From Gemmatimonadota bacterium (GTDB taxonomy: Bacteria > Gemmatimonadota > Gemmatimonadetes > Longimicrobiales > Gaopeijiaceae): DNA of 64,000 bases. This document shows, piece by piece, positions 1-64,000 of this stretch. How positions within the stretch are numbered: the stretch's first letter is position 1; each line of letters opens with the position of its first letter. Below the pieces are notes generated by a model. It did not search any database. It was given only the letters and a program-made list of their open reading frames with translations, and was not told the DNA's origin. The DNA is taken from the NCBI GenBank assembly GCA_009692205.1, contig SHZR01000009.1:1-64000 (forward strand), in the 5' to 3' direction. Position numbers and translations under genes: made by a program.

Positions 1-269
1 GTGTCGGTGCCGTGCGTGATCACGATGTTCGGCTCGGGCGCTTCGCGACAGTTGCTCGCAATGAGATCGCGGTCGGCATCCGTCATGTCGAGCGAGTCCA
101 CCATCATGAGCATGCGAACCCTGACGTCGAGTCTCGACCGCGCCAGGGCCAGCATCTCTGGCAGGTGCGTATCGCGAAACTCGAGCGTCCCGTGGATCTC
201 GTCATACTCCTTGTCGAAGGTTCCGCCGGTCACGAAGAGCCTGATCGGTCCGCCTCTCACTGCCGACAC
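1..269 (-). CDS. Type I/II L-asparaginase family protein, N-terminal part (runs off window)
   Basis: The reverse strand reads 89 codons plus two bases before leaving the window at base 1. Near the start is the first asparaginase active-site motif (VTGGTFDKEYD, residues 13-23, with the nucleophilic Thr in GGTF), and at the edge is the second (ITHGTDT, residues 84-90). The family hydrolyses L-asparagine to aspartate and ammonia. There is no signal peptide, so the protein is probably cytoplasmic. The GTG at 269 is chosen because GGGAGGAG lies just upstream at good spacing. The gene is divergent from the aldolase gene at 426. The C-terminal two thirds cannot be seen, so subtype and substrate range are open. 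Confidence 0.85.
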   Translation of the reverse strand, partial: MSAVRGGPIRLFVTGGTFDKEYDEIHGTLEFRDTHLPEMLALARSRLDVRVRMLMMVDSLDMTDADRDLIASNCREAPEPNIVITHGTD

Positions 270-425
270 GTCGATCTCCTCCCGAGGGTTTGTCCGTCCT
301 TTCGGGAAGCTTCGGCGCGGACCGAGGTCGCCGCCAGGTGGACGATGACGCGAGCGACCCCGCTGGCTTGCACGATCCCTGCTCGGCAACGTCAGCGTCA
401 GTCGACATCCAAGTGGGAGGAGAGA

Positions 426-1352
426 ATGTCACGCGGAAAGCTGGCTGGACTCCTTGCGGCGCTCGCGCTGATCGAGGCCCTCGTGCCGTCCGTCGCCGAA
501 GCGCAGAGCCTCGCGGGTTGGGGAACGGGCACGATTTCCCTTGAACCGTTGGACGCGGGACGGCCGTGGGGCTGGGCGGTGGGGGATTTCATGGACGACC
601 CGAATCGCGCGCTCTACAACACGGCCAAGCGGAAGCTTCTCGCCGGACAGCAGGTCTACAGCCATACCATCTCCGCGTTCGACATCGAGCGCTATTGCGC
701 GGAGGCTCCGCATTTCGACTTCACCTGGTTCGAAATGCAGCACAGCACCATGGATTACGGCGAGGTCGAGGCGATGGTCGCCGCGTGTCCTCGAATCGGT
801 GCGACGCCGGTCCTGCGCATACCCGACGCCCTAGAGGGTAGCGTGCAGAAGGCGATGGACATCGGCATGCTCGGCATCATCGTGCCGACCGTGGACGACG
901 CGTTGGAGGCGCGCGAGGCCGCGCGGTACGCTCGCTTCCCCCCGACCGCGCGCCGAAGCTCGGGTGGGGGTCAGGCCACCGGCCTCTGGACACCGGCCGT
1001 GCCGAGCGGCTCGAATTTCCGCGAGTCGATCAACGACAACATGCTCGTCATCGTCATGATCGAGACGCCCGAGGGGGTGGACAACGCGCTGGAGATCGCG
1101 TCCGTGCCCGGCGTTGACGTGGTCATCCTGGGCAACGCGGACCTGACGAGCTTCTCGGGGTTAGCCCAGAACAGCCCGGAGTACCACGATCTGCAGGCCC
1201 GCACGCGCAACGCCACGTATCGCGCGGGCAAGCTCTGGGGGAACGCGGCGTTCGGGAATGCGACGGGCAATCCTCTGAGCGGCGACTCGCGCTTCCATCA
1301 GAATGGCCCATCGAACGACGGGTGGACACGCCCGGGCGGCGGAGGGGAGTGA
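426..1352 (+). CDS. Exported HpcH/HpaI aldolase/citrate lyase family protein
   Basis: A 308-residue protein of the HpcH/HpaI class II aldolase family, which cleaves or forms 4-hydroxy-2-oxo acids with a divalent metal. ATG at 426 follows GGGAGGAGAG. Residues 1-27 look like a cleavable signal peptide (hydrophobic LLAALALIEALVPSVAEA), which is unusual for the family and places it outside the cytoplasm. Visible family features are FDFTWFEMQHSTMD (catalytic His region), IETPEGVDN (metal Glu) and GNADLTSF (metal Asp). The C-terminal tail is Gly/Pro rich. Its 3' end faces thyX 19 bases away. The substrate is not predictable, and a divergent non-aldolase role for an exported member is possible. Confidence 0.8.
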   Translation: MSRGKLAGLLAALALIEALVPSVAEAQSLAGWGTGTISLEPLDAGRPWGWAVGDFMDDPNRALYNTAKRKLLAGQQVYSHTISAFDIERYCAEAPHFDFTWFEMQHSTMDYGEVEAMVAACPRIGATPVLRIPDALEGSVQKAMDIGMLGIIVPTVDDALEAREAARYARFPPTARRSSGGGQATGLWTPAVPSGSNFRESINDNMLVIVMIETPEGVDNALEIASVPGVDVVILGNADLTSFSGLAQNSPEYHDLQARTRNATYRAGKLWGNAAFGNATGNPLSGDSRFHQNGPSNDGWTRPGGGGE

Positions 1353-1371
1353 CCGCGACGCGGACGACCCT

Positions 1372-2397
1372 CTACTGGAAGTCTCCCGGCGCCGCCTGAT
1401 ACATCTCGGCGGCGACGTCCTCGGCCGACCGCATACGCGACAGGTCGAGGTCGAAGTCCGGGCGGTCGGGAGCCTGGAGCTTCTCGGCGAACTCGCGGAT
1501 CTCGCGCGGAGATAGCCCGGCCTTCTTCATCTCGTCCTTCGTGACGCTCGCGCCCGCCCGGGCGGACACCGCGTCGTCACCAGCGTCGATCACACGCGAG
1601 AGGACGTCCCGCTCGGCGCGCGTGAGGGGGCGCGACTCGAGGTCGTAGTCCACCCACGCCTCGTACGAAAGCGGCGCGACACGCTTGACCATCCCGGCGA
1701 TCGCGCGGGCGAACTCCTGGATCTCCCACTGCGCGCGCGAATCGACGCGCAGCGACAGGAAGTGCAGCAGGTTGTGGAGGTCCAGCTTCCAGTACCACTG
1801 CGTGTACATCGACACCGGCAGATCGATGCGGGCGATCTCGCGTGCCACGTCCTCCTCGAGCATCCATCGGTAGGTGCCGCTCGCGTCTGCGCGCAGCTTC
1901 TCCCACCGCTCCACCGCCTCGCGATAGACCTCGGGAGGCGCGCCATCTTCCCTGCCCTGCTTGTTGGAACGGCTCTGGAGCTCGAACTGCTCCTCCTTGG
2001 GCATGTAGAACATGAGGGGCATGAGCGAATATCTTGCGCTCAACTCATTCACCGAGGCCGTTCTGTGTCGAATCCACTGCCTTGCCACGAACATGGGCAT
2101 CGCACAGTGGAACTTGAACTCGACCATCTCGGAGGGGGTCGTGTGCCGATGACGGCGGAGGTAGCGAATGAGCCCTCGCGTCTCGGATACTTTGCGCGTT
2201 CCCGCCCCGTAACTGACCCGCGCCGCCTGCTCCACGGCCTCATCGGAGCCCATGTAGTCGACGAGCGCGACGAAGCCGTGGTCGAGAACTCGGTAGTAGC
2301 GGCCCAGGATCTCCTCGGCTGCGGGGACGGTCGCTCTCTTGGTGTCCATGCGTCTGGGAGCTGGGGTCTCGGAAGTCGCGGCGGCGGGGTTATCCAC
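1372..2397 (-). CDS. thyX: FAD-dependent thymidylate synthase ThyX
   Basis: ThyX makes dTMP from dUMP using methylene-tetrahydrofolate, with FAD and NADPH, in place of ThyA. The diagnostic RHRX7S motif is present (RHRTASVNELS, residues 110-120). Further conserved segments are PSEMVEFKFH and the C-terminal DLHNLLHFLSLR. At 341 residues it is longer than the usual 220-250: it has an N-terminal leader of about 30 residues and a C-terminal extension of about 70. The GTG at 2397 has no ribosome binding site but follows TATATT closely. The ATG at 2349 (MDTKRATV) is an alternative start and would remove 16 residues. The barrel protein gene lies 34 bases upstream on the same strand. Confidence 0.95.
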   Translation of the reverse strand: MDNPAAATSETPAPRRMDTKRATVPAAEEILGRYYRVLDHGFVALVDYMGSDEAVEQAARVSYGAGTRKVSETRGLIRYLRRHRHTTPSEMVEFKFHCAMPMFVARQWIRHRTASVNELSARYSLMPLMFYMPKEEQFELQSRSNKQGREDGAPPEVYREAVERWEKLRADASGTYRWMLEEDVAREIARIDLPVSMYTQWYWKLDLHNLLHFLSLRVDSRAQWEIQEFARAIAGMVKRVAPLSYEAWVDYDLESRPLTRAERDVLSRVIDAGDDAVSARAGASVTKDEMKKAGLSPREIREFAEKLQAPDRPDFDLDLSRMRSAEDVAAEMYQAAPGDFQ

Positions 2398-2431
2398 GAA
2401 TATAGCCCCGGTGCACGACGCCCCCGAGCCG

Positions 2432-4231
2432 CTAGAAGGTCTCGGCGCCGACGCGGAAGCGGTGGCTCCGGGCCGCCTCGGGCGTCTGGAATCCGGAGCG
2501 GAGCTTGTTCAGCTCCAGGTTGACCCGGAACACCGGGCCTCCGCCCGCCCCGCCGATCGGGAAGGCCAAGTCGGTTCGCCAAACGTTGCGGGTGCCGTTC
2601 GGGAGCCCGATCCGCAACCCGAAGCCCGCCGCGGCCTGCCATCCCGAGTTCACGCCGTAGGGGGCCTCCGCGGCCCACACGCGGCCGAGATCTCCGAAAA
2701 ACGTGAGGCCGAGGTCGGCGGTATCCGTCGGCCATGGGAGGACGATCCGGTCCTCGGCCACGAACCGCAGCATCCTGCCGCCCGGGAATCGATCCTCGGG
2801 TAGGGACCGAACCCCCTCGCGGCCCCCGAGGCTGAGTTGGTAGGGCAGCGTGGTCTCCCAACCGCCGGCGGTGGACGCTCGGAAGAACAGCGTCTGGCCG
2901 GGCAACCAGCCGGCTCGCCCGAACGCCACGAACTCGCCCTCCGCGAGCACGTCCCGCCATCCCGCCGCGATGTGCCTCGCCTCGATCGCCCACCCGGAGT
3001 GGATGATCGAGGAGCCGATGGGCTGAGTGATGCTCACGTGAGCCCGCGTGTACCAATCGTCCTCCGCCGGAGCCCGGCTAGCCTCGAAGATGGGCAGGGT
3101 GCGCCCGACGCTCGCCCCGGCATAGATGCCGAGCCCTGTTAGCGTGGTTTCCCTCAGCGCGTCCAGCCCAACGTATTCCGCGTAGCGGATGCGGCGCGTC
3201 CCGAGGTGCAGCGCCACGCGGGTCGCCGAGTAGGGTCTCAGCTGGCCAAGGAGTCCCGCGGGCACCGCCAGGTACGCGCGCACGTCAAAGTCGCCGGCGG
3301 TCCCTTCAATCGGCAGCGGAAAGGTCACGACGTCGCGCGTCAGGCTCGCGCCTAGGATGACGGAAGCGCCCGGATCACCGAAGCGGTACGCGCCCGACAA
3401 CTCGGCCTGTTGGCGCCGGACCGGGAGGAGGACCTGGGTAAAGAGCGAGTCCGCGCCGTCCGTGCCGTAAGCGAAGAAGTCCGTCGTGTAGTTGTAACCC
3501 TCGCGAATCGAGACCCGGCTGGCCTCCCCGAGGAACGGGTAACGCCAGTACTGGTCGATGAAGCGGCCGGGGCGCGAGGTCCCCGCCGCGATGCCCGCGT
3601 CCGAGCGACCGAAGAAGCGCGGCGTGCGGAGCCCGAACGACTGGGTACGCGTCTCGCGCCGGGCATAGTGAGTGAACTCCGCGAAGACTCCGTTCCCGAG
3701 AAAGTTCTCCTCGGTGACCTGGAACCTCTCGATGTGGAGGCCGTCGTCGTACGCCGGGCCGATGTCGATCTTGGTGGACCACTCGTCGCGCGTGGCCACG
3801 TTGATGCGGTGGCCGCCGGCACCGTCGTCGTAGTCCTCGATGTCCTCGACCATCATGAAGCCGTACTGGTCGAGCAGCCGGTACGACTCGGTGAGCAGGA
3901 ACGGGTCGAAGCAGTCGCCTTCCTTGAATAGGAGCTCGCGACGGATGAAGGCCTGGTTGGTGTTGACGTGCAGGAGATTGAGCAGGCTATACGTCCAGGC
4001 GAGCGGGGCGATCCGCGTCGACTCCGGGTCATAGACCGATCGGCTATCTACGTCGATCGCAGTGATGATCCCGCTGGTGCAGAGCTCCTCGTCAGGCGGG
4101 TCGGTATTCCCGTTGTCCTGACCGCTGACCGGGGCCGCCCACGCGAGCACCGCCAAGCCCATCCCCGCGAAGCACGACATCCAGGCCCGCAGGGCGCGGC
4201 GTGGGAGAGCGAGGCGAGGGTGGGCGGTCAT
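2432..4231 (-). CDS. BamA/TamA-like outer-membrane beta-barrel protein
   Basis: A 599-residue protein with a signal peptide (cleavage probable after PVSGQ, about residue 38). It has an N-terminal POTRA-like segment (about residues 75-150, with NQAFIRRELLFKEGDCFDP) and then a long alternating beta-strand region. The C-terminal features DLGLTFFGDLGRVW, FGLRIGL and FRVNLELNK fit an Omp85/surface-antigen barrel. Such proteins insert other barrels or transport proteins across the outer membrane. A single POTRA makes it smaller than BamA (usually five), so it is better seen as a TamA-like or lineage-specific Omp85. AGGAG lies two bases before the ATG. A second Met (residue 18) would give a shorter signal peptide. 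It may be cotranscribed with thyX downstream. Confidence 0.7.
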   Translation of the reverse strand: MTAHPRLALPRRALRAWMSCFAGMGLAVLAWAAPVSGQDNGNTDPPDEELCTSGIITAIDVDSRSVYDPESTRIAPLAWTYSLLNLLHVNTNQAFIRRELLFKEGDCFDPFLLTESYRLLDQYGFMMVEDIEDYDDGAGGHRINVATRDEWSTKIDIGPAYDDGLHIERFQVTEENFLGNGVFAEFTHYARRETRTQSFGLRTPRFFGRSDAGIAAGTSRPGRFIDQYWRYPFLGEASRVSIREGYNYTTDFFAYGTDGADSLFTQVLLPVRRQQAELSGAYRFGDPGASVILGASLTRDVVTFPLPIEGTAGDFDVRAYLAVPAGLLGQLRPYSATRVALHLGTRRIRYAEYVGLDALRETTLTGLGIYAGASVGRTLPIFEASRAPAEDDWYTRAHVSITQPIGSSIIHSGWAIEARHIAAGWRDVLAEGEFVAFGRAGWLPGQTLFFRASTAGGWETTLPYQLSLGGREGVRSLPEDRFPGGRMLRFVAEDRIVLPWPTDTADLGLTFFGDLGRVWAAEAPYGVNSGWQAAAGFGLRIGLPNGTRNVWRTDLAFPIGGAGGGPVFRVNLELNKLRSGFQTPEAARSHRFRVGAETF

Positions 4232-4380
4232 ATCTCCTAAAATAGGCGTCGGGGGTGGGCTCGGGCATGGTGCGACGGGCCGCTGAGCCTGCGACTAGGG
4301 TTGCCAGCATCGCCCGATCTTGAATACCGTTTTCGGCCCTCCGTGTTGCGCCTGCACGGTCACCCCGCGCCCCCGAGTCC

Positions 4381-5865
4381 ATGCAGGTCCTTCTTTCACT
4401 TCTCTATTCTGTCGCCGCGGTCCTCGCGTCGGCGTTCGCGTTCATCGAGCTGCGGATGCTCTGGCGCTTCCTCAGGAACCGCACGGCGATTCACGCGGCT
4501 TTCGAAGGGGCTCCCGCGGGCGGGGCGCAACGCGCCGACTTCGTTCCCCCCAGGGTCACGGTCCAGATTCCGCTCTACAACGAGCGGACGACGGCCGAAC
4601 AGATCATCCGGGCCGCCGCCGCGCAGGACTACCCTCGGGAGCGCTTCGACGTCCAGGTGCTCGACGACTCGACCGACGAGACCCGGGACATCGTCGCCAA
4701 GGTCGTGGAGGAGATCCGCCGAACGGGGGTCCAGATCGAGCACCTCCATCGTGACAACCGCCAGGGCTACAAGGCGGGAGCCCTCGCGGCCGGCATTGAG
4801 CACACCGACGCCGACTTCATGGCCGTATTCGACGCGGACTTCGTGCCCGAGCCGAGCTTCCTCAGGCGCCTCCTCCTCGAAGAGCGCCCGTTCGACGATC
4901 CGAAGGTCGCGTTCGTACAGGCACGCTGGTCCTTCGGCGGTGCGGGGAAGAGCTTCTTCGCCTCGGCGCTTGCGCTCCTCATCGACCGACACTTTTTCGT
5001 GCAGAAGCCTACGCGCGCGTTTGTCGGCAACGTCACTACGTTCAACGGTTCCGCGGGGATCTGGCGCCGACAGGCGGTGGAGGAGGCCGGCGGCTGGTCG
5101 GCCGCGACGCTCACCGAAGACCTGGACCTGAGCTACCGCTGCGCGCTGCGCGGATGGCGCGGAGCCTATGTGCACCGTGTCGCAGTCATCAATGAGATCC
5201 CGGGCCACATGCGGGCGTTCAAGGCGCAGCAACACCGCTGGGCCAAGGGCAACGCGCAGTGCTTCCGCAGCCTGACGGGCAGGGTGATGGCATCGAAGGG
5301 CGTGCTGCTGGACCGCTGGGACGAGCTCTTTCTGCTCGCGGGGTACGCCATCCACCCCATCCTGCTCGCGAACCTGCTGCTCTGGCCCTGGGCGGTGCTG
5401 GAGATGGATCGATCCCTGTTCTGGGTCTTGCAGGCACTCATGGGTGTCGCGCTCCTCGTCGCTCCACTCAGCTTCGCCATCACGGTGTTCGAGCGGGACG
5501 GGCGGTGGTCTATCGCCTCGATCGGCGAGATCATCGCCGGCATCTGTGTCGGCATCGGCCTCATGGTCAACAACTCCGCCGGCCAGGTGCAGGGGTTCAT
5601 CGAGGCGGGTGGCGAGTTCGTGCGCACGCCGAAGTCGAACCGGCCCGCCGGCGCATCCGCGTCTAAGTCGTCCGCCGCCCCCCGCACCTACACGAGTCCG
5701 CTGCACTGGACGTTCTTCGCCGAGTTGCTCGCCATGGCGTACTGCCTCGCCGGAGCCGCGCTCCTCGTGAGTCGCGGTGAGGCGCCGTGGGCGGTCCCCC
5801 TGGTCTTTTGGGCCGTGTGCCTCGGTCTGGTGGCGCAGCTCCAGATGTCCCCGCGTTTGGCGTGA
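4381..5865 (+). CDS. Processive family 2 glycosyltransferase, cellulose/mannan-synthase-like
   Basis: A 494-residue membrane GT2. The N-terminal helix (residues 3-30) is followed by the catalytic domain: QIPLYNE (62-68), DDST (95-98), the metal-binding DAD (151-153), TEDLDL (245-250, catalytic base) and QQHRWAKG (283-290, the processive Q/RxxRW motif). Several C-terminal membrane segments follow (about 300-390 and 435-490). The QxxRW motif points to polymer synthesis such as a beta-glucan, glucomannan or related envelope polysaccharide. There is no PilZ domain or BcsB-like partner. The stop codon overlaps the GTG start of the next glycosyltransferase, so the two are translationally coupled. 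No clear ribosome binding site precedes the ATG. Confidence 0.85.
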   Translation: MQVLLSLLYSVAAVLASAFAFIELRMLWRFLRNRTAIHAAFEGAPAGGAQRADFVPPRVTVQIPLYNERTTAEQIIRAAAAQDYPRERFDVQVLDDSTDETRDIVAKVVEEIRRTGVQIEHLHRDNRQGYKAGALAAGIEHTDADFMAVFDADFVPEPSFLRRLLLEERPFDDPKVAFVQARWSFGGAGKSFFASALALLIDRHFFVQKPTRAFVGNVTTFNGSAGIWRRQAVEEAGGWSAATLTEDLDLSYRCALRGWRGAYVHRVAVINEIPGHMRAFKAQQHRWAKGNAQCFRSLTGRVMASKGVLLDRWDELFLLAGYAIHPILLANLLLWPWAVLEMDRSLFWVLQALMGVALLVAPLSFAITVFERDGRWSIASIGEIIAGICVGIGLMVNNSAGQVQGFIEAGGEFVRTPKSNRPAGASASKSSAAPRTYTSPLHWTFFAELLAMAYCLAGAALLVSRGEAPWAVPLVFWAVCLGLVAQLQMSPRLA

Positions 5866-6707
5866 TCGCCAGTCGCGGCTACCTCACGCTGGCGGCCCGC
5901 GACCCCCGCTACCTCGAGATGGCGGTGGACATGGCCCTCTCGCTGCGCGCGCACACGGAGCTGCCGATCGCGCTCGCGGCCGACGACGCGCTGGCCGACG
6001 TGGCGCGGACGCGCTACGCCGCTGCCTTCGACGCGATCACGCTCGTGCCCGAGCGCTTCCGACAGGGCCGCGCACTGAAGTACGGGACGGCGGAGGCCAG
6101 CCCGTTCGACGAGACCACCTTCGTCGACGCCGACTGCATCGTGCTCGGCAGCATGGAGCACCTCTGGTCCGCGCTCCAGACGTCGGACATGGCCATGACG
6201 GGCGAGCAGCTGACGGCTGGCGAAGACCGGAATCATCATGGCTTCTCCACCCGTCGGCTCATGCGGCGCTTCGAGCTCGACACCTACCTCAAGACCAACA
6301 GCGGGCTCTTCTGCTTCCGGCGCGGGCCAGCCCTCCAGATCATGGAGGAGTGCCGCGACTGCTACGTGAATGAAGTCCTGCGGCAGCTTCGGTGGACGAC
6401 CCTGCTCGGGCGTTGGCTGGGAGACGAGATCGCGTTCGGCATCGTGGGAGGGCGGCGAAAGCTGGGTACGCTGCCGAAGCCCGACGCCATGTACTGGCCG
6501 GAGGAGTTCCCGACACTGGACCTCTCCAGGCCGACGAAGCCCCTCCTCCACATGCTCTGGCCCCTGGAGCCGCATCAGCTCGAGCAGTTGCTCGCCGGCA
6601 CGAAGGCTCGCCGGCGAGCCGCGGGGCTGCCGGGCGACGCCGAAGCGCACTGGCGGGAGGAGTCGAGGCGCCTCGGTCGACTGAAGCGACTGCGCCGCAA
6701 GCCCTGA
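5862..6707 (+). CDS. Nucleotide-diphospho-sugar transferase (GT-A, GT8-like)
   Basis: A 281-residue soluble protein starting at GTG in a GTGA overlap with the preceding synthase. The DxD motif is visible as FVDADCIVLGS (around residues 87-97). The surrounding pattern, including the following acceptor loop, matches the GT-A fold of GT8/nucleotide-diphospho-sugar transferases. The C-terminus is basic (LGRLKRLRRKP). It probably adds a sugar to an envelope glycan made with the coupled GT2. Donor and acceptor are unknown. I chose the GTG because no ATG or TTG in this frame lies near the upstream stop. Confidence 0.7.
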   Translation: MIASRGYLTLAARDPRYLEMAVDMALSLRAHTELPIALAADDALADVARTRYAAAFDAITLVPERFRQGRALKYGTAEASPFDETTFVDADCIVLGSMEHLWSALQTSDMAMTGEQLTAGEDRNHHGFSTRRLMRRFELDTYLKTNSGLFCFRRGPALQIMEECRDCYVNEVLRQLRWTTLLGRWLGDEIAFGIVGGRRKLGTLPKPDAMYWPEEFPTLDLSRPTKPLLHMLWPLEPHQLEQLLAGTKARRRAAGLPGDAEAHWREESRRLGRLKRLRRKP

Positions 6708-6717
6708 CCCACGCCCG

Positions 6718-6739
6718 ACCCGCGCCCTTCGGAGCGGGT
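6718..6739. terminator. Possible bidirectional terminator hairpin
   Basis: A six-base-pair GC stem (ACCCGC at 6718-6723 with GCGGGT at 6734-6739) with a ten-base loop lies between the converging glycosyltransferase and ABC exporter genes. There is no U-tract, so intrinsic termination is only a suggestion. Confidence 0.3.
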
Positions 6740-6766
6740 GCCCCGCGCGGGTACCCCGCGCTCGCC

Positions 6767-8623
6767 TCAGGCTCCTACGGAGGCGTCCTTGCCGTACTGC
6801 GCCTGGTGGAGGCGATAGAACGCGCCTTCCTGCCGTACGAGATCGTCCCAAGTGCCCTGCTCGACGACGCGGCCCTCGTGCATGACCAGGATGAGGTCGG
6901 CGTCGCGTATCGTGGAGAGCCGGTGCGCGATCACGATGAGCGTCCGGCCCTTGGCCCGCTGCTGAATCGCGCGCGCGACGCGCTGCTCGACCACGCTGTC
7001 GAGCGCGGACGTCGCCTCGTCCAGGATCAAGATGTCGGGGTCGCGCAGGAGTGCGCGCGCGAGCGCGACCCGCTGCCGTTGACCTCCCGACAGGCGCACG
7101 CCTCGATCGCCGATCTCGGTGTCGAGTCCCTCTCTGAGTCCCGCCACGAACTCCCCGAGCTCCACGTCTCGGAGCGCGTCGCCGAGCTCCTCGTCGGAGG
7201 CCCTGCGCGCGAGTCCGAACGAGAGGTTGTCCCGCAGCGTGCGGTTGAGGAGCCAGACCTCCTGGCTCACGATCGCCATCCGCCCGTGCAGCGACGGCAG
7301 TGAGTATTCGCGGACATCCACGCCGTCGAGCAGAATCCGCCCGGGCTCGCAGTCGTAAAAACGGGCGATCAAGTCGACGAACGTCGTCTTTCCCGCACCC
7401 GTACGGCCCACGACCGCGGTGACCTTACCCGCTGCGATCGATGCGTGAATATCGACCAACGTGTCCACGCCGGGCTGATACTGGAATGAGAGACCCTGGA
7501 CCGAGATCCCCTGCTGGAGGCCCTCGAACGCCCGCGGGCCCGAAGGGACGATGAACTTGCCCTCGTCCGTGAAGAGCCCCGCGACCGCCTCGAGACGCGG
7601 CCACTCCTCGGCGAGCTTCACGCTGAACATGCTCATGTGCTTGTAGTCGGGGAGCGCCTGTTGGAGCATGAACAGGAACGCTCCGAACGCCGCTAGGTCC
7701 CCCGGCCGGAAATCCCCCGCGATGGCGATCACGGCACCCTGCACGATCAGCATGACGAGGAGGACGACCATCTCCTCGACCGGATACCGCAGGCTCACGA
7801 CCCGGTCCCGTCGCACCGCGACGTCCTGCGCCTGCCGGAGCACCTCGACGTACGTGTCCGACGCCGCCTTCTCCTGGGAGTACGCCTTCACCAGGGGAAT
7901 GGACCCTAGGATGTCGAGGATGCGCGACCGCACGCGGCGATCCACCTCGACGCCCTCCGCAGAGATACGCCGCACTCGGCTGTTGATCGCGGTCATGAAC
8001 CACTGCACGAACGGGAGCGTGACCACGAACGCGATCGACAGCGGCAACGAGATCGCGATCATCACGATGGCCTTCGTGGCCAGGTTGATCACATAGCGGA
8101 ACACTTCCTCGGCGGCGGTGAGCAGGCCGAGCACGGAGCTGGACCAGCCGATCTCCGCGTCGACCTTCCCGAGCGAGTGCCCCTCGAAGTACTGGCGCCC
8201 GAAGCCGAGCACGCGAGCGAACGTCTCCTCCCCGACCGACACGCGGTAGCGTTCGGTGCGGGCCACGACGTAGAGCTTCCGGACGTACTCGAACACCAGC
8301 TTGGCGATGCGCCCGACCACGATCAACGCAACGATGATGACGACCAGGAACGCGTCACGCGAAGGGGAATCGGCGACGGAGTCGGGCACCAGCGCCAGGA
8401 TCCAGCCGAACGCGGGTGAGTCGCCGAGGAAGTCGAAGGAGTTCTGGGCCACCGCGCTGGTCAGCGGGAGGAGGAGCCCCAACGACATCGCCTCGAAGCC
8501 ACCGGCGAGCAACACGAGAACAGTGGGCAGCACGATGTCCCACGGCCGGACTCCCGCGACACGCCAATAATGGCGCAGTACGCCGCGTGGCGTGGGCTCG
8601 ATGGGACTTGCCGGAGGGGTCAT
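6767..8623 (-). CDS. MsbA-like ABC exporter (fused permease and ATPase)
   Basis: A 618-residue half-transporter that would work as a homodimer in the inner membrane. The transmembrane domain (about residues 1-330) has the usual six segments. The ATPase domain contains Walker A GRTGAGKTT, the signature LSGGQRQRVALARALL, Walker B ILILDEATSALD and the H-loop IVIAHRLSTI. Such exporters move lipids, lipid-linked sugars or peptides. Its place among glycosyltransferases suggests a lipid-linked glycan substrate. I chose the ATG at 8623, since the longer reading would overlap the divergent gene at 8649. A second MsbA-like exporter sits at 47969 beside lpxL, so this one is less likely to be the lipid A flippase. 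Confidence 0.85.
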   Translation of the reverse strand: MTPPASPIEPTPRGVLRHYWRVAGVRPWDIVLPTVLVLLAGGFEAMSLGLLLPLTSAVAQNSFDFLGDSPAFGWILALVPDSVADSPSRDAFLVVIIVALIVVGRIAKLVFEYVRKLYVVARTERYRVSVGEETFARVLGFGRQYFEGHSLGKVDAEIGWSSSVLGLLTAAEEVFRYVINLATKAIVMIAISLPLSIAFVVTLPFVQWFMTAINSRVRRISAEGVEVDRRVRSRILDILGSIPLVKAYSQEKAASDTYVEVLRQAQDVAVRRDRVVSLRYPVEEMVVLLVMLIVQGAVIAIAGDFRPGDLAAFGAFLFMLQQALPDYKHMSMFSVKLAEEWPRLEAVAGLFTDEGKFIVPSGPRAFEGLQQGISVQGLSFQYQPGVDTLVDIHASIAAGKVTAVVGRTGAGKTTFVDLIARFYDCEPGRILLDGVDVREYSLPSLHGRMAIVSQEVWLLNRTLRDNLSFGLARRASDEELGDALRDVELGEFVAGLREGLDTEIGDRGVRLSGGQRQRVALARALLRDPDILILDEATSALDSVVEQRVARAIQQRAKGRTLIVIAHRLSTIRDADLILVMHEGRVVEQGTWDDLVRQEGAFYRLHQAQYGKDASVGA

Positions 8624-8629
8624 ATCCAG

Positions 8630-8635
8630 AGTATA
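8630..8635 (-). promoter_or_regulatory. Minus-strand -10 hexamer TATACT abutting the exporter start
   Basis: The reverse strand carries TATACT with only six bases between it and the ATG at 8623. A transcript from this hexamer would begin at or within a base or two of the start codon, so the message would be leaderless. No Shine-Dalgarno sequence sits closer than about 17 bases from the ATG, in agreement with this. No convincing -35 was identified. Confidence 0.4.
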
Positions 8636-8648
8636 GCGTCTCCACACC

Positions 8649-9623
8649 ATGCATGTCCTCGCCATCGTCATTCCAGCCTATAAGCCCGATTTCTTCCGGG
8701 CCGCGCTCGACTCCGTGGCCGCGCAAACGGACCGGCGCTTTCGCGTATACGTCGGCGACGACGGCGGTCCGCCGGAGATCGAGAGGATCTGCGCTTCGTT
8801 CTCGGCATCCGGGGTCGACATCGTCTACCGACGGTTCGACGAGAACCTCGGGGGCCGCTCCCTCACCGCCCATTGGAACCGGTGCATCGCCCTCTCGGAG
8901 GAGCCCTGGGTATGGCTCTTCTCGGACGACGACGAGATGGCCCCCGACTGCGTGGCGTCGATCCACGAGGAACTGTCTCGCAACCGCAACCGGAGCGTCC
9001 TCCGCTTCAACACCGACGTGATCGATGGACGCGGCAAGACGCTCTCGATGAGCGCGGCGCACCCCGAAGTCGAGACCGGCGTGGACTTCCTCTACGCGCG
9101 ACTCCGAGGCCAGCGGAACAGCTACGTGGTCGAGTACGTCTTCCGTCGCGATGCGTTCGAGCGAGCGGGTGGGTTCCCCGACTACCCGGTCGCGTGGTGC
9201 GCGGACGACGTGGCTTGGTATTCGTTCTCGCGCGGCGGCGAGATCCGCACGCTCACGAGGGGGAAGGTGCGCTGGCGCGCGAGCGGGCTGAACATCACCG
9301 ACGCCAATCGCAGGCATCAGCGCGAGAAGCTCGAGGCGGGCTCGCGGTTCCTGCGCTTCGTGTGTGACGAAGTCGCGCCGAGCGACCGTTCCGGCTCGCG
9401 CTCACCGGACGACTGGCGCAGGGCCGAGGAGCATTGGTGGGTGGACCAGATCCGCTATCTGATGCCGCTCGGGCCGGCGCTCTGGCCCCGAGTGCTGCGA
9501 GCGTCGGACGGTGTCTGGCGGAGGACCGGCGCCGGTAAGGTGGCCACGCTCGCCGGCTGGAATGTGATCGCGACGCTGCGGGCACTGCGGGGGATCGTGC
9601 GGCGACTCTTTCGGAGTCGCTGA
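8649..9623 (+). CDS. Family 2 glycosyltransferase
   Basis: A 324-residue GT-A glycosyltransferase without obvious membrane helices. It begins with the classical IVIPAYKPDFF nucleotide-binding strand, and an early acidic cluster (YVGDDGG) corresponds to the first Asp motif. The DxD equivalent is LFSDDDEMAPD, about residues 95-105. Transfer of a nucleotide-activated sugar to a surface glycan is the likely reaction. The gene is divergent from the ABC exporter with only 25 bases between the start codons, so both promoters must overlap. It converges with the hypothetical gene ending at 9635. Confidence 0.85.
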   Translation: MHVLAIVIPAYKPDFFRAALDSVAAQTDRRFRVYVGDDGGPPEIERICASFSASGVDIVYRRFDENLGGRSLTAHWNRCIALSEEPWVWLFSDDDEMAPDCVASIHEELSRNRNRSVLRFNTDVIDGRGKTLSMSAAHPEVETGVDFLYARLRGQRNSYVVEYVFRRDAFERAGGFPDYPVAWCADDVAWYSFSRGGEIRTLTRGKVRWRASGLNITDANRRHQREKLEAGSRFLRFVCDEVAPSDRSGSRSPDDWRRAEEHWWVDQIRYLMPLGPALWPRVLRASDGVWRRTGAGKVATLAGWNVIATLRALRGIVRRLFRSR

Positions 9624-9634
9624 GACCCCTCCAC

Positions 9635-10384
9635 CTACTCCGTCGACTTCTTCTTCCTGCCGATCGGAATCAGACCCTCCGCCGAAGCGGTCAAGGGCAG
9701 GAACGGAACCCAATTGCGCACCGCGAGGCGCGCGGCCTCGTCGGTGACGTCCACATGGAGGCCCACGAACCGGTGCGCCACGAAGAGCGTGGGCATCGCG
9801 ATCACGCCCTCGGGGAGGAGCTGCTCGGGCGATCGCACGGCCACGAAGCGATGGTCCGAGCCCTCCACCGTCTGGATCTCGTGCGACTCCCCCCGCAGCA
9901 CGTGGCCATCCACCGTGCGGTAGTAGTGGCTGCGCAACGGGTTGGCCGCGTCGCGAAGGTCCTTCATCGCCGACGGATTGTCCGCACGGAAGTCGAAGGC
10001 CACCTCCACGCGCACGCGGTCGATGCTCACGGGCGCGAACTCGCGACCGGCGCGGAGACCGGTGAGGAATTGCGGAATCTTCTGATCCTTGTGAGGCAAC
10101 AGCGCGGTGAGGCGTTTCTCCAGCCCAGCGCCCGGAGTGGGCGTGGTGAGATACGTCCCCAGGGACTCGCGCGAGTCCGGGACCCCCTTCCGGTCCAGTC
10201 TCTCGAACCGGAGCGCCGCCAGCACCACGACGGGGCAGCCCTGCAGACGCAGCCCCACGAGCTCCCAGAAGTGGTCCTTCTCCGCGCGGCCCAGATAGAT
10301 CTGGTCCGGATCGGGAATGAACTGGTATCCGTCGCGGACGCGGGCCAGGTGCTCGGCGACGTGCTCGAAGTGCGGATGCGCCAT
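9635..10384 (-). CDS. Hypothetical protein (about 249 aa)
   Basis: I do not recognise this family. The frame is open for 269 codons from a GTG at 10444. The ATG at 10384 (MAHPHFEHVAEH) is preferred because the extra N-terminal 20 residues look like compositional drift; neither start has a clear ribosome binding site. The protein is soluble, mixed alpha/beta and rich in Arg and charged residues, with a basic tail (IGRKKKSTE). The neighbours are a glycosyltransferase (convergent) and the ACSF3-type synthetase (divergent, about 180 bases away). No catalytic motif is evident. Confidence 0.6.
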   Translation of the reverse strand: MAHPHFEHVAEHLARVRDGYQFIPDPDQIYLGRAEKDHFWELVGLRLQGCPVVVLAALRFERLDRKGVPDSRESLGTYLTTPTPGAGLEKRLTALLPHKDQKIPQFLTGLRAGREFAPVSIDRVRVEVAFDFRADNPSAMKDLRDAANPLRSHYYRTVDGHVLRGESHEIQTVEGSDHRFVAVRSPEQLLPEGVIAMPTLFVAHRFVGLHVDVTDEAARLAVRNWVPFLPLTASAEGLIPIGRKKKSTE

Positions 10385-10561
10385 CAGTCGGGCTCGTTCG
10401 AAGGGACGCGACGCTACCTCGCGGGCGGCTTCTGCACAAGGCACCGCGGGCCCCCGTGGGCCACGCCCCGCTTGCTCCGCCGGGGAGCCCTCGGTTCAGT
10501 TGTGTGTGATGATCGGACACGCCCGCATGGACCTCTCCGCCGCGAGGAGCGTCGTTTAGAC

Positions 10562-12064
10562 GTGACCCTCCCCCTCTTCGAGCGGGCACGGCGCTACGCA
10601 GATCGCACCGCGATCGTCGCGCCGGAGGGCGAGTTCTCCTACGGGGAGCTATCGGCCGCCGCCGAGTCCGTGGCGACCCACCTCCTGGACGGGCGCCCCG
10701 ACCTCGGCGGCGAGCGCGTCTGCTTCCTCGTCCCGTCGGGCTGGTCCTATGCGGCCGTGCAGTGGGGAATCTGGCGCGCCGGCGGGGTCGCGGTCCCGAT
10801 GGCAGTCTCGCACCCCACCGCCGAGCTCGAGCATGTGCTCGACGACGCTGGACCTACCACGGTCGTGGCGCACCCCGAGCTCGCATCGCGCCTCAGCGAC
10901 GCGGCCACGACGAGGCGGCTACGGCTCATCGACACGCAGGAGCTCACCCGGAGCAGCTCCGGTGGCACGCTCCCAACGCTCGCCCCCGAGCGGCCCTGCA
11001 TGATCCTCTATACGTCCGGCACCACGGGACGGCCGAAGGGCGCCGTGCTGTCGCACGGCAACGTGCAGGCCCAGGTCGAATCGCTCTCGCAGGCGTGGGG
11101 CTGGACCCCCGACGATCGCGTGCTCCTGCACCTCCCTCTCCATCACGTCCACGGGATCGTGAACGTCCTGACGTCGGCGCTCTGGAACGGCGCGGTATGC
11201 GACATCCTGCCGACCTTCCGCCCGCTCGACGTGTGGGAGCGGCTCGCGAGCGGGGGGCTGACCCTCTACATGGCGGTCCCCACGGTCTATGCGCGTCTCA
11301 TCGATGCCTGGGATGAAGCGGCACCCGAGAAGAGGAGCGCCTGGTCTCTCGGTGCGCGCCCCTGCCGCCTCATGATCTCTGGGTCGGCGGCACTCCCGGT
11401 GCCGACCCTCGAGCGTTGGGAAGCGATCACGGGGCATCGGCTGCTCGAGCGGTACGGCATGACCGAGATCGGCATGGCGCTCTCGAACCCGGTCACCGGC
11501 GAGCGCCGCCCCGGGTACGTCGGCGAGCCCCTGCCGGGCGTGCAGGTCCGGCTCGTCGACGAGGCCGACCAGCCGGTCCCCGTCGGCACGCCCGGCCAGA
11601 TCCAGGTGCGGGGTCCGACGGTGTTCGGCTCCTACCTGGGGCGTCCCGAGGAGACCGCCGCCGCCTTCACCCCGGACGGCTGGTTCCGCACCGGGGACGT
11701 GGCGGTCATCGATCAGGGCGCGTATCGCATCTTGGGGCGTTCGAGCGTGGACATCCTGAAGACCGGCGGGGAAAAGATCTCGGCCCTGGAGATCGAGGAC
11801 GTGCTTCGCGCGCACGGGGCCGTCGCCGACTGCGCGGTCGTGGGCGTGCCGGATCCGGAGTGGGGCGAGCGGGTGTGCGCCGCGGTCGTGCGGCGCCCCG
11901 CGAGTGAAGTGTCGGAGGCGGAGCTTCGTACGTTCGCCAAGAGCCGGCTCGCGCCGTACAAGGTGCCGAAGCAGTTCCTGTTCGTGGCCGAGCTTCCCCG
12001 CAACCCGATGGGAAAAGTGACCAAGCCGGCCGTCCGCGAGATCTTCCAGAGCGACACCCCATGA
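10562..12064 (+). CDS. ACSF3-type malonyl/methylmalonyl-CoA synthetase
   Basis: A 500-residue member of the adenylate-forming acyl-CoA synthetase superfamily. The AMP-binding P-loop is YTSGTTGRPKGAVLSHGN. The segments RYGMTEIGMALSNP and SVDILKTGGEKISALEIE are characteristic of the ACSF3/MatB branch, which activates malonate or methylmalonate with ATP and CoA. The usual C-terminal Lys region (PYKVPKQFLFVAELPRN..GKVTK) is complete. The GTG at 10562 follows GAGGAG, and the frame remains open upstream without start or function. Its stop overlaps the next gene by ATGA. The product would supply malonyl-CoA for fatty-acid or polyketide synthesis; a general short-chain dicarboxylate preference is inferred. 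Confidence 0.85.
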   Translation: MTLPLFERARRYADRTAIVAPEGEFSYGELSAAAESVATHLLDGRPDLGGERVCFLVPSGWSYAAVQWGIWRAGGVAVPMAVSHPTAELEHVLDDAGPTTVVAHPELASRLSDAATTRRLRLIDTQELTRSSSGGTLPTLAPERPCMILYTSGTTGRPKGAVLSHGNVQAQVESLSQAWGWTPDDRVLLHLPLHHVHGIVNVLTSALWNGAVCDILPTFRPLDVWERLASGGLTLYMAVPTVYARLIDAWDEAAPEKRSAWSLGARPCRLMISGSAALPVPTLERWEAITGHRLLERYGMTEIGMALSNPVTGERRPGYVGEPLPGVQVRLVDEADQPVPVGTPGQIQVRGPTVFGSYLGRPEETAAAFTPDGWFRTGDVAVIDQGAYRILGRSSVDILKTGGEKISALEIEDVLRAHGAVADCAVVGVPDPEWGERVCAAVVRRPASEVSEAELRTFAKSRLAPYKVPKQFLFVAELPRNPMGKVTKPAVREIFQSDTP

Positions 12065-13656
12065 GCGAGGAGCGCCAGGCAGAAACCCTCACGGCGCTAC
12101 GACGCCTCCGCGGTCGCGGCACCGTGGGCGACGTGGCGGCGGCGGCCGGGCTTCCGAGTGAGGACGTGCGGCAGGCTTTGAAGGCGCTGCTCGAGTCCCA
12201 CCGCGGCCAGCTCGCGGTCTCGGACTCGGGCGAGCTGCTGTACGACTTCGACCCTCGCCTGATCGAGCGCGGGACAGAGCCGCTCTTCTTCCGCATGAAG
12301 CGTGCGATCGGAAAGGCCCTGCGAGGTGGGTTCAAGGCGTGGATCGTCGTCATGCTGGTGTCGTACTTCGTCCTCTTCGTCGTGCTCGTGGTCGCGGCCC
12401 TCTTCGCGAACAAGGGCGGCCGCGACAACCGCGGCGGCGGGTGGGGACGCGGACACCGCCACGGTGGGTTCCACATGCCGAACCTCTTCTTCTGGTACTG
12501 GATCTGGAGTCCGCGTTGGCGGGTCGGCCGCCCGTACTACGGACACAAGTGGGAGCGCACGCTCGACAAGGACGACAAGGTCCCCTTCTACAAGAAGGTG
12601 TTCTCCTTCGTCTTCGGGCCCGACCGACCGCGGCCGACGCAGCAGCAACTGGACCGCGGCACCATCCGACTCATCCGCTCGAAGAACGGCGTGCTCACCA
12701 CCGCGGAGCTCGTGGAGCACATGGCCACCACCTTCCCCGAGGCGGAGAGTGAGATGGGTCGGCTGCTCGGCGCGTACAACGGCGAGGCCGTCGTGTCCCC
12801 GCACGGGGAGATCGTCTATGCGTTCCCCGAGCTGATGACGAGCGCGCATGAAACGAAGCGGTCGCGGCCGCCGAACCCCTCGTGGCTCAGGCTCGAGCCG
12901 CGCCTCGAACTCACCGGCAACACCGGAGGAGCGAACTGGGCGGTCGCGGGCATGAACTCCTTCACGCTCCTCGCCGCCGCGACGTCGCCCTGGTTCATCT
13001 TTCCGCGGCTCGGGATCGGCGGCACGGCCGCCCTCGTCGGACTCGTGTGGGTGCCGGTCGCCTTCAGCCTCCTGTTCTTCGCCGTGCCCTTCGCGCGCAC
13101 GCTCGCCGTGAAGCTCGAGAATCGGCGGCGGCGGCGGCGCAACGTCCGGCGCGTCCTGCTCGGGCTGGTCTATCGTCAAGGACTCGAAGACGCGCCCCCG
13201 GTCAGCGCAGCCGAGGCGCATCGGTATGTGACGTCACGGCTGAAGGATCAGGTCGTCGAGACGCGGGACGTGGAGGCCGAGCTGCATACCCTGGCCGCGG
13301 AGCTCGATGCCGACGTCACCACCGACGACGCGGGCGCGACCCTGTTCGCGTTCCCCGCGCTGCGGCGCGCGTTCCTGGCGAGTGACGCCGTCCGCCGGAA
13401 GCTCGAGCTGGAGAAGCGCACGCTAGGCGACATCATCTACTCGACATCCGACACGACCGCGGAGGCCGGAGCCCGGGATGGTGCACTCTTCGACCGCGCG
13501 CTCCAGGATGCGCGCGTCGACGTAGAGCGCCATCTGCCGGCTCTCGATCGTGTGGGATTCGAGGACGAGTTCGAGCTCGTGGCCTTCGACGAAGAACTCG
13601 CGAGGTCTGGGGCATCGATCGGCGCCCATGGATCGCGGACCGGGCGTCGAGGGTAA
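12061..13656 (+). CDS. Membrane protein with three repeated winged-helix-like modules
   Basis: A 531-residue protein of unrecognised family. Three similar modules occur at residues 1-70, 200-258 and 363-434. Each has an LTALRRLRGRGTV-like helical start and ends in a G-x-x-x-Y/F-x-F signature (SGELLYDFDPRL, HGEIVYAFPELM, AGATLFAFPAL). Between them are a membrane segment (about 92-115), an aromatic stretch FFWYWIWSPRWRV (143-155) and two further membrane segments (about 300-345). A basic RRRRRR run marks the cytoplasmic side. The start overlaps the stop of the ACSF3-type gene (ATGA), so the two products are made together. Regulation or membrane anchoring of a partner is possible but unproven. 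Confidence 0.7.
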   Translation: MSEERQAETLTALRRLRGRGTVGDVAAAAGLPSEDVRQALKALLESHRGQLAVSDSGELLYDFDPRLIERGTEPLFFRMKRAIGKALRGGFKAWIVVMLVSYFVLFVVLVVAALFANKGGRDNRGGGWGRGHRHGGFHMPNLFFWYWIWSPRWRVGRPYYGHKWERTLDKDDKVPFYKKVFSFVFGPDRPRPTQQQLDRGTIRLIRSKNGVLTTAELVEHMATTFPEAESEMGRLLGAYNGEAVVSPHGEIVYAFPELMTSAHETKRSRPPNPSWLRLEPRLELTGNTGGANWAVAGMNSFTLLAAATSPWFIFPRLGIGGTAALVGLVWVPVAFSLLFFAVPFARTLAVKLENRRRRRRNVRRVLLGLVYRQGLEDAPPVSAAEAHRYVTSRLKDQVVETRDVEAELHTLAAELDADVTTDDAGATLFAFPALRRAFLASDAVRRKLELEKRTLGDIIYSTSDTTAEAGARDGALFDRALQDARVDVERHLPALDRVGFEDEFELVAFDEELARSGASIGAHGSRTGRRG

Positions 13657-13664
13657 GCCCGGTC

Positions 13665-14078
13665 ATGATGCCGCCTCCTGGGTCGATGCGCTTGCGAGCC
13701 GACCGTGCCGCGCCGCGCCTGCTCGCGTGTGCGCTCCTGGTGGCCGCCTCCGCGTGCGGAGGTGGTCGCGCGTTGCCCGGCTCCGACCCGTTCTCGGGCG
13801 CCGGCACTGCGACGGAAGCGCGAATCCGCGTCCGCAATTCCAATTTCTACGACGCCACGCTCATCGCACTGGGCGACAACGGACGCCGGAGGCTCGGCAC
13901 CGTGGGGGGGAACTCGACTGCGGTGTTCACGATGCCGTGGGAGTTCTCCGGAGGCCTCCGCATTCAGATCGATCTCTTGGCGGGTCCCACGTGCACGACA
14001 GACGTGGTCATGGTCAACCCGGGCGATACCGTCGAACTCGAGATCATGTCCGACGCCAACGGCTCCTTCTGCAGGTGA
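13665..14078 (+). CDS. Small lipoprotein-like exported protein
   Basis: A 137-residue protein with an N-terminal signal (RLLACALLVAASAC) ending in Cys, consistent with a lipobox though the -3 position is Ala. The mature part is short and beta-rich (RIRVRNSNFYDATL, VELEIMSDANGSFC). It has two later Cys residues (TCTT and SFC) that could form a disulfide. The initiation ATG is ambiguous: tandem ATGs at 13665/13668 follow GAGGG, while ATG 13686 gives a more typical signal length. It begins nine bases after the three-module membrane protein and may be cotranscribed with it. Its function is unknown. Confidence 0.6.
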   Translation: MMPPPGSMRLRADRAAPRLLACALLVAASACGGGRALPGSDPFSGAGTATEARIRVRNSNFYDATLIALGDNGRRRLGTVGGNSTAVFTMPWEFSGGLRIQIDLLAGPTCTTDVVMVNPGDTVELEIMSDANGSFCR

Positions 14079-14085
14079 GCCGCCT

Positions 14086-15261
14086 CTACTCGTAGAGTAA
14101 GTAAGGCGCCACGGCTCTGCCGAACGCGCCAATCTCGCCCTCGGTGCCGGCCAGGATCTCCGTCGGCGACGACATCCCGTCGATTCCCGACCTCAGCGTG
14201 TCGCTCCCCCAGAGGATATCGATCGGGGGCTTCTCGGCCTCGTACTCGTACGGCGGCGAGCGCCAGGCGAACTCGTCGGGTGCGAGCGCCTTCACGGCGG
14301 CAAGAATCGCGACCGCGGTGTGGACGGAGCGGAACGCGCGCGCGTCGGTCACGTGGAGTTGTCCCCCCGCGCATATCCTACCCGCGTGCTTCTGGAACGT
14401 GGGCTCGAAGTGGCAGGGTCGGAGGGTGACACCGGGGCCCAGCTCCCCGCGGAGTCGCTCGGCGAGCGCGTACGCATCCAGGTAAGGAGCGCCGAACAGC
14501 TCGAACGGTCGCGTCGTTCCCCGACCCTCGGAGAGGTTGGTGCCCTCGAGAAGGACCATCCCCGGGTAGACCCGGCACGACTCGGACGTGGGAAGGTTGG
14601 GGCTCGGCATGACCCAGGGCAGACCCGTGTCCTCCCACGACATCGTCCGCCGCCACCCATCGCACCCGACGACCTCGAGCTCGCAGCCGATCCCGCGCTC
14701 TGCGTTGAGCCACAGCGCGAGCTCCCCGCACGTGAGACCGTGCCTGAGCGGAACCGGGTGGAGTCCTACGAAGGACTCGAAGCCCGCCCTGAGCAGCGGC
14801 CCCTCGCGAATGACGCCGCCGACCGGATTCGGACGATCGAGCACGACGAAGCGAACGCCGGCCTCGGCGCATGCTTCCATGGCCAGGGCCATCGTCCACA
14901 CGAACGTGTAAATCCTGACGCCGACGTCCTGAAGATCGAAGAGCAGCGCATCCAGGCCCCGCAACATCTCGGGCGTCGGCTTGCGAACCACACCGTACAG
15001 GGAATGCACCGGCACGCCGCTCACCGGATCCAGGTACGGTTCGGACTCCACCATGTTGTCCTGCTTCTCGCCGCGGGCGCCGTGCTGCGGACCGAACAGG
15101 GCGCGCAGGTCGTAGCCCGCCTCCGCGAGCGCGGTGGCCGAGTGGGTCAGGTCATCCGTCACGGAAGCCGGGTGGGCGATGAGGCCGAGCGCGAGGGGCC
15201 GCAGGTGCGCTGCCTCCCCCGCCAACAACCGCTCGATGCCGCGGCGTACCCTCCGCGTCAT
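14086..15261 (-). CDS. NamZ-type exo-beta-N-acetylmuramidase (DUF1343)
   Basis: A 391-residue protein matching the DUF1343 family, whose characterised member NamZ removes N-acetylmuramic acid from the non-reducing ends of muropeptides. Family hallmarks are LFGPQHGARGEKQDNMVE, VHSLYG, LFDLQDVGVRIYTFVWTM, LDRPNPVGG, SPNLPT and GTNLSEGRGTTRPFE. There is no evident signal peptide at the chosen ATG, so the protein looks cytoplasmic, whereas many homologues are secreted. It may act in cell-wall recycling or turnover of scavenged murein. The upstream gene on the same strand (carboxypeptidase-regulatory-like) is four bases away, which suggests one transcript. Confidence 0.85.
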   Translation of the reverse strand: MTRRVRRGIERLLAGEAAHLRPLALGLIAHPASVTDDLTHSATALAEAGYDLRALFGPQHGARGEKQDNMVESEPYLDPVSGVPVHSLYGVVRKPTPEMLRGLDALLFDLQDVGVRIYTFVWTMALAMEACAEAGVRFVVLDRPNPVGGVIREGPLLRAGFESFVGLHPVPLRHGLTCGELALWLNAERGIGCELEVVGCDGWRRTMSWEDTGLPWVMPSPNLPTSESCRVYPGMVLLEGTNLSEGRGTTRPFELFGAPYLDAYALAERLRGELGPGVTLRPCHFEPTFQKHAGRICAGGQLHVTDARAFRSVHTAVAILAAVKALAPDEFAWRSPPYEYEAEKPPIDILWGSDTLRSGIDGMSSPTEILAGTEGEIGAFGRAVAPYLLYE

Positions 15262-15264
15262 GCG

Positions 15265-16968
15265 CTAGCGGTTCTCGCGCGCGCGACGAATCTCGACCGC
15301 GCGCCCCGCTTCCGCCGCACCGATCGTTACCGGGTCCGCGCCGACTTCCGCGCCATCCACGACCGTGGAGACAGAGATCTGCGGTCCGCGAGGCACACCG
15401 CAGAGCGTGAACGCGCCGTCCTGGCCCGTGGTCACCTCGAGGCCGGACCTGTCCACCAGGCGGAGGGCATCCTGACCTGGCGCTCCGAGTCCGAATCCCA
15501 ACCAGGTCGCCCGAACGGTCGCACCCGCCCACGCACCACCCGCCGCATCGACAACCCTGCCGACGAAGGCGCCGCCGCCTGCCGCGCCAAGCTGGGTGCG
15601 GCACGCCTCGAGCAGGAGGTCGTTCGCCGACGGCATGTGGAACTCGACGTACGACACCTCATTCTGAATGACTTCGCGCGTGAGCGGTGTCGCCAGGAGG
15701 CCGAACGCAGCGAGGCGGGGGTCGACGAATCGAACCCGGTAGTTGCCCTCGCTCAGACCAAGGAGCCCGAACCGCCCCTCGGCGTCCGTGAAGACCTCCT
15801 GACTGCCGCCGACCACACCCACACGAGCGCCCGGGAGCGGCGCACCGACGCTGTCGACGACGACGCCCTCGATGCCGCCGGTCTGGCGGCGGCCTCCGAG
15901 ACTGCGCCCGCCACCCTCATGCACCTCGACCACTCGGCCGCCCGCCCGGCGGAGGGTGATGAGCGTCGATCTCGACGTCCGATCGACGACCCGCGTTCCG
16001 ATGATGGGCATCTGGATCCACCACTCCGGCACGATCCAGGTACCGGAGGGCATGCGCTGGAACTCCACGCGCCCGCCTGCCGGGGCCGACCCGAAGTCCA
16101 AGTCCATGTTCGTATACGAGTACTCGAGCCAACGGAGCTCGGCTGTGCCGTCGTCCAGCCACAGCGTGCCCGAGACATCGACGATCCGGCCGCGCGTATC
16201 CAGTGGCTCGAAACCCAGCCCGATGACGCCCGCAACCTGGTCACGGGCCGCGAGGAGAAAGCAGTGCGTGTCCAGGAACTCGTCGGAGAGCAGGACATTG
16301 GCGTCCGGAGCGTAATACACCAGCTCGGGCCCATCACGCTGCAAGAACCCACCATCCAAGAGCTCCGCAGTCGGCACGCTCTCGAAGGGTACCCGCATGT
16401 ATCCGTCACGCCGGGACTCCTCTTCGCGCATGACGAGCAGCGTGTTCGGATCCAGGTCGCGCTCGTATTTCATGGTCTCGTAGCGATACAGCCCCTGGCG
16501 CTCGGTGAGCGCGGCGGCGCTCAAGGCCTTGCGGGCCTCTTCCCAGAGGGTGGCGACGACCAGCCCCTCGCCCGCAGGCCTAGCGGTGCACCGGCGCCGG
16601 TCCGCCATGACGTCGATCCCCTCGAGGTCGATCGGCCTGGGATCGAGGCTGAGTTCCAGGGGCTCGGCCACCCCCTGGGTCACATCGAAGGGCTCGGTCT
16701 CTCGGGTCGCCATCCCGATCATCTCGGCGCGCACGCGATAACGCGCCGGCGGCACGGAGACGAAGAGCGCCCGACCGCGCTCGTCGGTGAGCACGCTGCG
16801 CACGATCCGGCCCGTATCGTCGATGAGATGGGCGAGAGCGCCGAAGATCGGCCCCGAAGTGTCGGAGCCCATCACGCGCAGCAGGACCGTCTGCGCCGAG
16901 GCGGGAGCGGGACGCAACCCGGCTGCGAGGAGCAGGGCAATGAGGAGCGAGCAGAGTCGGCGTGGCAT
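15265..16968 (-). CDS. Secreted carboxypeptidase-regulatory-like domain protein
   Basis: A 567-residue protein with a signal peptide (residues 1-26, LLIALLLAAGLRPAPASAQ). There are three beta-sandwich modules of the carboxypeptidase-regulatory type. The N-terminal one (about 28-115) carries SVLTDERGRALFVSVP. The middle one (about 395-475) carries GIEGVVVDSVGAPLPGARVGVVGG and EGRFGLLGLSEGNYRVRFVD, and the C-terminal one (about 490-560) carries GQDGAFTLCGVPRG. A central region of about 250 residues resembles TonB-system-associated surface proteins of Gemmatimonadota. The protein is probably periplasmic or outer-membrane associated. The frame stays open far upstream, but ATG 16968 is the only start followed by a signal peptide. 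Confidence 0.7.
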   Translation of the reverse strand: MPRRLCSLLIALLLAAGLRPAPASAQTVLLRVMGSDTSGPIFGALAHLIDDTGRIVRSVLTDERGRALFVSVPPARYRVRAEMIGMATRETEPFDVTQGVAEPLELSLDPRPIDLEGIDVMADRRRCTARPAGEGLVVATLWEEARKALSAAALTERQGLYRYETMKYERDLDPNTLLVMREEESRRDGYMRVPFESVPTAELLDGGFLQRDGPELVYYAPDANVLLSDEFLDTHCFLLAARDQVAGVIGLGFEPLDTRGRIVDVSGTLWLDDGTAELRWLEYSYTNMDLDFGSAPAGGRVEFQRMPSGTWIVPEWWIQMPIIGTRVVDRTSRSTLITLRRAGGRVVEVHEGGGRSLGGRRQTGGIEGVVVDSVGAPLPGARVGVVGGSQEVFTDAEGRFGLLGLSEGNYRVRFVDPRLAAFGLLATPLTREVIQNEVSYVEFHMPSANDLLLEACRTQLGAAGGGAFVGRVVDAAGGAWAGATVRATWLGFGLGAPGQDALRLVDRSGLEVTTGQDGAFTLCGVPRGPQISVSTVVDGAEVGADPVTIGAAEAGRAVEIRRARENR

Positions 16969-17018
16969 GTCGTGACCGAACGTAACCGGCCGCTGGCGCG
17001 GCCGGCCAGCGTAGGGGA

Positions 17019-18140
17019 TCAAATATGAAGCCGTCGAGCGCGACGCTCGTCGAGCAGCGCCACGGCGACGACGCTCGTGAACGCCATCGCCAGCGCACCC
17101 GCGGCGGGCACCGTCGGCAGCGCGGCGACGGCACCCGCCGTGAACGCGGCGATCGTGATCCTCGAGAGTGGGTAACCGCAGGTCGCACGCCACATCGCGA
17201 ACGCGCTCCCGCTGAGGAAGAGGAGCATTCCGAGCGCGAGCGCGAGACGCGCAGCAGGAAGGAGCGGGTCGCTCGGGTGCGCGATGGCGTCCTCGAGCGC
17301 GACGGCATACGCGATGACTCCGCACAGCATCGGGAAGTGCGCCAGGCTGAATGCGTCTCTCGCCATGGCGCCTCGAGCCTCGCTCGGCGCCGACCTCAGC
17401 GCGTGCTCGAGCGTCGGCTTCACCACCGGGAAGTAGCTCCACCAGAGCGCCCAGGAGACGAGGACGCCCAGGAAGGCGACGCCGACGAAGTCCGCCTCCG
17501 CGACGCCCGCACCAGCGACGATGAGGGTCTCCCCGAGCGCGATGATCACGATCAGGCCGTGGCGTTCCGTGAAGTGCTCGGCGTGGATCCCCCACTGGTC
17601 CGCGCTGCCTGCGACTAACGCCGCGACGACGTCGAGCAGAATCGCGACGGCCCAGAGCCACACCTGGGTCGTGCCTCCGACCAACCCGCCCGCGAGAACC
17701 GCCACCAGCCCGCCTGTGGATACCACGGAGAACAGGCGCACCGCCGCGTGTTGACCAGCGTCGTTCGAGCGCGCGACTTGGGAGTAGATCCAGAGGCCCA
17801 ACGCACGCACCAGCACGTACGTCACCGCGAACCCGAGGGCCCTACCAGAGAACGCGGCCGGGATCGATACCGCCATGAAGAACGCAACCGCGGTCGCAGC
17901 GAGCGTCCCCAGCTCGACGAACGGGTGGGTCGCGTCGGCGGGGTTGAGCGCCCATGTGAACTGCGTCCACGCCCACCACACGAGCCAGAAGATCAGGATC
18001 GCGTGGCCGACGCCGTTCCAGCTCAGGTCGTGGTGCAGCACCCCGACAACCTGCGTGATGCAGAACACGAACACGAGATCGAAGAAGAGCTCGACGAAGG
18101 TCGTGTTGTGCCCCTTCGGCGCGACGATCGATCGGGTCAC
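17019..18140 (-). CDS. Low temperature requirement protein A (LtrA) family
   Basis: A 373-residue polytopic membrane protein, roughly ten hydrophobic segments, of the LtrA family. Family signatures are FVELFFDLVFVFCITQ near the N-terminus, FWLVWWAWTQFTW, ALGLWIYSQVA, ERHGLIVIIALGETLIVAG and the LAHFPMLCGVIAYAVA helix. Members are widespread and poorly characterised (first linked to growth at low temperature in Listeria). The GTG at 18140 forms a GTGA overlap with the stop of the nitroreductase gene, so the two are translationally coupled. Longer upstream readings run through the nitroreductase in the wrong frame and are rejected. Confidence 0.85.
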   Translation of the reverse strand: MTRSIVAPKGHNTTFVELFFDLVFVFCITQVVGVLHHDLSWNGVGHAILIFWLVWWAWTQFTWALNPADATHPFVELGTLAATAVAFFMAVSIPAAFSGRALGFAVTYVLVRALGLWIYSQVARSNDAGQHAAVRLFSVVSTGGLVAVLAGGLVGGTTQVWLWAVAILLDVVAALVAGSADQWGIHAEHFTERHGLIVIIALGETLIVAGAGVAEADFVGVAFLGVLVSWALWWSYFPVVKPTLEHALRSAPSEARGAMARDAFSLAHFPMLCGVIAYAVALEDAIAHPSDPLLPAARLALALGMLLFLSGSAFAMWRATCGYPLSRITIAAFTAGAVAALPTVPAAGALAMAFTSVVAVALLDERRARRLHI

Positions 18141-18697
18141 GGCACCCAGGTCGTCAGCGCGGAGGCCGACGTGCGGGGCTTGGCGCTCGAGGCTCCCGCT
18201 GGTTCGCCGAGCTCGAGCGTCACGATGATGCGCTCGCCCTCCGGAACGCCGACCGCCGCGCGGGCGCGCGGGTCGTCCATGACCGCTCCCGTCTTCAGGT
18301 GCGTGCCGAGCCCGAGGGCCGTCGCCGCGAGAAGGAGATTCTGGATCGCCATGCACGCCGCCGCATAGTCCTCTTCGCGGATCTCGGCATCTGGGGCCAG
18401 GACGACGCTCACGGCGAGCATCGCCGGAAGTCCCTCGTGCTTCTCCTCCACCTTCCGGCTCATCTCCGCAGCCGCCGCGGCGTCCTCGACCTTCTTCGCC
18501 TTGCGCGCGCCGAGAGCCGCTCCGTAGGCGCGCCGCCCCTCGGGCCCGAGGACGTAGAAGCGCCACGGCTGGGTCATGCGATGGTTGGGCGCTTGAACGG
18601 CGGCTTCGAGCAGACGCTCGATCTCCTCACGGGAGACCGGCCTGTCCGTGAATGCCTTGATGGAGCGTCGTGACCGAATGGCTTCGAAGATGTTCAT
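18137..18697 (-). CDS. Nitroreductase family protein
   Basis: A 186-residue flavin-dependent oxidoreductase of the nitroreductase fold. It shows IRSRRSIKAFTDRPV near the start (FMN-binding Arg cluster), LLEAAVQAPNHRMTQPWRF, EDYAAACMAIQNLLLAATALGLGTHLKTG and VTLELGEPA. Such enzymes reduce nitro- or quinone-type compounds with NAD(P)H. The Asn-His (APNHRMTQPWRF) pattern is shared by YdjA/small nitroreductases. The stop overlaps the LtrA start (GTGA). No clear ribosome binding site lies before ATG 18697. The addA stop is 47 bases upstream. Confidence 0.85.
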   Translation of the reverse strand: MNIFEAIRSRRSIKAFTDRPVSREEIERLLEAAVQAPNHRMTQPWRFYVLGPEGRRAYGAALGARKAKKVEDAAAAAEMSRKVEEKHEGLPAMLAVSVVLAPDAEIREEDYAAACMAIQNLLLAATALGLGTHLKTGAVMDDPRARAAVGVPEGERIIVTLELGEPAGASSAKPRTSASALTTWVP

Positions 18698-18744
18698 GCG
18701 GTGGAAACTAGAGCGCACCGCCCTCCGCGCCCACGACCCCCGCT

Positions 18745-21700
18745 TCACCAGCTCTCCGCACGCCCCTGCGCCGTGAAGAAGAGGACGCGTTCCTTGACCG
18801 GGTCCCCCGTGAGCTTGGACCACGCTTCCGCATAGAGATCGACTTGGCGGCGATACGCGGACTGGCGGCCGGCGAACTCCGGGTCCGTGCCGACGTCCGT
18901 CTTGTAGTCCGCCACCACCCAGCCGTCCGCCTCGCGGAACACCAAGTCGATCACACCCTCGAGCACCACAGGGGGCTCGGCGGCATCGTTCGCCGACGGC
19001 TCGACCGGAGCCGAAGCCGGGGTCCCTTCCCCGCCGAACAAGTCGAGCTGTCGTTTGCCGTCGGAACGTCGCGTCCTTCCGGCCTCCGAAGTGTCCGCCG
19101 CCGCCGCCGCGAGAGTCCAACCCGGAACCGAGAACGAGACTTCCGAGAGCATCCGCTCCGCGCGTATCGCCCTTCCCCAGAGCTCGGACGCCTGCACGGC
19201 CCGCACGAGTCCGGTCAGCTCGTCGACCTCGAGCGGCTCGCCGTGGTCGTCGAGGGGTCTGCCGTGCTCCACGAGCAGGTCACGGCAGGTCGCTCGGAGC
19301 GGCTCCGCGCCGGGCGCGCGGGCGGCCTCGGCGAGCGCTCCGTGAACCGCACTTCCCCACGAGAAGCCACGGAACTCCTCGACGACGGCCCCGGGAGCCC
19401 GCTGGGGTCCCCGTGTTCTCCCCTCTGCGAGTGTCGCCTTGGCCACGTCGGTGACAGACCGGTGCAGATACGAAGGAGCACGCATGGCAGTGATCGATTG
19501 GGCCGCCTGCGCCGTCACCCGTCCGATGTCGTTCGCGGCTGCCTCGAGTCCCTCACGTGGAGACGCCGGGCGGGGCTCGATCTCGAGGACCTCAGCATGG
19601 TCATCCAGCCAGGAGTGCAGAGCCCGCCAGGGTGACTCGTCCGGCTTTTCGAGCCAGCGGGCCACGATCAGCTCTTCCTTCGCTCGGGTCACGGCGACGT
19701 AGAGGAGCCGCACGCCTTCGGCGGCATCGAACCGAGTCTCGAGCCGCGCCATCGCATCCCAATCCGAGGGTCGCGCGAGATCCCTGGCGCCCCCCCAACC
19801 CTCCGTGGCCTCGGTCACCCGCGTGTATCCGACCGCGCGGCCATCGTCCCCCCGCTCGATGTGCAGGTCGGGCGCGTGCTCGCGCCCGCCGGAGGGGTCC
19901 GCCAGAACGACCACCGCGGCCTCGAGCCCCTTGGCTTGATGGAGATTCATGAGCCGCACGACATCGGGCTTGGATGGCTCGAGGGGAGCCTCGGCTTCCG
20001 CGAGCGACAGGGCGGACCGCATCGCGGCGATCGCACCCGGCAGGGACGCTTCCCCCGCGAGCGCGGCGGACCGTATCGCGTCCATGGCATAGATGAGCGC
20101 GCCGGCGCGCACGGCACCGAGCTCACTCGCCGCCGCAAGCGGCAGCAGTCCGAGCTCGCTCACGAGTCGTGGCACGAAGATGTCCGCGGGCTCCGCACTG
20201 GCCGACCGCCACCAACCGTGCAGCACGCGGAGTGCCTCGAGGACGTCCAGATGCCCGTGATCTCCCGGGCGCATAGCATCCAAGCCGCCGCCTTCGAGTC
20301 GGTGGGTGACCAGGCGCTCGTAGTCGATGCCGAAGCAGAGGCCCACCAAGGCCGCCACGATCTTCACGGGATTCGACGGGTCGATGAGGCATTCGAGCAC
20401 GACGACGAGCTCGCGTATCTCCTCTTCCGCCCCGATGCCTGCCCCGGTGACCTCGACCGGAAGGCCCTGCGCCTCGAACGCGCGCGCATAGGCATCGATG
20501 TGGACCTTCTTGCGGGTCAGGATGAGGAAGTCACCCGGCCTGCGCTCGTTCTTGTCGACACGACCCCGAATCCAGGAGGCGAGCCGGGCCGCGTCGTCGC
20601 GCGCGGCCGCGGCCGCGTTCTGCTCGGGCGGGGTGACACGGTAGTAGAACACACCCTCCGCGCTCACGGCGCCCATCGGAGGACGGGTGTTGAGCCGCTC
20701 GAATGCCGACTGCTCCGGCGTCGCCGAGGCCGGGAAGAACCCCTCGGTCGGGAAGAGTTCGTTGACCAGATCGCCGATCGGCGGACGCGAACGGAAGTTG
20801 GTCGTGAGCTCCACGACTTCGCCGAACACACGAAAACGGTCCTTCACGAGACCATAGAGCTGGATGTCCGCGCGCCGGAAGCGGTAGATGCTCTGTTTGG
20901 GGTCTCCGACGACGAAGAGCGCTCCCGGCCGAGGGACCGCGGTGCGCCACACCGGCACGGTAGTCGTCGGGCTCGACGCTCCCGGTCGTCCCCCGGCCGT
21001 CCCGTCCGGCTCCGAGGCGAGCAACAGCATGATCTCCGCCTGCAGTGGATCCGTGTCCTGAAACTCATCCACCAAGAGTCGGCGATAACGCGTGCCCAGG
21101 TCCCGGCGCACCGCCGGATTCGAGCGGAGGAGCTCGGCGGCGAGGACGAGGAGATCTTCGAAGTCGAGCTTCCCTATGCGGCGACGGTGCGCCGCGAACT
21201 CCTCGGCGGCGTGTCGCGCCAATCGCATCGCCAGCGCGTAGCGGTGCTCCAGCCACCGCAGATACAGGTTTCGTGCGGGCGTGTCGCCGACGGCGAAATT
21301 GTTGACGGCATCGCGTAGCGCCGTCGCCTGCGCGCCGTCGCGCCACCGGTTCTGAGTGACCTCGTGGCCATTGCCCGGCTTGCAGAGACTCCCGATCGCC
21401 TCGTAGAACTCCGCGGGCTCGACCCACCCGGTCACATCACGCGAGAAGTGCAGCGTGCGGAGCTTCTTCTGGAGCGAGTCCCAGTCGCGCTCGGGCACGC
21501 GGTCCGGCATGAGCTCCCACGCGCGATCGACCAGCCGCTCGAGCTCGGTGCGCAGCGCTGTGAGCTCCTCGGGCGAGCCCGGTGCCGACGGGTCGGCCCG
21601 GAACTCCACGTCGGGATTCTCCACGACCTCCTCGAAGAGGTTGTACAGCGAGAGCGGCTTCAAGCCCGCGCGAGAGAGATCCTCCAGCACCGGGTCGCTC

Positions 21701-22191
21701 TCGCGCGTGAGCCGCTCGAGGTATCCCTGCCAGAAGCGGCGGCGCACGGTGGAGCGCTCCTCGAGCGCCATCTCCTCGAACGCCGGATCCAGACCGATCT
21801 CGAGGGGCCTCTCTCGGAGAAGGCGACCGCAGAACGCGTGAATCGTGCCGATGAACGTGCGGTCGATGTCGTCGAGACCTCGGCTGAGCCGCTCGAATGC
21901 GTCGCCATCGATCTCGCCCCGAGCCCGGTACTCGGAGAGGCGACGTTCGATGCCCGCCTGGAAGCGCTCCCTGAGCTCGCCCGCCGCCTTACGCGTGAAC
22001 GTGACCGCCGCGATCTCGTCCGCCTCGGCGGTACCGGTCTCGAGCAGGGCCACCATGCGGGAGATCAGTTCGGTGGTCTTGCCCGACCCGGCACCGGCCT
22101 CGACCAGCAGGTTCGTATCGAGGCCGGCGCCGATCTTCGCCCGTGCCGCCGCATCGGGAAGCGGCAGCCGAACCACGTCGGCGTCGTTCAC
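18745..22191 (-). CDS. addA: AddA-like UvrD helicase/exonuclease subunit
   Basis: A 1148-residue superfamily 1A helicase with a C-terminal nuclease. It is the motor subunit for double-strand-end resection and recombination. Walker A is EAGAGSGKTTELISRM (about residues 31-46) and the Walker B/DEXX box is LLVDEFQDTDP. Helicase motifs VVGDPKQSIYRFRRAD and LMNLHQAKGLEA..VV are present. The C-terminal PD-(D/E)XK nuclease has EGVIDLVF, WVVADYKTD and QVDLYAEAW. Residues 1-30 start at GTG 22191 in a GTGA overlap with the addB stop. A longer frame through addB is rejected. It forms the AddAB-type complex with the gene upstream. Confidence 0.9.
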   Translation of the reverse strand: MNDADVVRLPLPDAAARAKIGAGLDTNLLVEAGAGSGKTTELISRMVALLETGTAEADEIAAVTFTRKAAGELRERFQAGIERRLSEYRARGEIDGDAFERLSRGLDDIDRTFIGTIHAFCGRLLRERPLEIGLDPAFEEMALEERSTVRRRFWQGYLERLTRESDPVLEDLSRAGLKPLSLYNLFEEVVENPDVEFRADPSAPGSPEELTALRTELERLVDRAWELMPDRVPERDWDSLQKKLRTLHFSRDVTGWVEPAEFYEAIGSLCKPGNGHEVTQNRWRDGAQATALRDAVNNFAVGDTPARNLYLRWLEHRYALAMRLARHAAEEFAAHRRRIGKLDFEDLLVLAAELLRSNPAVRRDLGTRYRRLLVDEFQDTDPLQAEIMLLLASEPDGTAGGRPGASSPTTTVPVWRTAVPRPGALFVVGDPKQSIYRFRRADIQLYGLVKDRFRVFGEVVELTTNFRSRPPIGDLVNELFPTEGFFPASATPEQSAFERLNTRPPMGAVSAEGVFYYRVTPPEQNAAAAARDDAARLASWIRGRVDKNERRPGDFLILTRKKVHIDAYARAFEAQGLPVEVTGAGIGAEEEIRELVVVLECLIDPSNPVKIVAALVGLCFGIDYERLVTHRLEGGGLDAMRPGDHGHLDVLEALRVLHGWWRSASAEPADIFVPRLVSELGLLPLAAASELGAVRAGALIYAMDAIRSAALAGEASLPGAIAAMRSALSLAEAEAPLEPSKPDVVRLMNLHQAKGLEAAVVVLADPSGGREHAPDLHIERGDDGRAVGYTRVTEATEGWGGARDLARPSDWDAMARLETRFDAAEGVRLLYVAVTRAKEELIVARWLEKPDESPWRALHSWLDDHAEVLEIEPRPASPREGLEAAANDIGRVTAQAAQSITAMRAPSYLHRSVTDVAKATLAEGRTRGPQRAPGAVVEEFRGFSWGSAVHGALAEAARAPGAEPLRATCRDLLVEHGRPLDDHGEPLEVDELTGLVRAVQASELWGRAIRAERMLSEVSFSVPGWTLAAAAADTSEAGRTRRSDGKRQLDLFGGEGTPASAPVEPSANDAAEPPVVLEGVIDLVFREADGWVVADYKTDVGTDPEFAGRQSAYRRQVDLYAEAWSKLTGDPVKERVLFFTAQGRAESW

Positions 22192-25100
22192 AGGTCCCGC
22201 GGAGGGCGCGCCCAACTCTCGTACGTCCGCACGCGCTTGAAGTCGGCGAACGCCGGCGACAGCCCTGAGTTCGCGTGCTGCCCAGACCACTCCGCGAGCG
22301 GGGACTCCATCTTGGAGTGGCCCGCCTCGCGCGCGCGGCAGACCTCCGCAAAGTGGCAGAACTTGCAGTCGTCGGCGCTGTCGGTGGGAACGAAGCTCCC
22401 GCTGGCGACGCCGTCCAGCATGAGGCCCAGCAGCCCATGCACTCCCGCGATGCGAAGACGGTCGAAGGGCACCACCTCGTTCTGTCCCCGCATGGTCGGG
22501 TGATGGTACTCGCCGCTGACCACCGTTCCTCGTAGCCGCGCCTCTGCCACGAGCGCGTACAGTGCGTGCTGGAGTCTACGGCCGCCGGCGAAGGTCCCGG
22601 TTCCGGCGAAATCCCACGCCACGCCCGTCTTGTAGTCGATGACGGTCAGCCCACTCAGGTCCTCGTCGACACGATCGACGGCTCCGCGCAGGCGAAGCGT
22701 GCCGCCAGGCACGTCGATCGCGACAGGTTCGTCGTCACCCAGCCCGAACTTGAGCTCGAGCGCGATCCACGGGGCACCTCTCTCTCGCACCATGCGCACG
22801 AACGAGCGAACGTCGTTCTGCCGCGCGGCCGTCTCTCGTCGCAGGGCGCCTTCTCCCGGCACAGGCACCTCCACGCGCATGCGCGCGATCCCCTGCGTCA
22901 GCGCCTCGAGCGCCAGCGCCTCGAACGCGTCCTCGCTCATCGCCACCCCACGGCCCTTCGCCTCGCGCAACGTCTGTTCGTAGACGGCGTGCAGCAGCGA
23001 ACCGGAGCGCAGGGCATCGAGCCAGCGATCGGGATCCAGCTCGGGATCGTCGGGTGGGTGGATCCCGAGCACCGCCTCGTGCAGGTACCGGAGCGGACAC
23101 GTCCCCAGCGCCTGGAGACGGCTCGCCGACACCACGATGGACGGACTGCGGCGAGGGTCGAGCAACTCAGGCCGAGGACTGACCACTCCGTGGAAGACCC
23201 CGGGCTCGCCAAGGCGCGCTCGCTGGGCTGCCAGCCCCGCACCGAGCCGCGGGAAGGCTCCAGCGACGCGGTCCGTGCCGGCGCGCAGCACGTCGCCCCT
23301 CCCGAGCTCGGCCATCCACGCGTCCTCGACGTCGAGGGCCAGCCGGGCCGCGCTCGGCACGGGGCAGACGACCCGACCGAGCGCCGCATCGAGATCCTCG
23401 AACGTCAGGGTCGTCGATCCACGCGCGAGTCGTAGTGCCTGGAGAAGGAGCGGCGAAGGAGCTACCGACCGGGCCGCGCTCGCGTCCCACGCGCTGTAGC
23501 TCAGCGTCACCGAGCCGTGCAGGCGGGCGAAGAGCGCCGCGAAATTGAACGCGCGCTCGCGCAGCAGCTCGAGCGATGTGGGGAGCTCGGCGCCCAGGAC
23601 ACGACGGTCGCTGTCGAGCAGCACGGGATCCTGTCCATGGACCCCCACGGTGCGGTCCGCGTCGAGGCCCACCAGGAAGACGGCCTCCCGCCCACAGAAC
23701 CCGCCGTGTTCCAGATCCGATAGGTGCAGGTGGCCGCCTTCGGAAGACCATGGCGCCGCCCCGTCTCCCGTTCGGGTGCTGGACGCGCCAGCCCGGACCC
23801 GCAGGTCGAGGTGCCGGCGCAGGACCGTCACTGCGCTGAGGAACGCGGTCCGGCGCACCAGTGTCGCCTCCACGCGCTCGAGCACCCTGTCGACTTCCTC
23901 ACGCGCGGCCCGGTCCGCCCCCGTCCCCTTGGGCACGTGCCGCAGGAACGCGCGCAGCCCCCGCGCCAGCTCCGAAGGAGAGACCCGTCTTCCTTCCTGC
24001 CCCATGTGGTCGGGCACCGAAGGCGTAGCGCGCAGCGCCGGGAAGAGGATCGACCGGAGGGCCTCGAGCTCTTCTCTCACCCGCTCACGGCGCCGGCGAA
24101 CGCTCTCCTCGGTCTCGTGCTTGCGCGGCTCGAGTTGGTCCACCCCCGCGAGCGCGTCGCGGATCTGCGTGCGGTAGCGCAGGCGCCCCCAACCCACGCG
24201 GAGCGAGCGGAATCTCCTGGCGAGCGTGGCGCCGGAGTGTTGATTCCGTGACCGTCGGGGCTGCAGGTCTCCGGCCTCCAACAGGCGTCGAATGGGGTCC
24301 GCCTGGAAGCCTTCCTCGATCCAGTCGAGGTAGGTCCGCACGACCCTACCGGTGCGCGTTCGTTCGATCGGCAGCCCCACGGCGAACGTCACCGGAATCC
24401 CGAGCCTCGCACACAGGGCGTGCAGGGCCGACCCGTACGCCGCCGGATCGGGCGTGATGATTTCGACCTGGTCCCAACGCAGGCCCCTCGCCATCGCGCG
24501 CCGCAGGACCTCGCGGAGCTCCTCGTGGACCGACGCGGCCCGAAAGAGCTCGGTCTGGGGTCGGGCGTCGGCGTCGACGACCAGAGCGGGCGCGTGCAGG
24601 AACGAGCGCGGACCCAGCAGCTTCGAGGGCTTCCACAGGGTGCGCTGTGGGGTCTCGAGGCCCACGACGGCGTCGGTCTCGAGCACCTTGGCGCCGCGAG
24701 CGGCGAGAGCGGCCAGCAATCGCCCCACGAGCCCTCGGGTCCCGAGGCCGGGCAAGAGCAGAATCACGTCGACGTCCAGGGCAGGAGGCAGTCGCGACCC
24801 CTCGGCTTCCATGGCAGCCACGCCCAAGCGCAGGATGTCCGCGGTGTCGACGCGCCTCCGCGCCACGAGCAGCTGCTCGTACCTCTGCAACATCTTCAGG
24901 AGGAAGCGGCGCTTCGCTCCGTCGGAGAGGCGCGCCCGCTCCACGTCCTTCGTGCCGACGCCCGCCAGCCGCAGCGCCTCGATGGCGCCGTGGGAGCGCT
25001 CCCGGAAGCCGACGCCGTCGGCCAGCGCCCCGAGGCGCGTGCCGTCGGCCGCGAGTGCGTGGTCCATCGCCTCATCGAGCAGCGCACGAGCCTCGAAGGC

Positions 25101-25340
25101 GTCGAGAACCGCCACCTCGGATTCCATGGCCGGCCTGGCCAAGCGCATCGCCAGAGGGCGCGGCGTGGTGGGCTCGAAGCCGATCCATCCCTCGCCGGTG
25201 AGCGAGAGACGTCGCAGCAGCTCGCGTCCGGCTGCCACGGTCGTCGACACCAGGAGCTTGCGGGCCGCGGGGTGCTTCGCGGACACACGCGCAAGCGATT
25301 GGACGAGATGGGGAGCGCTTTCGGCAGGGGTTACAGGCAT
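22188..25340 (-). CDS. addB: AddB-like PD-(D/E)XK nuclease subunit
   Basis: A 1050-residue partner of the AddA-like helicase. The C-terminal nuclease domain contains the first Cys in TCPLRYLHEA, a LRLRGAVDRVD core strand, LTVIDYKTG and the three-Cys element CKFCHFAEVC. The last, with the first Cys, is expected to bind a 4Fe-4S cluster as in AddB. The N-terminal half has the helicase-like fold but no GxxxxGK[ST] Walker A is visible near LLVSTTVAAGRELLRRL. If correct, the subunit would not hydrolyse ATP itself. It overlaps addA by four bases. cstA lies upstream beyond a 124-base spacer with a hairpin. Confidence 0.85.
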   Translation of the reverse strand: MPVTPAESAPHLVQSLARVSAKHPAARKLLVSTTVAAGRELLRRLSLTGEGWIGFEPTTPRPLAMRLARPAMESEVAVLDAFEARALLDEAMDHALAADGTRLGALADGVGFRERSHGAIEALRLAGVGTKDVERARLSDGAKRRFLLKMLQRYEQLLVARRRVDTADILRLGVAAMEAEGSRLPPALDVDVILLLPGLGTRGLVGRLLAALAARGAKVLETDAVVGLETPQRTLWKPSKLLGPRSFLHAPALVVDADARPQTELFRAASVHEELREVLRRAMARGLRWDQVEIITPDPAAYGSALHALCARLGIPVTFAVGLPIERTRTGRVVRTYLDWIEEGFQADPIRRLLEAGDLQPRRSRNQHSGATLARRFRSLRVGWGRLRYRTQIRDALAGVDQLEPRKHETEESVRRRRERVREELEALRSILFPALRATPSVPDHMGQEGRRVSPSELARGLRAFLRHVPKGTGADRAAREEVDRVLERVEATLVRRTAFLSAVTVLRRHLDLRVRAGASSTRTGDGAAPWSSEGGHLHLSDLEHGGFCGREAVFLVGLDADRTVGVHGQDPVLLDSDRRVLGAELPTSLELLRERAFNFAALFARLHGSVTLSYSAWDASAARSVAPSPLLLQALRLARGSTTLTFEDLDAALGRVVCPVPSAARLALDVEDAWMAELGRGDVLRAGTDRVAGAFPRLGAGLAAQRARLGEPGVFHGVVSPRPELLDPRRSPSIVVSASRLQALGTCPLRYLHEAVLGIHPPDDPELDPDRWLDALRSGSLLHAVYEQTLREAKGRGVAMSEDAFEALALEALTQGIARMRVEVPVPGEGALRRETAARQNDVRSFVRMVRERGAPWIALELKFGLGDDEPVAIDVPGGTLRLRGAVDRVDEDLSGLTVIDYKTGVAWDFAGTGTFAGGRRLQHALYALVAEARLRGTVVSGEYHHPTMRGQNEVVPFDRLRIAGVHGLLGLMLDGVASGSFVPTDSADDCKFCHFAEVCRAREAGHSKMESPLAEWSGQHANSGLSPAFADFKRVRTYESWARPPRDL

Positions 25341-25398
25341 GGTCTCCCCGGGGGCGCGACTACGTCGCCGCGCACGTCGCGCCGTTCGAGCGTCGCGG

Positions 25399-25441
25399 GC
25401 GTGAGGGCCGACGCCCTAGCGGGCGGGCTCGACCCTCACGC
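25399..25441 (-). terminator. Hairpin between cstA and addB
   Basis: A perfect nine-base-pair stem (GCGTGAGGG at 25399-25407 with CCCTCACGC at 25433-25441) with a 25-base, partly self-complementary loop lies downstream of cstA. No U-tract follows, so it may be a Rho-helped or attenuating stem rather than a strong intrinsic terminator. Confidence 0.45.
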
Positions 25442-25464
25442 ACCGATGGTCCGGGCTGACCGAC

Positions 25465-27501
25465 CTACGCGCCCGCCGCGTTCAGCTTCGACTCGACGTA
25501 CGGCGCCTCGTGCACCTCAGGAGCCTTCCGCCCGGATATGACCAGATACCACTCGCGCGCGGAGGCGACGATCACAATCAGGACGACCGACATGAAGAAC
25601 AGCGCGAGGGCGGCGTTGACCCGGTCGTTGACGATGAGCTGGGCCGCGTTCGGGTCGGCCGAGCCCGCCAGGGACCGCGCATGCGAGAGGAAGCCCAGCC
25701 CGGGCAGCGGTGAAAAGACCTTCTGATACGCGGCGGTCAACGCCGCCGTGGCGAGCCACAGGAGCGGGACTACGGTCACCCAGGCGTGCCGCAGCTTGCC
25801 CATCTTGATGAGGATGGTTGTCGCCACGCACAGCGCTACCGCGGCCAGTAGCTGGTTGGAGATGCCGAACAGAGGCCACAGCGAGTTGATCCCGCCGAGC
25901 GGATCGATGACGCCCTGGTAGAGGAAGTAGCCCCACGCGAGCACGACGAGACCGGACGTGAAGATGATGCTGGGGTACCACGACTGACGGCCGAGCGGCT
26001 TGTAGAACAGTCCGAACAGCTCCTGCAGCATGAAGCGACCGACACGGGTGCCGGCATCGATCGTGGTGAGGATGAAGACCGCCTCGAACAGAATCGCGAA
26101 GTGATACCAGAGCGCTAGGCCGCCCCCGGTGAACACGCCGCCGAGGATGTGCGCCATGCCTACGGCCAGGCTGGGCGCGCCGCCGGTGCGGGACAGCAAT
26201 GATGCTTCACCCATCTGCTCGGCGAGCTCGGCCATCTGCTCCGGCCGCAGCATGAAGCCCCACTGCTGGATCGCCACGGCCGCACTCTCGGCCGTGGTCC
26301 CCAGAATGGCCGGACCGACGTTCATCGCGAAGTACACGCCCGGCTCGAGCGTCGTGGCGGCAATCAGAGCCATCAGGCCAACCAGCGACTCAGCCAGCAT
26401 CGAGCCATACCCGATGAGTGGGATGTCGCCTTCGCAGCGCACGATCTTGGGCGTCGTGCCGCTGGAAATCAGGGCGTGGAACCCCGACATGGCGCCGCAG
26501 GCGATCGTGATGAACGCAAAGGGGAACATCTTGCCCGCGAAGACCGGCCCCGTCCCGTCGATGAACTGCGTCACAGCCGGCATCTGCAGGTCCGGCAGCA
26601 GGATCAGGATCGCAACACCAAGGACGAGGATCGTGCCGATCTTCAGAACCGATGACAGGTATCCGCGGGGCGTCAGGAGCAACCAAACGGGAATGACTGA
26701 GGCGACGAAGCCGTAGATGATCACGCCCCAGGCGAGCTCGGTGCCCGACCACGTAAACCACGCACTCCAAGTCGGGTTCTCCGCCACCCACTGACCACCC
26801 ACCAACGCCGCCGCCAGCAACGCGACGCCGATCACCGTCGCCTCGACCACCTTGCCGGGACGGATGTTCTTCATGTACACGCCCATGAGCACGGCGATCG
26901 GGATCGTCGCGGCGATCGTGAACAGCCCCCATGGACTGTCTCGCAGCGCGTTGACGACCACCAACGCGAGGACCGCCAGCAGGATGATCATGATCGAGAA
27001 GACGGCGACCATCGCCGCCATACCCGCAACCGGGTTGACCTCCTCCTTGGCCATCTGTCCGAGCGACTTACCGTCGCGCCGGACCGAAGCGCAGAGGATG
27101 ACCATGTCCTGCACGGCCCCGCCGAGCACGACGCCGGCAATCAGCCAGATCGTGCCGGGCAGGTACCCGAACTGAGCCGCGAGCGTCGGCCCGACGAGGG
27201 GCCCCGCGCCCGAGATCGCCGAAAAGTGCTGACCCGCCGCGACCCACTTGGAGGTCGGGACGTAGTCGCGGCCATTCTCGAGCCGCTCCGCGGGGGTGGC
27301 CCGCCGGCTGTCGAGGCCGAAGACCGTGTTCGCGAGGTAGCGCGAGTAGAAACGGTAGGCGACGAGGTACGTGCAGACGCCGGCGACCACCAGCCAGGCG
27401 GCGCTGATCGTCTCGCCGCGCGACAGGGCCAACACACCGAAGGCCACCGCGCCGAGCACTCCTACGCCCACCCACGCCAGAATAGACCACGTCTTGCTCA
27501 T
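25465..27501 (-). CDS. cstA: Carbon starvation protein CstA family transporter
   Basis: A 678-residue polytopic inner-membrane protein of the CstA family, whose characterised members import pyruvate (or peptides) under nutrient limitation. The N-terminal segment has YRFYSRYLANTVFGLD. It continues with SKWVAAGQHFSAISGAGPLVGPT, the core signature of the family. Further features are GAMSGFHALISSGTTPK and TTIDAGTRVGRFMLQE. About 16 membrane segments are suggested by hydropathy. The length is close to the usual 690. Upstream, 27502-27654 is a 150-base spacer in which I see no gene. Confidence 0.92.
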   Translation of the reverse strand: MSKTWSILAWVGVGVLGAVAFGVLALSRGETISAAWLVVAGVCTYLVAYRFYSRYLANTVFGLDSRRATPAERLENGRDYVPTSKWVAAGQHFSAISGAGPLVGPTLAAQFGYLPGTIWLIAGVVLGGAVQDMVILCASVRRDGKSLGQMAKEEVNPVAGMAAMVAVFSIMIILLAVLALVVVNALRDSPWGLFTIAATIPIAVLMGVYMKNIRPGKVVEATVIGVALLAAALVGGQWVAENPTWSAWFTWSGTELAWGVIIYGFVASVIPVWLLLTPRGYLSSVLKIGTILVLGVAILILLPDLQMPAVTQFIDGTGPVFAGKMFPFAFITIACGAMSGFHALISSGTTPKIVRCEGDIPLIGYGSMLAESLVGLMALIAATTLEPGVYFAMNVGPAILGTTAESAAVAIQQWGFMLRPEQMAELAEQMGEASLLSRTGGAPSLAVGMAHILGGVFTGGGLALWYHFAILFEAVFILTTIDAGTRVGRFMLQELFGLFYKPLGRQSWYPSIIFTSGLVVLAWGYFLYQGVIDPLGGINSLWPLFGISNQLLAAVALCVATTILIKMGKLRHAWVTVVPLLWLATAALTAAYQKVFSPLPGLGFLSHARSLAGSADPNAAQLIVNDRVNAALALFFMSVVLIVIVASAREWYLVISGRKAPEVHEAPYVESKLNAAGA

Positions 27502-27654
27502 CGAAGCCTCACGACCGGGTTCTTTGGGAGGGGCCAGTATCGGCTCACGGCAGCCGTTACGTCAAATGGCGAAGACATGATCGTTCACCGAGGGTCGCCA
27601 TGAGCGCAAGCCCGGGCCCGTGCGGCCCCCGCGCCGACCCCGGTCGCAGCCAGC

Positions 27655-29637
<1,983 letters not shown>

Positions 29638-29946
29638 CTACGCTGTCTCAGCCAGTACGAATACGATGCGCTCGAGGGGCGCGTCCGCGAGCCGCGCATT
29701 CACGCGCTCGAGCACCTCGGTCTTCAACATGCTCAACTCCATCAGCCACGCGCTGCTTCGCACCTCGACGAAGAGCGCGTCCCGATCCAAGCCTTTCACC
29801 CGAGTCACTTCCGCGAGACGCGCGCCGACGATCTCGGGCCACAGATCGAGGACACCCACTCGTCGGACTTGTTTCTGCACGCCGTGCTTCTCCAGCACCT
29901 GCGCGAGCACCACGTCGACGCGAATCGGCCGCGCGCCGCCCTTCAT
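29638..29946 (-). CDS. dciA: DciA-like DUF721 protein
   Basis: A 102-residue protein of the DUF721/DciA family, the ancestral loader of the replicative helicase DnaB in bacteria without DnaC/DnaI. Family features are an N-terminal RVDVVLAQVLEKHGVQ helix, VLDLWPEIVGARLAEVTR, FVEVRSSAWLMELSMLKTEV and LERVN at the end. The start codon ATG overlaps the recF stop (ATGA), which fixes the start. Its place between recF and gyrB is a common arrangement. It is the likely DnaB loader of this organism. Confidence 0.85.
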   Translation of the reverse strand: MKGGARPIRVDVVLAQVLEKHGVQKQVRRVGVLDLWPEIVGARLAEVTRVKGLDRDALFVEVRSSAWLMELSMLKTEVLERVNARLADAPLERIVFVLAETA

Positions 29947-31070
29947 GTCGTCAACCTGCCTGCCTTGATGCGCCACCGGGCCAGCGTTTGTCGCTTGAAC
30001 CGCACGTCGGACTCCTTGGGCGCGGTGAGCACGACCTGGCCCGCCTCCGCGGCCTCCATGAGCTCGAGCACCCGCTCGCTCCGCCCCTCGTCGAGCTCGG
30101 CGAAGACGTCGTCCACCAGGATGAGGGGCGTCTCGCCCCGACGATCCCGGATGGTCTCCGCCTCCACGAGCCGCAGCGCGAGGGCGGCGGTACGGCGCTG
30201 TCCGCCCGACCCATACTCGCGCAGGTCGAGGCCGTCCCCGGTGCCGTCGAGAGCCAGGCGCACTTCGTCGCGATGCGGGCCCACGGTCGTCGTGCCGAGT
30301 CGGCGGTCCCGCTCGCTCGCCCCCTCCACCGCGTCGTGGAACGCCGCGCGCACGTCTTCCGCGGCACGCGCGTGGCCGAGCGGAACACTCGCCTCGTAGG
30401 TCATGCTCGCGCGTCCGTCGTTCGACACGCGTGCGTAGAAGGTGCCGAATGCCGGGCCGACCCCCTCGATCCAGTCCCGCCGGGCGCGGATGACCTCCGC
30501 CCCGCTCTCGATCAGCCCTGGGTCCCACGCGTGCACGATCGACGCCGGGAGCGCGTCGCGCAGCGCGGCGTTCCGCTGCAGCAGCACGCGTCGGTATTCC
30601 TGCAATGCGCCGAGATAGCCCGGCTCGTTCAAGGACAACACGATGTCGAGGAAGCGCCTCCGCTCCTTCGGTCCGCCGCTGACCAACTCGAGGTCCGCAG
30701 GCGAGAAGATCACGGCCGCGAGCCGCCCCAGCGCCGCGCCCAGCCGCTCCTGCTCCGCACCGTCCACGCAGACCTTCTTCCGTCTTCCCTTCCGCTCGAA
30801 CGCGGCTGTGACCTGGGCCGTACTGCGGTCGGGCGAGGCACTCGAAGCGGCATTTCCCACCACGCGGAAGACGTCGGCGCCGAATGTCACGAGCTGCTCG
30901 TCGGGCGCGCCGCGAAAGGAGCGGAAGATCTCGAGATAGTAGATCGCCTCGAGGAAGTTCGACTTGCCCTGGGCGTTGTCCCCGATCAGCGCGACACCCT
31001 CGGGAGGAAGCTCCAGATCCTGATCGCAGAGGTTCCGGAAGTGGCGCAGGGTCAGCGTGCTCAGACGCAC
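29943..31070 (-). CDS. recF: DNA replication and repair protein RecF
   Basis: RecF is an SMC-like ATPase that helps load RecA at gapped DNA with RecO and RecR. The 375-residue protein starts with LTLRHFRNL, followed by Walker A IGDNAQGKSNFLEAIYYLE. The signature region is LREYGSGGQRRTAALALRLVEAE, and Walker B is PLILVDDVFAELDEGR. The start is GTG at 31070. Nothing convincing as a ribosome binding site precedes it within 12 bases. The stop overlaps dciA. About 200 bases upstream separate it from the enoyl-CoA hydratase gene on the same strand; I see no gene there. Confidence 0.95.
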   Translation of the reverse strand: MRLSTLTLRHFRNLCDQDLELPPEGVALIGDNAQGKSNFLEAIYYLEIFRSFRGAPDEQLVTFGADVFRVVGNAASSASPDRSTAQVTAAFERKGRRKKVCVDGAEQERLGAALGRLAAVIFSPADLELVSGGPKERRRFLDIVLSLNEPGYLGALQEYRRVLLQRNAALRDALPASIVHAWDPGLIESGAEVIRARRDWIEGVGPAFGTFYARVSNDGRASMTYEASVPLGHARAAEDVRAAFHDAVEGASERDRRLGTTTVGPHRDEVRLALDGTGDGLDLREYGSGGQRRTAALALRLVEAETIRDRRGETPLILVDDVFAELDEGRSERVLELMEAAEAGQVVLTAPKESDVRFKRQTLARWRIKAGRLTT

Positions 31071-31270
31071 GGACCGCCGCTCGGGAGGAGCCCTGAAAAC
31101 ATGGGCAAAGCTAACCGTTCACGATTCCCCGGACTACCCCACGTGAGCGGCCGAAAGCGCTTGTGCGATAAGGATTTTCGCCCTATGGCAATCCGGGACG
31201 AGCAACCCTGTACGAATACCGAAACAGATGGCGCCGGAAGCACCCGAGAACAGCCCTCCCGCGGAAGGGG

Positions 31271-32056
31271 TCAGCTGCCCGAGAAGTCCGGCTTCCGCTT
31301 CTCCAAGAAGGCCTGCATGCCCTCTTTCATGTCGCCCGTGGAGGCGAGGAGGCCGAAGAGCGCCGACTCGGACTCCTGAGCGTCCACGGACGCAATGTCG
31401 AGCCCGCGGTAGATCGACTCGAGGGCCATGCGCACCGCGAGCGGCCCGTTCTTGGTCACCCGGCGGGCGAGCACCTTGGCCTCGGCCATGAGGACATCGC
31501 CCTCCACCACCGAGGACACGAGTCCGTAGGCGAGCGCGCGCGGGGCATCCACCGGATCGCCCGTGAGTGTCATCTCGATCGCGCGACCCAGACCAACGAC
31601 CCGGGCGAGTCGCACGGTCCCGCCGTACCCGGGGATGATACCTAGCCCTACCTCGGGCAGTCCGAAGCGCGCGCGGGTGCTCGCAATGCGCAGGTGGCAC
31701 GCGAGCGCCAGCTCCAGGCCACCGCCCAACGCATACCCACCGATCGCCGCGACGACGGGCTTGGGGCATCGCTCGATGTCCTGGAAGACCCGCTGACCAT
31801 CGCGACTTACGCGCACTGCGGTCACCGGGTCCATCCTGGCCAGCTCGCCGATGTCGGCACCAGCGACGAACGCCTTCTCTCCGGCTCCGGTCAGGACGAT
31901 CGCGCGCACCGCGCTGTCGGAGCCCAAGCTCGTGAACACGTCACCCAGCTCACGGATGACGTCCGCATTCAGCGCGTTGAGCTTGTCCTGGCGATCGACG
32001 CTGACGACGGCGATCTCGCCGTCCCACTCCACCCGGATGTATCTGAGGTCGGACAC
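31271..32056 (-). CDS. Enoyl-CoA hydratase/isomerase (crotonase) family
   Basis: A 261-residue crotonase. The oxyanion-hole segments are AFVAGADIGELARM and AAIGGYALGGGLELALACH. Both catalytic glutamates of true hydratases are present (GGLELA and FGLPEVGLGIIPGYGGT), so hydration of 2-enoyl-CoA is plausible. The C-terminus AFLEKRKPDFSG is canonical for the family. GTG at 32056 follows GAGGAGAG at the right distance; a longer reading is rejected. It probably works with the 3-hydroxyacyl-CoA dehydrogenase at 36716 in fatty-acid breakdown or butanoate metabolism. The unit is divergent from ssb. Confidence 0.9.
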   Translation of the reverse strand: MSDLRYIRVEWDGEIAVVSVDRQDKLNALNADVIRELGDVFTSLGSDSAVRAIVLTGAGEKAFVAGADIGELARMDPVTAVRVSRDGQRVFQDIERCPKPVVAAIGGYALGGGLELALACHLRIASTRARFGLPEVGLGIIPGYGGTVRLARVVGLGRAIEMTLTGDPVDAPRALAYGLVSSVVEGDVLMAEAKVLARRVTKNGPLAVRMALESIYRGLDIASVDAQESESALFGLLASTGDMKEGMQAFLEKRKPDFSGS

Positions 32057-32169
32057 GCGGACTCTCCTCGTCGGCTTCGCAAGATAGCGGCCCGACCGAA
32101 AATGGAAAAAAGGCCCAAGCGCACTTATGTTCTCGCCCCGTTCCGCCACGAGACAGGAGCCACGCCCCG

Positions 32170-32649
32170 ATGAGTCGGTCCCTCAATAAGGTCATGCTGA
32201 TCGGAAACGTGGGCAGTGAGCCGGAGATTCGCGCGACCAGCGCAGGAGCCCGTGTCGCCAAGCTCTCGATCGCGACGAACCGGTCGTGGTCCGATCGCTC
32301 GGGGCAGCAGCAAGAGAAGACGGAGTGGCACCGTCTCACGTTCTTCGGGCGCCTGGTCGACATCGTCGAGCAATACGTCAAGAAGGGCGACCGGCTCTAC
32401 GTCGAGGGCCGCATCGAGTACTCCCAGACCGAGGGAGAGGGCGGCCCGAAGTACTGGACCGACATCGTCATCAACGAAATGGTGATGCTCGGCTCGAGTG
32501 GTGGTGGCGGTGGCGGTGGCGGCGGTGGTGGTGGCGGTGGCGGCGGTGGTGGTGGCGGCGGGGCGCGGCGCGGAGGCGGCTTCTCCGAGTCCGGCGGCGG
32601 CAGCCCACAGCCTCCAACGAACGAGCCCGACGACGACCTGCCGTTCTAG
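32170..32649 (+). CDS. ssb: Single-stranded DNA-binding protein
   Basis: SSB coats single-stranded DNA in replication and repair and recruits partners through its acidic tail. The OB-fold (residues 1-109) contains NKVMLIGNVGSEPEIR, WHRLTFFGRLVDIVEQYVKKGD, YVEGRIEYSQ and YWTDIVINEM. The linker begins with 21 consecutive glycines (bases 32500-32562), followed by RRGGG and further glycines. The tail ends in DDDLPF, the partner-binding peptide. The ATG follows CAGGAG. The total of 159 residues is usual for the family. The glycine run is coded by GGT/GGC microsatellite-like repeats, so its length may vary between strains. Confidence 0.97.
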   Translation: MSRSLNKVMLIGNVGSEPEIRATSAGARVAKLSIATNRSWSDRSGQQQEKTEWHRLTFFGRLVDIVEQYVKKGDRLYVEGRIEYSQTEGEGGPKYWTDIVINEMVMLGSSGGGGGGGGGGGGGGGGGGGGGARRGGGFSESGGGSPQPPTNEPDDDLPF

Positions 32650-32656
32650 GCCTCCG

Positions 32657-33010
32657 CTAGCCTTTCGGCGACTTCTCCGCGTCGGTCTCCCAGAGGCCCA
32701 TGAAGTACTCCTCGTACTTGTCCGGGTGCGCGCGGTAGTCTTCCAGCCAGATTTCGAAGGGTGGAAGCGCGATACGGCGCGCCAACCAGTCCGTCGCGAC
32801 GCGCACCATCTCCACGTAGGAGATGTCCCCCTCTCCGCCTCTCTCTCGATACGCCCGATGGGCCAGCAGGTAGATCTCGTCGGGACTCATGTAGACGAGT
32901 AGGTCCGCAACCTGCGCCGAGCAGTAGTCGTGATACTTGGCGCGCAGGACGTGAAGCGGCTCTTCAGGGCCCTTCTGGCCGCCGTCCACTGGGGGTCCTC
33001 CCGCGGGCAT
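32657..33010 (-). CDS. Hypothetical protein with LPPFExW motif
   Basis: A 117-residue soluble protein that I do not recognise. The middle is helical (VLRAKYHDYCSAQVADLLVYMSPDEIYL). Near the C-terminus is ALPPFEIWLEDYRAHP, followed by KYEEYFMGLW. A similar LPPFEEWCADLAKYP occurs in the protein encoded at 33959-34531, so the two may be distant paralogues. ATG 33010 is chosen as the first Met after a stretch without family-like composition; a longer open frame begins at 33064. It lies 59 bases downstream of the ribbon-helix-helix gene, probably in one transcript. Confidence 0.6.
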   Translation of the reverse strand: MPAGGPPVDGGQKGPEEPLHVLRAKYHDYCSAQVADLLVYMSPDEIYLLAHRAYRERGGEGDISYVEMVRVATDWLARRIALPPFEIWLEDYRAHPDKYEEYFMGLWETDAEKSPKG

Positions 33011-33069
33011 GAACGAGCCTCCAGGATCGCGGAAGGTATGCACCGCGGAAGCAGACGAACGCAAGCCTC

Positions 33070-33279
33070 CTACGGAGTCGCGCTCGGCTGGTCGGACGCC
33101 GTCTCCTGAGTCGAGACTCCGTCGCTCTCACGAAGGTGCTGGTAGATCGATCGACGCGTGAGTCCGTACAGCACGACGCGGCTCAGGAACTCCGGATCAG
33201 ACCGTTGCACCTCTTCCGCCTGGGCCGCGATGTCGCGTGGCAAGCGCACAGACAGCTGCACGGAACGCGTTTCCCACAT
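33070..33279 (-). CDS. Ribbon-helix-helix (CopG-like) DNA-binding protein
   Basis: A 69-residue protein. The strand VQLSVRLPRDIAAQAEEVQ followed by two helices (PEFLSRVVLYGLTRRSIYQHL) fits the ribbon-helix-helix fold, a dimeric DNA-binding module of autoregulators and antitoxins. The ATG at 33279 follows GAGGTG, a good site; an alternative start at 33318 lacks one. It is the first gene of a two-gene unit with the hypothetical gene at 32657. Upstream is the hairpin-rich spacer 33401-33560, which could hold its operator. A toxin-antitoxin role is not supported, as the partner is not toxin-like. Confidence 0.7.
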   Translation of the reverse strand: MWETRSVQLSVRLPRDIAAQAEEVQRSDPEFLSRVVLYGLTRRSIYQHLRESDGVSTQETASDQPSATP

Positions 33280-33400
33280 AGACACACCTCGCCCAGGGAA
33301 AGATTGTGGAAAAGTCACACTCTCGGGAGCACGGGCCCAGGCGCGTGGTGCGCGCTACAGGCCGATGGCAGAGGTGCTTAGCGATCCTCGAGACGGAGGT

Positions 33401-33560
33401 ACTCTAAGGAGTGACTCTACGCGGCGCAACCCCCTTGTTGGCCGCGCCACATGAAAATGCACAGTGGCGTAAGATGTTGTATAACAACCGCTTACAGATC
33501 AGGGGCGAATCGCCAAACCATGTGTTCCTCTCCTGACGTGCACCTTACACGCATGCGTGC
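33401..33560. other. Hairpin-rich non-coding spacer
   Basis: This part of the 376-base gene-free stretch (33280-33655) is unusually rich in inverted repeats. It has ACTC/GAGT at 33401-33412; GCGGC-CAAC with GTTG-GCCGC at 33421-33445; and CGCCAC/GTGGCG at 33445-33469 around a 13-base loop. Next come GTAAG-GTTGT with ACAAC-CTTAC at 33469-33495 and TCAGG/CCTGA (33499-33503 with 33532-33536) enclosing GGCGA/TCGCC. Last is the palindrome CACGCATGCGTG at 33548-33559. Five or more adjacent stems suggest a structured RNA, a regulator-binding region or recombination sites. Neither strand carries a convincing gene. Confidence 0.45.
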
Positions 33561-33655
33561 GCGCCGAGTGGAAGTTCATGCGAGTCACGGAGTTTGGCCG
33601 GAGTCTTCCAACGCGCGACGCCACGCGATGTCGCACAGTTTTTACTGAAAAGTGA

Positions 33656-33963
33656 CCTAGTGAAGCTCTGCACAAGTCTGGCGCCCCGCGTTGCGGTGCC
33701 ACGGCCCCAGATCCGAGGCGGAGCGACGAAGGCATAGCCGTAGCTACGTCGAGGAGCTCCAACGACGGAGATGGGGCCGTGCCATCGCAACCCACGGACA
33801 TGTTGCAGATCTTCCGCTTGTTTGGGGGCGCAGGGGGATCGCGGCCCAGGAGGTCGTCACTCCTCCTCGCCGTACGGACCAGTACGACTCGTCGTCGTTC
33901 CTACTCCTGGTCTCGCGAGCCCCCTGCGCGCGGGGCACCAGGCTTGTGCAGAGCTTCCCTAGG
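33656..33963. mobile_element. MITE-like element with 36-bp terminal inverted repeats
   Basis: Arms 33656-33691 and 33928-33963 are inverted copies agreeing at about 32 of 36 positions, starting CCTAG and running through a shared GAAGCTCTGCACAAG. Inside are two further inverted-repeat pairs: 33690-33715 with 33766-33791, and 33828-33852 with 33904-33929. A single strand could therefore fold into a stem with two branched hairpins. CTAG at each end (33657-33660 and 33959-33962) could be a four-base target duplication, though it is self-complementary and may belong to the repeat. No transposase is coded. The right end supplies the TAG stop of the gene at 33959. The structure resembles a non-autonomous element. 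Confidence 0.6.
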
Positions 33964-34531
33964 GAAGCGCGGAGCGGAGGAACGCCTCGAGGGCGACCGG
34001 CTCGAAGGCGAGAAAGCGGTCGCGGAGGTCCGCGGGATCCGTTTCGCGGAAGATGAGTGCCGTGCGGTGCACCCGGCGCGAGATCCTGTCCTCGAACGCG
34101 ATGTAACCGCGCCACGCGCCTCCATCGCGGAAGGAGCGCAGGTAGGCGATCCAGGGATTCCCTCCGAACTCGAACAGGCGCGCCTCGACAGTCGTCGGGG
34201 CCTCCGCGGTCGGAGCCGCAGCGGAGTCGTCCAGATCGTGGAGGTGCGCGGCCGGATACTTTGCGAGGTCCGCACACCATTCCTCGAACGGAGGCAGCGG
34301 CAGGAGGCTCTCGCAGTAGTTCACGAACGCCGCCAGCGGGTCCGCGGGCGAGCGCTCTCCGAACCCCGCTTCGAGTGCCTTCCGATAGAGCGGCCGCACG
34401 GCTTCGCGAGAGAGCAGTCGAATGAGACCGCGCGCCTGGCGTTTACGGTACGCCCCGTATTGAATCAAAAGCTCATCCCGGGCGAACTGCCCGTGCGCAG
34501 TATCGAGTGCGCGAAGATCCTCGAAGACCAA
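33959..34531 (-). CDS. Hypothetical protein ending in the inverted repeat
   Basis: A 190-residue soluble protein from a TTG at 34531, 14 bases after the stop of the upstream gene. I do not recognise the family. The N-terminal half is helical (LIQYGAYRKRQARGLIRLL). The middle has LPLPPFEEWCADLAKYP, shared in pattern with the protein at 32657. The C-terminal half is probably beta/alpha (NPWIAYLRSFRDGGAWRGYI). The TAG stop lies within the terminal inverted repeat of the 308-bp element, so the original C-terminus may have been replaced when the element inserted. Confidence 0.55.
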   Translation of the reverse strand: MVFEDLRALDTAHGQFARDELLIQYGAYRKRQARGLIRLLSREAVRPLYRKALEAGFGERSPADPLAAFVNYCESLLPLPPFEEWCADLAKYPAAHLHDLDDSAAAPTAEAPTTVEARLFEFGGNPWIAYLRSFRDGGAWRGYIAFEDRISRRVHRTALIFRETDPADLRDRFLAFEPVALEAFLRSALP

Positions 34532-34545
34532 GGCCGCCGATCGCT

Positions 34546-35433
34546 CTAGTGAACCACGTGCGAGCCGGCGAAGGGAGGCGGAACCTCCACGACGTGTGTC
34601 GCCGGCTCGTGGATGCGCAGTCCCCCGAGGGTCTCGCGCTCGCCGAACGTGTCCATCACCGGCGCGATCGAGGCGAGCCGCTCCGGCTCGAAGCGCGCCA
34701 ACATCGACAGAAGGCCCCGCCGCACCTGTGACAAACAGGCTCTCGCCTCACCCAGCGTCGTCGGCAGCGCGAAGCGCACCTGGTACTCGACGGCCCCCTC
34801 CTCTGTCATCGGCTCGACACGGAGCAGGTCGGCGGTCAGGAACGCCTCCGCAAGCGCGTGCTCCAAGTGCACGTCGGGCTCGGGGAACGCGGTGCGGAAG
34901 ACGACGGCGCAGGCGTCGTAGTCGAGATGGGCACGCGTGAGCCGGCCCGGTCCGAGCACGAACCGAATCGAAGTCCCCTCGTGCAAGTCGAGGTCACGGC
35001 AGATGTCGCGGAACCCGAGGCGCAGGAACGTGGCGCGCGTGAGCGGACCGAAGCCGACCCTCTCGAGGACGCGGAGCCCGAGCTGGAACGCGTAACGTTT
35101 GAGCGTGTCGTTGTCCCGGGTCGCGGCGGTCGCCGTGATCAGCTCCGAGACATGATCCAGCGTCGGCTCATAGACCCAGTCTAGCACCACGAGCTCGGTG
35201 CTCAGGTCGAGCACCTTTACCTGGCCGCTCCCGAGGTCCACCGCCTCCGCGGTGGCGGCATAGCGACCCTCCACCACCAGCGCGAGGCCGATGTCCTCGA
35301 TCCGTCCACCGGGCGCGTCCATCTCGTGGACGTCACGGTACTGGACGATCGCTCGCGTGAGCGAGAGCTCGCAGATCCCAGGAACGTCGCCCATCGCCTC
35401 AGGGCGAGCATCGGTGTGCACGTTCGGCTGCAT
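34546..35433 (-). CDS. Hypothetical protein (295 aa)
   Basis: I do not recognise this family. ATG 35433 is preferred because AAAGGGGGG lies upstream; the frame remains open to 35616 but with unlikely composition. The protein is soluble, acidic and mixed alpha/beta, with EDIGLALVVEGRYAATAEAV, VLDLSTELVVLDWVYEP and LGLRVLERVGFG as representative segments. No catalytic motif stands out. It is followed closely by the gene at 33959, suggesting an operon of two unknown proteins. The rpsU gene begins 200 bases upstream in the opposite direction, so the promoters are shared between 35434 and 35633. Confidence 0.6.
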   Translation of the reverse strand: MQPNVHTDARPEAMGDVPGICELSLTRAIVQYRDVHEMDAPGGRIEDIGLALVVEGRYAATAEAVDLGSGQVKVLDLSTELVVLDWVYEPTLDHVSELITATAATRDNDTLKRYAFQLGLRVLERVGFGPLTRATFLRLGFRDICRDLDLHEGTSIRFVLGPGRLTRAHLDYDACAVVFRTAFPEPDVHLEHALAEAFLTADLLRVEPMTEEGAVEYQVRFALPTTLGEARACLSQVRRGLLSMLARFEPERLASIAPVMDTFGERETLGGLRIHEPATHVVEVPPPFAGSHVVH

Positions 35434-35575
35434 CGAATCTGCGACCCCCCTTTCGACAAGAAACCCTGCCGGAGCCGGGTGTCGTTCTGCTACGATACGC
35501 CTCGGCTCTCGGGCATTGCAAGAAAGACGTCGCTGCGCTCGTGCCCCTCCCCGGGACCGCCTGACGTTGCCCCCT

Positions 35576-35603
35576 TTGACGGGGCCGTTTACCTTTCTAA
35601 GCT
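35576..35603 (+). promoter_or_regulatory. Probable rpsU promoter
   Basis: TTGACG at 35576-35581 and TAAGCT at 35598-35603 are separated by 16 bases, a fair match to a housekeeping promoter, about 30 bases before the rpsU TTG codon. Confidence 0.45.
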
Positions 35604-35633
35604 CAATTATCGCCACGCTGAAGGGGCTGCCGC

Positions 35634-35828
35634 TTGGAAGTCGTCATTCAGGACAACGAGAGTCTCGACCGCGCCCTGCGCCGGTTCAAGCGCAAGGTGC
35701 AGCGTTCCGGACTCTATTCCGAGCTCCGGAAGCGCCGCTTCTACGAGAAGCCCAGCGCCCAGAAGAAGCGGAAGCGCGAGGCGGCGATTCGCAGAGAGCG
35801 TCGGCGCCAGCGTCGAGTCCGCCGCTAG
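35634..35828 (+). CDS. rpsU: 30S ribosomal protein S21
   Basis: S21 is a small basic protein of the 30S subunit that helps initiation. The 64-residue product has the family pattern: [36 protein letters not shown] and a Lys/Arg-rich tail ([18 protein letters not shown]). The start is TTG at 35634, preceded by AAGGGG. It is monocistronic here: the AraC-type gene converges on it, with the hairpin at 35833-35853 between them. A TTG start is noteworthy for a ribosomal protein but is supported by the alignment of the first residues. Confidence 0.95.
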
Positions 35829-35832
35829 CCCT

Positions 35833-35853
35833 GCCTGACGGTAGGAGTCAGGC
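35833..35853. terminator. Hairpin between converging rpsU and regulator genes
   Basis: A seven-base-pair stem, GCCTGAC (35833-35839) with GTCAGGC (35847-35853) around a seven-base loop, follows the rpsU stop and covers the stop codon of the opposing regulator gene. It lacks a U-tract. Confidence 0.4.
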
Positions 35854-36630
35854 CGCGCGCCGCTGGAAGAGCACGTCGAGTCCCGCCCAAGCATCGAGGG
35901 CCTGGGGCGTCAGGTGAGTCCACGCGAAGGTGATCAGCAGCTTGTTCCAGCCGTGCACCGTGCGGACTTCCGTCGGGGTGAGCTGCGTGAGCGTGGCCAT
36001 CATCCGGCATAGGGTTCCGTCGGACGTGAACCCGAGTCGATGCGCCGCGCCGGCCACAGTGACCGAGCGATCGGAGAGCATCTCCGCGACCGCCATCAGC
36101 CTGAACCAGCGCAGGTAGACGGAGGGAGACGCGAGGCCACGGCGCCGGAACCTCGCTTTCAGAGCGCCGCGGCTCAGTTCGCATCCCCGCGCAACCGCGT
36201 GCAGGCTCGTGTAGCGCGTCGGGAACTCCATGACCCGCCTCGCGAACGACCTCAAGGGAGCGGGCAGCCTCGCGCCGGCCGGGCGGCTCAGTTCGGCGAG
36301 CCCCGTGTCGACCCAGCTAGCGTCCCCCGCCGACCGCTCGATCAGCACGCGCAGTCGGCGAGCGAGGAAGTCCCGCCTCGGCGTGGGCGGTTGCTCGGCC
36401 CTCCGCTCGGCCTCTCAGCATCGCAGGAGCGCGTCGTCCAAGTCGAGCACGGGAACGCCCGTCGGGCGGTCCGCTGCCTCGAAGCCGTTCGCACGCACGA
36501 GCAGCCGAGCGAAGCGCCATTGCAGCGCCTCCGCCACGAGCGCCGACTCCGTCACCACGTCCTCTTCGACGTGGGCGGCGGCGCGCAGGGCGTGGCGCAG
36601 CAGCGGGTCCGTGCATCGCGCGACGATCAT
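35848..36630 (-). pseudogene. AraC-type regulator interrupted by an in-frame TGA
   Basis: Two open stretches lie in one frame: 36630-36418 (71 codons from ATG, MIVARCTDPLLRHALR) and 36414-35848. Only the TGA at 36417-36415 separates them. The downstream part has a double helix-turn-helix of the AraC type (YTSLHAVARGCELSRGALK and VAGAAHRLGFTSDGTLCRMM). The upstream part resembles a small receiver-like N-terminal domain. Reading through gives about 260 residues, a normal full-length regulator. The most likely event is TGG to TGA at one Trp codon, or a sequencing error. A downstream restart at GTG 36348 could still give the DNA-binding half. Its target genes are unknown. Confidence 0.65.
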
Positions 36631-36715
36631 TGGATTCTGATGCTGTCCGGGAGCTGCGGGGTCTCTATCCGTCAATGTGCAGGCGGAGGGACCGCGTTCG
36701 CCACCAGCGGGGTGG

Positions 36716-37594
36716 CTACACCGCCAACGGAACCGGCTCGGGCCCGCCCCAGTCGTAGAAGCCCCGCCCGTTCTTCTTGCCGAACCGACCGAGGGTGACC
36801 AGGCGCCGCAGGAGCGGCGGAGGAGCATACCTCTCCTCGCGGTACTCCTCGTACATGATCTCGCTGATGCGATGTAGGGTGTCGAGGCCGACGAAGTCGC
36901 AGAGCGTGAAGGGGCCCATGGGGTGCCCGCAGCCCAGAACCATGCCCGTGTCGATGTCGGAGATGCTGGCGACGCCCCGCTCGAGCTGACGGATCGCGTC
37001 GAGCATGTAGGGCACCAGGAGCAAGTTCACCACGAACCCGCTGGCGTCCTTGGCGGAGATCGGCACCTTGCCCAGCGCGCGGACGAATGCGACGGCGCTC
37101 TCGAACGCCTCGTGGCCCGTGAGCAACGTCCGCACGACCTCGACGAGCGCCATCACCGGCACGGGATTGAAGAAATGGAGTCCGACGAAGCGGTCCGGGC
37201 GGGACGTCGCGGCGGCGATGGCGCTGATGGGCAGGGAGCTCGTGTTCGACGCGAAGATCGTCCTCGCGCCGCAGAGCGCGTCGAGGTCCTGGAACAGCGA
37301 TCGCTTCGCCGCCACATCTTCGACGATCGCCTCGATGACCAGGTCGCACGCCGCCAGGTCGGACAGGTCCGTAGTGAAGCGCAGGCGCTCCAGCGCGCGG
37401 TCGCGTTCGGCGGTACTCAGCTTCTCCTTGGAGACCGCGCGTTCCATGGACCGCTCGATGCGATCTCGCCCGGCCCGGAGCAGCTCGGCGCTCGGTTCCC
37501 GCACGGTCACGTCCCTCCCGGCGCGCGCAGCGACCTCGGCGATGCCGCTGCCCATCAGTCCGCAACCCACCACCCCGACACGCTCGATGCTCAC
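36716..37594 (-). CDS. 3-hydroxyacyl-CoA dehydrogenase (Hbd/PaaH type)
   Basis: A 292-residue NAD(P)-dependent dehydrogenase that interconverts 3-hydroxyacyl-CoA and 3-oxoacyl-CoA. The Rossmann motif is VGVVGCGLMGSGIAEVAARAG. IEAIVEDVAAKRSLF and ASNTSSLPISAIA are typical, as is the catalytic His in GLHFFNPVPVMALVEVV. The C-terminal helical domain has GFVVNLLLVPYMLDAIRQLE and GHPMGPFTLCDFVGLDT. It is 292 residues long, the usual size for the short, unfused enzymes. It could act with the enoyl-CoA hydratase at 31271. It is 44 bases downstream of the cupredoxin gene on the same strand. Confidence 0.92.
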   Translation of the reverse strand: MSIERVGVVGCGLMGSGIAEVAARAGRDVTVREPSAELLRAGRDRIERSMERAVSKEKLSTAERDRALERLRFTTDLSDLAACDLVIEAIVEDVAAKRSLFQDLDALCGARTIFASNTSSLPISAIAAATSRPDRFVGLHFFNPVPVMALVEVVRTLLTGHEAFESAVAFVRALGKVPISAKDASGFVVNLLLVPYMLDAIRQLERGVASISDIDTGMVLGCGHPMGPFTLCDFVGLDTLHRISEIMYEEYREERYAPPPLLRRLVTLGRFGKKNGRGFYDWGGPEPVPLAV

Positions 37595-37638
37595 ACGTCG
37601 CTCCTCTCTACTTCAATCAACCCCCGGACTTTTCTAAT

Positions 37639-38115
37639 TCAAGGCGACAGCCACCGGCGCGAGCGAGTGGGTTCCGCGGGCACGACCACCACGATGACGC
37701 CTCGTCCCGCCTGTCCGTTGCCCTCCATCCGGTAGCCATACCTCCCCGGGGGGGCCTCCGCGAACGACAGGACGTACCGGCTCTCCCGCTCGATCAGGGG
37801 CGGCGACGCCACCTGGTCGGTCCGTTCCAGGAAGGCTCGCTGGGCGGTGCCCAGGCTGTCGGTCTCGAAGCGAATCTCGTGAACGAGCCAGTCGGTCGTG
37901 ATGAACTCCACATACGACCCAGCCTCGATCGAAAGCGCAGCGGGCTCCGAGCGCTCGATTTCTCCTCCCGTGACCGACACCCGATAGACGCGGTCGTCCA
38001 GGGTGAGGCCGAGCTCCGCCTGCAGCACCGCATCCGGCTGCAGGGTGGGATCGGGCTCGGGAGTGCACGCGAAGGCCAGGACGACCGCAAGCGCGCGGAG
38101 ACCGCGGGAGCTAAC
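37639..38115 (-). CDS. Cupredoxin-like lipoprotein, start codon unclear
   Basis: The frame encodes a short signal (LRALAVVLAFAC) followed by CTPEPDPT, which fits lipidation at the Cys. A beta-rich domain follows with YVEFITTDWLVHEIRFETD and PPGRYGYRMEGNGQAGRGVIVVV, like a plastocyanin/cupredoxin fold. The usual Cu ligand Cys is not seen, so copper binding is doubtful. No ATG, GTG or TTG in this frame lies between the upstream gene's stop at 38111 and the signal. The frame is reported from the GTT at 38115 as the upstream limit. Start is therefore uncertain, and reinitiation at a rare codon is possible. It seems cotranscribed with the zinc-ribbon gene. Confidence 0.5.
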   Translation of the reverse strand, partial: VSSRGLRALAVVLAFACTPEPDPTLQPDAVLQAELGLTLDDRVYRVSVTGGEIERSEPAALSIEAGSYVEFITTDWLVHEIRFETDSLGTAQRAFLERTDQVASPPLIERESRYVLSFAEAPPGRYGYRMEGNGQAGRGVIVVVVPAEPTRSRRWLSP

Positions 38116-38794
38116 GAACCACCTCGACCCCGCACACGATGCAGAAGCACCATTCCGGCTCGAGTTCCTCGCCGCAGTCGTTGCACGGGACGACCTTGAG
38201 GTCCGTCCCGCAGAAGGGACAGAAATTGAGGTTGTCCCGCGCGGGCAGTTCCGCCCGGCACCACTGGCACGCGCTCGACGCGGCGGCGGTCGCCACCGGC
38301 GCCCTGTCCTGAAACACGTCCACGCCCGGCGGCACGATGGCCATGGCTTCCAGCGCGGCCTCGGACGGGGCGAGATGGGCCATGGGAATCGGCTCGCCCG
38401 CACTCATCTCCCGCGAGAGGTCCTGCCGGTCTCCGACGCTCACGGCGACCAGATCCAGATACGCCTGGTTCAAACGGACATCTACCGCAGCGTATTCGCG
38501 ATAGAGACCCGTGTTCGGATTGGGGGTGCCGAGCTCGGCACGCAGATCGCGTAGCGCCGGCTCCGACTCGAGGACCAGGTAGCCGCCCTCGCCGGCGAGG
38601 AGCCGCAGGAGCGCATCCTCGTAGTCGCCGTTCATCGACACGCCGATCCGGTCCCTGTGCGAGCCGTAGGGCACCAGGTTCTGATAGATCTCGGCCACGG
38701 TGAACGGACCTGTCAAGTACTCGGGCCGCTGCGTCTGGATCTCTTCGATCAGCGCCCGGTGGAAGCGCTCCAATATTTCATTCGCGTCGTTCAT
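38111..38794 (-). CDS. Zinc-ribbon domain protein
   Basis: A 227-residue protein. Residues 1-165 are helical and unrecognised (EILERFHRALIEEIQTQRPEY, LNQAYLDLVAVSV). The C-terminus contains Cys pairs CQWC, CPFC, CNDC and CFCIVC, giving two consecutive zinc ribbons. It is likely a cytoplasmic adaptor or regulator. Its start overlaps the TPR gene stop (ATGA). The downstream cupredoxin-like lipoprotein overlaps its stop region, so the three genes probably form one operon (TPR, zinc ribbon, lipoprotein). The function of the trio is unknown. Confidence 0.65.
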   Translation of the reverse strand: MNDANEILERFHRALIEEIQTQRPEYLTGPFTVAEIYQNLVPYGSHRDRIGVSMNGDYEDALLRLLAGEGGYLVLESEPALRDLRAELGTPNPNTGLYREYAAVDVRLNQAYLDLVAVSVGDRQDLSREMSAGEPIPMAHLAPSEAALEAMAIVPPGVDVFQDRAPVATAAASSACQWCRAELPARDNLNFCPFCGTDLKVVPCNDCGEELEPEWCFCIVCGVEVVR

Positions 38795-39909
38795 GTCCCC
38801 GCCTGGTCGCCCCGCTCCAGCCTCACGAGCCCGGCTGCAACCGCGGCGCGTAGGAAGGATTCGGGATCAGTGAATGGTATCTCTGCGCCGCTTTGCTCGT
38901 GCCAACGCTCGGCGAGGCGCCGCATGTACTCGACCATCGACTCGTGCGAGAAGCCCGCGTGGTCTCTCATCTGTCGCACGATGTCCTGCCAAGTGCCTCG
39001 CAAGAGGACGCCGTCAGCGAGCCGCACGGCGTACGAACCCTGGTCTCCTCCCGAGAATGCGCGCTCGAAGAGCTCCAACTGGCTGGGATCATAGCGGACG
39101 TCGCCGTCCGTCGCGCCCATGCGCGTCTCGACCTCTGCGAGCAGGCGGTCGATCGGGTCGTCCAACTCCTCGAGTTCCCGAAGACGCTGCTCCCACGGAG
39201 CGAGCCGCCCATCCCCGGACTCCATCTGCCAGAGCGTCCGCTTGAGCTCCATCAGGCGCCACACCCCCAGTGCGTCCCAGTGCTCTTGGGGCGGCACGCG
39301 CTCGAACTCTCGCAGAGCCGCCTCCCAATCCCCGCGGTCGTACAGCAGGTGCCCCAGATAGATGCGTGCCTCATGAAGGTCGGGATCGAGCCGGAGCGCG
39401 CGTCTGATCTGGCGACCGGCACCGACCTCGTCGCCGAGTCGGTGCAGTGCATAGCCCAAGGACGCCGCCGCGTCGGCGCTGTCTGGGCGCCCTGCTGCGG
39501 CCTGCCCGAAGATGTCGCGGCAGTCCGCATACATCGCCGAGCGATAGAGCGCGCGGCCGATGGTCAGCATCAACTCGATATCGTCGCCGTATCCGCGCGA
39601 AGCGACGTCTCGGAACAGGCGCAGCGCCTGCTCCTTGTCGCCGAATCGGAGCAAGACTTCGCCGAGGCCGACCTGCGCATCCTCGTGCGTCGGGTCGAGC
39701 ACCACAGCCCGCGCGAATGCGTGCCGAGCCCAAGCGAACTCCTCGCGCGCGAGCCGCGCGTATCCCAACCCCACGTAGAGTTCCACCGCGTTGGGATAAA
39801 GCGAGAGGCCCTCTTTGAGCATCTCGAGGGCCCCATCGTAGTCACCGTCGTTGTACAGCTTGTGCGCGTGCTCGTCGTATTCCTCGGAACTGAGGAACCC
39901 TTCGGGCAT
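38791..39909 (-). CDS. Tetratricopeptide-repeat protein
   Basis: A 372-residue protein with at least six TPR motifs between residues 10 and 215. Examples are AHKLYNDGDYDGALEMLKEG, VELYVGLGYARLAREEFAWA and ARIYLGHLLYDRGDWEAAL. TPRs form helical scaffolds that bind other proteins. The C-terminal 150 residues are non-repetitive (LFERAFSGGDQGSYAVRLADG). The ATG at 39909 follows CAGGGAG; a longer frame starts at 39966. It overlaps the zinc-ribbon gene by ATGA, so the two products probably interact. Confidence 0.8.
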   Translation of the reverse strand: MPEGFLSSEEYDEHAHKLYNDGDYDGALEMLKEGLSLYPNAVELYVGLGYARLAREEFAWARHAFARAVVLDPTHEDAQVGLGEVLLRFGDKEQALRLFRDVASRGYGDDIELMLTIGRALYRSAMYADCRDIFGQAAAGRPDSADAAASLGYALHRLGDEVGAGRQIRRALRLDPDLHEARIYLGHLLYDRGDWEAALREFERVPPQEHWDALGVWRLMELKRTLWQMESGDGRLAPWEQRLRELEELDDPIDRLLAEVETRMGATDGDVRYDPSQLELFERAFSGGDQGSYAVRLADGVLLRGTWQDIVRQMRDHAGFSHESMVEYMRRLAERWHEQSGAEIPFTDPESFLRAAVAAGLVRLERGDQAGT

Positions 39910-40032
39910 GTAGCGAGCTCCCTGGCGACCGCCGCCGGTCGAACCGTGAAGGCTGGATCGCGACAACTATAATGCGGCGGGGCACCCGCGCCCAAGGGCG
40001 CGGTGGGACGCTACGCGACGGTCGCTGGGGGC

Positions 40033-40407
40033 CTAAGAGGCCTTGGCATACGCCAATCCGCACGACATGCAGACGAGGTCGCCGGCGGCGCGCACCAGTC
40101 GCGTGCCACGTCCGTGTCGCGGGCAATCCGGGTCCTGGCCGTCGTCGATGGCGGCCCTGACCTTCGTGCGCTCGCCCCGCGTGGCCTTCGGGATGACGAT
40201 CTCGTAGCGGAGCGACGAAGCACTGCACTCGAAGATGCCCACGGAGTCACCCGCATCGCCCTGCCGCAAACCGAGCAGCATGAGATAGCCCCCGTTGGGG
40301 GATTCCATGCGGAGGCCCGCATAGTAGTTCCGGAGAAGCTGCTTCTCGTTCTCCAGCTTCAGGGGGCCCCCTGCGTCGCGCCGTTTTGCCAACGCCTTCC
40401 ACCTCAT
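40033..40407 (-). CDS. Small putative zinc-binding protein
   Basis: A 124-residue protein of unrecognised family with C/H-rich C-terminal residues, DCPRHGRGTRLV..LVCMSCGLAYA, a likely single zinc ribbon. The N-terminus is basic (RWKALAKRRDAGG). It is preceded by a promoter at 40466-40495 and a hairpin at 40414-40435. ATG 40407 is used; upstream frame to 40503 includes low-complexity residues and would start before the predicted transcript. It stands alone in a 120-140-base spacer setting and could be transcriptionally independent. Confidence 0.55.
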   Translation of the reverse strand: MRWKALAKRRDAGGPLKLENEKQLLRNYYAGLRMESPNGGYLMLLGLRQGDAGDSVGIFECSASSLRYEIVIPKATRGERTKVRAAIDDGQDPDCPRHGRGTRLVRAAGDLVCMSCGLAYAKAS

Positions 40408-40413
40408 ATGGAA

Positions 40414-40435
40414 GGGAGCGTGCGTTGTCGCTCCC
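40414..40435 (-). promoter_or_regulatory. 5'-leader hairpin of the small zinc-binding gene
   Basis: A perfect seven-base-pair stem (GGGAGCG at 40414-40420 with CGCTCCC at 40429-40435) lies six bases from the ATG at 40407 on the transcript. It could influence ribosome access. No family of regulatory RNA is recognised. Confidence 0.35.
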
Positions 40436-40465
40436 GAGGACAGAAAAAGAAAAAAAGCGGGCGGA

Positions 40466-40495
40466 AGTATAGGCGGGAGGCCGCTTGCCCGCCAA
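40466..40495 (-). promoter_or_regulatory. Probable promoter TTGGCG-N18-TATACT
   Basis: On the reverse strand, TTGGCG (40495-40490) and TATACT (40471-40466) are spaced 18 bases apart, a good housekeeping-type match. Transcription would start near 40459 and run into the small zinc-binding gene. Confidence 0.55.
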
Positions 40496-40548
40496 GGGGG
40501 CACCGACCGAGGTCCCGCAAACGCTCTAAACCCTTGTGGGTTCTGGGT

Positions 40549-40809
40549 CTAGGCGACCGTTGCGTCCGCCATCTTCTTGGCGGTATTCTCGCGGCCGTGT
40601 GGGATCGCCGGCTTGCAGAACCGGGTGCCGATCTCCCGAAGCCCCTGGAGGTCGTCCTCGGTCAGGTCCGGGTAACGTTCGCCGATGTATTCGATGGTCT
40701 CGTCCATCCACACGCTCTGATCGTCCGCCACAGCATCGATGACCCGGCACCGGTTGATGTGGCTGAACAACTCGTCGCGCGCGCGGTCTAGGAGTTTTTC
40801 CTTGGACAA
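40549..40809 (-). CDS. Hypothetical small acidic protein (86 aa)
   Basis: An 86-residue protein I do not recognise, starting with TTG at 40809 preceded by GGAGAG. It is helical (KLLDRARDELFSHINRCRVI, YPDLTEDDLQGLREIGTRFC), with a conserved-looking centre. It lies divergent from hyuB, with which it shares a 111-base intergenic region, and 50-150 bases before the zinc-binding gene. Its charge pattern is that of a small soluble regulator or adaptor, but nothing more specific can be said. Confidence 0.55.
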   Translation of the reverse strand: MSKEKLLDRARDELFSHINRCRVIDAVADDQSVWMDETIEYIGERYPDLTEDDLQGLREIGTRFCKPAIPHGRENTAKKMADATVA

Positions 40810-40920
40810 AGTCGCTCTCCGTTGTCGTCAATATTCTCACGTGCCAGCAGCACGCGTCGTGTTTCCGCCTTCAGCCATATAACGTAACCGCGAACGGATC
40901 GCCGACAAACCGGAGACACG

Positions 40921-42525
40921 ATGACCCAAAGCGCGTCCCCGAGCGCGGTCGAACTCGAGGTTTTTCGGCACCTCTTCACGGCGATCGCCGAAGAGATGGG
41001 CGCGGCGCTGCGGCGCGCCGCGTTCTCTCCGAACATCAAGGAGCGGCGCGACTACTCGTGCGCGCTCTTCGACTCGGCGGGCATCGCGGTGGCCGTGGGT
41101 GATCACATGCCCGTGCACCTCGGGGCCATGCCCATGAGCGTCGAGGCCGCATTGTCCGCTCTCGGAACTCTGGCGCCAGGCGACATCGCGTGCCTCAACG
41201 ACCCCTTCCAGGGGGGTACGCACCTCCCCGACGTCACCCTCGTCTCCGCGGTCCACACCCCCGAGGGGGCGCTGCTCGGATACGTGGCCTCGCGAGCGCA
41301 CCACAGCGACGTCGGCGGTTCGACGCCGGGCTCGATGCCCCTCGCGCGCGAGATCTACGAGGAGGGCCTCCGCATCCCACCGGTTCGGCTCTACCGTGAG
41401 GGGGTGCGGAACGAGGATCTCTGGCGCACCGTGTTGGCCAACGTGCGCACGCCTCGCGAGCGCGCGGGCGACCTCGACGCGCAGCTCGCGGCGTTGAACA
41501 CGGGGGCGAAGCGCCTGCTCGAGATCGCCGCGCGCCGGGGCACCGACGCAACCCTCGCCGCGATGCGCGGGCTCATCGCGTATGCTGACCGGCTCGTGGC
41601 CGCTGGACTCGACCGGGTACCCGACGGCCTCTATCGAGCCGAGGACTCTCTGGAGGACGACGGCTTCGGCACGGGCTCGATCCCGATTCGCGCCGAACTC
41701 ACGGTCTCGGGCTCGACCCTCACCATCGATTTCACGGGTTCGTCGCCCCAGGTCCCCGGCGGCGTGAACGCGGTGGCCGCGATCACCGCGTCCGCCGCGC
41801 GCTACGTGGTGCGCTGTGTGGTGGAGGCCCTCATCGGTGAGGCGCTTCCGGCGGGCGGCGGGTCGATGACGGGGGTGCGGCTCGTGCTGCCTCCCGCGAG
41901 TGTGGTGAATGCGGCCCCGCCCGCCGCGGTGGCCGCAGGCAACGTAGAGACGAGTCAGCGCATCACGGACGTGCTGCTGCGAGCGTTCGGTGAGGCGCTG
42001 CCCGACCTCATCCCGGCGCTCTCGCAGGGGACCATGAACAACACGACGGTCGGTGGAGTGGATCCCCGGACCGGAGACGCATTCGCATACTACGAGACCA
42101 TGGGTGGAGGGATGGGCGCGGGGCCGTCGGGGGAGGGACTCTCCGGTGTGCACGTGCACATGTCGAACTCTCTCAACACGCCCATCGAGGCACTCGAGCA
42201 CGCGTATCCACTGCGGGTCACGCGGTACGAGATTCGCCGGGGCTCCGGGGGAGCCGGGCGCCACCGCGGCGGGGACGGGCTGAGGCGCGACCTCATGGTC
42301 CTCGGACCGGCGCGCGTGGCGCTCCTCAGCGAGCGCCGGGCTGTCGCACCCAAAGGGGCGCGCGGCGGCCACGACGGCGCGGTGGGCGAGAACGTCCTCA
42401 TTCGCGCAGGTGTAGAGGAGCCCCTCCCGAGCAAGGCTACGTTCTCCGTCGATGCCGGTGACGTGGTGAGCATCCGCTCGCCCGGCGGCGGAGGGTGGGG
42501 ACCGCCCGGCCGCCCAGAACCCTGA
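40921..42525 (+). CDS. hyuB: Hydantoinase B/oxoprolinase subunit B
   Basis: A 534-residue protein matching the hydantoinase B / 5-oxoprolinase beta family, which with HyuA hydrolyses hydantoins or 5-oxoproline in an ATP-dependent reaction. Features are FSPNIKERRDYSCALFDSAG, VAVGDHMPVHLGAMP, GDIACLNDPFQGGTHLPDV, ASRAHHSDVGGSTPGSMP and the Gly-rich C-terminus. The ATG follows CGGAGACACG. No hyuA lies in this window, so the partner is elsewhere or absent. The following gene starts six bases after the stop and may be cotranscribed. Confidence 0.92.
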   Translation: MTQSASPSAVELEVFRHLFTAIAEEMGAALRRAAFSPNIKERRDYSCALFDSAGIAVAVGDHMPVHLGAMPMSVEAALSALGTLAPGDIACLNDPFQGGTHLPDVTLVSAVHTPEGALLGYVASRAHHSDVGGSTPGSMPLAREIYEEGLRIPPVRLYREGVRNEDLWRTVLANVRTPRERAGDLDAQLAALNTGAKRLLEIAARRGTDATLAAMRGLIAYADRLVAAGLDRVPDGLYRAEDSLEDDGFGTGSIPIRAELTVSGSTLTIDFTGSSPQVPGGVNAVAAITASAARYVVRCVVEALIGEALPAGGGSMTGVRLVLPPASVVNAAPPAAVAAGNVETSQRITDVLLRAFGEALPDLIPALSQGTMNNTTVGGVDPRTGDAFAYYETMGGGMGAGPSGEGLSGVHVHMSNSLNTPIEALEHAYPLRVTRYEIRRGSGGAGRHRGGDGLRRDLMVLGPARVALLSERRAVAPKGARGGHDGAVGENVLIRAGVEEPLPSKATFSVDAGDVVSIRSPGGGGWGPPGRPEP

Positions 42526-42531
42526 GGACCT

Positions 42532-42957
42532 ATGCAACTCCGCTTCGCCGCCATCTGTGAGGACGCACGCCCGACGCCCGACGGCCGGCTGGACGTCCAC
42601 GGCGTCTACCACGACCTCTCCGCACCCGCCTTCCCGGCCCGGCAGGAGCGCCTCGTGCTTGTGCTCGTGATCGAGTGGGAGCGCGCGGACCACGGACGCT
42701 ACCTCTTCAAGGCCGACCTCGAGGACGAGTCCGGCCAACCCTCCCTCACCGTCGAGGGAGAGACCGAGGTGCATCGGCCGACTCCGGGGCGGCCTCCGTC
42801 GCGCAGCCAGCTCATCATGCCGCTCGACGACGTCGTGTTTCCTCGAGCCGGTCAGTACAGGTTCCGCATCAAGGTGAAGGGAGACACCCTCGACGGCCCG
42901 AGCCTCTTTCTCATGGAGCTGCCGCCAGACAGCGGGACGAGCCCGGCCGCGGCGTGA
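42532..42957 (+). CDS. DUF6941-like hypothetical protein
   Basis: A 141-residue beta-rich protein, with FAAICEDARPTPDGRLDVHGVYHDL and AGQYRFRIKVKGDTLDG as representative segments. It resembles the small DUF6941 family of unknown function that occurs in many bacteria. No enzyme motif is seen. It lies six bases after hyuB. The stop overlaps the GTG start of the LOS-core kinase-like gene (GTGA), so it may share a transcript with both groups. Confidence 0.6.
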   Translation: MQLRFAAICEDARPTPDGRLDVHGVYHDLSAPAFPARQERLVLVLVIEWERADHGRYLFKADLEDESGQPSLTVEGETEVHRPTPGRPPSRSQLIMPLDDVVFPRAGQYRFRIKVKGDTLDGPSLFLMELPPDSGTSPAAA

Positions 42958-43730
42958 GCGCAGGGCTCCCCGACGGCTACCGCGCGGTGGAGACGGCGGG
43001 GGTCGGCGGCTTCGCGTGGGCCGCGGCCGCACCCTGGCTCGAGGCGATCGCTCGCGACCGGGGAACCGTCGACGACTGGGCCGCGGATCACGCAGGCACG
43101 GAGATCGGCGGGGGGCGGGCCAGCGTGCGCGTGATATCCGCACCTGTGAGCGGGCCCGACCGCCGGACCAGCTGGGCGTGTCGCAGGTACCGGCGGGGGG
43201 GAGCTGCCGCCCCGGTGCTCGGCGACCGCTACCTGGCGAGCGGCGAGAGCCGGCCCCTCGTGGAATTGCGGGCGTCGGTGGCGGCGCGGGCGCGGGGGGT
43301 GCGGACCCCGGCGGTGATCGCGGGCGCGACGTATCGGGCGGGGCCGTTCTACCGAGCCGACCTCGTGACCGAGCTGGTGCCGGACGCGCCGAGCCTCGCC
43401 GACCTCATGTTCTGCCGCGGGCCCGCCACAGACACGGAGGCGCTCCTCGGGTCCGTGGGCCGGCTCGTGCGCGAACTCGGGGAGGCACGCGTCTTCCACC
43501 GCGACCTCAACGCCGGCAACGTCGTCGTCCCCTCCGGACCCGAGGGAGAGCATCCCTGGGTGCTCGACCTCGACCGGTGTCGGATCCTGCCGCTCGGCGG
43601 CCGCTCCCATGGAGACGGCATGCGCCGCCGGCTGGAGCGCTCGCTCGCCAAACTCGGAGAGCGTCATCGGCGCCCGCTGACGGCACTCGAGTGGGCGGCC
43701 CTGCGGGCGGGTTACGAGGGGCACCCGTGA
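42954..43730 (+). CDS. WaaP/KdkA-like lipopolysaccharide core kinase
   Basis: A 258-residue small protein kinase-fold enzyme. Catalytic features are VFHRDLNAGNVVVP (HRDxxxxN loop) and VLDLDRCRI (metal-binding DxD), as in KdkA (Kdo 4-kinase) and WaaP heptose kinases. The ATP-binding Lys/Glu region upstream is weak. It would phosphorylate inner-core sugars of LOS, stabilising the outer membrane. The GTG at 42954 overlaps the preceding stop (GTGA), and its own stop overlaps the heptosyltransferase start (GTGA), so the pair is tightly coupled. Confidence 0.75.
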   Translation: MSAGLPDGYRAVETAGVGGFAWAAAAPWLEAIARDRGTVDDWAADHAGTEIGGGRASVRVISAPVSGPDRRTSWACRRYRRGGAAAPVLGDRYLASGESRPLVELRASVAARARGVRTPAVIAGATYRAGPFYRADLVTELVPDAPSLADLMFCRGPATDTEALLGSVGRLVRELGEARVFHRDLNAGNVVVPSGPEGEHPWVLDLDRCRILPLGGRSHGDGMRRRLERSLAKLGERHRRPLTALEWAALRAGYEGHP

Positions 43731-44764
43731 GCGCCGCCGCGCCGGGCTGGAGCGGCTCACCGCCCCGTGAGATCTGCATCGTGATGCTCTCGGCCATCGG
43801 GGACGCCGTGCACGTGCTCCCGGTCGCGAACGCGCTCAAACGCGCCTGGCCGGCCTCCCGCATCACGTGGGTGATTCAGCCGGCGGCGCACGCGCTCGTC
43901 TCGAGCCACGGCGCGATCGATGACTTCGTCGTCTTCCACCGGCGGCGCGGCTTGGGTGCGTGGCGGAGCTTCCGCGATGTCGGTGCCGAGCTACGGGGAA
44001 GGAGGTTCGATCTGCTGCTCGGCCTCCAGGTGTACTTCAAGGCAGGCCTGATCACGGGGCTCGCCCGCGCACGCACGAAGCTCGGCTTCGACCTGCGCCG
44101 CGCGCGGGATGCACAGTGGCTCTTCACGAACGCGAGGATTCCCGCGCGCGCCACTCAGCACGTGCAGGACCAGTACTTCGAGTTCCTGGAGTTTCTGGGT
44201 GTCGATCCGCGACCGGTCACGTGGGGGATCACGCTCACAGATGCAGAGCGCGAGGCCCAGGCTTCATTCTTCCGTGGGCTCGACCGGCCCGCGTGCGCCG
44301 TGGTCGTCGGCACCAGCCGGGCGGAAAAGAACTGGATGCCCGACCGCTACGCCCGCGTGCTCGAGCAACTCGAGGCGAAGCACGGGCTCCGCCCGGTCCT
44401 CGTGGGCGGACCCTCCCCCGTCGAGCGCCGCATCGCGGACGAGATCCTGGCCCAGACCCGGGCGCACGTCGTCGATGCGCTGGGGAACGACCTGCGACGA
44501 CTCGTGTGGCTCCTCGAGGGGAGCGCGCTCGTCGTCACGCCGGACACGGGGCCTCTCCACATCGCCCGTGCGCTCGAAAGGCCCGTCGTGAGCCTGTTCG
44601 GGAGCACGAACCCCAAGCGGTCCGGCCCCTACCGCGCGTTCCAGGACCTCGTAGTCGACGGGTACGACGAGACGGCCGAGCCTCGGGAGGGCATGCACCG
44701 CGTCACCGTCGAAGGCGTGCTCGCGAAGATCGACCTCGCCATGACCAAGTACGTGGGGCGTTAG
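43727..44764 (+). CDS. Family 9 heptosyltransferase
   Basis: A 345-residue GT9 protein of the ADP-heptose:LPS heptosyltransferase family. It shows IVMLSAIGDAVHVLPVANAL at the N-terminus, RFDLLLGLQVYFKAGLI, a nucleotide-sugar site GTSRAEKNWMPDRYARVL and the C-terminal VTPDTGPLHIARALERPVVSLFG, a diagnostic motif. It would add heptose to the LOS inner core. Coupled start (GTGA) with the KdkA-like kinase supports a core-assembly role. It converges with the ICMT-like gene, overlapping by four bases. Confidence 0.88.
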   Translation: MSAAAPGWSGSPPREICIVMLSAIGDAVHVLPVANALKRAWPASRITWVIQPAAHALVSSHGAIDDFVVFHRRRGLGAWRSFRDVGAELRGRRFDLLLGLQVYFKAGLITGLARARTKLGFDLRRARDAQWLFTNARIPARATQHVQDQYFEFLEFLGVDPRPVTWGITLTDAEREAQASFFRGLDRPACAVVVGTSRAEKNWMPDRYARVLEQLEAKHGLRPVLVGGPSPVERRIADEILAQTRAHVVDALGNDLRRLVWLLEGSALVVTPDTGPLHIARALERPVVSLFGSTNPKRSGPYRAFQDLVVDGYDETAEPREGMHRVTVEGVLAKIDLAMTKYVGR

Positions 44765-45318
44765 CCGAGCCAGACCATCTTCAGCCAGAGCACGGCGAAC
44801 GCGGCGGCCGCACCGAGGAGCGCCTCCCATTCGCGATTGCGTTGGTACTGGCTCCACTCGAACCCCGCGGCCCTCTCCTCACCGCCGCCACGGAATGGCG
44901 TCAGGCGGGGGATGAACGCCGGCACCTGTGCCGAATACTCCACGTAGCGGTGCCCGAACTTCTCGGTCAGCCGCGCCGCCTCGGCGGCCACCGTGGGTCC
45001 GTAGATGGTGGCGAAGAATCCGAGGAAGAGGACGAGCCACAGCCAGCTCCCGCCGGCGATCGCCAAGCCCGCTCCGATCAGGAAGCTGCCGATATAGAGC
45101 GGATTGCGAATGAAGGCGTACGGTCCGGACGTCGTGAGCGTCTCGCCCTTGTGAATCGTGCCCGCGGACCAAGCGCGCAGCGCGAGCCCGACCAACGACA
45201 GCACCGCCCCGATCGCGAGACTCGCGCCCGTGGGCCCAGCCAGGAGGAAGAACGGCACGACGATCAACCACGCCGACTTGGTGCGGACGCCCGACCCGAG
45301 CACGGGAGACTTAGGCAC
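44761..45318 (-). CDS. Isoprenylcysteine/phospholipid methyltransferase-like membrane protein
   Basis: A 185-residue polytopic protein of the ICMT/PEMT-like family. The diagnostic element is TSGPYAFIRNPLYIGSFLIG, followed by EAARLTEKFGHRYVEYSAQV with a Glu and conserved YxxY-like residues. About four to five membrane segments are suggested. The family methylates lipids or small molecules with S-adenosylmethionine. It is the last gene of a six-gene minus-strand unit and is four bases after the DUF3108 gene. Confidence 0.75.
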   Translation of the reverse strand: MPKSPVLGSGVRTKSAWLIVVPFFLLAGPTGASLAIGAVLSLVGLALRAWSAGTIHKGETLTTSGPYAFIRNPLYIGSFLIGAGLAIAGGSWLWLVLFLGFFATIYGPTVAAEAARLTEKFGHRYVEYSAQVPAFIPRLTPFRGGGEERAAGFEWSQYQRNREWEALLGAAAAFAVLWLKMVWLG

Positions 45319-45321
45319 GAA

Positions 45322-46254
45322 CTACCCTGCCGCCGGACTCACCGGCCGGAGGGCCCGCTCTGCAGCCGTGCCTCGCGCGCGCGCAGCACCTGGATTTTCT
45401 CCACGGAGCCGCCTCTCATTCCATCTCCGTGCCTCGCGCGCGCGCAGCACCTGGGCTCGCGACTCCGGATTGACCGGGAAGCCCTCCTGGATCGACCTCA
45501 GATGCAGTGTGAGCGATCCCGGAACGCGGGGGATGTCCACCTTCATGTAAACGAGGAGCCGACGCTCGTCATCGCTGAAGTGCAGCTCGGCGTTCCCGCC
45601 CTCCGCGAAGAGGCCTTCGCTCTGGAAGTTGGGACTCACGACGATGGTGTTGAACTCCCCTGCGTCCGTCTTGCGCCTGTCCTTGCGGAGGACCCGCACG
45701 ACGACCGGGTTGCCCTCTTCCTTGAAGTAGCGGTTGAACGTGTACGTGTCGCCCACCTCGAGCGGCAGCGTGCGCAGGAAGTACACGAACGAGATGTCGT
45801 CGAGAGGGCTGTCCGTGGTCATCGGCCCGAACTCGTCGTTGTCCTCCCGGTCCCACAGGTCGCGCTCGGGATAGAATTCGTAGTGGCGGCCGCTGGTGTA
45901 GGTCCCGCCGTAGCTACGGATGAACCGCCAGCTCTGCAGCGTGTGCTGGTCGAACCAGGTCGTGTAGACGTCGTCGATCTTGAAGAACGTCATCCGTCCG
46001 CTGATCCGCATGACGGCCCGGTACGTGGGGTTCCCACGCACCCACTCGAGGCCTTCCAAGGTCAGCGCACCGGAACCGACGTTGAACCATCCCACCTTCA
46101 CGCCGTAGACGAGGTGCTCGCCCGGCCCGAACGGCGCCGGCGCCGCGAGCGTGTCCGTTGGCACGGCGTTGGCGGACCATCCGCCGCTCTGAGCAACCAC
46201 GGGCTGCGCGACGGCGAGCGCGACGACGAGGGTGGTGAGCCCCAGCGTGTTCAT
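45322..46254 (-). CDS. DUF3108 periplasmic protein with duplicated tail
   Basis: A 310-residue protein with a signal peptide (residues 1-22, VVALAVAQPVVAQ). The DUF3108-type beta domain includes GPGEHLVYGVKVGWFNVGSG and a YRAVMRISGRMTFFKIDD continuation, with a second half LPLEVGDTYTFNRYFKEEG. Such proteins are periplasmic and of unknown role. The C-terminal tail (after about residue 270) contains two copies of a 28-bp repeat read in different frames (see findings). Its ATG overlaps the GT2 stop (ATGA). The unit includes lipid A genes, which suggests an envelope function. Confidence 0.7.
   Translation of the reverse strand: MNTLGLTTLVVALAVAQPVVAQSGGWSANAVPTDTLAAPAPFGPGEHLVYGVKVGWFNVGSGALTLEGLEWVRGNPTYRAVMRISGRMTFFKIDDVYTTWFDQHTLQSWRFIRSYGGTYTSGRHYEFYPERDLWDREDNDEFGPMTTDSPLDDISFVYFLRTLPLEVGDTYTFNRYFKEEGNPVVVRVLRKDRRKTDAGEFNTIVVSPNFQSEGLFAEGGNAELHFSDDERRLLVYMKVDIPRVPGSLTLHLRSIQEGFPVNPESRAQVLRAREARRWNERRLRGENPGAARARGTAAERALRPVSPAAG
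45366..45454. repeat. 28-bp direct repeat inside the DUF3108 gene tail
   Basis: An identical 28-base sequence at 45366-45393 and 45427-45454 begins CCGTGCCTCGCGCGCGCGCA. The copies start 61 bases apart, not a multiple of three, so they are read in different frames. Confidence 0.85.
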
Positions 46255-47000
46255 GCGGGCTCCACGCTCGGCGGTGCCTCCCAGAGCGAGCCGCGCAGGC
46301 GAGCGAGCGACAAGAGCGTGCGCACCGGCCGGAATCGGGTCGGACGCATCTGCAGGTCGTAGCGCAGCTGGAGCGGGGCCTCGGCGATGCGCCGCGCGTG
46401 CGGCGCCAACTTCCCGAGCAACTCGACGTTGGCGGCCCACCCGTCGGTGGTGAGGAGCGGCTCGGCGCGGTCGCGAAGCGCCTTCTTCAGCACGATCACG
46501 CGATAGGCGCGCAGGCCCCCGAGCGGATCGGACACCGGAGCACGGCCGAGCACGCCCTTGAGCAGCGTACCGGTCGCCCACCGCACGAGCTTGGTCCCCT
46601 TGGGGGGCGGGCCCGCGATGCCTGCCACGCACCCCGCGACGATGTCCGCCCCGCCCTCGATGAGCTTGAGGAGGGGCACCATGTCCTGCGGGTCCTCGGT
46701 GAAGTCCGCCTGCATCACCACGGCGCAGTCGCGCTTCGGGTAGGGCGCCTCGGCCTGCACGTGCCGAAGCAGAGCCTCGACCGAGCGCGCGTAGCCGATT
46801 CGCTCCTTCGAGTGGAGCACCGTGAGCGGAAGCGTGCGCTTGTAGCGCGCCAACACCTGCGCCGTGTCGTCCGTCGAGGCGTCGTCGTGGACGACCAGCG
46901 TGAACGGGCGGTCGAACTCGCCCAGCACCTTACGGACCTTCCACATCAAGACCCCGACCGTGGCGGCCTCATTGTGCGTCGGTATGCAGACGTAGATCAC
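46251..47000 (-). CDS. Family 2 glycosyltransferase (polyprenyl-phosphate type)
   Basis: A 249-residue GT2. The core begins VCIPTHNEAATVGVLMWKV. The nucleotide-sugar motif is VHDDASTDDTAQVL and the DxD equivalent is VMQADFTEDPQDM. DPLGGLRAYRV resembles dolichol/polyprenyl-phosphate mannosyl or glucosyl transferases. There are no membrane helices, so it would act on the cytoplasmic side. GTG 47000 is the start. It sits between the acyltransferase and DUF3108 genes; the 46 bases before the acyltransferase stop are non-coding. Its substrate is probably a lipid-linked sugar for envelope modification. Confidence 0.8.
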   Translation of the reverse strand: MIYVCIPTHNEAATVGVLMWKVRKVLGEFDRPFTLVVHDDASTDDTAQVLARYKRTLPLTVLHSKERIGYARSVEALLRHVQAEAPYPKRDCAVVMQADFTEDPQDMVPLLKLIEGGADIVAGCVAGIAGPPPKGTKLVRWATGTLLKGVLGRAPVSDPLGGLRAYRVIVLKKALRDRAEPLLTTDGWAANVELLGKLAPHARRIAEAPLQLRYDLQMRPTRFRPVRTLLSLARLRGSLWEAPPSVEPA

Positions 47001-47045
47001 CGTGGGCGGGCTCCGGACTCACGTAAGGTGACAGGGGGGAATAAC

Positions 47046-47966
47046 CTAGCCTTCCGAGGCCAGTTCCGGTCCCTGTCCCGGCCCCGGGGCGTTCTTCCAA
47101 CGCCGGTGCTGCCAGAAGTACTGCTCCGGTGCCCGGCGGATGGCGCCTTCCAGGACCGCCCCATAGGCCCCGAGCAGCCCCAAGACGTCCGCCTCCGTGG
47201 CACCGGACGGAGTGAACAGCAGGGGCTCGAAAGTCACGGCATAACGCGCGAGGGTGCCCGGCTGGCGGAGCGCGAACGCGACGAACACCGACGCGCCGGA
47301 CCGCATCGCGAAGAGCGCCGGACCGCGGGCCGTGGACGCGGGCCTCCCGAAGAACGGCACCAGGACTCCGCCGCGGTGGGCCTGCTGGTCGGCGAGCAGC
47401 GCCACCACCCTGCCCGCGCCCAGCGAGCGGAGCGCCTCCCTCGACGCCTCGCCCATCTCGATGACGCGCATGCCCAGGCTCGCCCTCGTCGCGAACAGAT
47501 CGTCCTGGAAGCGGCGATTCGACATCCCCTTCCCCACCACGTCGAGCGGGACGCCCCGGGCCGCGATCGCGGCTCCGCCTATCTCCCAGTTCCCGAGGTG
47601 GCCCGTGAGCAACACGACGCCGCGCCCGGACTCGGCAGCGGCTCGGAACCGCTCGAAGCCCTCGACATGGGTCCGCTCGACCACGTGCTCCCTCGGCCAC
47701 CGGGCGGCGCGAAGCATGACCGCGGCCTCCCGGCCGAAATGCGCGTAGCTCGCGCGCGCCACGCGTTGCCGCCACGGGTCGGACGCATCGGGGAACGCCC
47801 AGCGCAGGTGTCGATCGACGTCCGCTCGGCGGAGCCGAAGCCCGCTCCCGACCGCGCGTCCGAGCGCGGCCCCCGAGGCGAGCGCGACCGACTCGGGCAA
47901 GAGGCCCCCGACGCGACGCGCGAGCCGGAACGCGGCGTGCTCCAGTCGGTGACCGGCCCCAGCCAT
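47046..47966 (-). CDS. LpxL/HtrB-type lipid A acyltransferase
   Basis: A 306-residue lysophospholipid acyltransferase of the LpxL family, which adds a secondary acyl chain to Kdo2-lipid A. Features are VVLLTGHLGNWEIGG (catalytic HxxxxD/E-like motif as HLGNWE), VVGKGMSNRRFQ and VVALLADQQAHRGGVLVPFFGRPAST. The C-terminal YFWQHRRWKNAPGPG is typical (the WxHrRw region). ATG 47966 is two bases before the stop of msbA, with which it is closely coupled. It is the direct lipid A partner of the exporter upstream. Confidence 0.85.
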   Translation of the reverse strand: MAGAGHRLEHAAFRLARRVGGLLPESVALASGAALGRAVGSGLRLRRADVDRHLRWAFPDASDPWRQRVARASYAHFGREAAVMLRAARWPREHVVERTHVEGFERFRAAAESGRGVVLLTGHLGNWEIGGAAIAARGVPLDVVGKGMSNRRFQDDLFATRASLGMRVIEMGEASREALRSLGAGRVVALLADQQAHRGGVLVPFFGRPASTARGPALFAMRSGASVFVAFALRQPGTLARYAVTFEPLLFTPSGATEADVLGLLGAYGAVLEGAIRRAPEQYFWQHRRWKNAPGPGQGPELASEG

Positions 47967-47968
47967 CG

Positions 47969-49795
47969 TCAGAGCACCCCGGCCGGCACCGCCTCGCCGA
48001 ACTGGAGGTCGTAGAGACGGCGGTACGTGCCTCCCCGCGCGACGAGCGAGGCGTGGGTGCCACGTTCGACGATCCGGCCCTCGTCCATCACGAGGATCTC
48101 GTCCGCGCGCTGGACCGTGGAGAGCCTGTGCGCGATGACGAAGACCGTCCTGCCCTCGAGCAGCTTCTCGATCGCGTCCTGGATGACGCGCTCCGACTCG
48201 GAGTCCAGCGAGCTGGTAGCCTCGTCGAGCACCAGGATGGGCGGATCGCGCAGGAGCGCGCGCGCGATGGCCACGCGCTGGCGCTGCCCGCCCGAGAGCT
48301 CCACGCCGCGCTCTCCCACGACCGTGTCGTAGCCGTGCGGCAGCTTCTGAACGAACTCGTGCGCGTGCGCCGCGCGCGCGGCCGCCTCGACCTCGGCGTC
48401 GGTTGCGTCGGCCCTTCCGTAGGCGATGTTCGCGCGCACGGTGTCATGGAACAGAACGGTCTCCTGGGAGACGATCCCCATCAGGGCCCGCAAGTCCCGG
48501 ACGCGAGTGTTGCGGATGTCGACTCCGTCGATGGTGATGCGGCCGCTCGATACGTCGAAGAAGCGGACGAGCAGGTCCACCAACGTGCTCTTGCCCGACC
48601 CGCTCGGGCCGACCAACGCCAGCAGGGATCCCTTCGGAACCCCAAACGAGATGTCGTGCAACGCGGGCTCGCCGTCCCGGTACGCGAACGATACACGCTC
48701 GAATGCGATCCCGTCGCCGAAGCGCTCGAGCGGGCGGGCATCGGGAGCGTCGGCGACCTCGACGGGCGTATCGAGGAACTCGAACACGCGCTCCGCGGCG
48801 ACGAGCCCCGGCTGCGCGGTGGCGGGGAACTTGGCCACGTTCTTCACCGGCGAGTACAGCTTGAGGGAGAGCGCGAGAAAGCCCACGAACTGCGCCCCCG
48901 AGAGCTCGCCCGTCACGACGACGCGCGCGCCGTACCAGAGCAGGACCGCCGTCCCCGCCGCGGCGAGCATCTCGGTCATGGGCAGCGCGAGAGCTCGGGC
49001 CCGCTCGGCGCGCATCACCTGCTCGAAGTACTCCCCGGTGAGGCCACGGAAGCGCGCACGCTCCCTGGGCTCGGCCGACGCCGACTTCACCAGCCGGATG
49101 CCGGACACGGTCTCCGAGACGTGCGCGTTCACTTCGCCACCCAGGTGGAGGACCCTGCGGTCTCGCCGTCGCAGCACCGCGACGAGCGGCCCCCACACGG
49201 CCATCGCCAGCGGGATCACCACGAACGCGGCCAGCGTGAGCTTCCACGAGATCAGGAGCATCGCCGCAAGCGCGACCGCGAACTCGAACACCGCGGAAAG
49301 GAGCCTGGAGAGCTCCGCGGTGACCAGCATGCGCAGCTGCTCGATCTCCGTGGTGAGACGGCTCACGATCTGGCCGGCGCGTACGCGCGCGAAGAACGCG
49401 AGGTCGAGCCCGACGAGGTGATCGTAGACCGTGTCGCGGAGATCGCGGTTCACGCCCTGCTCCGCGCGCGCCAGCAGATAGATCCGTGCGAACTGGAAGG
49501 CGTTCTTCGCGAGGAACGCGAGCAGGATCAGGACAATGATCCGGCCCGTCGCGACAAGAGGATCGCCCGCAGGATCCACCCAGCGGTAGACCGTGGCCTC
49601 GAGCAGTCGCGCCATCGCGGTGTCATCACCTACCGGTGGCGCGCCTCCGCCCACGAAGAGCGTCTCGATGAAGGGGATCAGCAGCACGAAGACCGCGGCA
49701 TCGAGCACGGCGAAGAGCGCGGTCGCCACGACCGCGGCCGCCAGGATGCCCCGATGCGGCTTCAGGAACGACAGGATGCGCACGAAGACGGCCAC
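47969..49795 (-). CDS. msbA: Lipid A export ATP-binding/permease protein MsbA-like
   Basis: A 608-residue ABC half-transporter that flips lipid A across the inner membrane. The N-terminal six-helix domain is followed by the ATPase: Walker A VGPSGSGKSTLVDLLVRFF, ELSGGQRQRVAIARALL signature, Walker B ILVLDEATSSLD and the H-loop VIAHRLSTVQRAD. The GTG start at 49795 lies 69 bases downstream of the PorX-like stop. The gap contains a tandem heptamer repeat. Its stop is adjacent to the LpxL start. Compared with the exporter at 6767, its context makes a lipid A substrate much more likely. Confidence 0.88.
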   Translation of the reverse strand: MAVFVRILSFLKPHRGILAAAVVATALFAVLDAAVFVLLIPFIETLFVGGGAPPVGDDTAMARLLEATVYRWVDPAGDPLVATGRIIVLILLAFLAKNAFQFARIYLLARAEQGVNRDLRDTVYDHLVGLDLAFFARVRAGQIVSRLTTEIEQLRMLVTAELSRLLSAVFEFAVALAAMLLISWKLTLAAFVVIPLAMAVWGPLVAVLRRRDRRVLHLGGEVNAHVSETVSGIRLVKSASAEPRERARFRGLTGEYFEQVMRAERARALALPMTEMLAAAGTAVLLWYGARVVVTGELSGAQFVGFLALSLKLYSPVKNVAKFPATAQPGLVAAERVFEFLDTPVEVADAPDARPLERFGDGIAFERVSFAYRDGEPALHDISFGVPKGSLLALVGPSGSGKSTLVDLLVRFFDVSSGRITIDGVDIRNTRVRDLRALMGIVSQETVLFHDTVRANIAYGRADATDAEVEAAARAAHAHEFVQKLPHGYDTVVGERGVELSGGQRQRVAIARALLRDPPILVLDEATSSLDSESERVIQDAIEKLLEGRTVFVIAHRLSTVQRADEILVMDEGRIVERGTHASLVARGGTYRRLYDLQFGEAVPAGVL

Positions 49796-49809
49796 GGCGA
49801 CGACTTTGG

Positions 49810-49837
49810 TTCGGGGCTCGGGGTTCGGGGCTCGGGG
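49810..49837. repeat. Tandem heptamer repeat between PorX-like and msbA genes
   Basis: TTCGGGGCTCGGGG occurs twice in tandem (49810-49823 and 49824-49837), i.e. four TTCGGGG/CTCGGGG heptamers. It lies in the 69-base gap just upstream of the msbA-like GTG. It could be a polymerase-slippage site or a weak regulatory element. Confidence 0.6.
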
Positions 49838-49864
49838 CTATGGAGCTCGGATCGGCGCTTCGGC

Positions 49865-51439
49865 CTAGGGCTTCGGCTTGAGGCTCGCGACCGGCACGAT
49901 CATCTCCTCCGGACTGATCCCGCCGTGGAGGAACGCGTTGCGATAACGCGCCTGATACTCGCGCAGCTTGGTCGGATACACGAAGAAGTAGTCCTCGAGC
50001 GCGATCAGGTACGACATGCCGGGGCGGCCCGCGGGCAGACGCAGGTCCTTCTGATCGCGGGTGTTGTAGGCGGTTGACAGCACCTTGGCGCGGAGATCCT
50101 GCCCGAACTTGTAGCGCAGGTTGCTCGTGACGTCCTTGCGCGCGAAGACGGTGGTCGGGTGCTGACACAAGATCGACCCGTGATCCGTGGTGAGCAGCAC
50201 CTGGTGGCCCTGGCGCGCCGCCTCCTTGAGCACCTTGAAGGCCGTCGAGCGCTCGAACCAAGCGCGCGTCAGGTCCCTGAGCGCCGCCTCGTCACGCGCG
50301 ACCTCCATGAGGATGGGCGACTCCGAGCGGCCGTGCGTCATCAGGTCCACGAAATTGAACACGAGCGCGATGACCGATCCCGGCGTCTTGACGGCGGAGT
50401 TGACGCGGGCGCGCACCTGCTCGCTCTGGCGATCCGAGAAGATCTTGTCGTAGTGGACAGGCACGTCGCGCCCCGTGAGACGCCGCAACTGATCGATCAG
50501 CAGCTTGTCCTCGAACGCGTTCAAGCTGCCTTCGTCGTCCGAGGAGTCCCACCATCCTGGATGGTCCCTCGAGATGTCGTCCGGGAATTGCCCGCTGAAG
50601 ATCGCGTTCCGCGCATAGGGTGTCGCCGTAGGCAGGATCGAAAGATGCCACGACTCCTCGATCTCGAAATACTCGGCGAGGAGGGGCGCCATCGCGCGCC
50701 ACTGATCGAGGCGCATGCAGTCGAGCACCACGAAGTACACCGGATCGGTGCCGAGCTTCGGCACCAGGAAGTCACGCACCACGTCGACGGAGAGGCGCGG
50801 GCGGTCCGCCGAGCCCTGAACCCATCTCGAATACTCGCGCGTGACCCACATGCCGAAATCGCGGCGCAGGTCGAGCATCAGCGAGCGTACGGTGTCGAGC
50901 AGGCCCTGCTCACCCGCCTCACCGAGCGTGAGCTGCCAGTCGACGATTTCGGTGTACGCCCGCACGAAGTCTTCCGCGCTGTGCGCGTCCTGGCACATCC
51001 GCGAGAGGGTCGGGAAGCGCGCGGCCAGGTCCTGGGCCACGCGCTGCTGGCGGATGGACGTGCCCTCGAGCACGCGGGTCACCACCGACAGCACCTGGCG
51101 CGGGCTCGTCGGCTTCACGAGGTAGTCGTCCACTCGGCGCCCGATGGCCTCGGTCATCGTGTGGTCTTCCTCGGACTTCGTGACCATGACAACGCGCTGG
51201 TGGGGATCCTCGCGACGCAGGATCTCCAGGACCTCGAGGCCGCGGCGGCCCGGCATCTGCTCGTCGAGCAGCACGAGGTCGTAGGGCGACTCGCGCATGA
51301 GCGCGAGCGCGTCGTCGCCGTTGGCGATGGCGTCGACGTGGTATCCGCGCGCCTGGAGGAAGAGCAGGTGCGGCTTGAGCAGGTCGACCTCGTCGTCGAC
51401 CCAGAGGATCCGCTTGGGGGCGCGCCCAGTCTGCAGCAT
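49865..51439 (-). CDS. PorX-like response regulator with PglZ domain
   Basis: A 524-residue fusion. Residues 10-125 form a receiver with phosphoacceptor Asp59 (YDLVLLDEQMPG), the DD pair at residues 15-16 and conserved Lys in DYLVKPTSP. The C-terminal half is a PglZ/alkaline-phosphatase-superfamily domain: VVLDCMRLDQW (about residue 230), SILPTATPYARNAIFSGQ, LVFNFVDLMTHGR and LLTTDHGSI (metal-binding Asp-His). PorX controls the type IX secretion system in Bacteroidota and its PglZ domain is a phosphodiesterase. Here it is the first gene of a run with msbA and lpxL. No sensor kinase is adjacent. ArsC lies 18 bases upstream. Confidence 0.85.
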   Translation of the reverse strand: MLQTGRAPKRILWVDDEVDLLKPHLLFLQARGYHVDAIANGDDALALMRESPYDLVLLDEQMPGRRGLEVLEILRREDPHQRVVMVTKSEEDHTMTEAIGRRVDDYLVKPTSPRQVLSVVTRVLEGTSIRQQRVAQDLAARFPTLSRMCQDAHSAEDFVRAYTEIVDWQLTLGEAGEQGLLDTVRSLMLDLRRDFGMWVTREYSRWVQGSADRPRLSVDVVRDFLVPKLGTDPVYFVVLDCMRLDQWRAMAPLLAEYFEIEESWHLSILPTATPYARNAIFSGQFPDDISRDHPGWWDSSDDEGSLNAFEDKLLIDQLRRLTGRDVPVHYDKIFSDRQSEQVRARVNSAVKTPGSVIALVFNFVDLMTHGRSESPILMEVARDEAALRDLTRAWFERSTAFKVLKEAARQGHQVLLTTDHGSILCQHPTTVFARKDVTSNLRYKFGQDLRAKVLSTAYNTRDQKDLRLPAGRPGMSYLIALEDYFFVYPTKLREYQARYRNAFLHGGISPEEMIVPVASLKPKP

Positions 51440-51456
51440 GACCGGAAGCTAGGGCC

Positions 51457-51861
51457 TCAACCGCCGAAGAATACCCCCAGCCTGCGCAACAGCTCGTCGC
51501 GAACGCCTCGGAAGGCCTCGATCTTCTCCTCTTCGGTGCCTTCCACCGCCGCCGGGTCGGGCAGCGCCCAATGGAGGCGCTCGGCGCTTCCCAACCAAAC
51601 CGGACACACCTCTTCGGCGCACAGCGTGATGACCACGTCCACCAGACCTTCGATGGCGTCGACGCTTTTCGAGCGCTGCCCGCTCATGTCGATGCCGATC
51701 TCGCGCAGCACCGCCGCCGCCTGGGGGCGGACGGACGTGGGCAACGACCCCGCCGAGGACACCCGCACGCCCTTGGGAGCGAGGCGCCGGGCGATCCCCT
51801 CCGCCATCTGGCTACGCGCCGAGTTGGCGACACACAGGAAGAGGATGTGACGATCGTGCAA
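51457..51861 (-). CDS. arsC: Thioredoxin-type arsenate reductase
   Basis: A 134-residue protein of the LMW-phosphatase-like ArsC family, which reduces arsenate to arsenite using thioredoxin. The P-loop [13 protein letters not shown] (Cys10-Arg16) is followed by [11 protein letters not shown], giving Cys81 and Cys86, the other two redox Cys. The tail [21 protein letters not shown] matches the family. TTG at 51861 is the first start consistent with alignment, but has no ribosome binding site; longer readings are possible up to 52002, which overlaps the permease gene. No ArsB/Acr3 is in the window. It is divergent from the permease gene. Confidence 0.88.
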
Positions 51862-51948
51862 CGGTTGGTCGTTCGTGGCGTATCCTAGGATCCATGGCCT
51901 GCCATTGGCGGAACGTTTCAGTCTAACCTCGGCTCCGAGCTTCTCAAG

Positions 51949-54303
51949 ATGACCGGACTCCTCGCCGACCTCCGCCTCGCCGTCAGGAGCCTGGCTCGCC
52001 ATCCGGCGTTCTCGGCCGTCGCGGTCCTCACGCTCGCGCTCGGCATCGGCGCGAACACCGCCGTGTTCACGCTGGTCGATGGCGTCATGCTGTCGCCTCT
52101 ACCCTTCGACGAGCCCGACGAGCTCATCGCGATCCGCCACCTCGGAAGGGGAGGCGAGGATCAGCTCCCGATGTCGCAGGGGCTCTACGTGCTCTACCGC
52201 GAGCAGGCCGCCTCGATCGAAGAGATCGCGCTCCACTCCCCCGCAACGGTCAACCTGGTGACGGACGGCGAGGCCGAGCGCGTCGCCGCACAGGCGGTCA
52301 CACCGAGCTTCTTCGATGTCCTCGGCGTTGAGGCCGCCCTGGGCCGCACCTTTTCGGAGGAGGAAGGCGCGCCGGGCGGCGAGCAGGTCGTCATCCTGAG
52401 CGACGGGCTCTGGCGCAATCGCTTCGGAGGCGACCCCGCCGTGGTCGGCCGCACGCTCGACATGAACGGGACGCTCCGCGAAATCGTGGGCGTCATGCCG
52501 CCCGACTTCGGTCACCCATCGCGCGACCCCCAACTCTACGTGCCTCTGGTCGTCGATCCCGTGCAGACGCAGCTCGCGAACTTTGGAGCGAGCGGCGAGA
52601 GCGTACTCACCAAGGTCACAGGCCTCAGCTCGCGGCTCCGCGAGCTCTTTCCCGACTCGGGCGCTCCGGGCTTCCTCGAGGAGGTCTGGCTCGCCGCCGT
52701 GGTGCTCCCGCTCAAGGAGTCCATGGTGGGCGACGTCGGCACGACACTCTGGATTCTCCTCGGCACCGTAGGTTTCGTGCTCTTGATCGCCTGCGCGAAC
52801 GTGACCAACCTCCTGCTCGTGCGCGCAGAGGGACGGGAGCGCGAGATCGCGCTGCGGCTGGCAATCGGCGCGGGGCGCTCGGACGTGCTGCGTGCGAGCA
52901 TGCGCGAGAGCCTCGTGCTCGCCCTCGTCGGCGGCGTGCTCGGCATCGGCATCGCGCTCCTCGCCGTGCGTGGGGCCATGGGCCTCCTGCCAGCCGCCCT
53001 CGCGCTCGTCGTCGGCTGCGCGCTCTTCTTTGGGCTGGTTTCCCTGCTGCGCTTCGGCCGCATGGGCCTGGTCGACCAGTTGCGCGAGGGAGCCGCGCAC
53101 GGCGCGACGAGCGGACGGGGGATTCACGCCCTCAGGAACACCCTGGTCGTAGTCCAGATGGCGCTCGCGCTCGTGCTGCTCGCCGGCTCAGCGCTCATGG
53201 TGCGGAGCTTCCAGGCGCTCCGTTCGATCGACCCTGGCTTCGATATCCAGGGCGTGCTCACGGCGAGGCTCTCCGTCCCCGCGGCCGAGATGCCGGGGTG
53301 GGAGGAGTCCGCGGGGTTCTATCGGAGCCTCGGCGACGCCCTGCGCGCTCAGCCGGGAGTCGAAGCCGCGGGCTTCGCGGCCGCGGCGCCGCTCACGGGA
53401 TTCGGGAACTTCACCAACGTCGATGTCGAGGATCACCCCCGGGGTCCCGAAGAGGTGCCGATCTTCGCGAGCGACAACTACGTCGAACCCGGCTTCGTCG
53501 AGGCCATGGGCATCGATCTGATCGAGGGCCGCGCGGTTCAGCCCGGCGACGGGGCCGAGGGCACTAGGTCGGTGCTCGTGTCGGAGTCGTTCGCGCGGCA
53601 CTGGTGGCCGAGCGAGAGCCCGATCGGCCGCCGCCTGGGCACCGGGAACCCCGAGGAGGATTGGTACCACATCGTCGGCGTGGTCGCCGACACCCGGTAC
53701 GAGAGTCTGGAGGCTCCCGCCGAGGAGATGGTCTACTGGCCGACGACGGTCGGACCGGCCGGCGCTCCGCAGCGCATACGCAACATGGACGTCGTGATCC
53801 GCACGAGCGGCGATCCTCTCGCGCTGGTCGCTGTGTTGCGCCGCGAGGTCGAAGCGCTCAATGCGCGCATCCCAGTCTCGAACCCACGCACGATGGACGA
53901 CGTCTTCGCGGAGGCGACCTCGCGCACCTCGTTCACGATGGCGCTTCTCGGAGCCGCGTCGGAGATCGCGCTCCTGCTCGGGCTCGTCGGCATCTACGGC
54001 GTCACCTCGTACATGGTGAGCCAGCGCACACGCGAGATCGGCGCTCGCATGGCGCTCGGAGCCACGGCTCCATCGGTGCGCCGCATGGTGGTGCGGCACG
54101 GCCTCGTGCTGGTGGGGGTCAGCGTCGTGACCGGCCTCGTCGCGGCGCGCGCGCTGAGCACGGTGCTCGCGTCGCTCCTCTACGGGGTGAGCCCCACGGA
54201 TCCGACCACGTATGCCGCCGTCGCGGTGTCGGTGGTGGCGACGTGGATTCCGGCGGCGCGCGCCGCGGGGATCGACCCCGCTCGAGCGCTGCGCGCGGAC
54301 TAG
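51949..54303 (+). CDS. MacB/FtsX-like ABC transporter permease (ADOP type)
   Basis: A 784-residue permease. The N-terminal [19 protein letters not shown], the first membrane segment [21 protein letters not shown] and [12 protein letters not shown] are characteristic of the duplicated ADOP (orphan permease) group. It has two FtsX domains with periplasmic MacB-type modules and about eight membrane segments. Such proteins are common in Acidobacteria and Gemmatimonadota and usually lack an adjacent ATPase, as here. Its role is probably export of peptides or lipoproteins, but this is unproven. ATG 51949 is close to the divergent arsC (87 bases). Confidence 0.85.
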
Positions 54304-54314
54304 CTCGGCACTCC

Positions 54315-54854
54315 GTGATCCACATCGCGCTGCTGCGGGCCGTGAACGTCGGGGGCCGCAACCTCGTCGGGATGGCCGATCTCCGCAGCCTGCTGTCCGA
54401 CCTGGGCTTCTCGAACCCCAGGACGGTGCTCCAGAGCGGCAATGCGATCTTCGAGAGTGAGTCCGCAACCGGAAGGCAGCTCGAGCACATCCTCGAGCGG
54501 GCGACCTCGGAGCGGCTGGGCGTCGACACCGACTACTTCGTCCGCACCGCCGACCAATGGCACGCGATCGTGGCGGACAACCCCTTCCCCGACGAGGCCC
54601 GCGACGACCCCGCCCACCTCGTGATGTCGCTCCTCAAGGACGCACCTTCGCCCGCACGGATCACCGCGCTCCAGCACACCATCACGGGCCGGGAGGTCGT
54701 GCGCGCGCGGGGAGATCACGTGTACCTGGTATTTCCGGACGGCATCGGGCGCTCGCGGCTCACCGCCGCGGTGACCGAGAAGCACTTGGCTACCCGTGCG
54801 ACCGGACGGAACTGGAACACCGTGCTGAAGCTCGAGGCGCTCATCCAGGGCTGA
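54315..54854 (+). CDS. DUF1697 family protein
   Basis: A 179-residue protein with the DUF1697 pattern: IHIALLRAVNVGGRN, MADLRSLLSDLGFSNPRTVLQSGNAIF, the central DYFVRTADQWHAIVADNPFPDEA and the C-terminal TRATGRNWNTVLKL. The family is widespread, of unknown function, and thought to be soluble. The GTG at 54315 lies 11 bases after the permease stop. There is no strong ribosome binding site. Confidence 0.85.
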   Translation: MIHIALLRAVNVGGRNLVGMADLRSLLSDLGFSNPRTVLQSGNAIFESESATGRQLEHILERATSERLGVDTDYFVRTADQWHAIVADNPFPDEARDDPAHLVMSLLKDAPSPARITALQHTITGREVVRARGDHVYLVFPDGIGRSRLTAAVTEKHLATRATGRNWNTVLKLEALIQG

Positions 54855-54886
54855 GCGGTGCGGTTTGACGCTATCTTGTCCACCGA

Positions 54887-55732
54887 ATGAGCCTCGGGGC
54901 CTACTACGAGCTGACCAAGCCGGGCATCACCGGATACGTCATGGTCACCGTCGGGGTGAGCGCGGCGGTCGCGGGGGGCGGCGACCTCGCGCCCGTCCTG
55001 GCGCTTCACGCCATCGTGGGCACCGGTCTCGCGACCGCCGGCGCGCTCGCGCTCAATCAATACGTCGAGCGCGAGGTGGACGCGGTCATGACGCGCACGC
55101 GGCATCGGCCCCTCCCCTCGGGACGGCTCCAGCCGAACCAGGCGCTGAGCTTCGGCGCCGCCCTCCTGGCGGCCGGGCTCGTCTACCTCGCGGTCGCCTG
55201 CGGCTGGTGGCCGGCCGCCTTCGCGGCCCTGTCGGGCGTCGCATACCTGGCCGTCTATACGCCGCTCAAGAAGCGCTCGTACGCAGCGACGCTCGCGGGC
55301 GCGGTGCCCGGTGCGCTCCCGACGCTCATCGGGTGGACGGCCGCGACGGGCTCGTTGGACGTCGGCGCGCTCGCGCTCTTCGCGATCGCCTACCTGTGGC
55401 AGCTACCGCACGTGCTCGGGCTCGCCTGGATGCTACGCGCCGACTACGCGCTCGTCGGCTTCAAGCTCATCCCGGCCGGGGGCGGACGGCTCATCGGAGC
55501 CCACATGATGGCCGCCACGGTCCTGCTGCTGCCGGTATCTCTCACGCCGACGCTGCTCGGGATCACCGGTGCGTGGTACTTCGGCGGGGCGCTCCTCGCG
55601 TCGCTGGGCTTCCTGGCGGTGGCCGTCGGCACTGCGCGCGACATGTCCGAGGCGGCGGCGCGGAAGCTCTTCCTGGCCTCGCTCGTCTATCACCCTGTGT
55701 TGCTGGGGTTCATGTTGTTCGACACGGTATGA
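54887..55732 (+). CDS. ctaB: Protoheme IX farnesyltransferase (heme O synthase)
   Basis: CtaB attaches a farnesyl group to heme B to give heme O, a step towards heme A for oxidases. The 281-residue protein has the UbiA-fold motif NQYVEREVDAVMTRTRHRPLP (residues 62-82) and the second Asp motif in the LKKRSYAATLAGAVPGALP region. Membrane segments are arranged as usual (about eight). No cox genes lie in this window. ATG 54887 is 32 bases after the DUF1697 stop. The tail EAAARKLFLASLVYHPVL matches the family end. Confidence 0.9.
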   Translation: MSLGAYYELTKPGITGYVMVTVGVSAAVAGGGDLAPVLALHAIVGTGLATAGALALNQYVEREVDAVMTRTRHRPLPSGRLQPNQALSFGAALLAAGLVYLAVACGWWPAAFAALSGVAYLAVYTPLKKRSYAATLAGAVPGALPTLIGWTAATGSLDVGALALFAIAYLWQLPHVLGLAWMLRADYALVGFKLIPAGGGRLIGAHMMAATVLLLPVSLTPTLLGITGAWYFGGALLASLGFLAVAVGTARDMSEAAARKLFLASLVYHPVLLGFMLFDTV

Positions 55733-55795
55733 TCGACGCCCTTCCCCGCCTCACCGCGGTGCGGGAACGAACGGGACATGCATGAGGATTCATCG

Positions 55796-58480
55796 ATGAC
55801 CGACGTCATCCCCCGCCTCACCGCCGCCCTCACCGGCCGTTACGAGATCGAGCGCGAGCTCGGCGAGGGCGGCATGGCGACGGTCTACCTGGCGAAAGAC
55901 CTGAAGCACGGCCGCCGGGTGGCGGTCAAGGTGCTGAAGGCCGAGCTCGCCGCGGTGGTCGGAGCCGAGAGGTTCCTCGCCGAGATCCAGACGACGGCGA
56001 ACCTCCAGAATCCGCACATCCTTCCTCTGTTCGATTCGGGACAGGCGGACTCCTTCCTCTACTACGTCATGCCGTCCGTGGAGGGAGAGACGCTCGCGGA
56101 CCGGATGGACAGGGAGAAGCAGCTCCCGGTCGACGAGGCGATCTACATCGCGTCGGCCGTGGCGGGCGCGCTCCAGCACGCGCACGACAAGGGCGTGATC
56201 CACAGGGACATCAAGCCCGCGAACATCCTCATGCTCGAGGGCGAGCCGCTCGTGGCCGACTTCGGCATCGCGATCGCGGTCGGAGCCGCGGGCGGCAGCC
56301 GCCTCACCGCGACGGGCCTCTCGGTGGGGACGCCCTACTACATGAGCCCCGAGCAGGCGACCGGAGACGTCGCGATCGGGCCGGCGAGCGACATCTACGC
56401 GCTCGCGTGCGTCCTGTACGAGATGCTGATCGGTGAGCCGCCCTACCCCGGGAGCACGGCGCAGGCGGTGCTCGGCAGGATCATCCAGGGAATTCCCGTC
56501 TCGGCGACGACGATCCGCCGAGCGGTCCCGCCGCATGTGGACGCCGCCATTCGGAAGGCGCTCGAGAAGCTGCCCGCCGACCGGTTCTCGAGCGCGCAGG
56601 ACTTCGCGAAGGCGCTCGCCGACCCGTCTTTCCGCTACGGCGCGACCACGGACTCGGTGGCGATGGCCGCGAGCGGGGCCTGGAAGCGCGTCGCAGTCGC
56701 CGCGTCCGTGGTATCCGTCTCGCTGGCGGCGGCGCTGGCGTTCGTGCTGCTCCGCCCCGAGCCGCCGCTGCCCGTCGAACGCTTTTCGCTGCTGCCCGTT
56801 CCCGGGCAGGTGGCCGACTACGACTTCGCGCTCTCGGACGACGGCGCCTCGCTCGTGTTCGAGCGCCGGGAGGACGGAAGCACGCATCTCGCGCTGCGGC
56901 GGTTCGACAACCTGGAGGCGACCACCATCCCGGGAACCGAGGAAGGGTTCAGTCCCGCATTGTCACCGGACGGAACCGAGGTCGCCTTCGTCGCCCAGCC
57001 GGTGCTCAAGGTGACGCCCCTGCTCGGTGGAGTGACGCGGACGGTCGCCGACTCTGCGTTCTGCTGCACGCGCTGGGGCGCGGACGGCTACATCTACTTT
57101 CCCGATCTCAGCCGGGGCATCAGGCGCGTCCCCGCCGAGGGCGGCACGGTAGAGACGGTCACGGCTCGCGCCGCGCAGGACGACGGGGCGCACGGCGAAT
57201 TCCAGATCCTCCCCGGTGGGGATACGGGTGTCTTCACGGTGTGGGGCTCGCCCTTCCGGATCGACGCGATACGGCTGTCCACCGGGGAGCGGCGGACCGT
57301 CACACCGGGCGTGAGGCCGTTCCTGACCCGGGACGGAGACCTCGTCTTCAGCACCATCGACGGCCAGATCCTCGCCGCCGCCTTCGACGCCGACGCGCTC
57401 GCGCTCGCCGGTCCGGCGGTTCCGTTCGTGGAGGGCGTTCGGGTCGACGGCGACAGCTATCCGTTCTACGCGTTGTCGCCCAGCGGGACGCTGGCGTACT
57501 GGACCGGAGTCGCTTGCGGCGCCGGGTCGGCCCAACTGGTGTGGGTGACGAGGACTGGGGAAGTGACGCCGGTCGACCCTGATTGGGAATTCAATCCGGG
57601 CGCGAGCGAAGGGGCCGTGGCGCTGTCGCCCGACGGGCGCCGAGCGGCGGTGAAGATCGACTCGGAGGCCGGTGAGGACATCTGGATCAAGCAGCTCGAC
57701 GCCGGGCCCCTCTCGCGGCTCACCTTCGACCCGGCGGTCGACTTCCGCCCGCGATGGTCCAAGGACGGCCGCTCCATCGTCTTCGCCTCGGCCCGTGTGT
57801 CGGGCGGCGACCACTACGATCTCTGGATCCAGCCGGCCGATGGAACCGGGTCCCCGCGGATCCTCCTCGATCTGGACGAAGCGATCCTCGAGGTCGACCA
57901 GCCTCCCGACGAGTCGATGTTCGTGCTCCGCTTGGGGGGCGGCGCCGGAGCGACCGGCATTCGCGACCTCGTCGGCCTGCGCGTCGGCGACAGCGTCACG
58001 GTGCCGCTCGCCGCAGAGCCCTACGACGAGAAGGCGGCCGCGCTCTCTCCCGACGGACGTTGGCTGGCATACGAGTCGACGGAGACCGGCCGTGACGAGA
58101 TTTACGTGCGGCCATTTCCCGACGTGAACGCCGGCAAATGGCAGGTCTCTAGCCAGGGGGGCTTCAACCCGCGTTGGGCTCGCAACGGGCGCGAGATCTA
58201 CTACGTCGACGGCGACCGCTCGCTGGTCGCGGCCCGGGTTTCCGGGACCGTCGGGTTCGAGGTGACGGGAAGCGAGCGACTCTTCTCGGTCGCCGATCTC
58301 AACCTCGAGGCGGGCCCCAACTACACGAGCTGGGACGTCGCAGCGGATGGCCGCTTCATGTTCATCCGGACAGGCGGGCCCGACTCAGGGGACCGTCCCA
58401 ACGAGTTCGTGCTGGTCCAGAACTGGCTCGAGGAAGTCAGGGCGCGGCTGCGCAGGCAGACCGACCCGCGCGCGGCCTAG
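55796..58480 (+). CDS. Ser/Thr protein kinase with PD40 repeat ectodomain
   Basis: An 894-residue membrane kinase typical of Gemmatimonadota. The kinase domain (about residues 17-285) has LGEGGMATVYLAKD, Lys in VAVKVLK, the catalytic loop VIHRDIKPANIL, the DFG segment and the APE-equivalent MSPEQATGD. A membrane segment (about 302-322, VAVAASVVSVSLAAALAFVLL) is followed by a large PD40/TolB-like beta-propeller (FSPALSPDGTEVAFVAQ, AVALSPDGRRAAVKI, FRPRWSKDGRSIVFAS, NPRWARNGREIYYVDG). The propeller would be extracytoplasmic. ATG 55796 follows GAGG. The stop overlaps the crotonase stop region. Substrates are unknown. Confidence 0.92.
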   Translation: MTDVIPRLTAALTGRYEIERELGEGGMATVYLAKDLKHGRRVAVKVLKAELAAVVGAERFLAEIQTTANLQNPHILPLFDSGQADSFLYYVMPSVEGETLADRMDREKQLPVDEAIYIASAVAGALQHAHDKGVIHRDIKPANILMLEGEPLVADFGIAIAVGAAGGSRLTATGLSVGTPYYMSPEQATGDVAIGPASDIYALACVLYEMLIGEPPYPGSTAQAVLGRIIQGIPVSATTIRRAVPPHVDAAIRKALEKLPADRFSSAQDFAKALADPSFRYGATTDSVAMAASGAWKRVAVAASVVSVSLAAALAFVLLRPEPPLPVERFSLLPVPGQVADYDFALSDDGASLVFERREDGSTHLALRRFDNLEATTIPGTEEGFSPALSPDGTEVAFVAQPVLKVTPLLGGVTRTVADSAFCCTRWGADGYIYFPDLSRGIRRVPAEGGTVETVTARAAQDDGAHGEFQILPGGDTGVFTVWGSPFRIDAIRLSTGERRTVTPGVRPFLTRDGDLVFSTIDGQILAAAFDADALALAGPAVPFVEGVRVDGDSYPFYALSPSGTLAYWTGVACGAGSAQLVWVTRTGEVTPVDPDWEFNPGASEGAVALSPDGRRAAVKIDSEAGEDIWIKQLDAGPLSRLTFDPAVDFRPRWSKDGRSIVFASARVSGGDHYDLWIQPADGTGSPRILLDLDEAILEVDQPPDESMFVLRLGGGAGATGIRDLVGLRVGDSVTVPLAAEPYDEKAAALSPDGRWLAYESTETGRDEIYVRPFPDVNAGKWQVSSQGGFNPRWARNGREIYYVDGDRSLVAARVSGTVGFEVTGSERLFSVADLNLEAGPNYTSWDVAADGRFMFIRTGGPDSGDRPNEFVLVQNWLEEVRARLRRQTDPRAA

Positions 58481-59157
58481 CTCGGCGGGGACCGGTCGGA
58501 GAGACGGCGAAGGACCTTCTTGTGCGCGCGGTTCACCAGGGGCGCTCCCGCGGCTATGCGCGCCGCGAGGCCGTACCCCTGCTCCACCACCGCCCGGTCC
58601 GGGTGCACTCGGTTGACCAGCCCAACCGTGCGCGCATGCTCCGCGTCGATCAACGCACCGCTCCGTAGGGTCTTGAGAGCGGGACTCCCGCCGAGCAATT
58701 GAGCTAGCGGCCCGAGTCCTTCGTCCGACGCCGCGCTCCCGGAGCGCTCGATCGGTGCACCGAAGCGGCTCGACTCCCCGCACACCCGCAGGTCGCAGCA
58801 GGCGGCGATGTCGAGGTCCTCACCGCCGCACATGCCCTCGATGACCGCTACCGTGGGGTGCCTGCAGGCGCGCACCGCCCGGAGCGCCGAGGAGACCGCG
58901 TCCGAGTAGGCTTGTGCGTCGGAGGGCTCCCCCGACTCCGGCGAGAACGCCGAGCCGTCGGAACCTGCGGAGATCGCCCGACCTCCGGCCCCGCGCACGA
59001 CGACGCACTGCACGTCCGCCCTCTCGGAGAGAGCCTCGAAGGCCTCGGCGAGCGACCGCCAGCCCGCCAGGTCGAGCGCCGCGTCCCGTGCGGCCGCGGC
59101 GAGCTGGACGGTGGCCAGCGGCCTCGTCACGTCGACACGGATCTGCGAGCCCATCAT
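58477..59157 (-). CDS. Divergent crotonase family protein
   Basis: A 226-residue crotonase-fold protein. The second oxyanion segment VAVIEGMCGGEDLDIAACCD is present. However, the first catalytic Glu position of enoyl-CoA hydratases is Asp (EDLDIAACC), and the second is Ile (FGAPIERSG). Such a change removes the usual hydration chemistry, so it may act as an isomerase, decarboxylase or thioesterase-like member. The start is ATG 59157 (tandem ATG), three bases before the divergent FAD-linked dehydrogenase gene. Its C-terminus is truncated compared with the 250-260 residues usual for the family. It converges with the kinase gene at 58480. Confidence 0.75.
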   Translation of the reverse strand: MMGSQIRVDVTRPLATVQLAAAARDAALDLAGWRSLAEAFEALSERADVQCVVVRGAGGRAISAGSDGSAFSPESGEPSDAQAYSDAVSSALRAVRACRHPTVAVIEGMCGGEDLDIAACCDLRVCGESSRFGAPIERSGSAASDEGLGPLAQLLGGSPALKTLRSGALIDAEHARTVGLVNRVHPDRAVVEQGYGLAARIAAGAPLVNRAHKKVLRRLSDRSPPS

Positions 59158-59160
59158 CCA

Positions 59161-62115
59161 ATGTCTGATGCGATGAGCGGCGAGCGCCACTACAATCTCG
59201 CCGAGCCGTTTCACGGCATGTCGCCCCCAACCCCCTCCGACTTCGTGCCCGAGACCCACCGCGCTCCCGGAGACCCAGGCCTTGCCGGCAAGCTCGAGCG
59301 CTCGCTCGAGGGCCAGGTGCGCTTCGACGCGTTCACGCGGGGGCTCTACTCGACCGACGCGTCCCACTACCAGATCGAGCCGCTCGGCGTCGTGTTCCCC
59401 AAGTCGGTAGCGGACGTCGAGGCGGTCTTCGAGATCGCGCGGACGGAGGGCGTGCCCGTGCTCCCGCGCGGGGCCGGGACCTCGCAAGGCGGGCAGGCGA
59501 TCGGGCGCGCCATCGTGCTGGACACCAGCCGATGGCTCACGGGCATCGGCGACGTGGTCGGCACGCACATCGAGGTCGAGCCCGGCGTCGTGCTCGACCG
59601 CCTGAACGCGCGCCTCAAGCCGTCGGGCCTATGCTTCCCGGTCGATCCCTCCACCAGCAGCCGCGCGACCCTCGGCGGCATGGCCGGAAACAACAGCGCC
59701 GGCACACGCTCGCTCAAATACGGCATGATGGTCGACAACGTATCCGCGGCCGAGGTCGTACTCGCCGACGGCCGGCGCTTCTGGTTGGGCGACGGCATGT
59801 CCGGCGCCCGCGCGATGCCGAGCGAGGCCGCCGCTCTCCGCGCGTTGTTCGCGCGCGAGGCCGACGAGATCGAGCGCCGCACACCCCGCACGCTCCGCAA
59901 CGTCGCCGGGTACTCCCTCGATCGACTCCACCCCGATCGCGAGAACCTCGCCCAGCTCCTCGTGGGCTCCGAAGGGACTTTGGCCTTCTTCTCGCGCCTC
60001 AGGCTGAAGCTCAGCCCGATCCCGGAGCGCCGCGTCGTCGGCGTCTGTCACTTCCCCAGCCTGGTCGAGGCGCTCGACACCGTGCAGCACATCGTGCGGC
60101 TGGACCCGAGCGCGGTTGAGCTCGTGGACCGGACGGTGCTGCGCCTCGCGGGAGAGCGACCCGACTACCGCGTGGTCCTCGAGCGCTTCGTGCGCGGTTC
60201 GCCGGGCGCGCTGCTCCTCGTGGAGCTGTCGGCGGACGCAGGCGAGGCGGATCTCGCGGGGCGCCTCGACGATCTCGCGGCACTGCTCGGCGAACTCGGA
60301 TATCCAGACAGCGTCGTGCGCGTGCAGGATCGGACCTCACAGGCGGACCTGTGGAACGTGCGGCAGGGCAGCCTCAGCATCGTCATGTCGATGGCGGGGC
60401 CGCGGAGGCCGGTATCGTTCATCGAGGACTGTGCCGTGCCGCTCGAGCATCTCGCCGCATACGCGCGGCGTGTCGACGAGATCTTCGCGCACCACGACGT
60501 CGAGGGCACGTGGTACGCGCATGCGTCGGTCGGATGCCTGCACGTGCGGCCGGCGCTCAACCTCAAGGACCCGGACGACGTCGCGCTGGTGCGGACCATC
60601 GCGGAGGCCGTGCACGTGGTCGTCCGCGAGCTGGGCGGCACGCACTCGGGCGAGCACGGGGACGGCCTCGTGCGCTCGGAGTTCCTGCGGACCATGCTCG
60701 GCGACCGGATGGTCGGCGCCTACGCCGAAGTGAAGCGCACGTTCGATCCACACGGCATGATGAACCCCGGCAAGATCGTCGATCCGCCGCGCATGGACGA
60801 CCGCTCGCTCTTCCGCTTCCATCCGGGCTACACGGGGCGGACGCTTCCCGTGGTGCTCGACTGGAGCGCGACCGGAGGGCTGCTCGGCGCGGTCGAGCGG
60901 TGCGACAACAACGGCGCGTGCCGAAAGTCCGACCCCGAGGTGATGTGTCCGTCGTTTCGCGTCACCAAGGACGAACGGCACAGCACGCGCGGGCGGGCCA
61001 ACGCGCTTCGGCTCGCGCTGAGCGGTCAGCTCGGTGACGGCGCTGGAGCCGGCGGCCTCGACTCGCCCGAGATGACCGAGGCGCTCTCACTCTGCATCTC
61101 GTGCAAGGCGTGCAAGCGCGAGTGCCCCACGGGCGTCGACATGGCGCGCATCAAGCTCGAGTGGCAGCACCGCCAGAACGGGCTGCACGGCGTGCCGCTG
61201 CGGGAGCGCGTGCTGGCGGGACTGCCGCGCGTCGCGCCGACGGTCGGACGGCTCGGAGCGCTCGCCAACCTGGGTGGGCGGTCGGCCGGCCGCGTGCTCG
61301 GCTTTGCGCCCAAGCGCACGCTGCCGCGCTGGTCGCGGCGTCCATGGCGCGACGACGAGCTGCCACGACCCGATGCGCCCGAGGCCGTGCTCTTCGTCGA
61401 CACGTTCACGCGCTGGCTCGAGCCGGAGAACGCGCGGGCGGCGTGTCGCGTGTTGGAGCGCGGTGGCTGGTCGGCGACGGCCGCGCGTGCGCCCGCCGGC
61501 GAGCGACCCCTGTGTTGTGGGCGGACCTATCTGAGCGCCGGCATGCTGGATGAAGCGCGGGAGGAGGCACGGCGCACCGTGGACGCGCTGGCGGGGCATG
61601 CGCACGCCGGCAAGGCCATCGTGGGCCTGGAGCCTTCATGCCTCTACACACTCAAGGACGAGGTGCCGTCGCTCGTGCCCACCCCCGCGGCGCGGGCCGT
61701 CGCCGACCGGGCCGTGCTGCTCGAGGAGCTCGTCGATCGCGCGTGGTCGGAGGGGCGCGAGCTGCCGTTCAGCAACGAATCACGCGTCGGCTCTGTGCTC
61801 GTGCACGGCCACTGCCACCAGAAGGCGTTCGGGGGAGTCGCTGCGACGCTGCGCATGCTCGGCCGCATCCCGGGTGCGAAAGTGACCGCGATCGAGTCGA
61901 GCTGCTGCGGGATGGCCGGCTCGTTCGGGTACCATGCCGAGCACTACGACGTCTCGATGCAGATGGGTGAGCTGTCGCTCTTTCCGGCGGTGCGGGGTGC
62001 GGACGAAGGCGCGACCATCGTCGCGGACGGGACGAGCTGCCGGGCGCAGATCGCGGATGGCACGGGGCGACAAGCCGTGCATGCGGCGGTGGTGCTGGAC
62101 GGGGCGCTGGCGTAA
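59161..62115 (+). CDS. Fused FAD-linked oxidase and Fe-S dehydrogenase (GlcD/GlcF-like)
   Basis: A 984-residue fusion. Residues 50-270 hold an FAD-binding PCMH domain (VPVLPRGAGTSQGGQAIG, PSTSSRATLGGMAGNNSAG). An FAD-linked oxidase C-terminal domain follows (about 270-540, with GEHGDGLVRSEFL). Then come a 4Fe-4S element CISCKACKRECPTG and an upstream Cys cluster CDNNGACRKS. The C-terminal part has two CCG-type motifs (PLCCGRTYLSAG; HGHCHQKAFGG and ESSCCGMAGSFGYHAEHY). Such fusions oxidise D-lactate, glycolate or 2-hydroxyglutarate and feed electrons to the quinone pool. ATG 59161 is used; ATGs at 59173 and 59218 are alternatives with no better ribosome binding site. Confidence 0.9.
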   Translation: MSDAMSGERHYNLAEPFHGMSPPTPSDFVPETHRAPGDPGLAGKLERSLEGQVRFDAFTRGLYSTDASHYQIEPLGVVFPKSVADVEAVFEIARTEGVPVLPRGAGTSQGGQAIGRAIVLDTSRWLTGIGDVVGTHIEVEPGVVLDRLNARLKPSGLCFPVDPSTSSRATLGGMAGNNSAGTRSLKYGMMVDNVSAAEVVLADGRRFWLGDGMSGARAMPSEAAALRALFAREADEIERRTPRTLRNVAGYSLDRLHPDRENLAQLLVGSEGTLAFFSRLRLKLSPIPERRVVGVCHFPSLVEALDTVQHIVRLDPSAVELVDRTVLRLAGERPDYRVVLERFVRGSPGALLLVELSADAGEADLAGRLDDLAALLGELGYPDSVVRVQDRTSQADLWNVRQGSLSIVMSMAGPRRPVSFIEDCAVPLEHLAAYARRVDEIFAHHDVEGTWYAHASVGCLHVRPALNLKDPDDVALVRTIAEAVHVVVRELGGTHSGEHGDGLVRSEFLRTMLGDRMVGAYAEVKRTFDPHGMMNPGKIVDPPRMDDRSLFRFHPGYTGRTLPVVLDWSATGGLLGAVERCDNNGACRKSDPEVMCPSFRVTKDERHSTRGRANALRLALSGQLGDGAGAGGLDSPEMTEALSLCISCKACKRECPTGVDMARIKLEWQHRQNGLHGVPLRERVLAGLPRVAPTVGRLGALANLGGRSAGRVLGFAPKRTLPRWSRRPWRDDELPRPDAPEAVLFVDTFTRWLEPENARAACRVLERGGWSATAARAPAGERPLCCGRTYLSAGMLDEAREEARRTVDALAGHAHAGKAIVGLEPSCLYTLKDEVPSLVPTPAARAVADRAVLLEELVDRAWSEGRELPFSNESRVGSVLVHGHCHQKAFGGVAATLRMLGRIPGAKVTAIESSCCGMAGSFGYHAEHYDVSMQMGELSLFPAVRGADEGATIVADGTSCRAQIADGTGRQAVHAAVVLDGALA

Positions 62116-62395
62116 AGCCCACCGCGCACCCCGGGCGCCGCACTCGACTGTGGAAAAGCTGTCCCATCCAGACATGGACGGATCCTGAGAGACACGGAGG
62201 GTGAGGGTAGAGTATGGAGCATACGCTGCCGCCCTGGCGCCGCTCGCTTAGCTCCACTCGTCGTCGACGACCTGACCCACCTCGCGAAGCCTCGGACGCA
62301 TGGTTCAGCAGCCTCGCGCGATCCCAAAGCGTCGCCGACCGCCCCCTTATCTTGGAGGCGTTGGTATCGATCAACGGGGACGGGAGGGGTGGACG

Positions 62396-63783
62396 ATGGA
62401 TCGAGAAGCGATGGAGCTCGAAGCTATGGAGTCGGACGCTCGTTTGGAGCGCATGGACCGGGTGGCGGTCCTCTATGCGGAGATCACGGCGGCGACGCGT
62501 GAGTTCCTGAGGGCGCTGGCGGAGTCCGACCGCCATCGGGACTGGGCCGAAGCAGGCTTCGCGTCCTGCTCCGACTGGCTGGCATGGCGGATCGGCGTGA
62601 CGCGCATGACGGCGAGCGAGAAGGTGCGTGCCGCGAAGGCACTCGAAGACTTGCCGCTGATCTCGGAGGCGATGGGTCGGGGCGATCTCTCGTTCAGTAA
62701 AGTGCGGGCGCTCACGCGCGTCGCGACTCCGGAGAACGAGGCCGAACTGCTCGCGTTCGCGAGGGCGGGCTCGACGGCGAGCCTCGAGCGACTCGTGCGG
62801 GGCTGGAAGACGATGGACCGCGCTGGCGAGCAGCGGGCCGAGCAACTCCGCCATCGCATGCGCTCGTTCTCGGTCTTCCCCGACGGAGAGGGCATGTACC
62901 TCGTACGGGGCCGTCTGACGCCCGAGGTCGCCGCCGTGCTGATGCGCGCGGTCGAGGCGGCGGGCGATGCACTGTAGCGGTACGCGCGGCTGGCGATGAC
63001 GCCGCGCAGGACGATGAGCGCCCCGATCCGGAGCAGCGACGGGCGGACGCGGTGGGCCTGCTCGCCGAGCGGGCGCTGGCGGTCGGGTTCGCCGGGGAGG
63101 ACGTGCCGGTCTCAGGCTCGCGGGCCGAGCGCTACCAAGTCGTGCTGCACGTCGAGCCGGCGACGCTCCGCGCCCAGGGTGAGCCCGGGATGTCCGAACT
63201 GGAGGACGGCACTCGATTTTTAGCTGAAAATTCCCGGCGGCTGGCGTGCGACGCTTCGGTCGTCGAGGTGGCGAAGGGTCCTGACGGCTCGGTGCTCGAC
63301 GTCGGGCGCAGGAGTCGGACCGTCCCGCCCGCGCTCCGGCGGGCCCTCGAGGCCCCGGACCGCGGGTGCCGGTTCCCGGGGTGTGGGCTCCGGTTCACGG
63401 ATGCGCATCACATCGAGCACTGGGCGGACGGCGGAGAGACGAGCCTCAGGAACACGCTTTTGCTATGTGGCCGACACCATCGGCTCGTGCACGAGGAGGG
63501 GCACCGAGTCTTCAGCGATGCGAATGGACAGGTGGTCTTCTTCTCGCCGACGGGCAAGGCGATCGCCGCGTCGCCGCCGCGACCGTCCCTGTCGGCGGAT
63601 CCGCTAGAGGAGCTCGTGCGCAGGAACCGTGAGCGCGATGTCGCGCCCAACCGGCGGAGCGGAATGCCCGAGTGGAAGCGTGACCGTGACGTCCCGAGGG
63701 AGATCGAGGCCGCGGCGCTCGAGGCGTTGGAAGGGCGCGAGGTGCTGGACGCCCAAGGAAAGGCGTCGACCGAGGTCGCGTGA
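62396..63783 (+). pseudogene. DUF222/13E12-type HNH endonuclease, frameshifted
   Basis: The N-terminal half (62396-62977, ATG after GGGAGGGG) has the DUF222 pattern: ITAATREFLRALAESDRH, ASCSDWLAWRIGVTRMTASEKV and VRALTRVATPENEAELL. It stops at the TAG 62975-62977, in the frame of the first half. The second half continues in the next frame from about 62977 with ERPDPEQRRADAVGLL and ends with an HNH domain (CRFPGCGLRFTDAHHIEHW, CGRHHRLVHEEG) to 63783. One base lost (or two gained) near 62970-62980 restores a single gene of about 460 residues. The family is multicopy and mobile in many genomes. A sequencing error is equally possible. Confidence 0.7.
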
Positions 63784-63833
63784 GGTTCGTGCAGTCACAG
63801 CAACGACGGTTCTCGGGCGGAGGCTGGCCGCCC

Positions 63834-64000
63834 TCAAAGCTCGAAGCTCTCCCCCCGCGCCGGAGCCACGGGCCTCGCGTACCCCGCCTCCACCATCGCC
63901 TCCGCGAGCGCGACCTGCGCCGCCGGGTCGCCGTGCACCAGGAAGATCTTCTGCAGACGCGCGGCGTCTTGGTGCCCGACGAACTGCACCAGCTCGGGCT
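63834..64000 (-). CDS. MBL-fold/beta-CASP protein C-terminus (partial)
   Basis: Runs in from the window end; the reverse strand gives the last 54 residues (PELVQFVGHQDAARLQKIFLV to RGESFEL). The IFLVHGDPAAQVALAEAM segment is characteristic of the C-terminal region of metallo-beta-lactamase-fold RNA-processing enzymes of the beta-CASP type, which cleave or trim RNA. Catalytic motifs lie outside the window. The stop is TGA at 63834-63836. The pseudogene ends 50 bases away in convergent orientation. Confidence 0.7.
   Translation of the reverse strand, partial: PELVQFVGHQDAARLQKIFLVHGDPAAQVALAEAMVEAGYARPVAPARGESFEL

Follow-up and report, generated by a model that had tools for sequence, protein, structure and literature searches.

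Several families of small, gene-less bacterial repeats have been described. MITEPsy1 of Pseudomonas syringae, a 100-nt element with the ends GGAAGGTCTGAAAAAG, is tied to a single insertion sequence (IS), the IS5-family ISPsy2 (PMC3189936), and mobilisation by IS630-Spn1 has been proposed for RUP of Streptococcus pneumoniae (review PMC2229807). REPINs and BIMEs consist of two inverted imperfect hairpins that form one long hairpin, with compensatory changes and a proposed strand-specific fold (PMC3116915). Correia/NEMIS, ERIC, RPE and similar repeats are small, gene-less, highly structured and interspersed, each in one or a few related lineages and with ends of its own; the review that covers them describes no exchange of ends around a constant core (PMC2229807). 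The element described here is likewise small, gene-less, highly structured and interspersed, and differs from each of these systems in ways that are set out below.

In a 64,000-nt stretch of a Gemmatimonadota genome (the window), the initial annotation had noted nested inverted repeats with a three-way branched fold, flanked by CTAG as a possible target duplication, and both features were borne out. A gene-less mobile element of 298 bp occupies positions 33661-33958 (plus strand), between a left CTAG at 33657-33660 and a right CTAG at 33959-33962; CTAG conforms to the YTAR-type target of IS5-derived MITEs (PMC3189936). The terminal inverted repeats, delimited by arm pairing, cover 33661-33690 on the plus strand (TGAAGCTCTGCACAAGTCTGG...) and 33929-33958 on the minus strand (GGAAGCTCTGCACAAGCCTGG..., from the end inward). 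Enclosed by them are an inner hairpin on the plus strand (H1, 33690-33791), detected both as an inverted repeat and in the fold, a variable linker with little conservation among copies (33792-33827), and a second inner hairpin on the minus strand (H2, 33828-33929) that is a diverged inverted copy of H1. The outer arms (33656-33690 and 33929-33963) are 91% complementary over 35 nt, and the inner pairs are 85% (33690-33715 with 33766-33791) and 94% complementary (33828-33843 with 33914-33929). The minimum-energy RNA fold of 33640-33980 consists of the long outer stem with H1 and H2 as its branches, at -202.6 kcal/mol compared to a mean of -142.8 (sd 5.9) for shuffled sequences, none of 100 of which equalled the native energy (z = -10.2). 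Within the 298 bp, the ORF list gives merely overlapping chance frames and no transposase gene.

The element lies directly behind a host gene at 33959-34531 (minus strand, 190 aa, no Pfam match), with the next host gene at 33070-33318 (minus strand, 82 aa). The initial annotation took the host gene to have been trimmed and its stop codon to be supplied by the right end of the element, neither of which agreed with the orthologues. These occur in many relatives, and the eleven inspected share the same protein end, mostly ...FLRSALP* or FLRSTLP, have no element behind it, and are followed a few hundred bases downstream by the counterpart of the 82-aa gene; in this between-species comparison, the site is empty and syntenic in all eleven. 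The junction in the window reads ...CGCTTCC-CTAG-[element]-CTAG-GTCACTTTTCAGTAAAAACTG. When the insert is removed, the host sequence becomes CTTCCCTAGGTCACTTTTCAG..., which aligns to CTTCCCTGACCGAATTTTCG in G003, the closest relative, and to CCCTAGCAGTTTTTTCC in G001. Because the orthologues stop at the same position, the gene has not been trimmed and its protein, including the C-terminus, is unchanged. Judged from these alignments, the TAG held by the right CTAG is the native stop of the host gene (minus strand), part of the target site and not a contribution of the element, and the 298-bp segment is an inserted non-autonomous element. The opposing view, that the segment is an assembly artefact or else ancestral DNA, coding or intergenic, is refuted by the empty site and by homologues in dozens of independent assemblies, single-contig genomes among them (e.g. 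G008 and G029); nothing was found in its favour, and its probability is negligible. Elsewhere in the window, the gene for a single-strand-binding protein (32170-32649) encodes a long glycine run from a GGT/GGC repeat (32498-32580), which may vary in length.

Ends on stop codons were also frequent among related elements. About 80 elements of 160-350 bp were delimited in Gemmatimonadota, Bacteroidota, Krumholzibacteriota and Proteobacteria, all sharing the core hairpin described below; the boundaries of 83 were set by automatic arm alignment, which includes a few poor calls with over-long arms. CTAG was present in at least one end window of 52 of 81 elements and in both end windows of 26, over a background of 2.8% per window. 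In 33 of 80 delimited elements the TAG of the end CTAG was the in-frame stop of an open frame that ran for at least 150 codons, compared to 52 of 401 comparison CTAGs from these loci (p = 3e-8), a bias that arises because the target is CTAG. The position directly behind a stop codon, and its recurrence in these 33 elements, could also point to a domesticated host regulatory RNA or 3' UTR structure, such as a terminator or mRNA stabiliser, and the core of the element covaries as structured RNA does (see below). However, the insertion at this site is a lone one that is missing in relatives, the CTAG target accounts for the stop-codon bias, no terminator-like T run follows the element, and neither the window region nor any of ten diverse loci matched Rfam above the gathering score. 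We consider a host RNA of this kind highly improbable.

Related copies were detected by BLASTN in 24 of the 59 genomes searched. The genome that carries the window element has one further copy (L070, G000:C46:24277-24483), in which most of H2 is deleted. The outer arms pair within each copy and fall into many unrelated sequence types among copies, and the inner hairpins are conserved. Half-copies in the BLASTN output were considered as possible ends of a larger autonomous element; most of those closely inspected proved to be full-length, with diverged halves or different arms. Small GC-rich palindromes of ~25-45 bp (e.g. GGGGCACCCGTGCGCGAAGCGCGTGGGTCGGG) were inserted at differing points inside H1 or H2 of some copies (L055, L056, L057, L059, L062, L064, L067, L069, L072, L080, L084, L089 and L002), forming a second, smaller repeat within the first, and a small palindrome also interrupts H1 of L070. 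In the searches made, neither the window element nor the core pattern was found on a phage, plasmid or virus; for a related element from Deltaproteobacteria, a Martelella plasmid contained a single weak, partial match. In many relatives (e.g. G025, G031, G007 and G027), core matches were no more than a few dozen bases away from a contig end, and core-bearing elements probably break short-read assemblies and are hence undercounted.

A transposase with matching ends was found in an order-level relative (G051), which also holds a full-length copy of the window element. The ends of the window element (GGAAGCTCTGCACAAG, type GGAAGCTCTGCACAAGT) correspond to those of a 1210-bp autonomous element (L280) with GGAAGCTCTGCACA at both ends and CTAA on both flanks, whose 322-aa transposase scores 328 bits against the IS5 model (cut-off 140). 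E. coli IS5 has ends that are similar in kind (GGAAGGTGCGAATAAG) and CTAG or YTAR targets. Together with the CTAG duplication, the second (deleted) copy, the copies in 24 of 59 genomes and the empty site, this partner upholds the original reading of a non-autonomous element, bounded by terminal inverted repeats, that had moved in. By profile search, PF05598 and PF01609 are both absent from the genome of the window, and a partner IS of the exact window end type is absent from that genome and its genus; an autonomous IS with window-type terminal repeats was sought in G016, G017 and the window's own genome, where only decayed solo ends were found. Since no IS5-type transposase was found there, the window element is probably immobile in its own genome now, an orphan that is either stranded or dependent on something that was not assembled. 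Solo window-type ends (CTAGGGAAGCTCTGCACAAG) without a partner arm or core lie on G016 contigs (L207, L210, L213, L216, L218, L219 and L222) and are either decayed elements or one-ended remains.

Other end types of core-bearing elements also matched an IS of the same genome. The type shared by L223 and L043 in G034 matches an IS5/IS1182-like IS that scores above the cut-off of the IS5 model, and that of L294 in G024 an IS1182/IS5-like IS that is below curated cut-offs. In G029, the type of L273 and L254 (also L269) matches an IS630 that scores above the cut-off. RUP, for which IS630-type ends are proposed, is non-autonomous in the same manner as these relatives, but it belongs to another organism and has other ends, and the review describes no core that it would share with IS5-type elements (PMC2229807).

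H1 contains a conserved core at 33712-33769 (plus strand), in which covarying stems surround the motifs nAGGC, AGG and AACG. A pattern derived from H1, applied to one genome per species, matched in Gemmatimonadota, Bacteroidota (including Phaeodactylibacter, Lewinella and Chitinophagales), Krumholzibacteriota, Martelella (Alphaproteobacteria), a Deltaproteobacterium and others, and the matches sit inside foldback elements with other arms. In an anchored alignment the core has the layout S1-nAGGC-S2-..-CGAAGG-apical stem-TCG-AGGn-S2'-AACGnn-S1'; S2 shows GC, AT, CG and TA at the same positions, and the unpaired bases are invariant. Covariation across 26 sequences was 0.369, compared to 0.123 after shuffling (0 of 500 shuffles as high) and at most 0.104 for slid structures, with two-sided changes at four of five S2 pairs and two of three S1 pairs. 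These values come from an alignment limited to one loop length and from a hand-anchored count, MAFFT having shifted S2 by one base wherever the inner loop was shorter. Because the search pattern prescribed the apical stem, the conservation of this stem is partly built in, and it contributes nothing to the test; in later loci recovered with a covariance model of the core (R1), the apical stem varies too and still pairs. In elements with IS630-like ends (L250, L251, L254, L255, L256, L259 and L148), the stem contains a second conserved mismatch, with ACCGAG opposite TCGAAT.

R1 scored the window core at 83.2 bits, a model of which the window sequence is itself part, and the core-like part of H2 (33850-33906, minus strand) at 17.4 bits (E = 0.018). 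It identified the core in 66 of 395 Gemmatimonadota genomes, and matches per genome reached 110 in a Bacteroidetes MAG, 66 in Phaeodactylibacter luteus and 36 in P. xiamenensis. The idea that g79 genomes keep a host copy of the core at a single conserved locus was discarded, the inspected loci being insertions with IS630-like ends. Within the partner ISs, R1 detected no core; the two matches it gave in those loci fall in elements abutting an IS630.

These results bear on whether the window element is an ordinary IS5-derived MITE, in which two ends and filler remained after an internal deletion and the hairpins would be functionless long inverted repeats. Its ends, CTAG target and size fit such an origin, and MITEPsy1 provides a precedent: it too has IS5-type ends (GGAAGGTCTGAAAAAG, compared to GGAAGCTCTGCACAAG here), a 4-bp duplication at CTAG or YTAA, no gene and a partner IS with matching ends. 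However, the core is missing from the partner ISs, is common to elements with IS630 ends and has undergone compensatory change, whereas for MITEPsy1 the paper reports no conserved structured core and none common to other end types (PMC3189936). An ordinary MITE of this sort is therefore an unlikely explanation.

The strand on which the core folds was examined in short (one-hairpin) and long elements, in which copies are not independent. In 23 short elements, G-T pairs outnumbered A-C mismatches on the H1-sense strand (75 vs 36, p = 0.0003), which folded better in 19 of the 23. The arms of long elements, the class of the window copy, showed no such bias (41 vs 60). H2 was better folded on its own sense (minus) strand in 41 of 50 long elements, and the strand preference of H1 alone was not significant (31 of 50). 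These preferences fit a folded single strand (RNA or ssDNA) better than a cruciform, and we infer that the core is a strand-specific folded RNA or ssDNA; they do not separate the two.

An inverted hairpin pair with compensatory changes and a strand-specific fold is also what characterises REPINs and BIMEs (PMC3116915), and the element might accordingly consist of two inverted hairpins moved as ssDNA by a RAYT/Y1 (HUH) transposase, with coincidental IS-like ends. REPINs are moved by RAYTs, but Y1_Tnp is absent from the window's own genome (G000), and among 390 genomes it was found in 9 of 66 with the core compared to 96 of 324 without (p = 0.006), an association in the wrong direction. The CTAG duplications and the IS5 and IS630 ends fit DDE transposases instead. 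We rejected a RAYT/REPIN origin, which we regard as even less credible than a host RNA.

Nearly identical bodies were found between different ends. In G007, L039 and L076 have 96.5% identity across 255 bp of body, while their ends differ on both sides and each end matches its own partner. In G024, L050 (ends CTCTGAACAAG) and L054 (ends CAGCCCGTGGTAGAAG) have bodies that are 95.5% identical; L053 and L054 share their ends, and their bodies are only 91.9% identical, below the value for L050 and L054. At L271:747-2071, an IS630 (1163 bp) has inserted precisely at the CTAG that ends a core-bearing element, and the two share this CTAG, the target of IS5- and IS630-type elements alike. This arrangement shows a possible route to the exchange of ends; the IS is at one end only in L271, and no intermediate of an exchange was seen. 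In Phaeodactylibacter luteus, a core match at L272:2740-2925 (30 bits) carries the end of a neighbouring IS630 (CTTGACAGACCACTAG) on the right but not on the left and may be a decayed or half-exchanged copy.

On these findings taken together, the window element is probably a MITE of two modules, with IS5-recognised ends and a structured core that is carried between IS types. The first module would be the terminal inverted repeats, recognised by an IS5-family transposase that inserts at YTAR/CTAG with a 4-bp duplication and acts in trans; here, insertion hit the CTAG of a TAG stop codon and left the gene intact. The second would be the structured core, comprising H1 and its diverged inverted partner H2, which selection probably keeps as a folded single strand and which would not be an IS remnant. 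Such a core would persist by riding between the terminal repeats of any resident IS with CTAG as its target, be it IS5/IS1182 or IS630, with ends exchanged when an IS inserts at a shared CTAG and the second arm evened out by hairpin-templated copying within the palindrome once one arm has changed. A more far-reaching version, in which the folded core is the real selfish unit, a phyla-wide RNA or ssDNA motif that swaps ends among unrelated CTAG-targeting IS families and has its arms re-symmetrised by hairpin-templated copying, is one we advance tentatively and with more doubt than conviction.

By architecture the element classifies as a MITE, and by its ends as IS5-type, on the sequence features at hand: it is short and without a transposase gene, has terminal inverted repeats, a target duplication with an empty site, several copies and an autonomous partner whose ends match, and combines IS5-like ends with a YTAR target. 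An interior derived from the partner IS, which is usual though not universal for MITEs, was not found by R1. The initial annotation had suggested a new family of branched MITE. The family is indeed widespread, but what looks new is a covarying core common to elements with the ends of different IS families and not the branching. We found no earlier description of a structured core that travels between transposase families in the open-access literature; one may exist elsewhere.

The usual explanation of MITEs is that each arose by shrinkage from a single parental IS, and the conserved part of this element comes from no IS that was examined. The coincidence of CTAG with stop codons explains how such elements build up in gene-dense genomes without breaking genes. 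If the proposed explanation is true, gene-less elements can change transposase, and there would be a small structured nucleic-acid motif with a putative partner, a motif that R1 can detect in other genomes.
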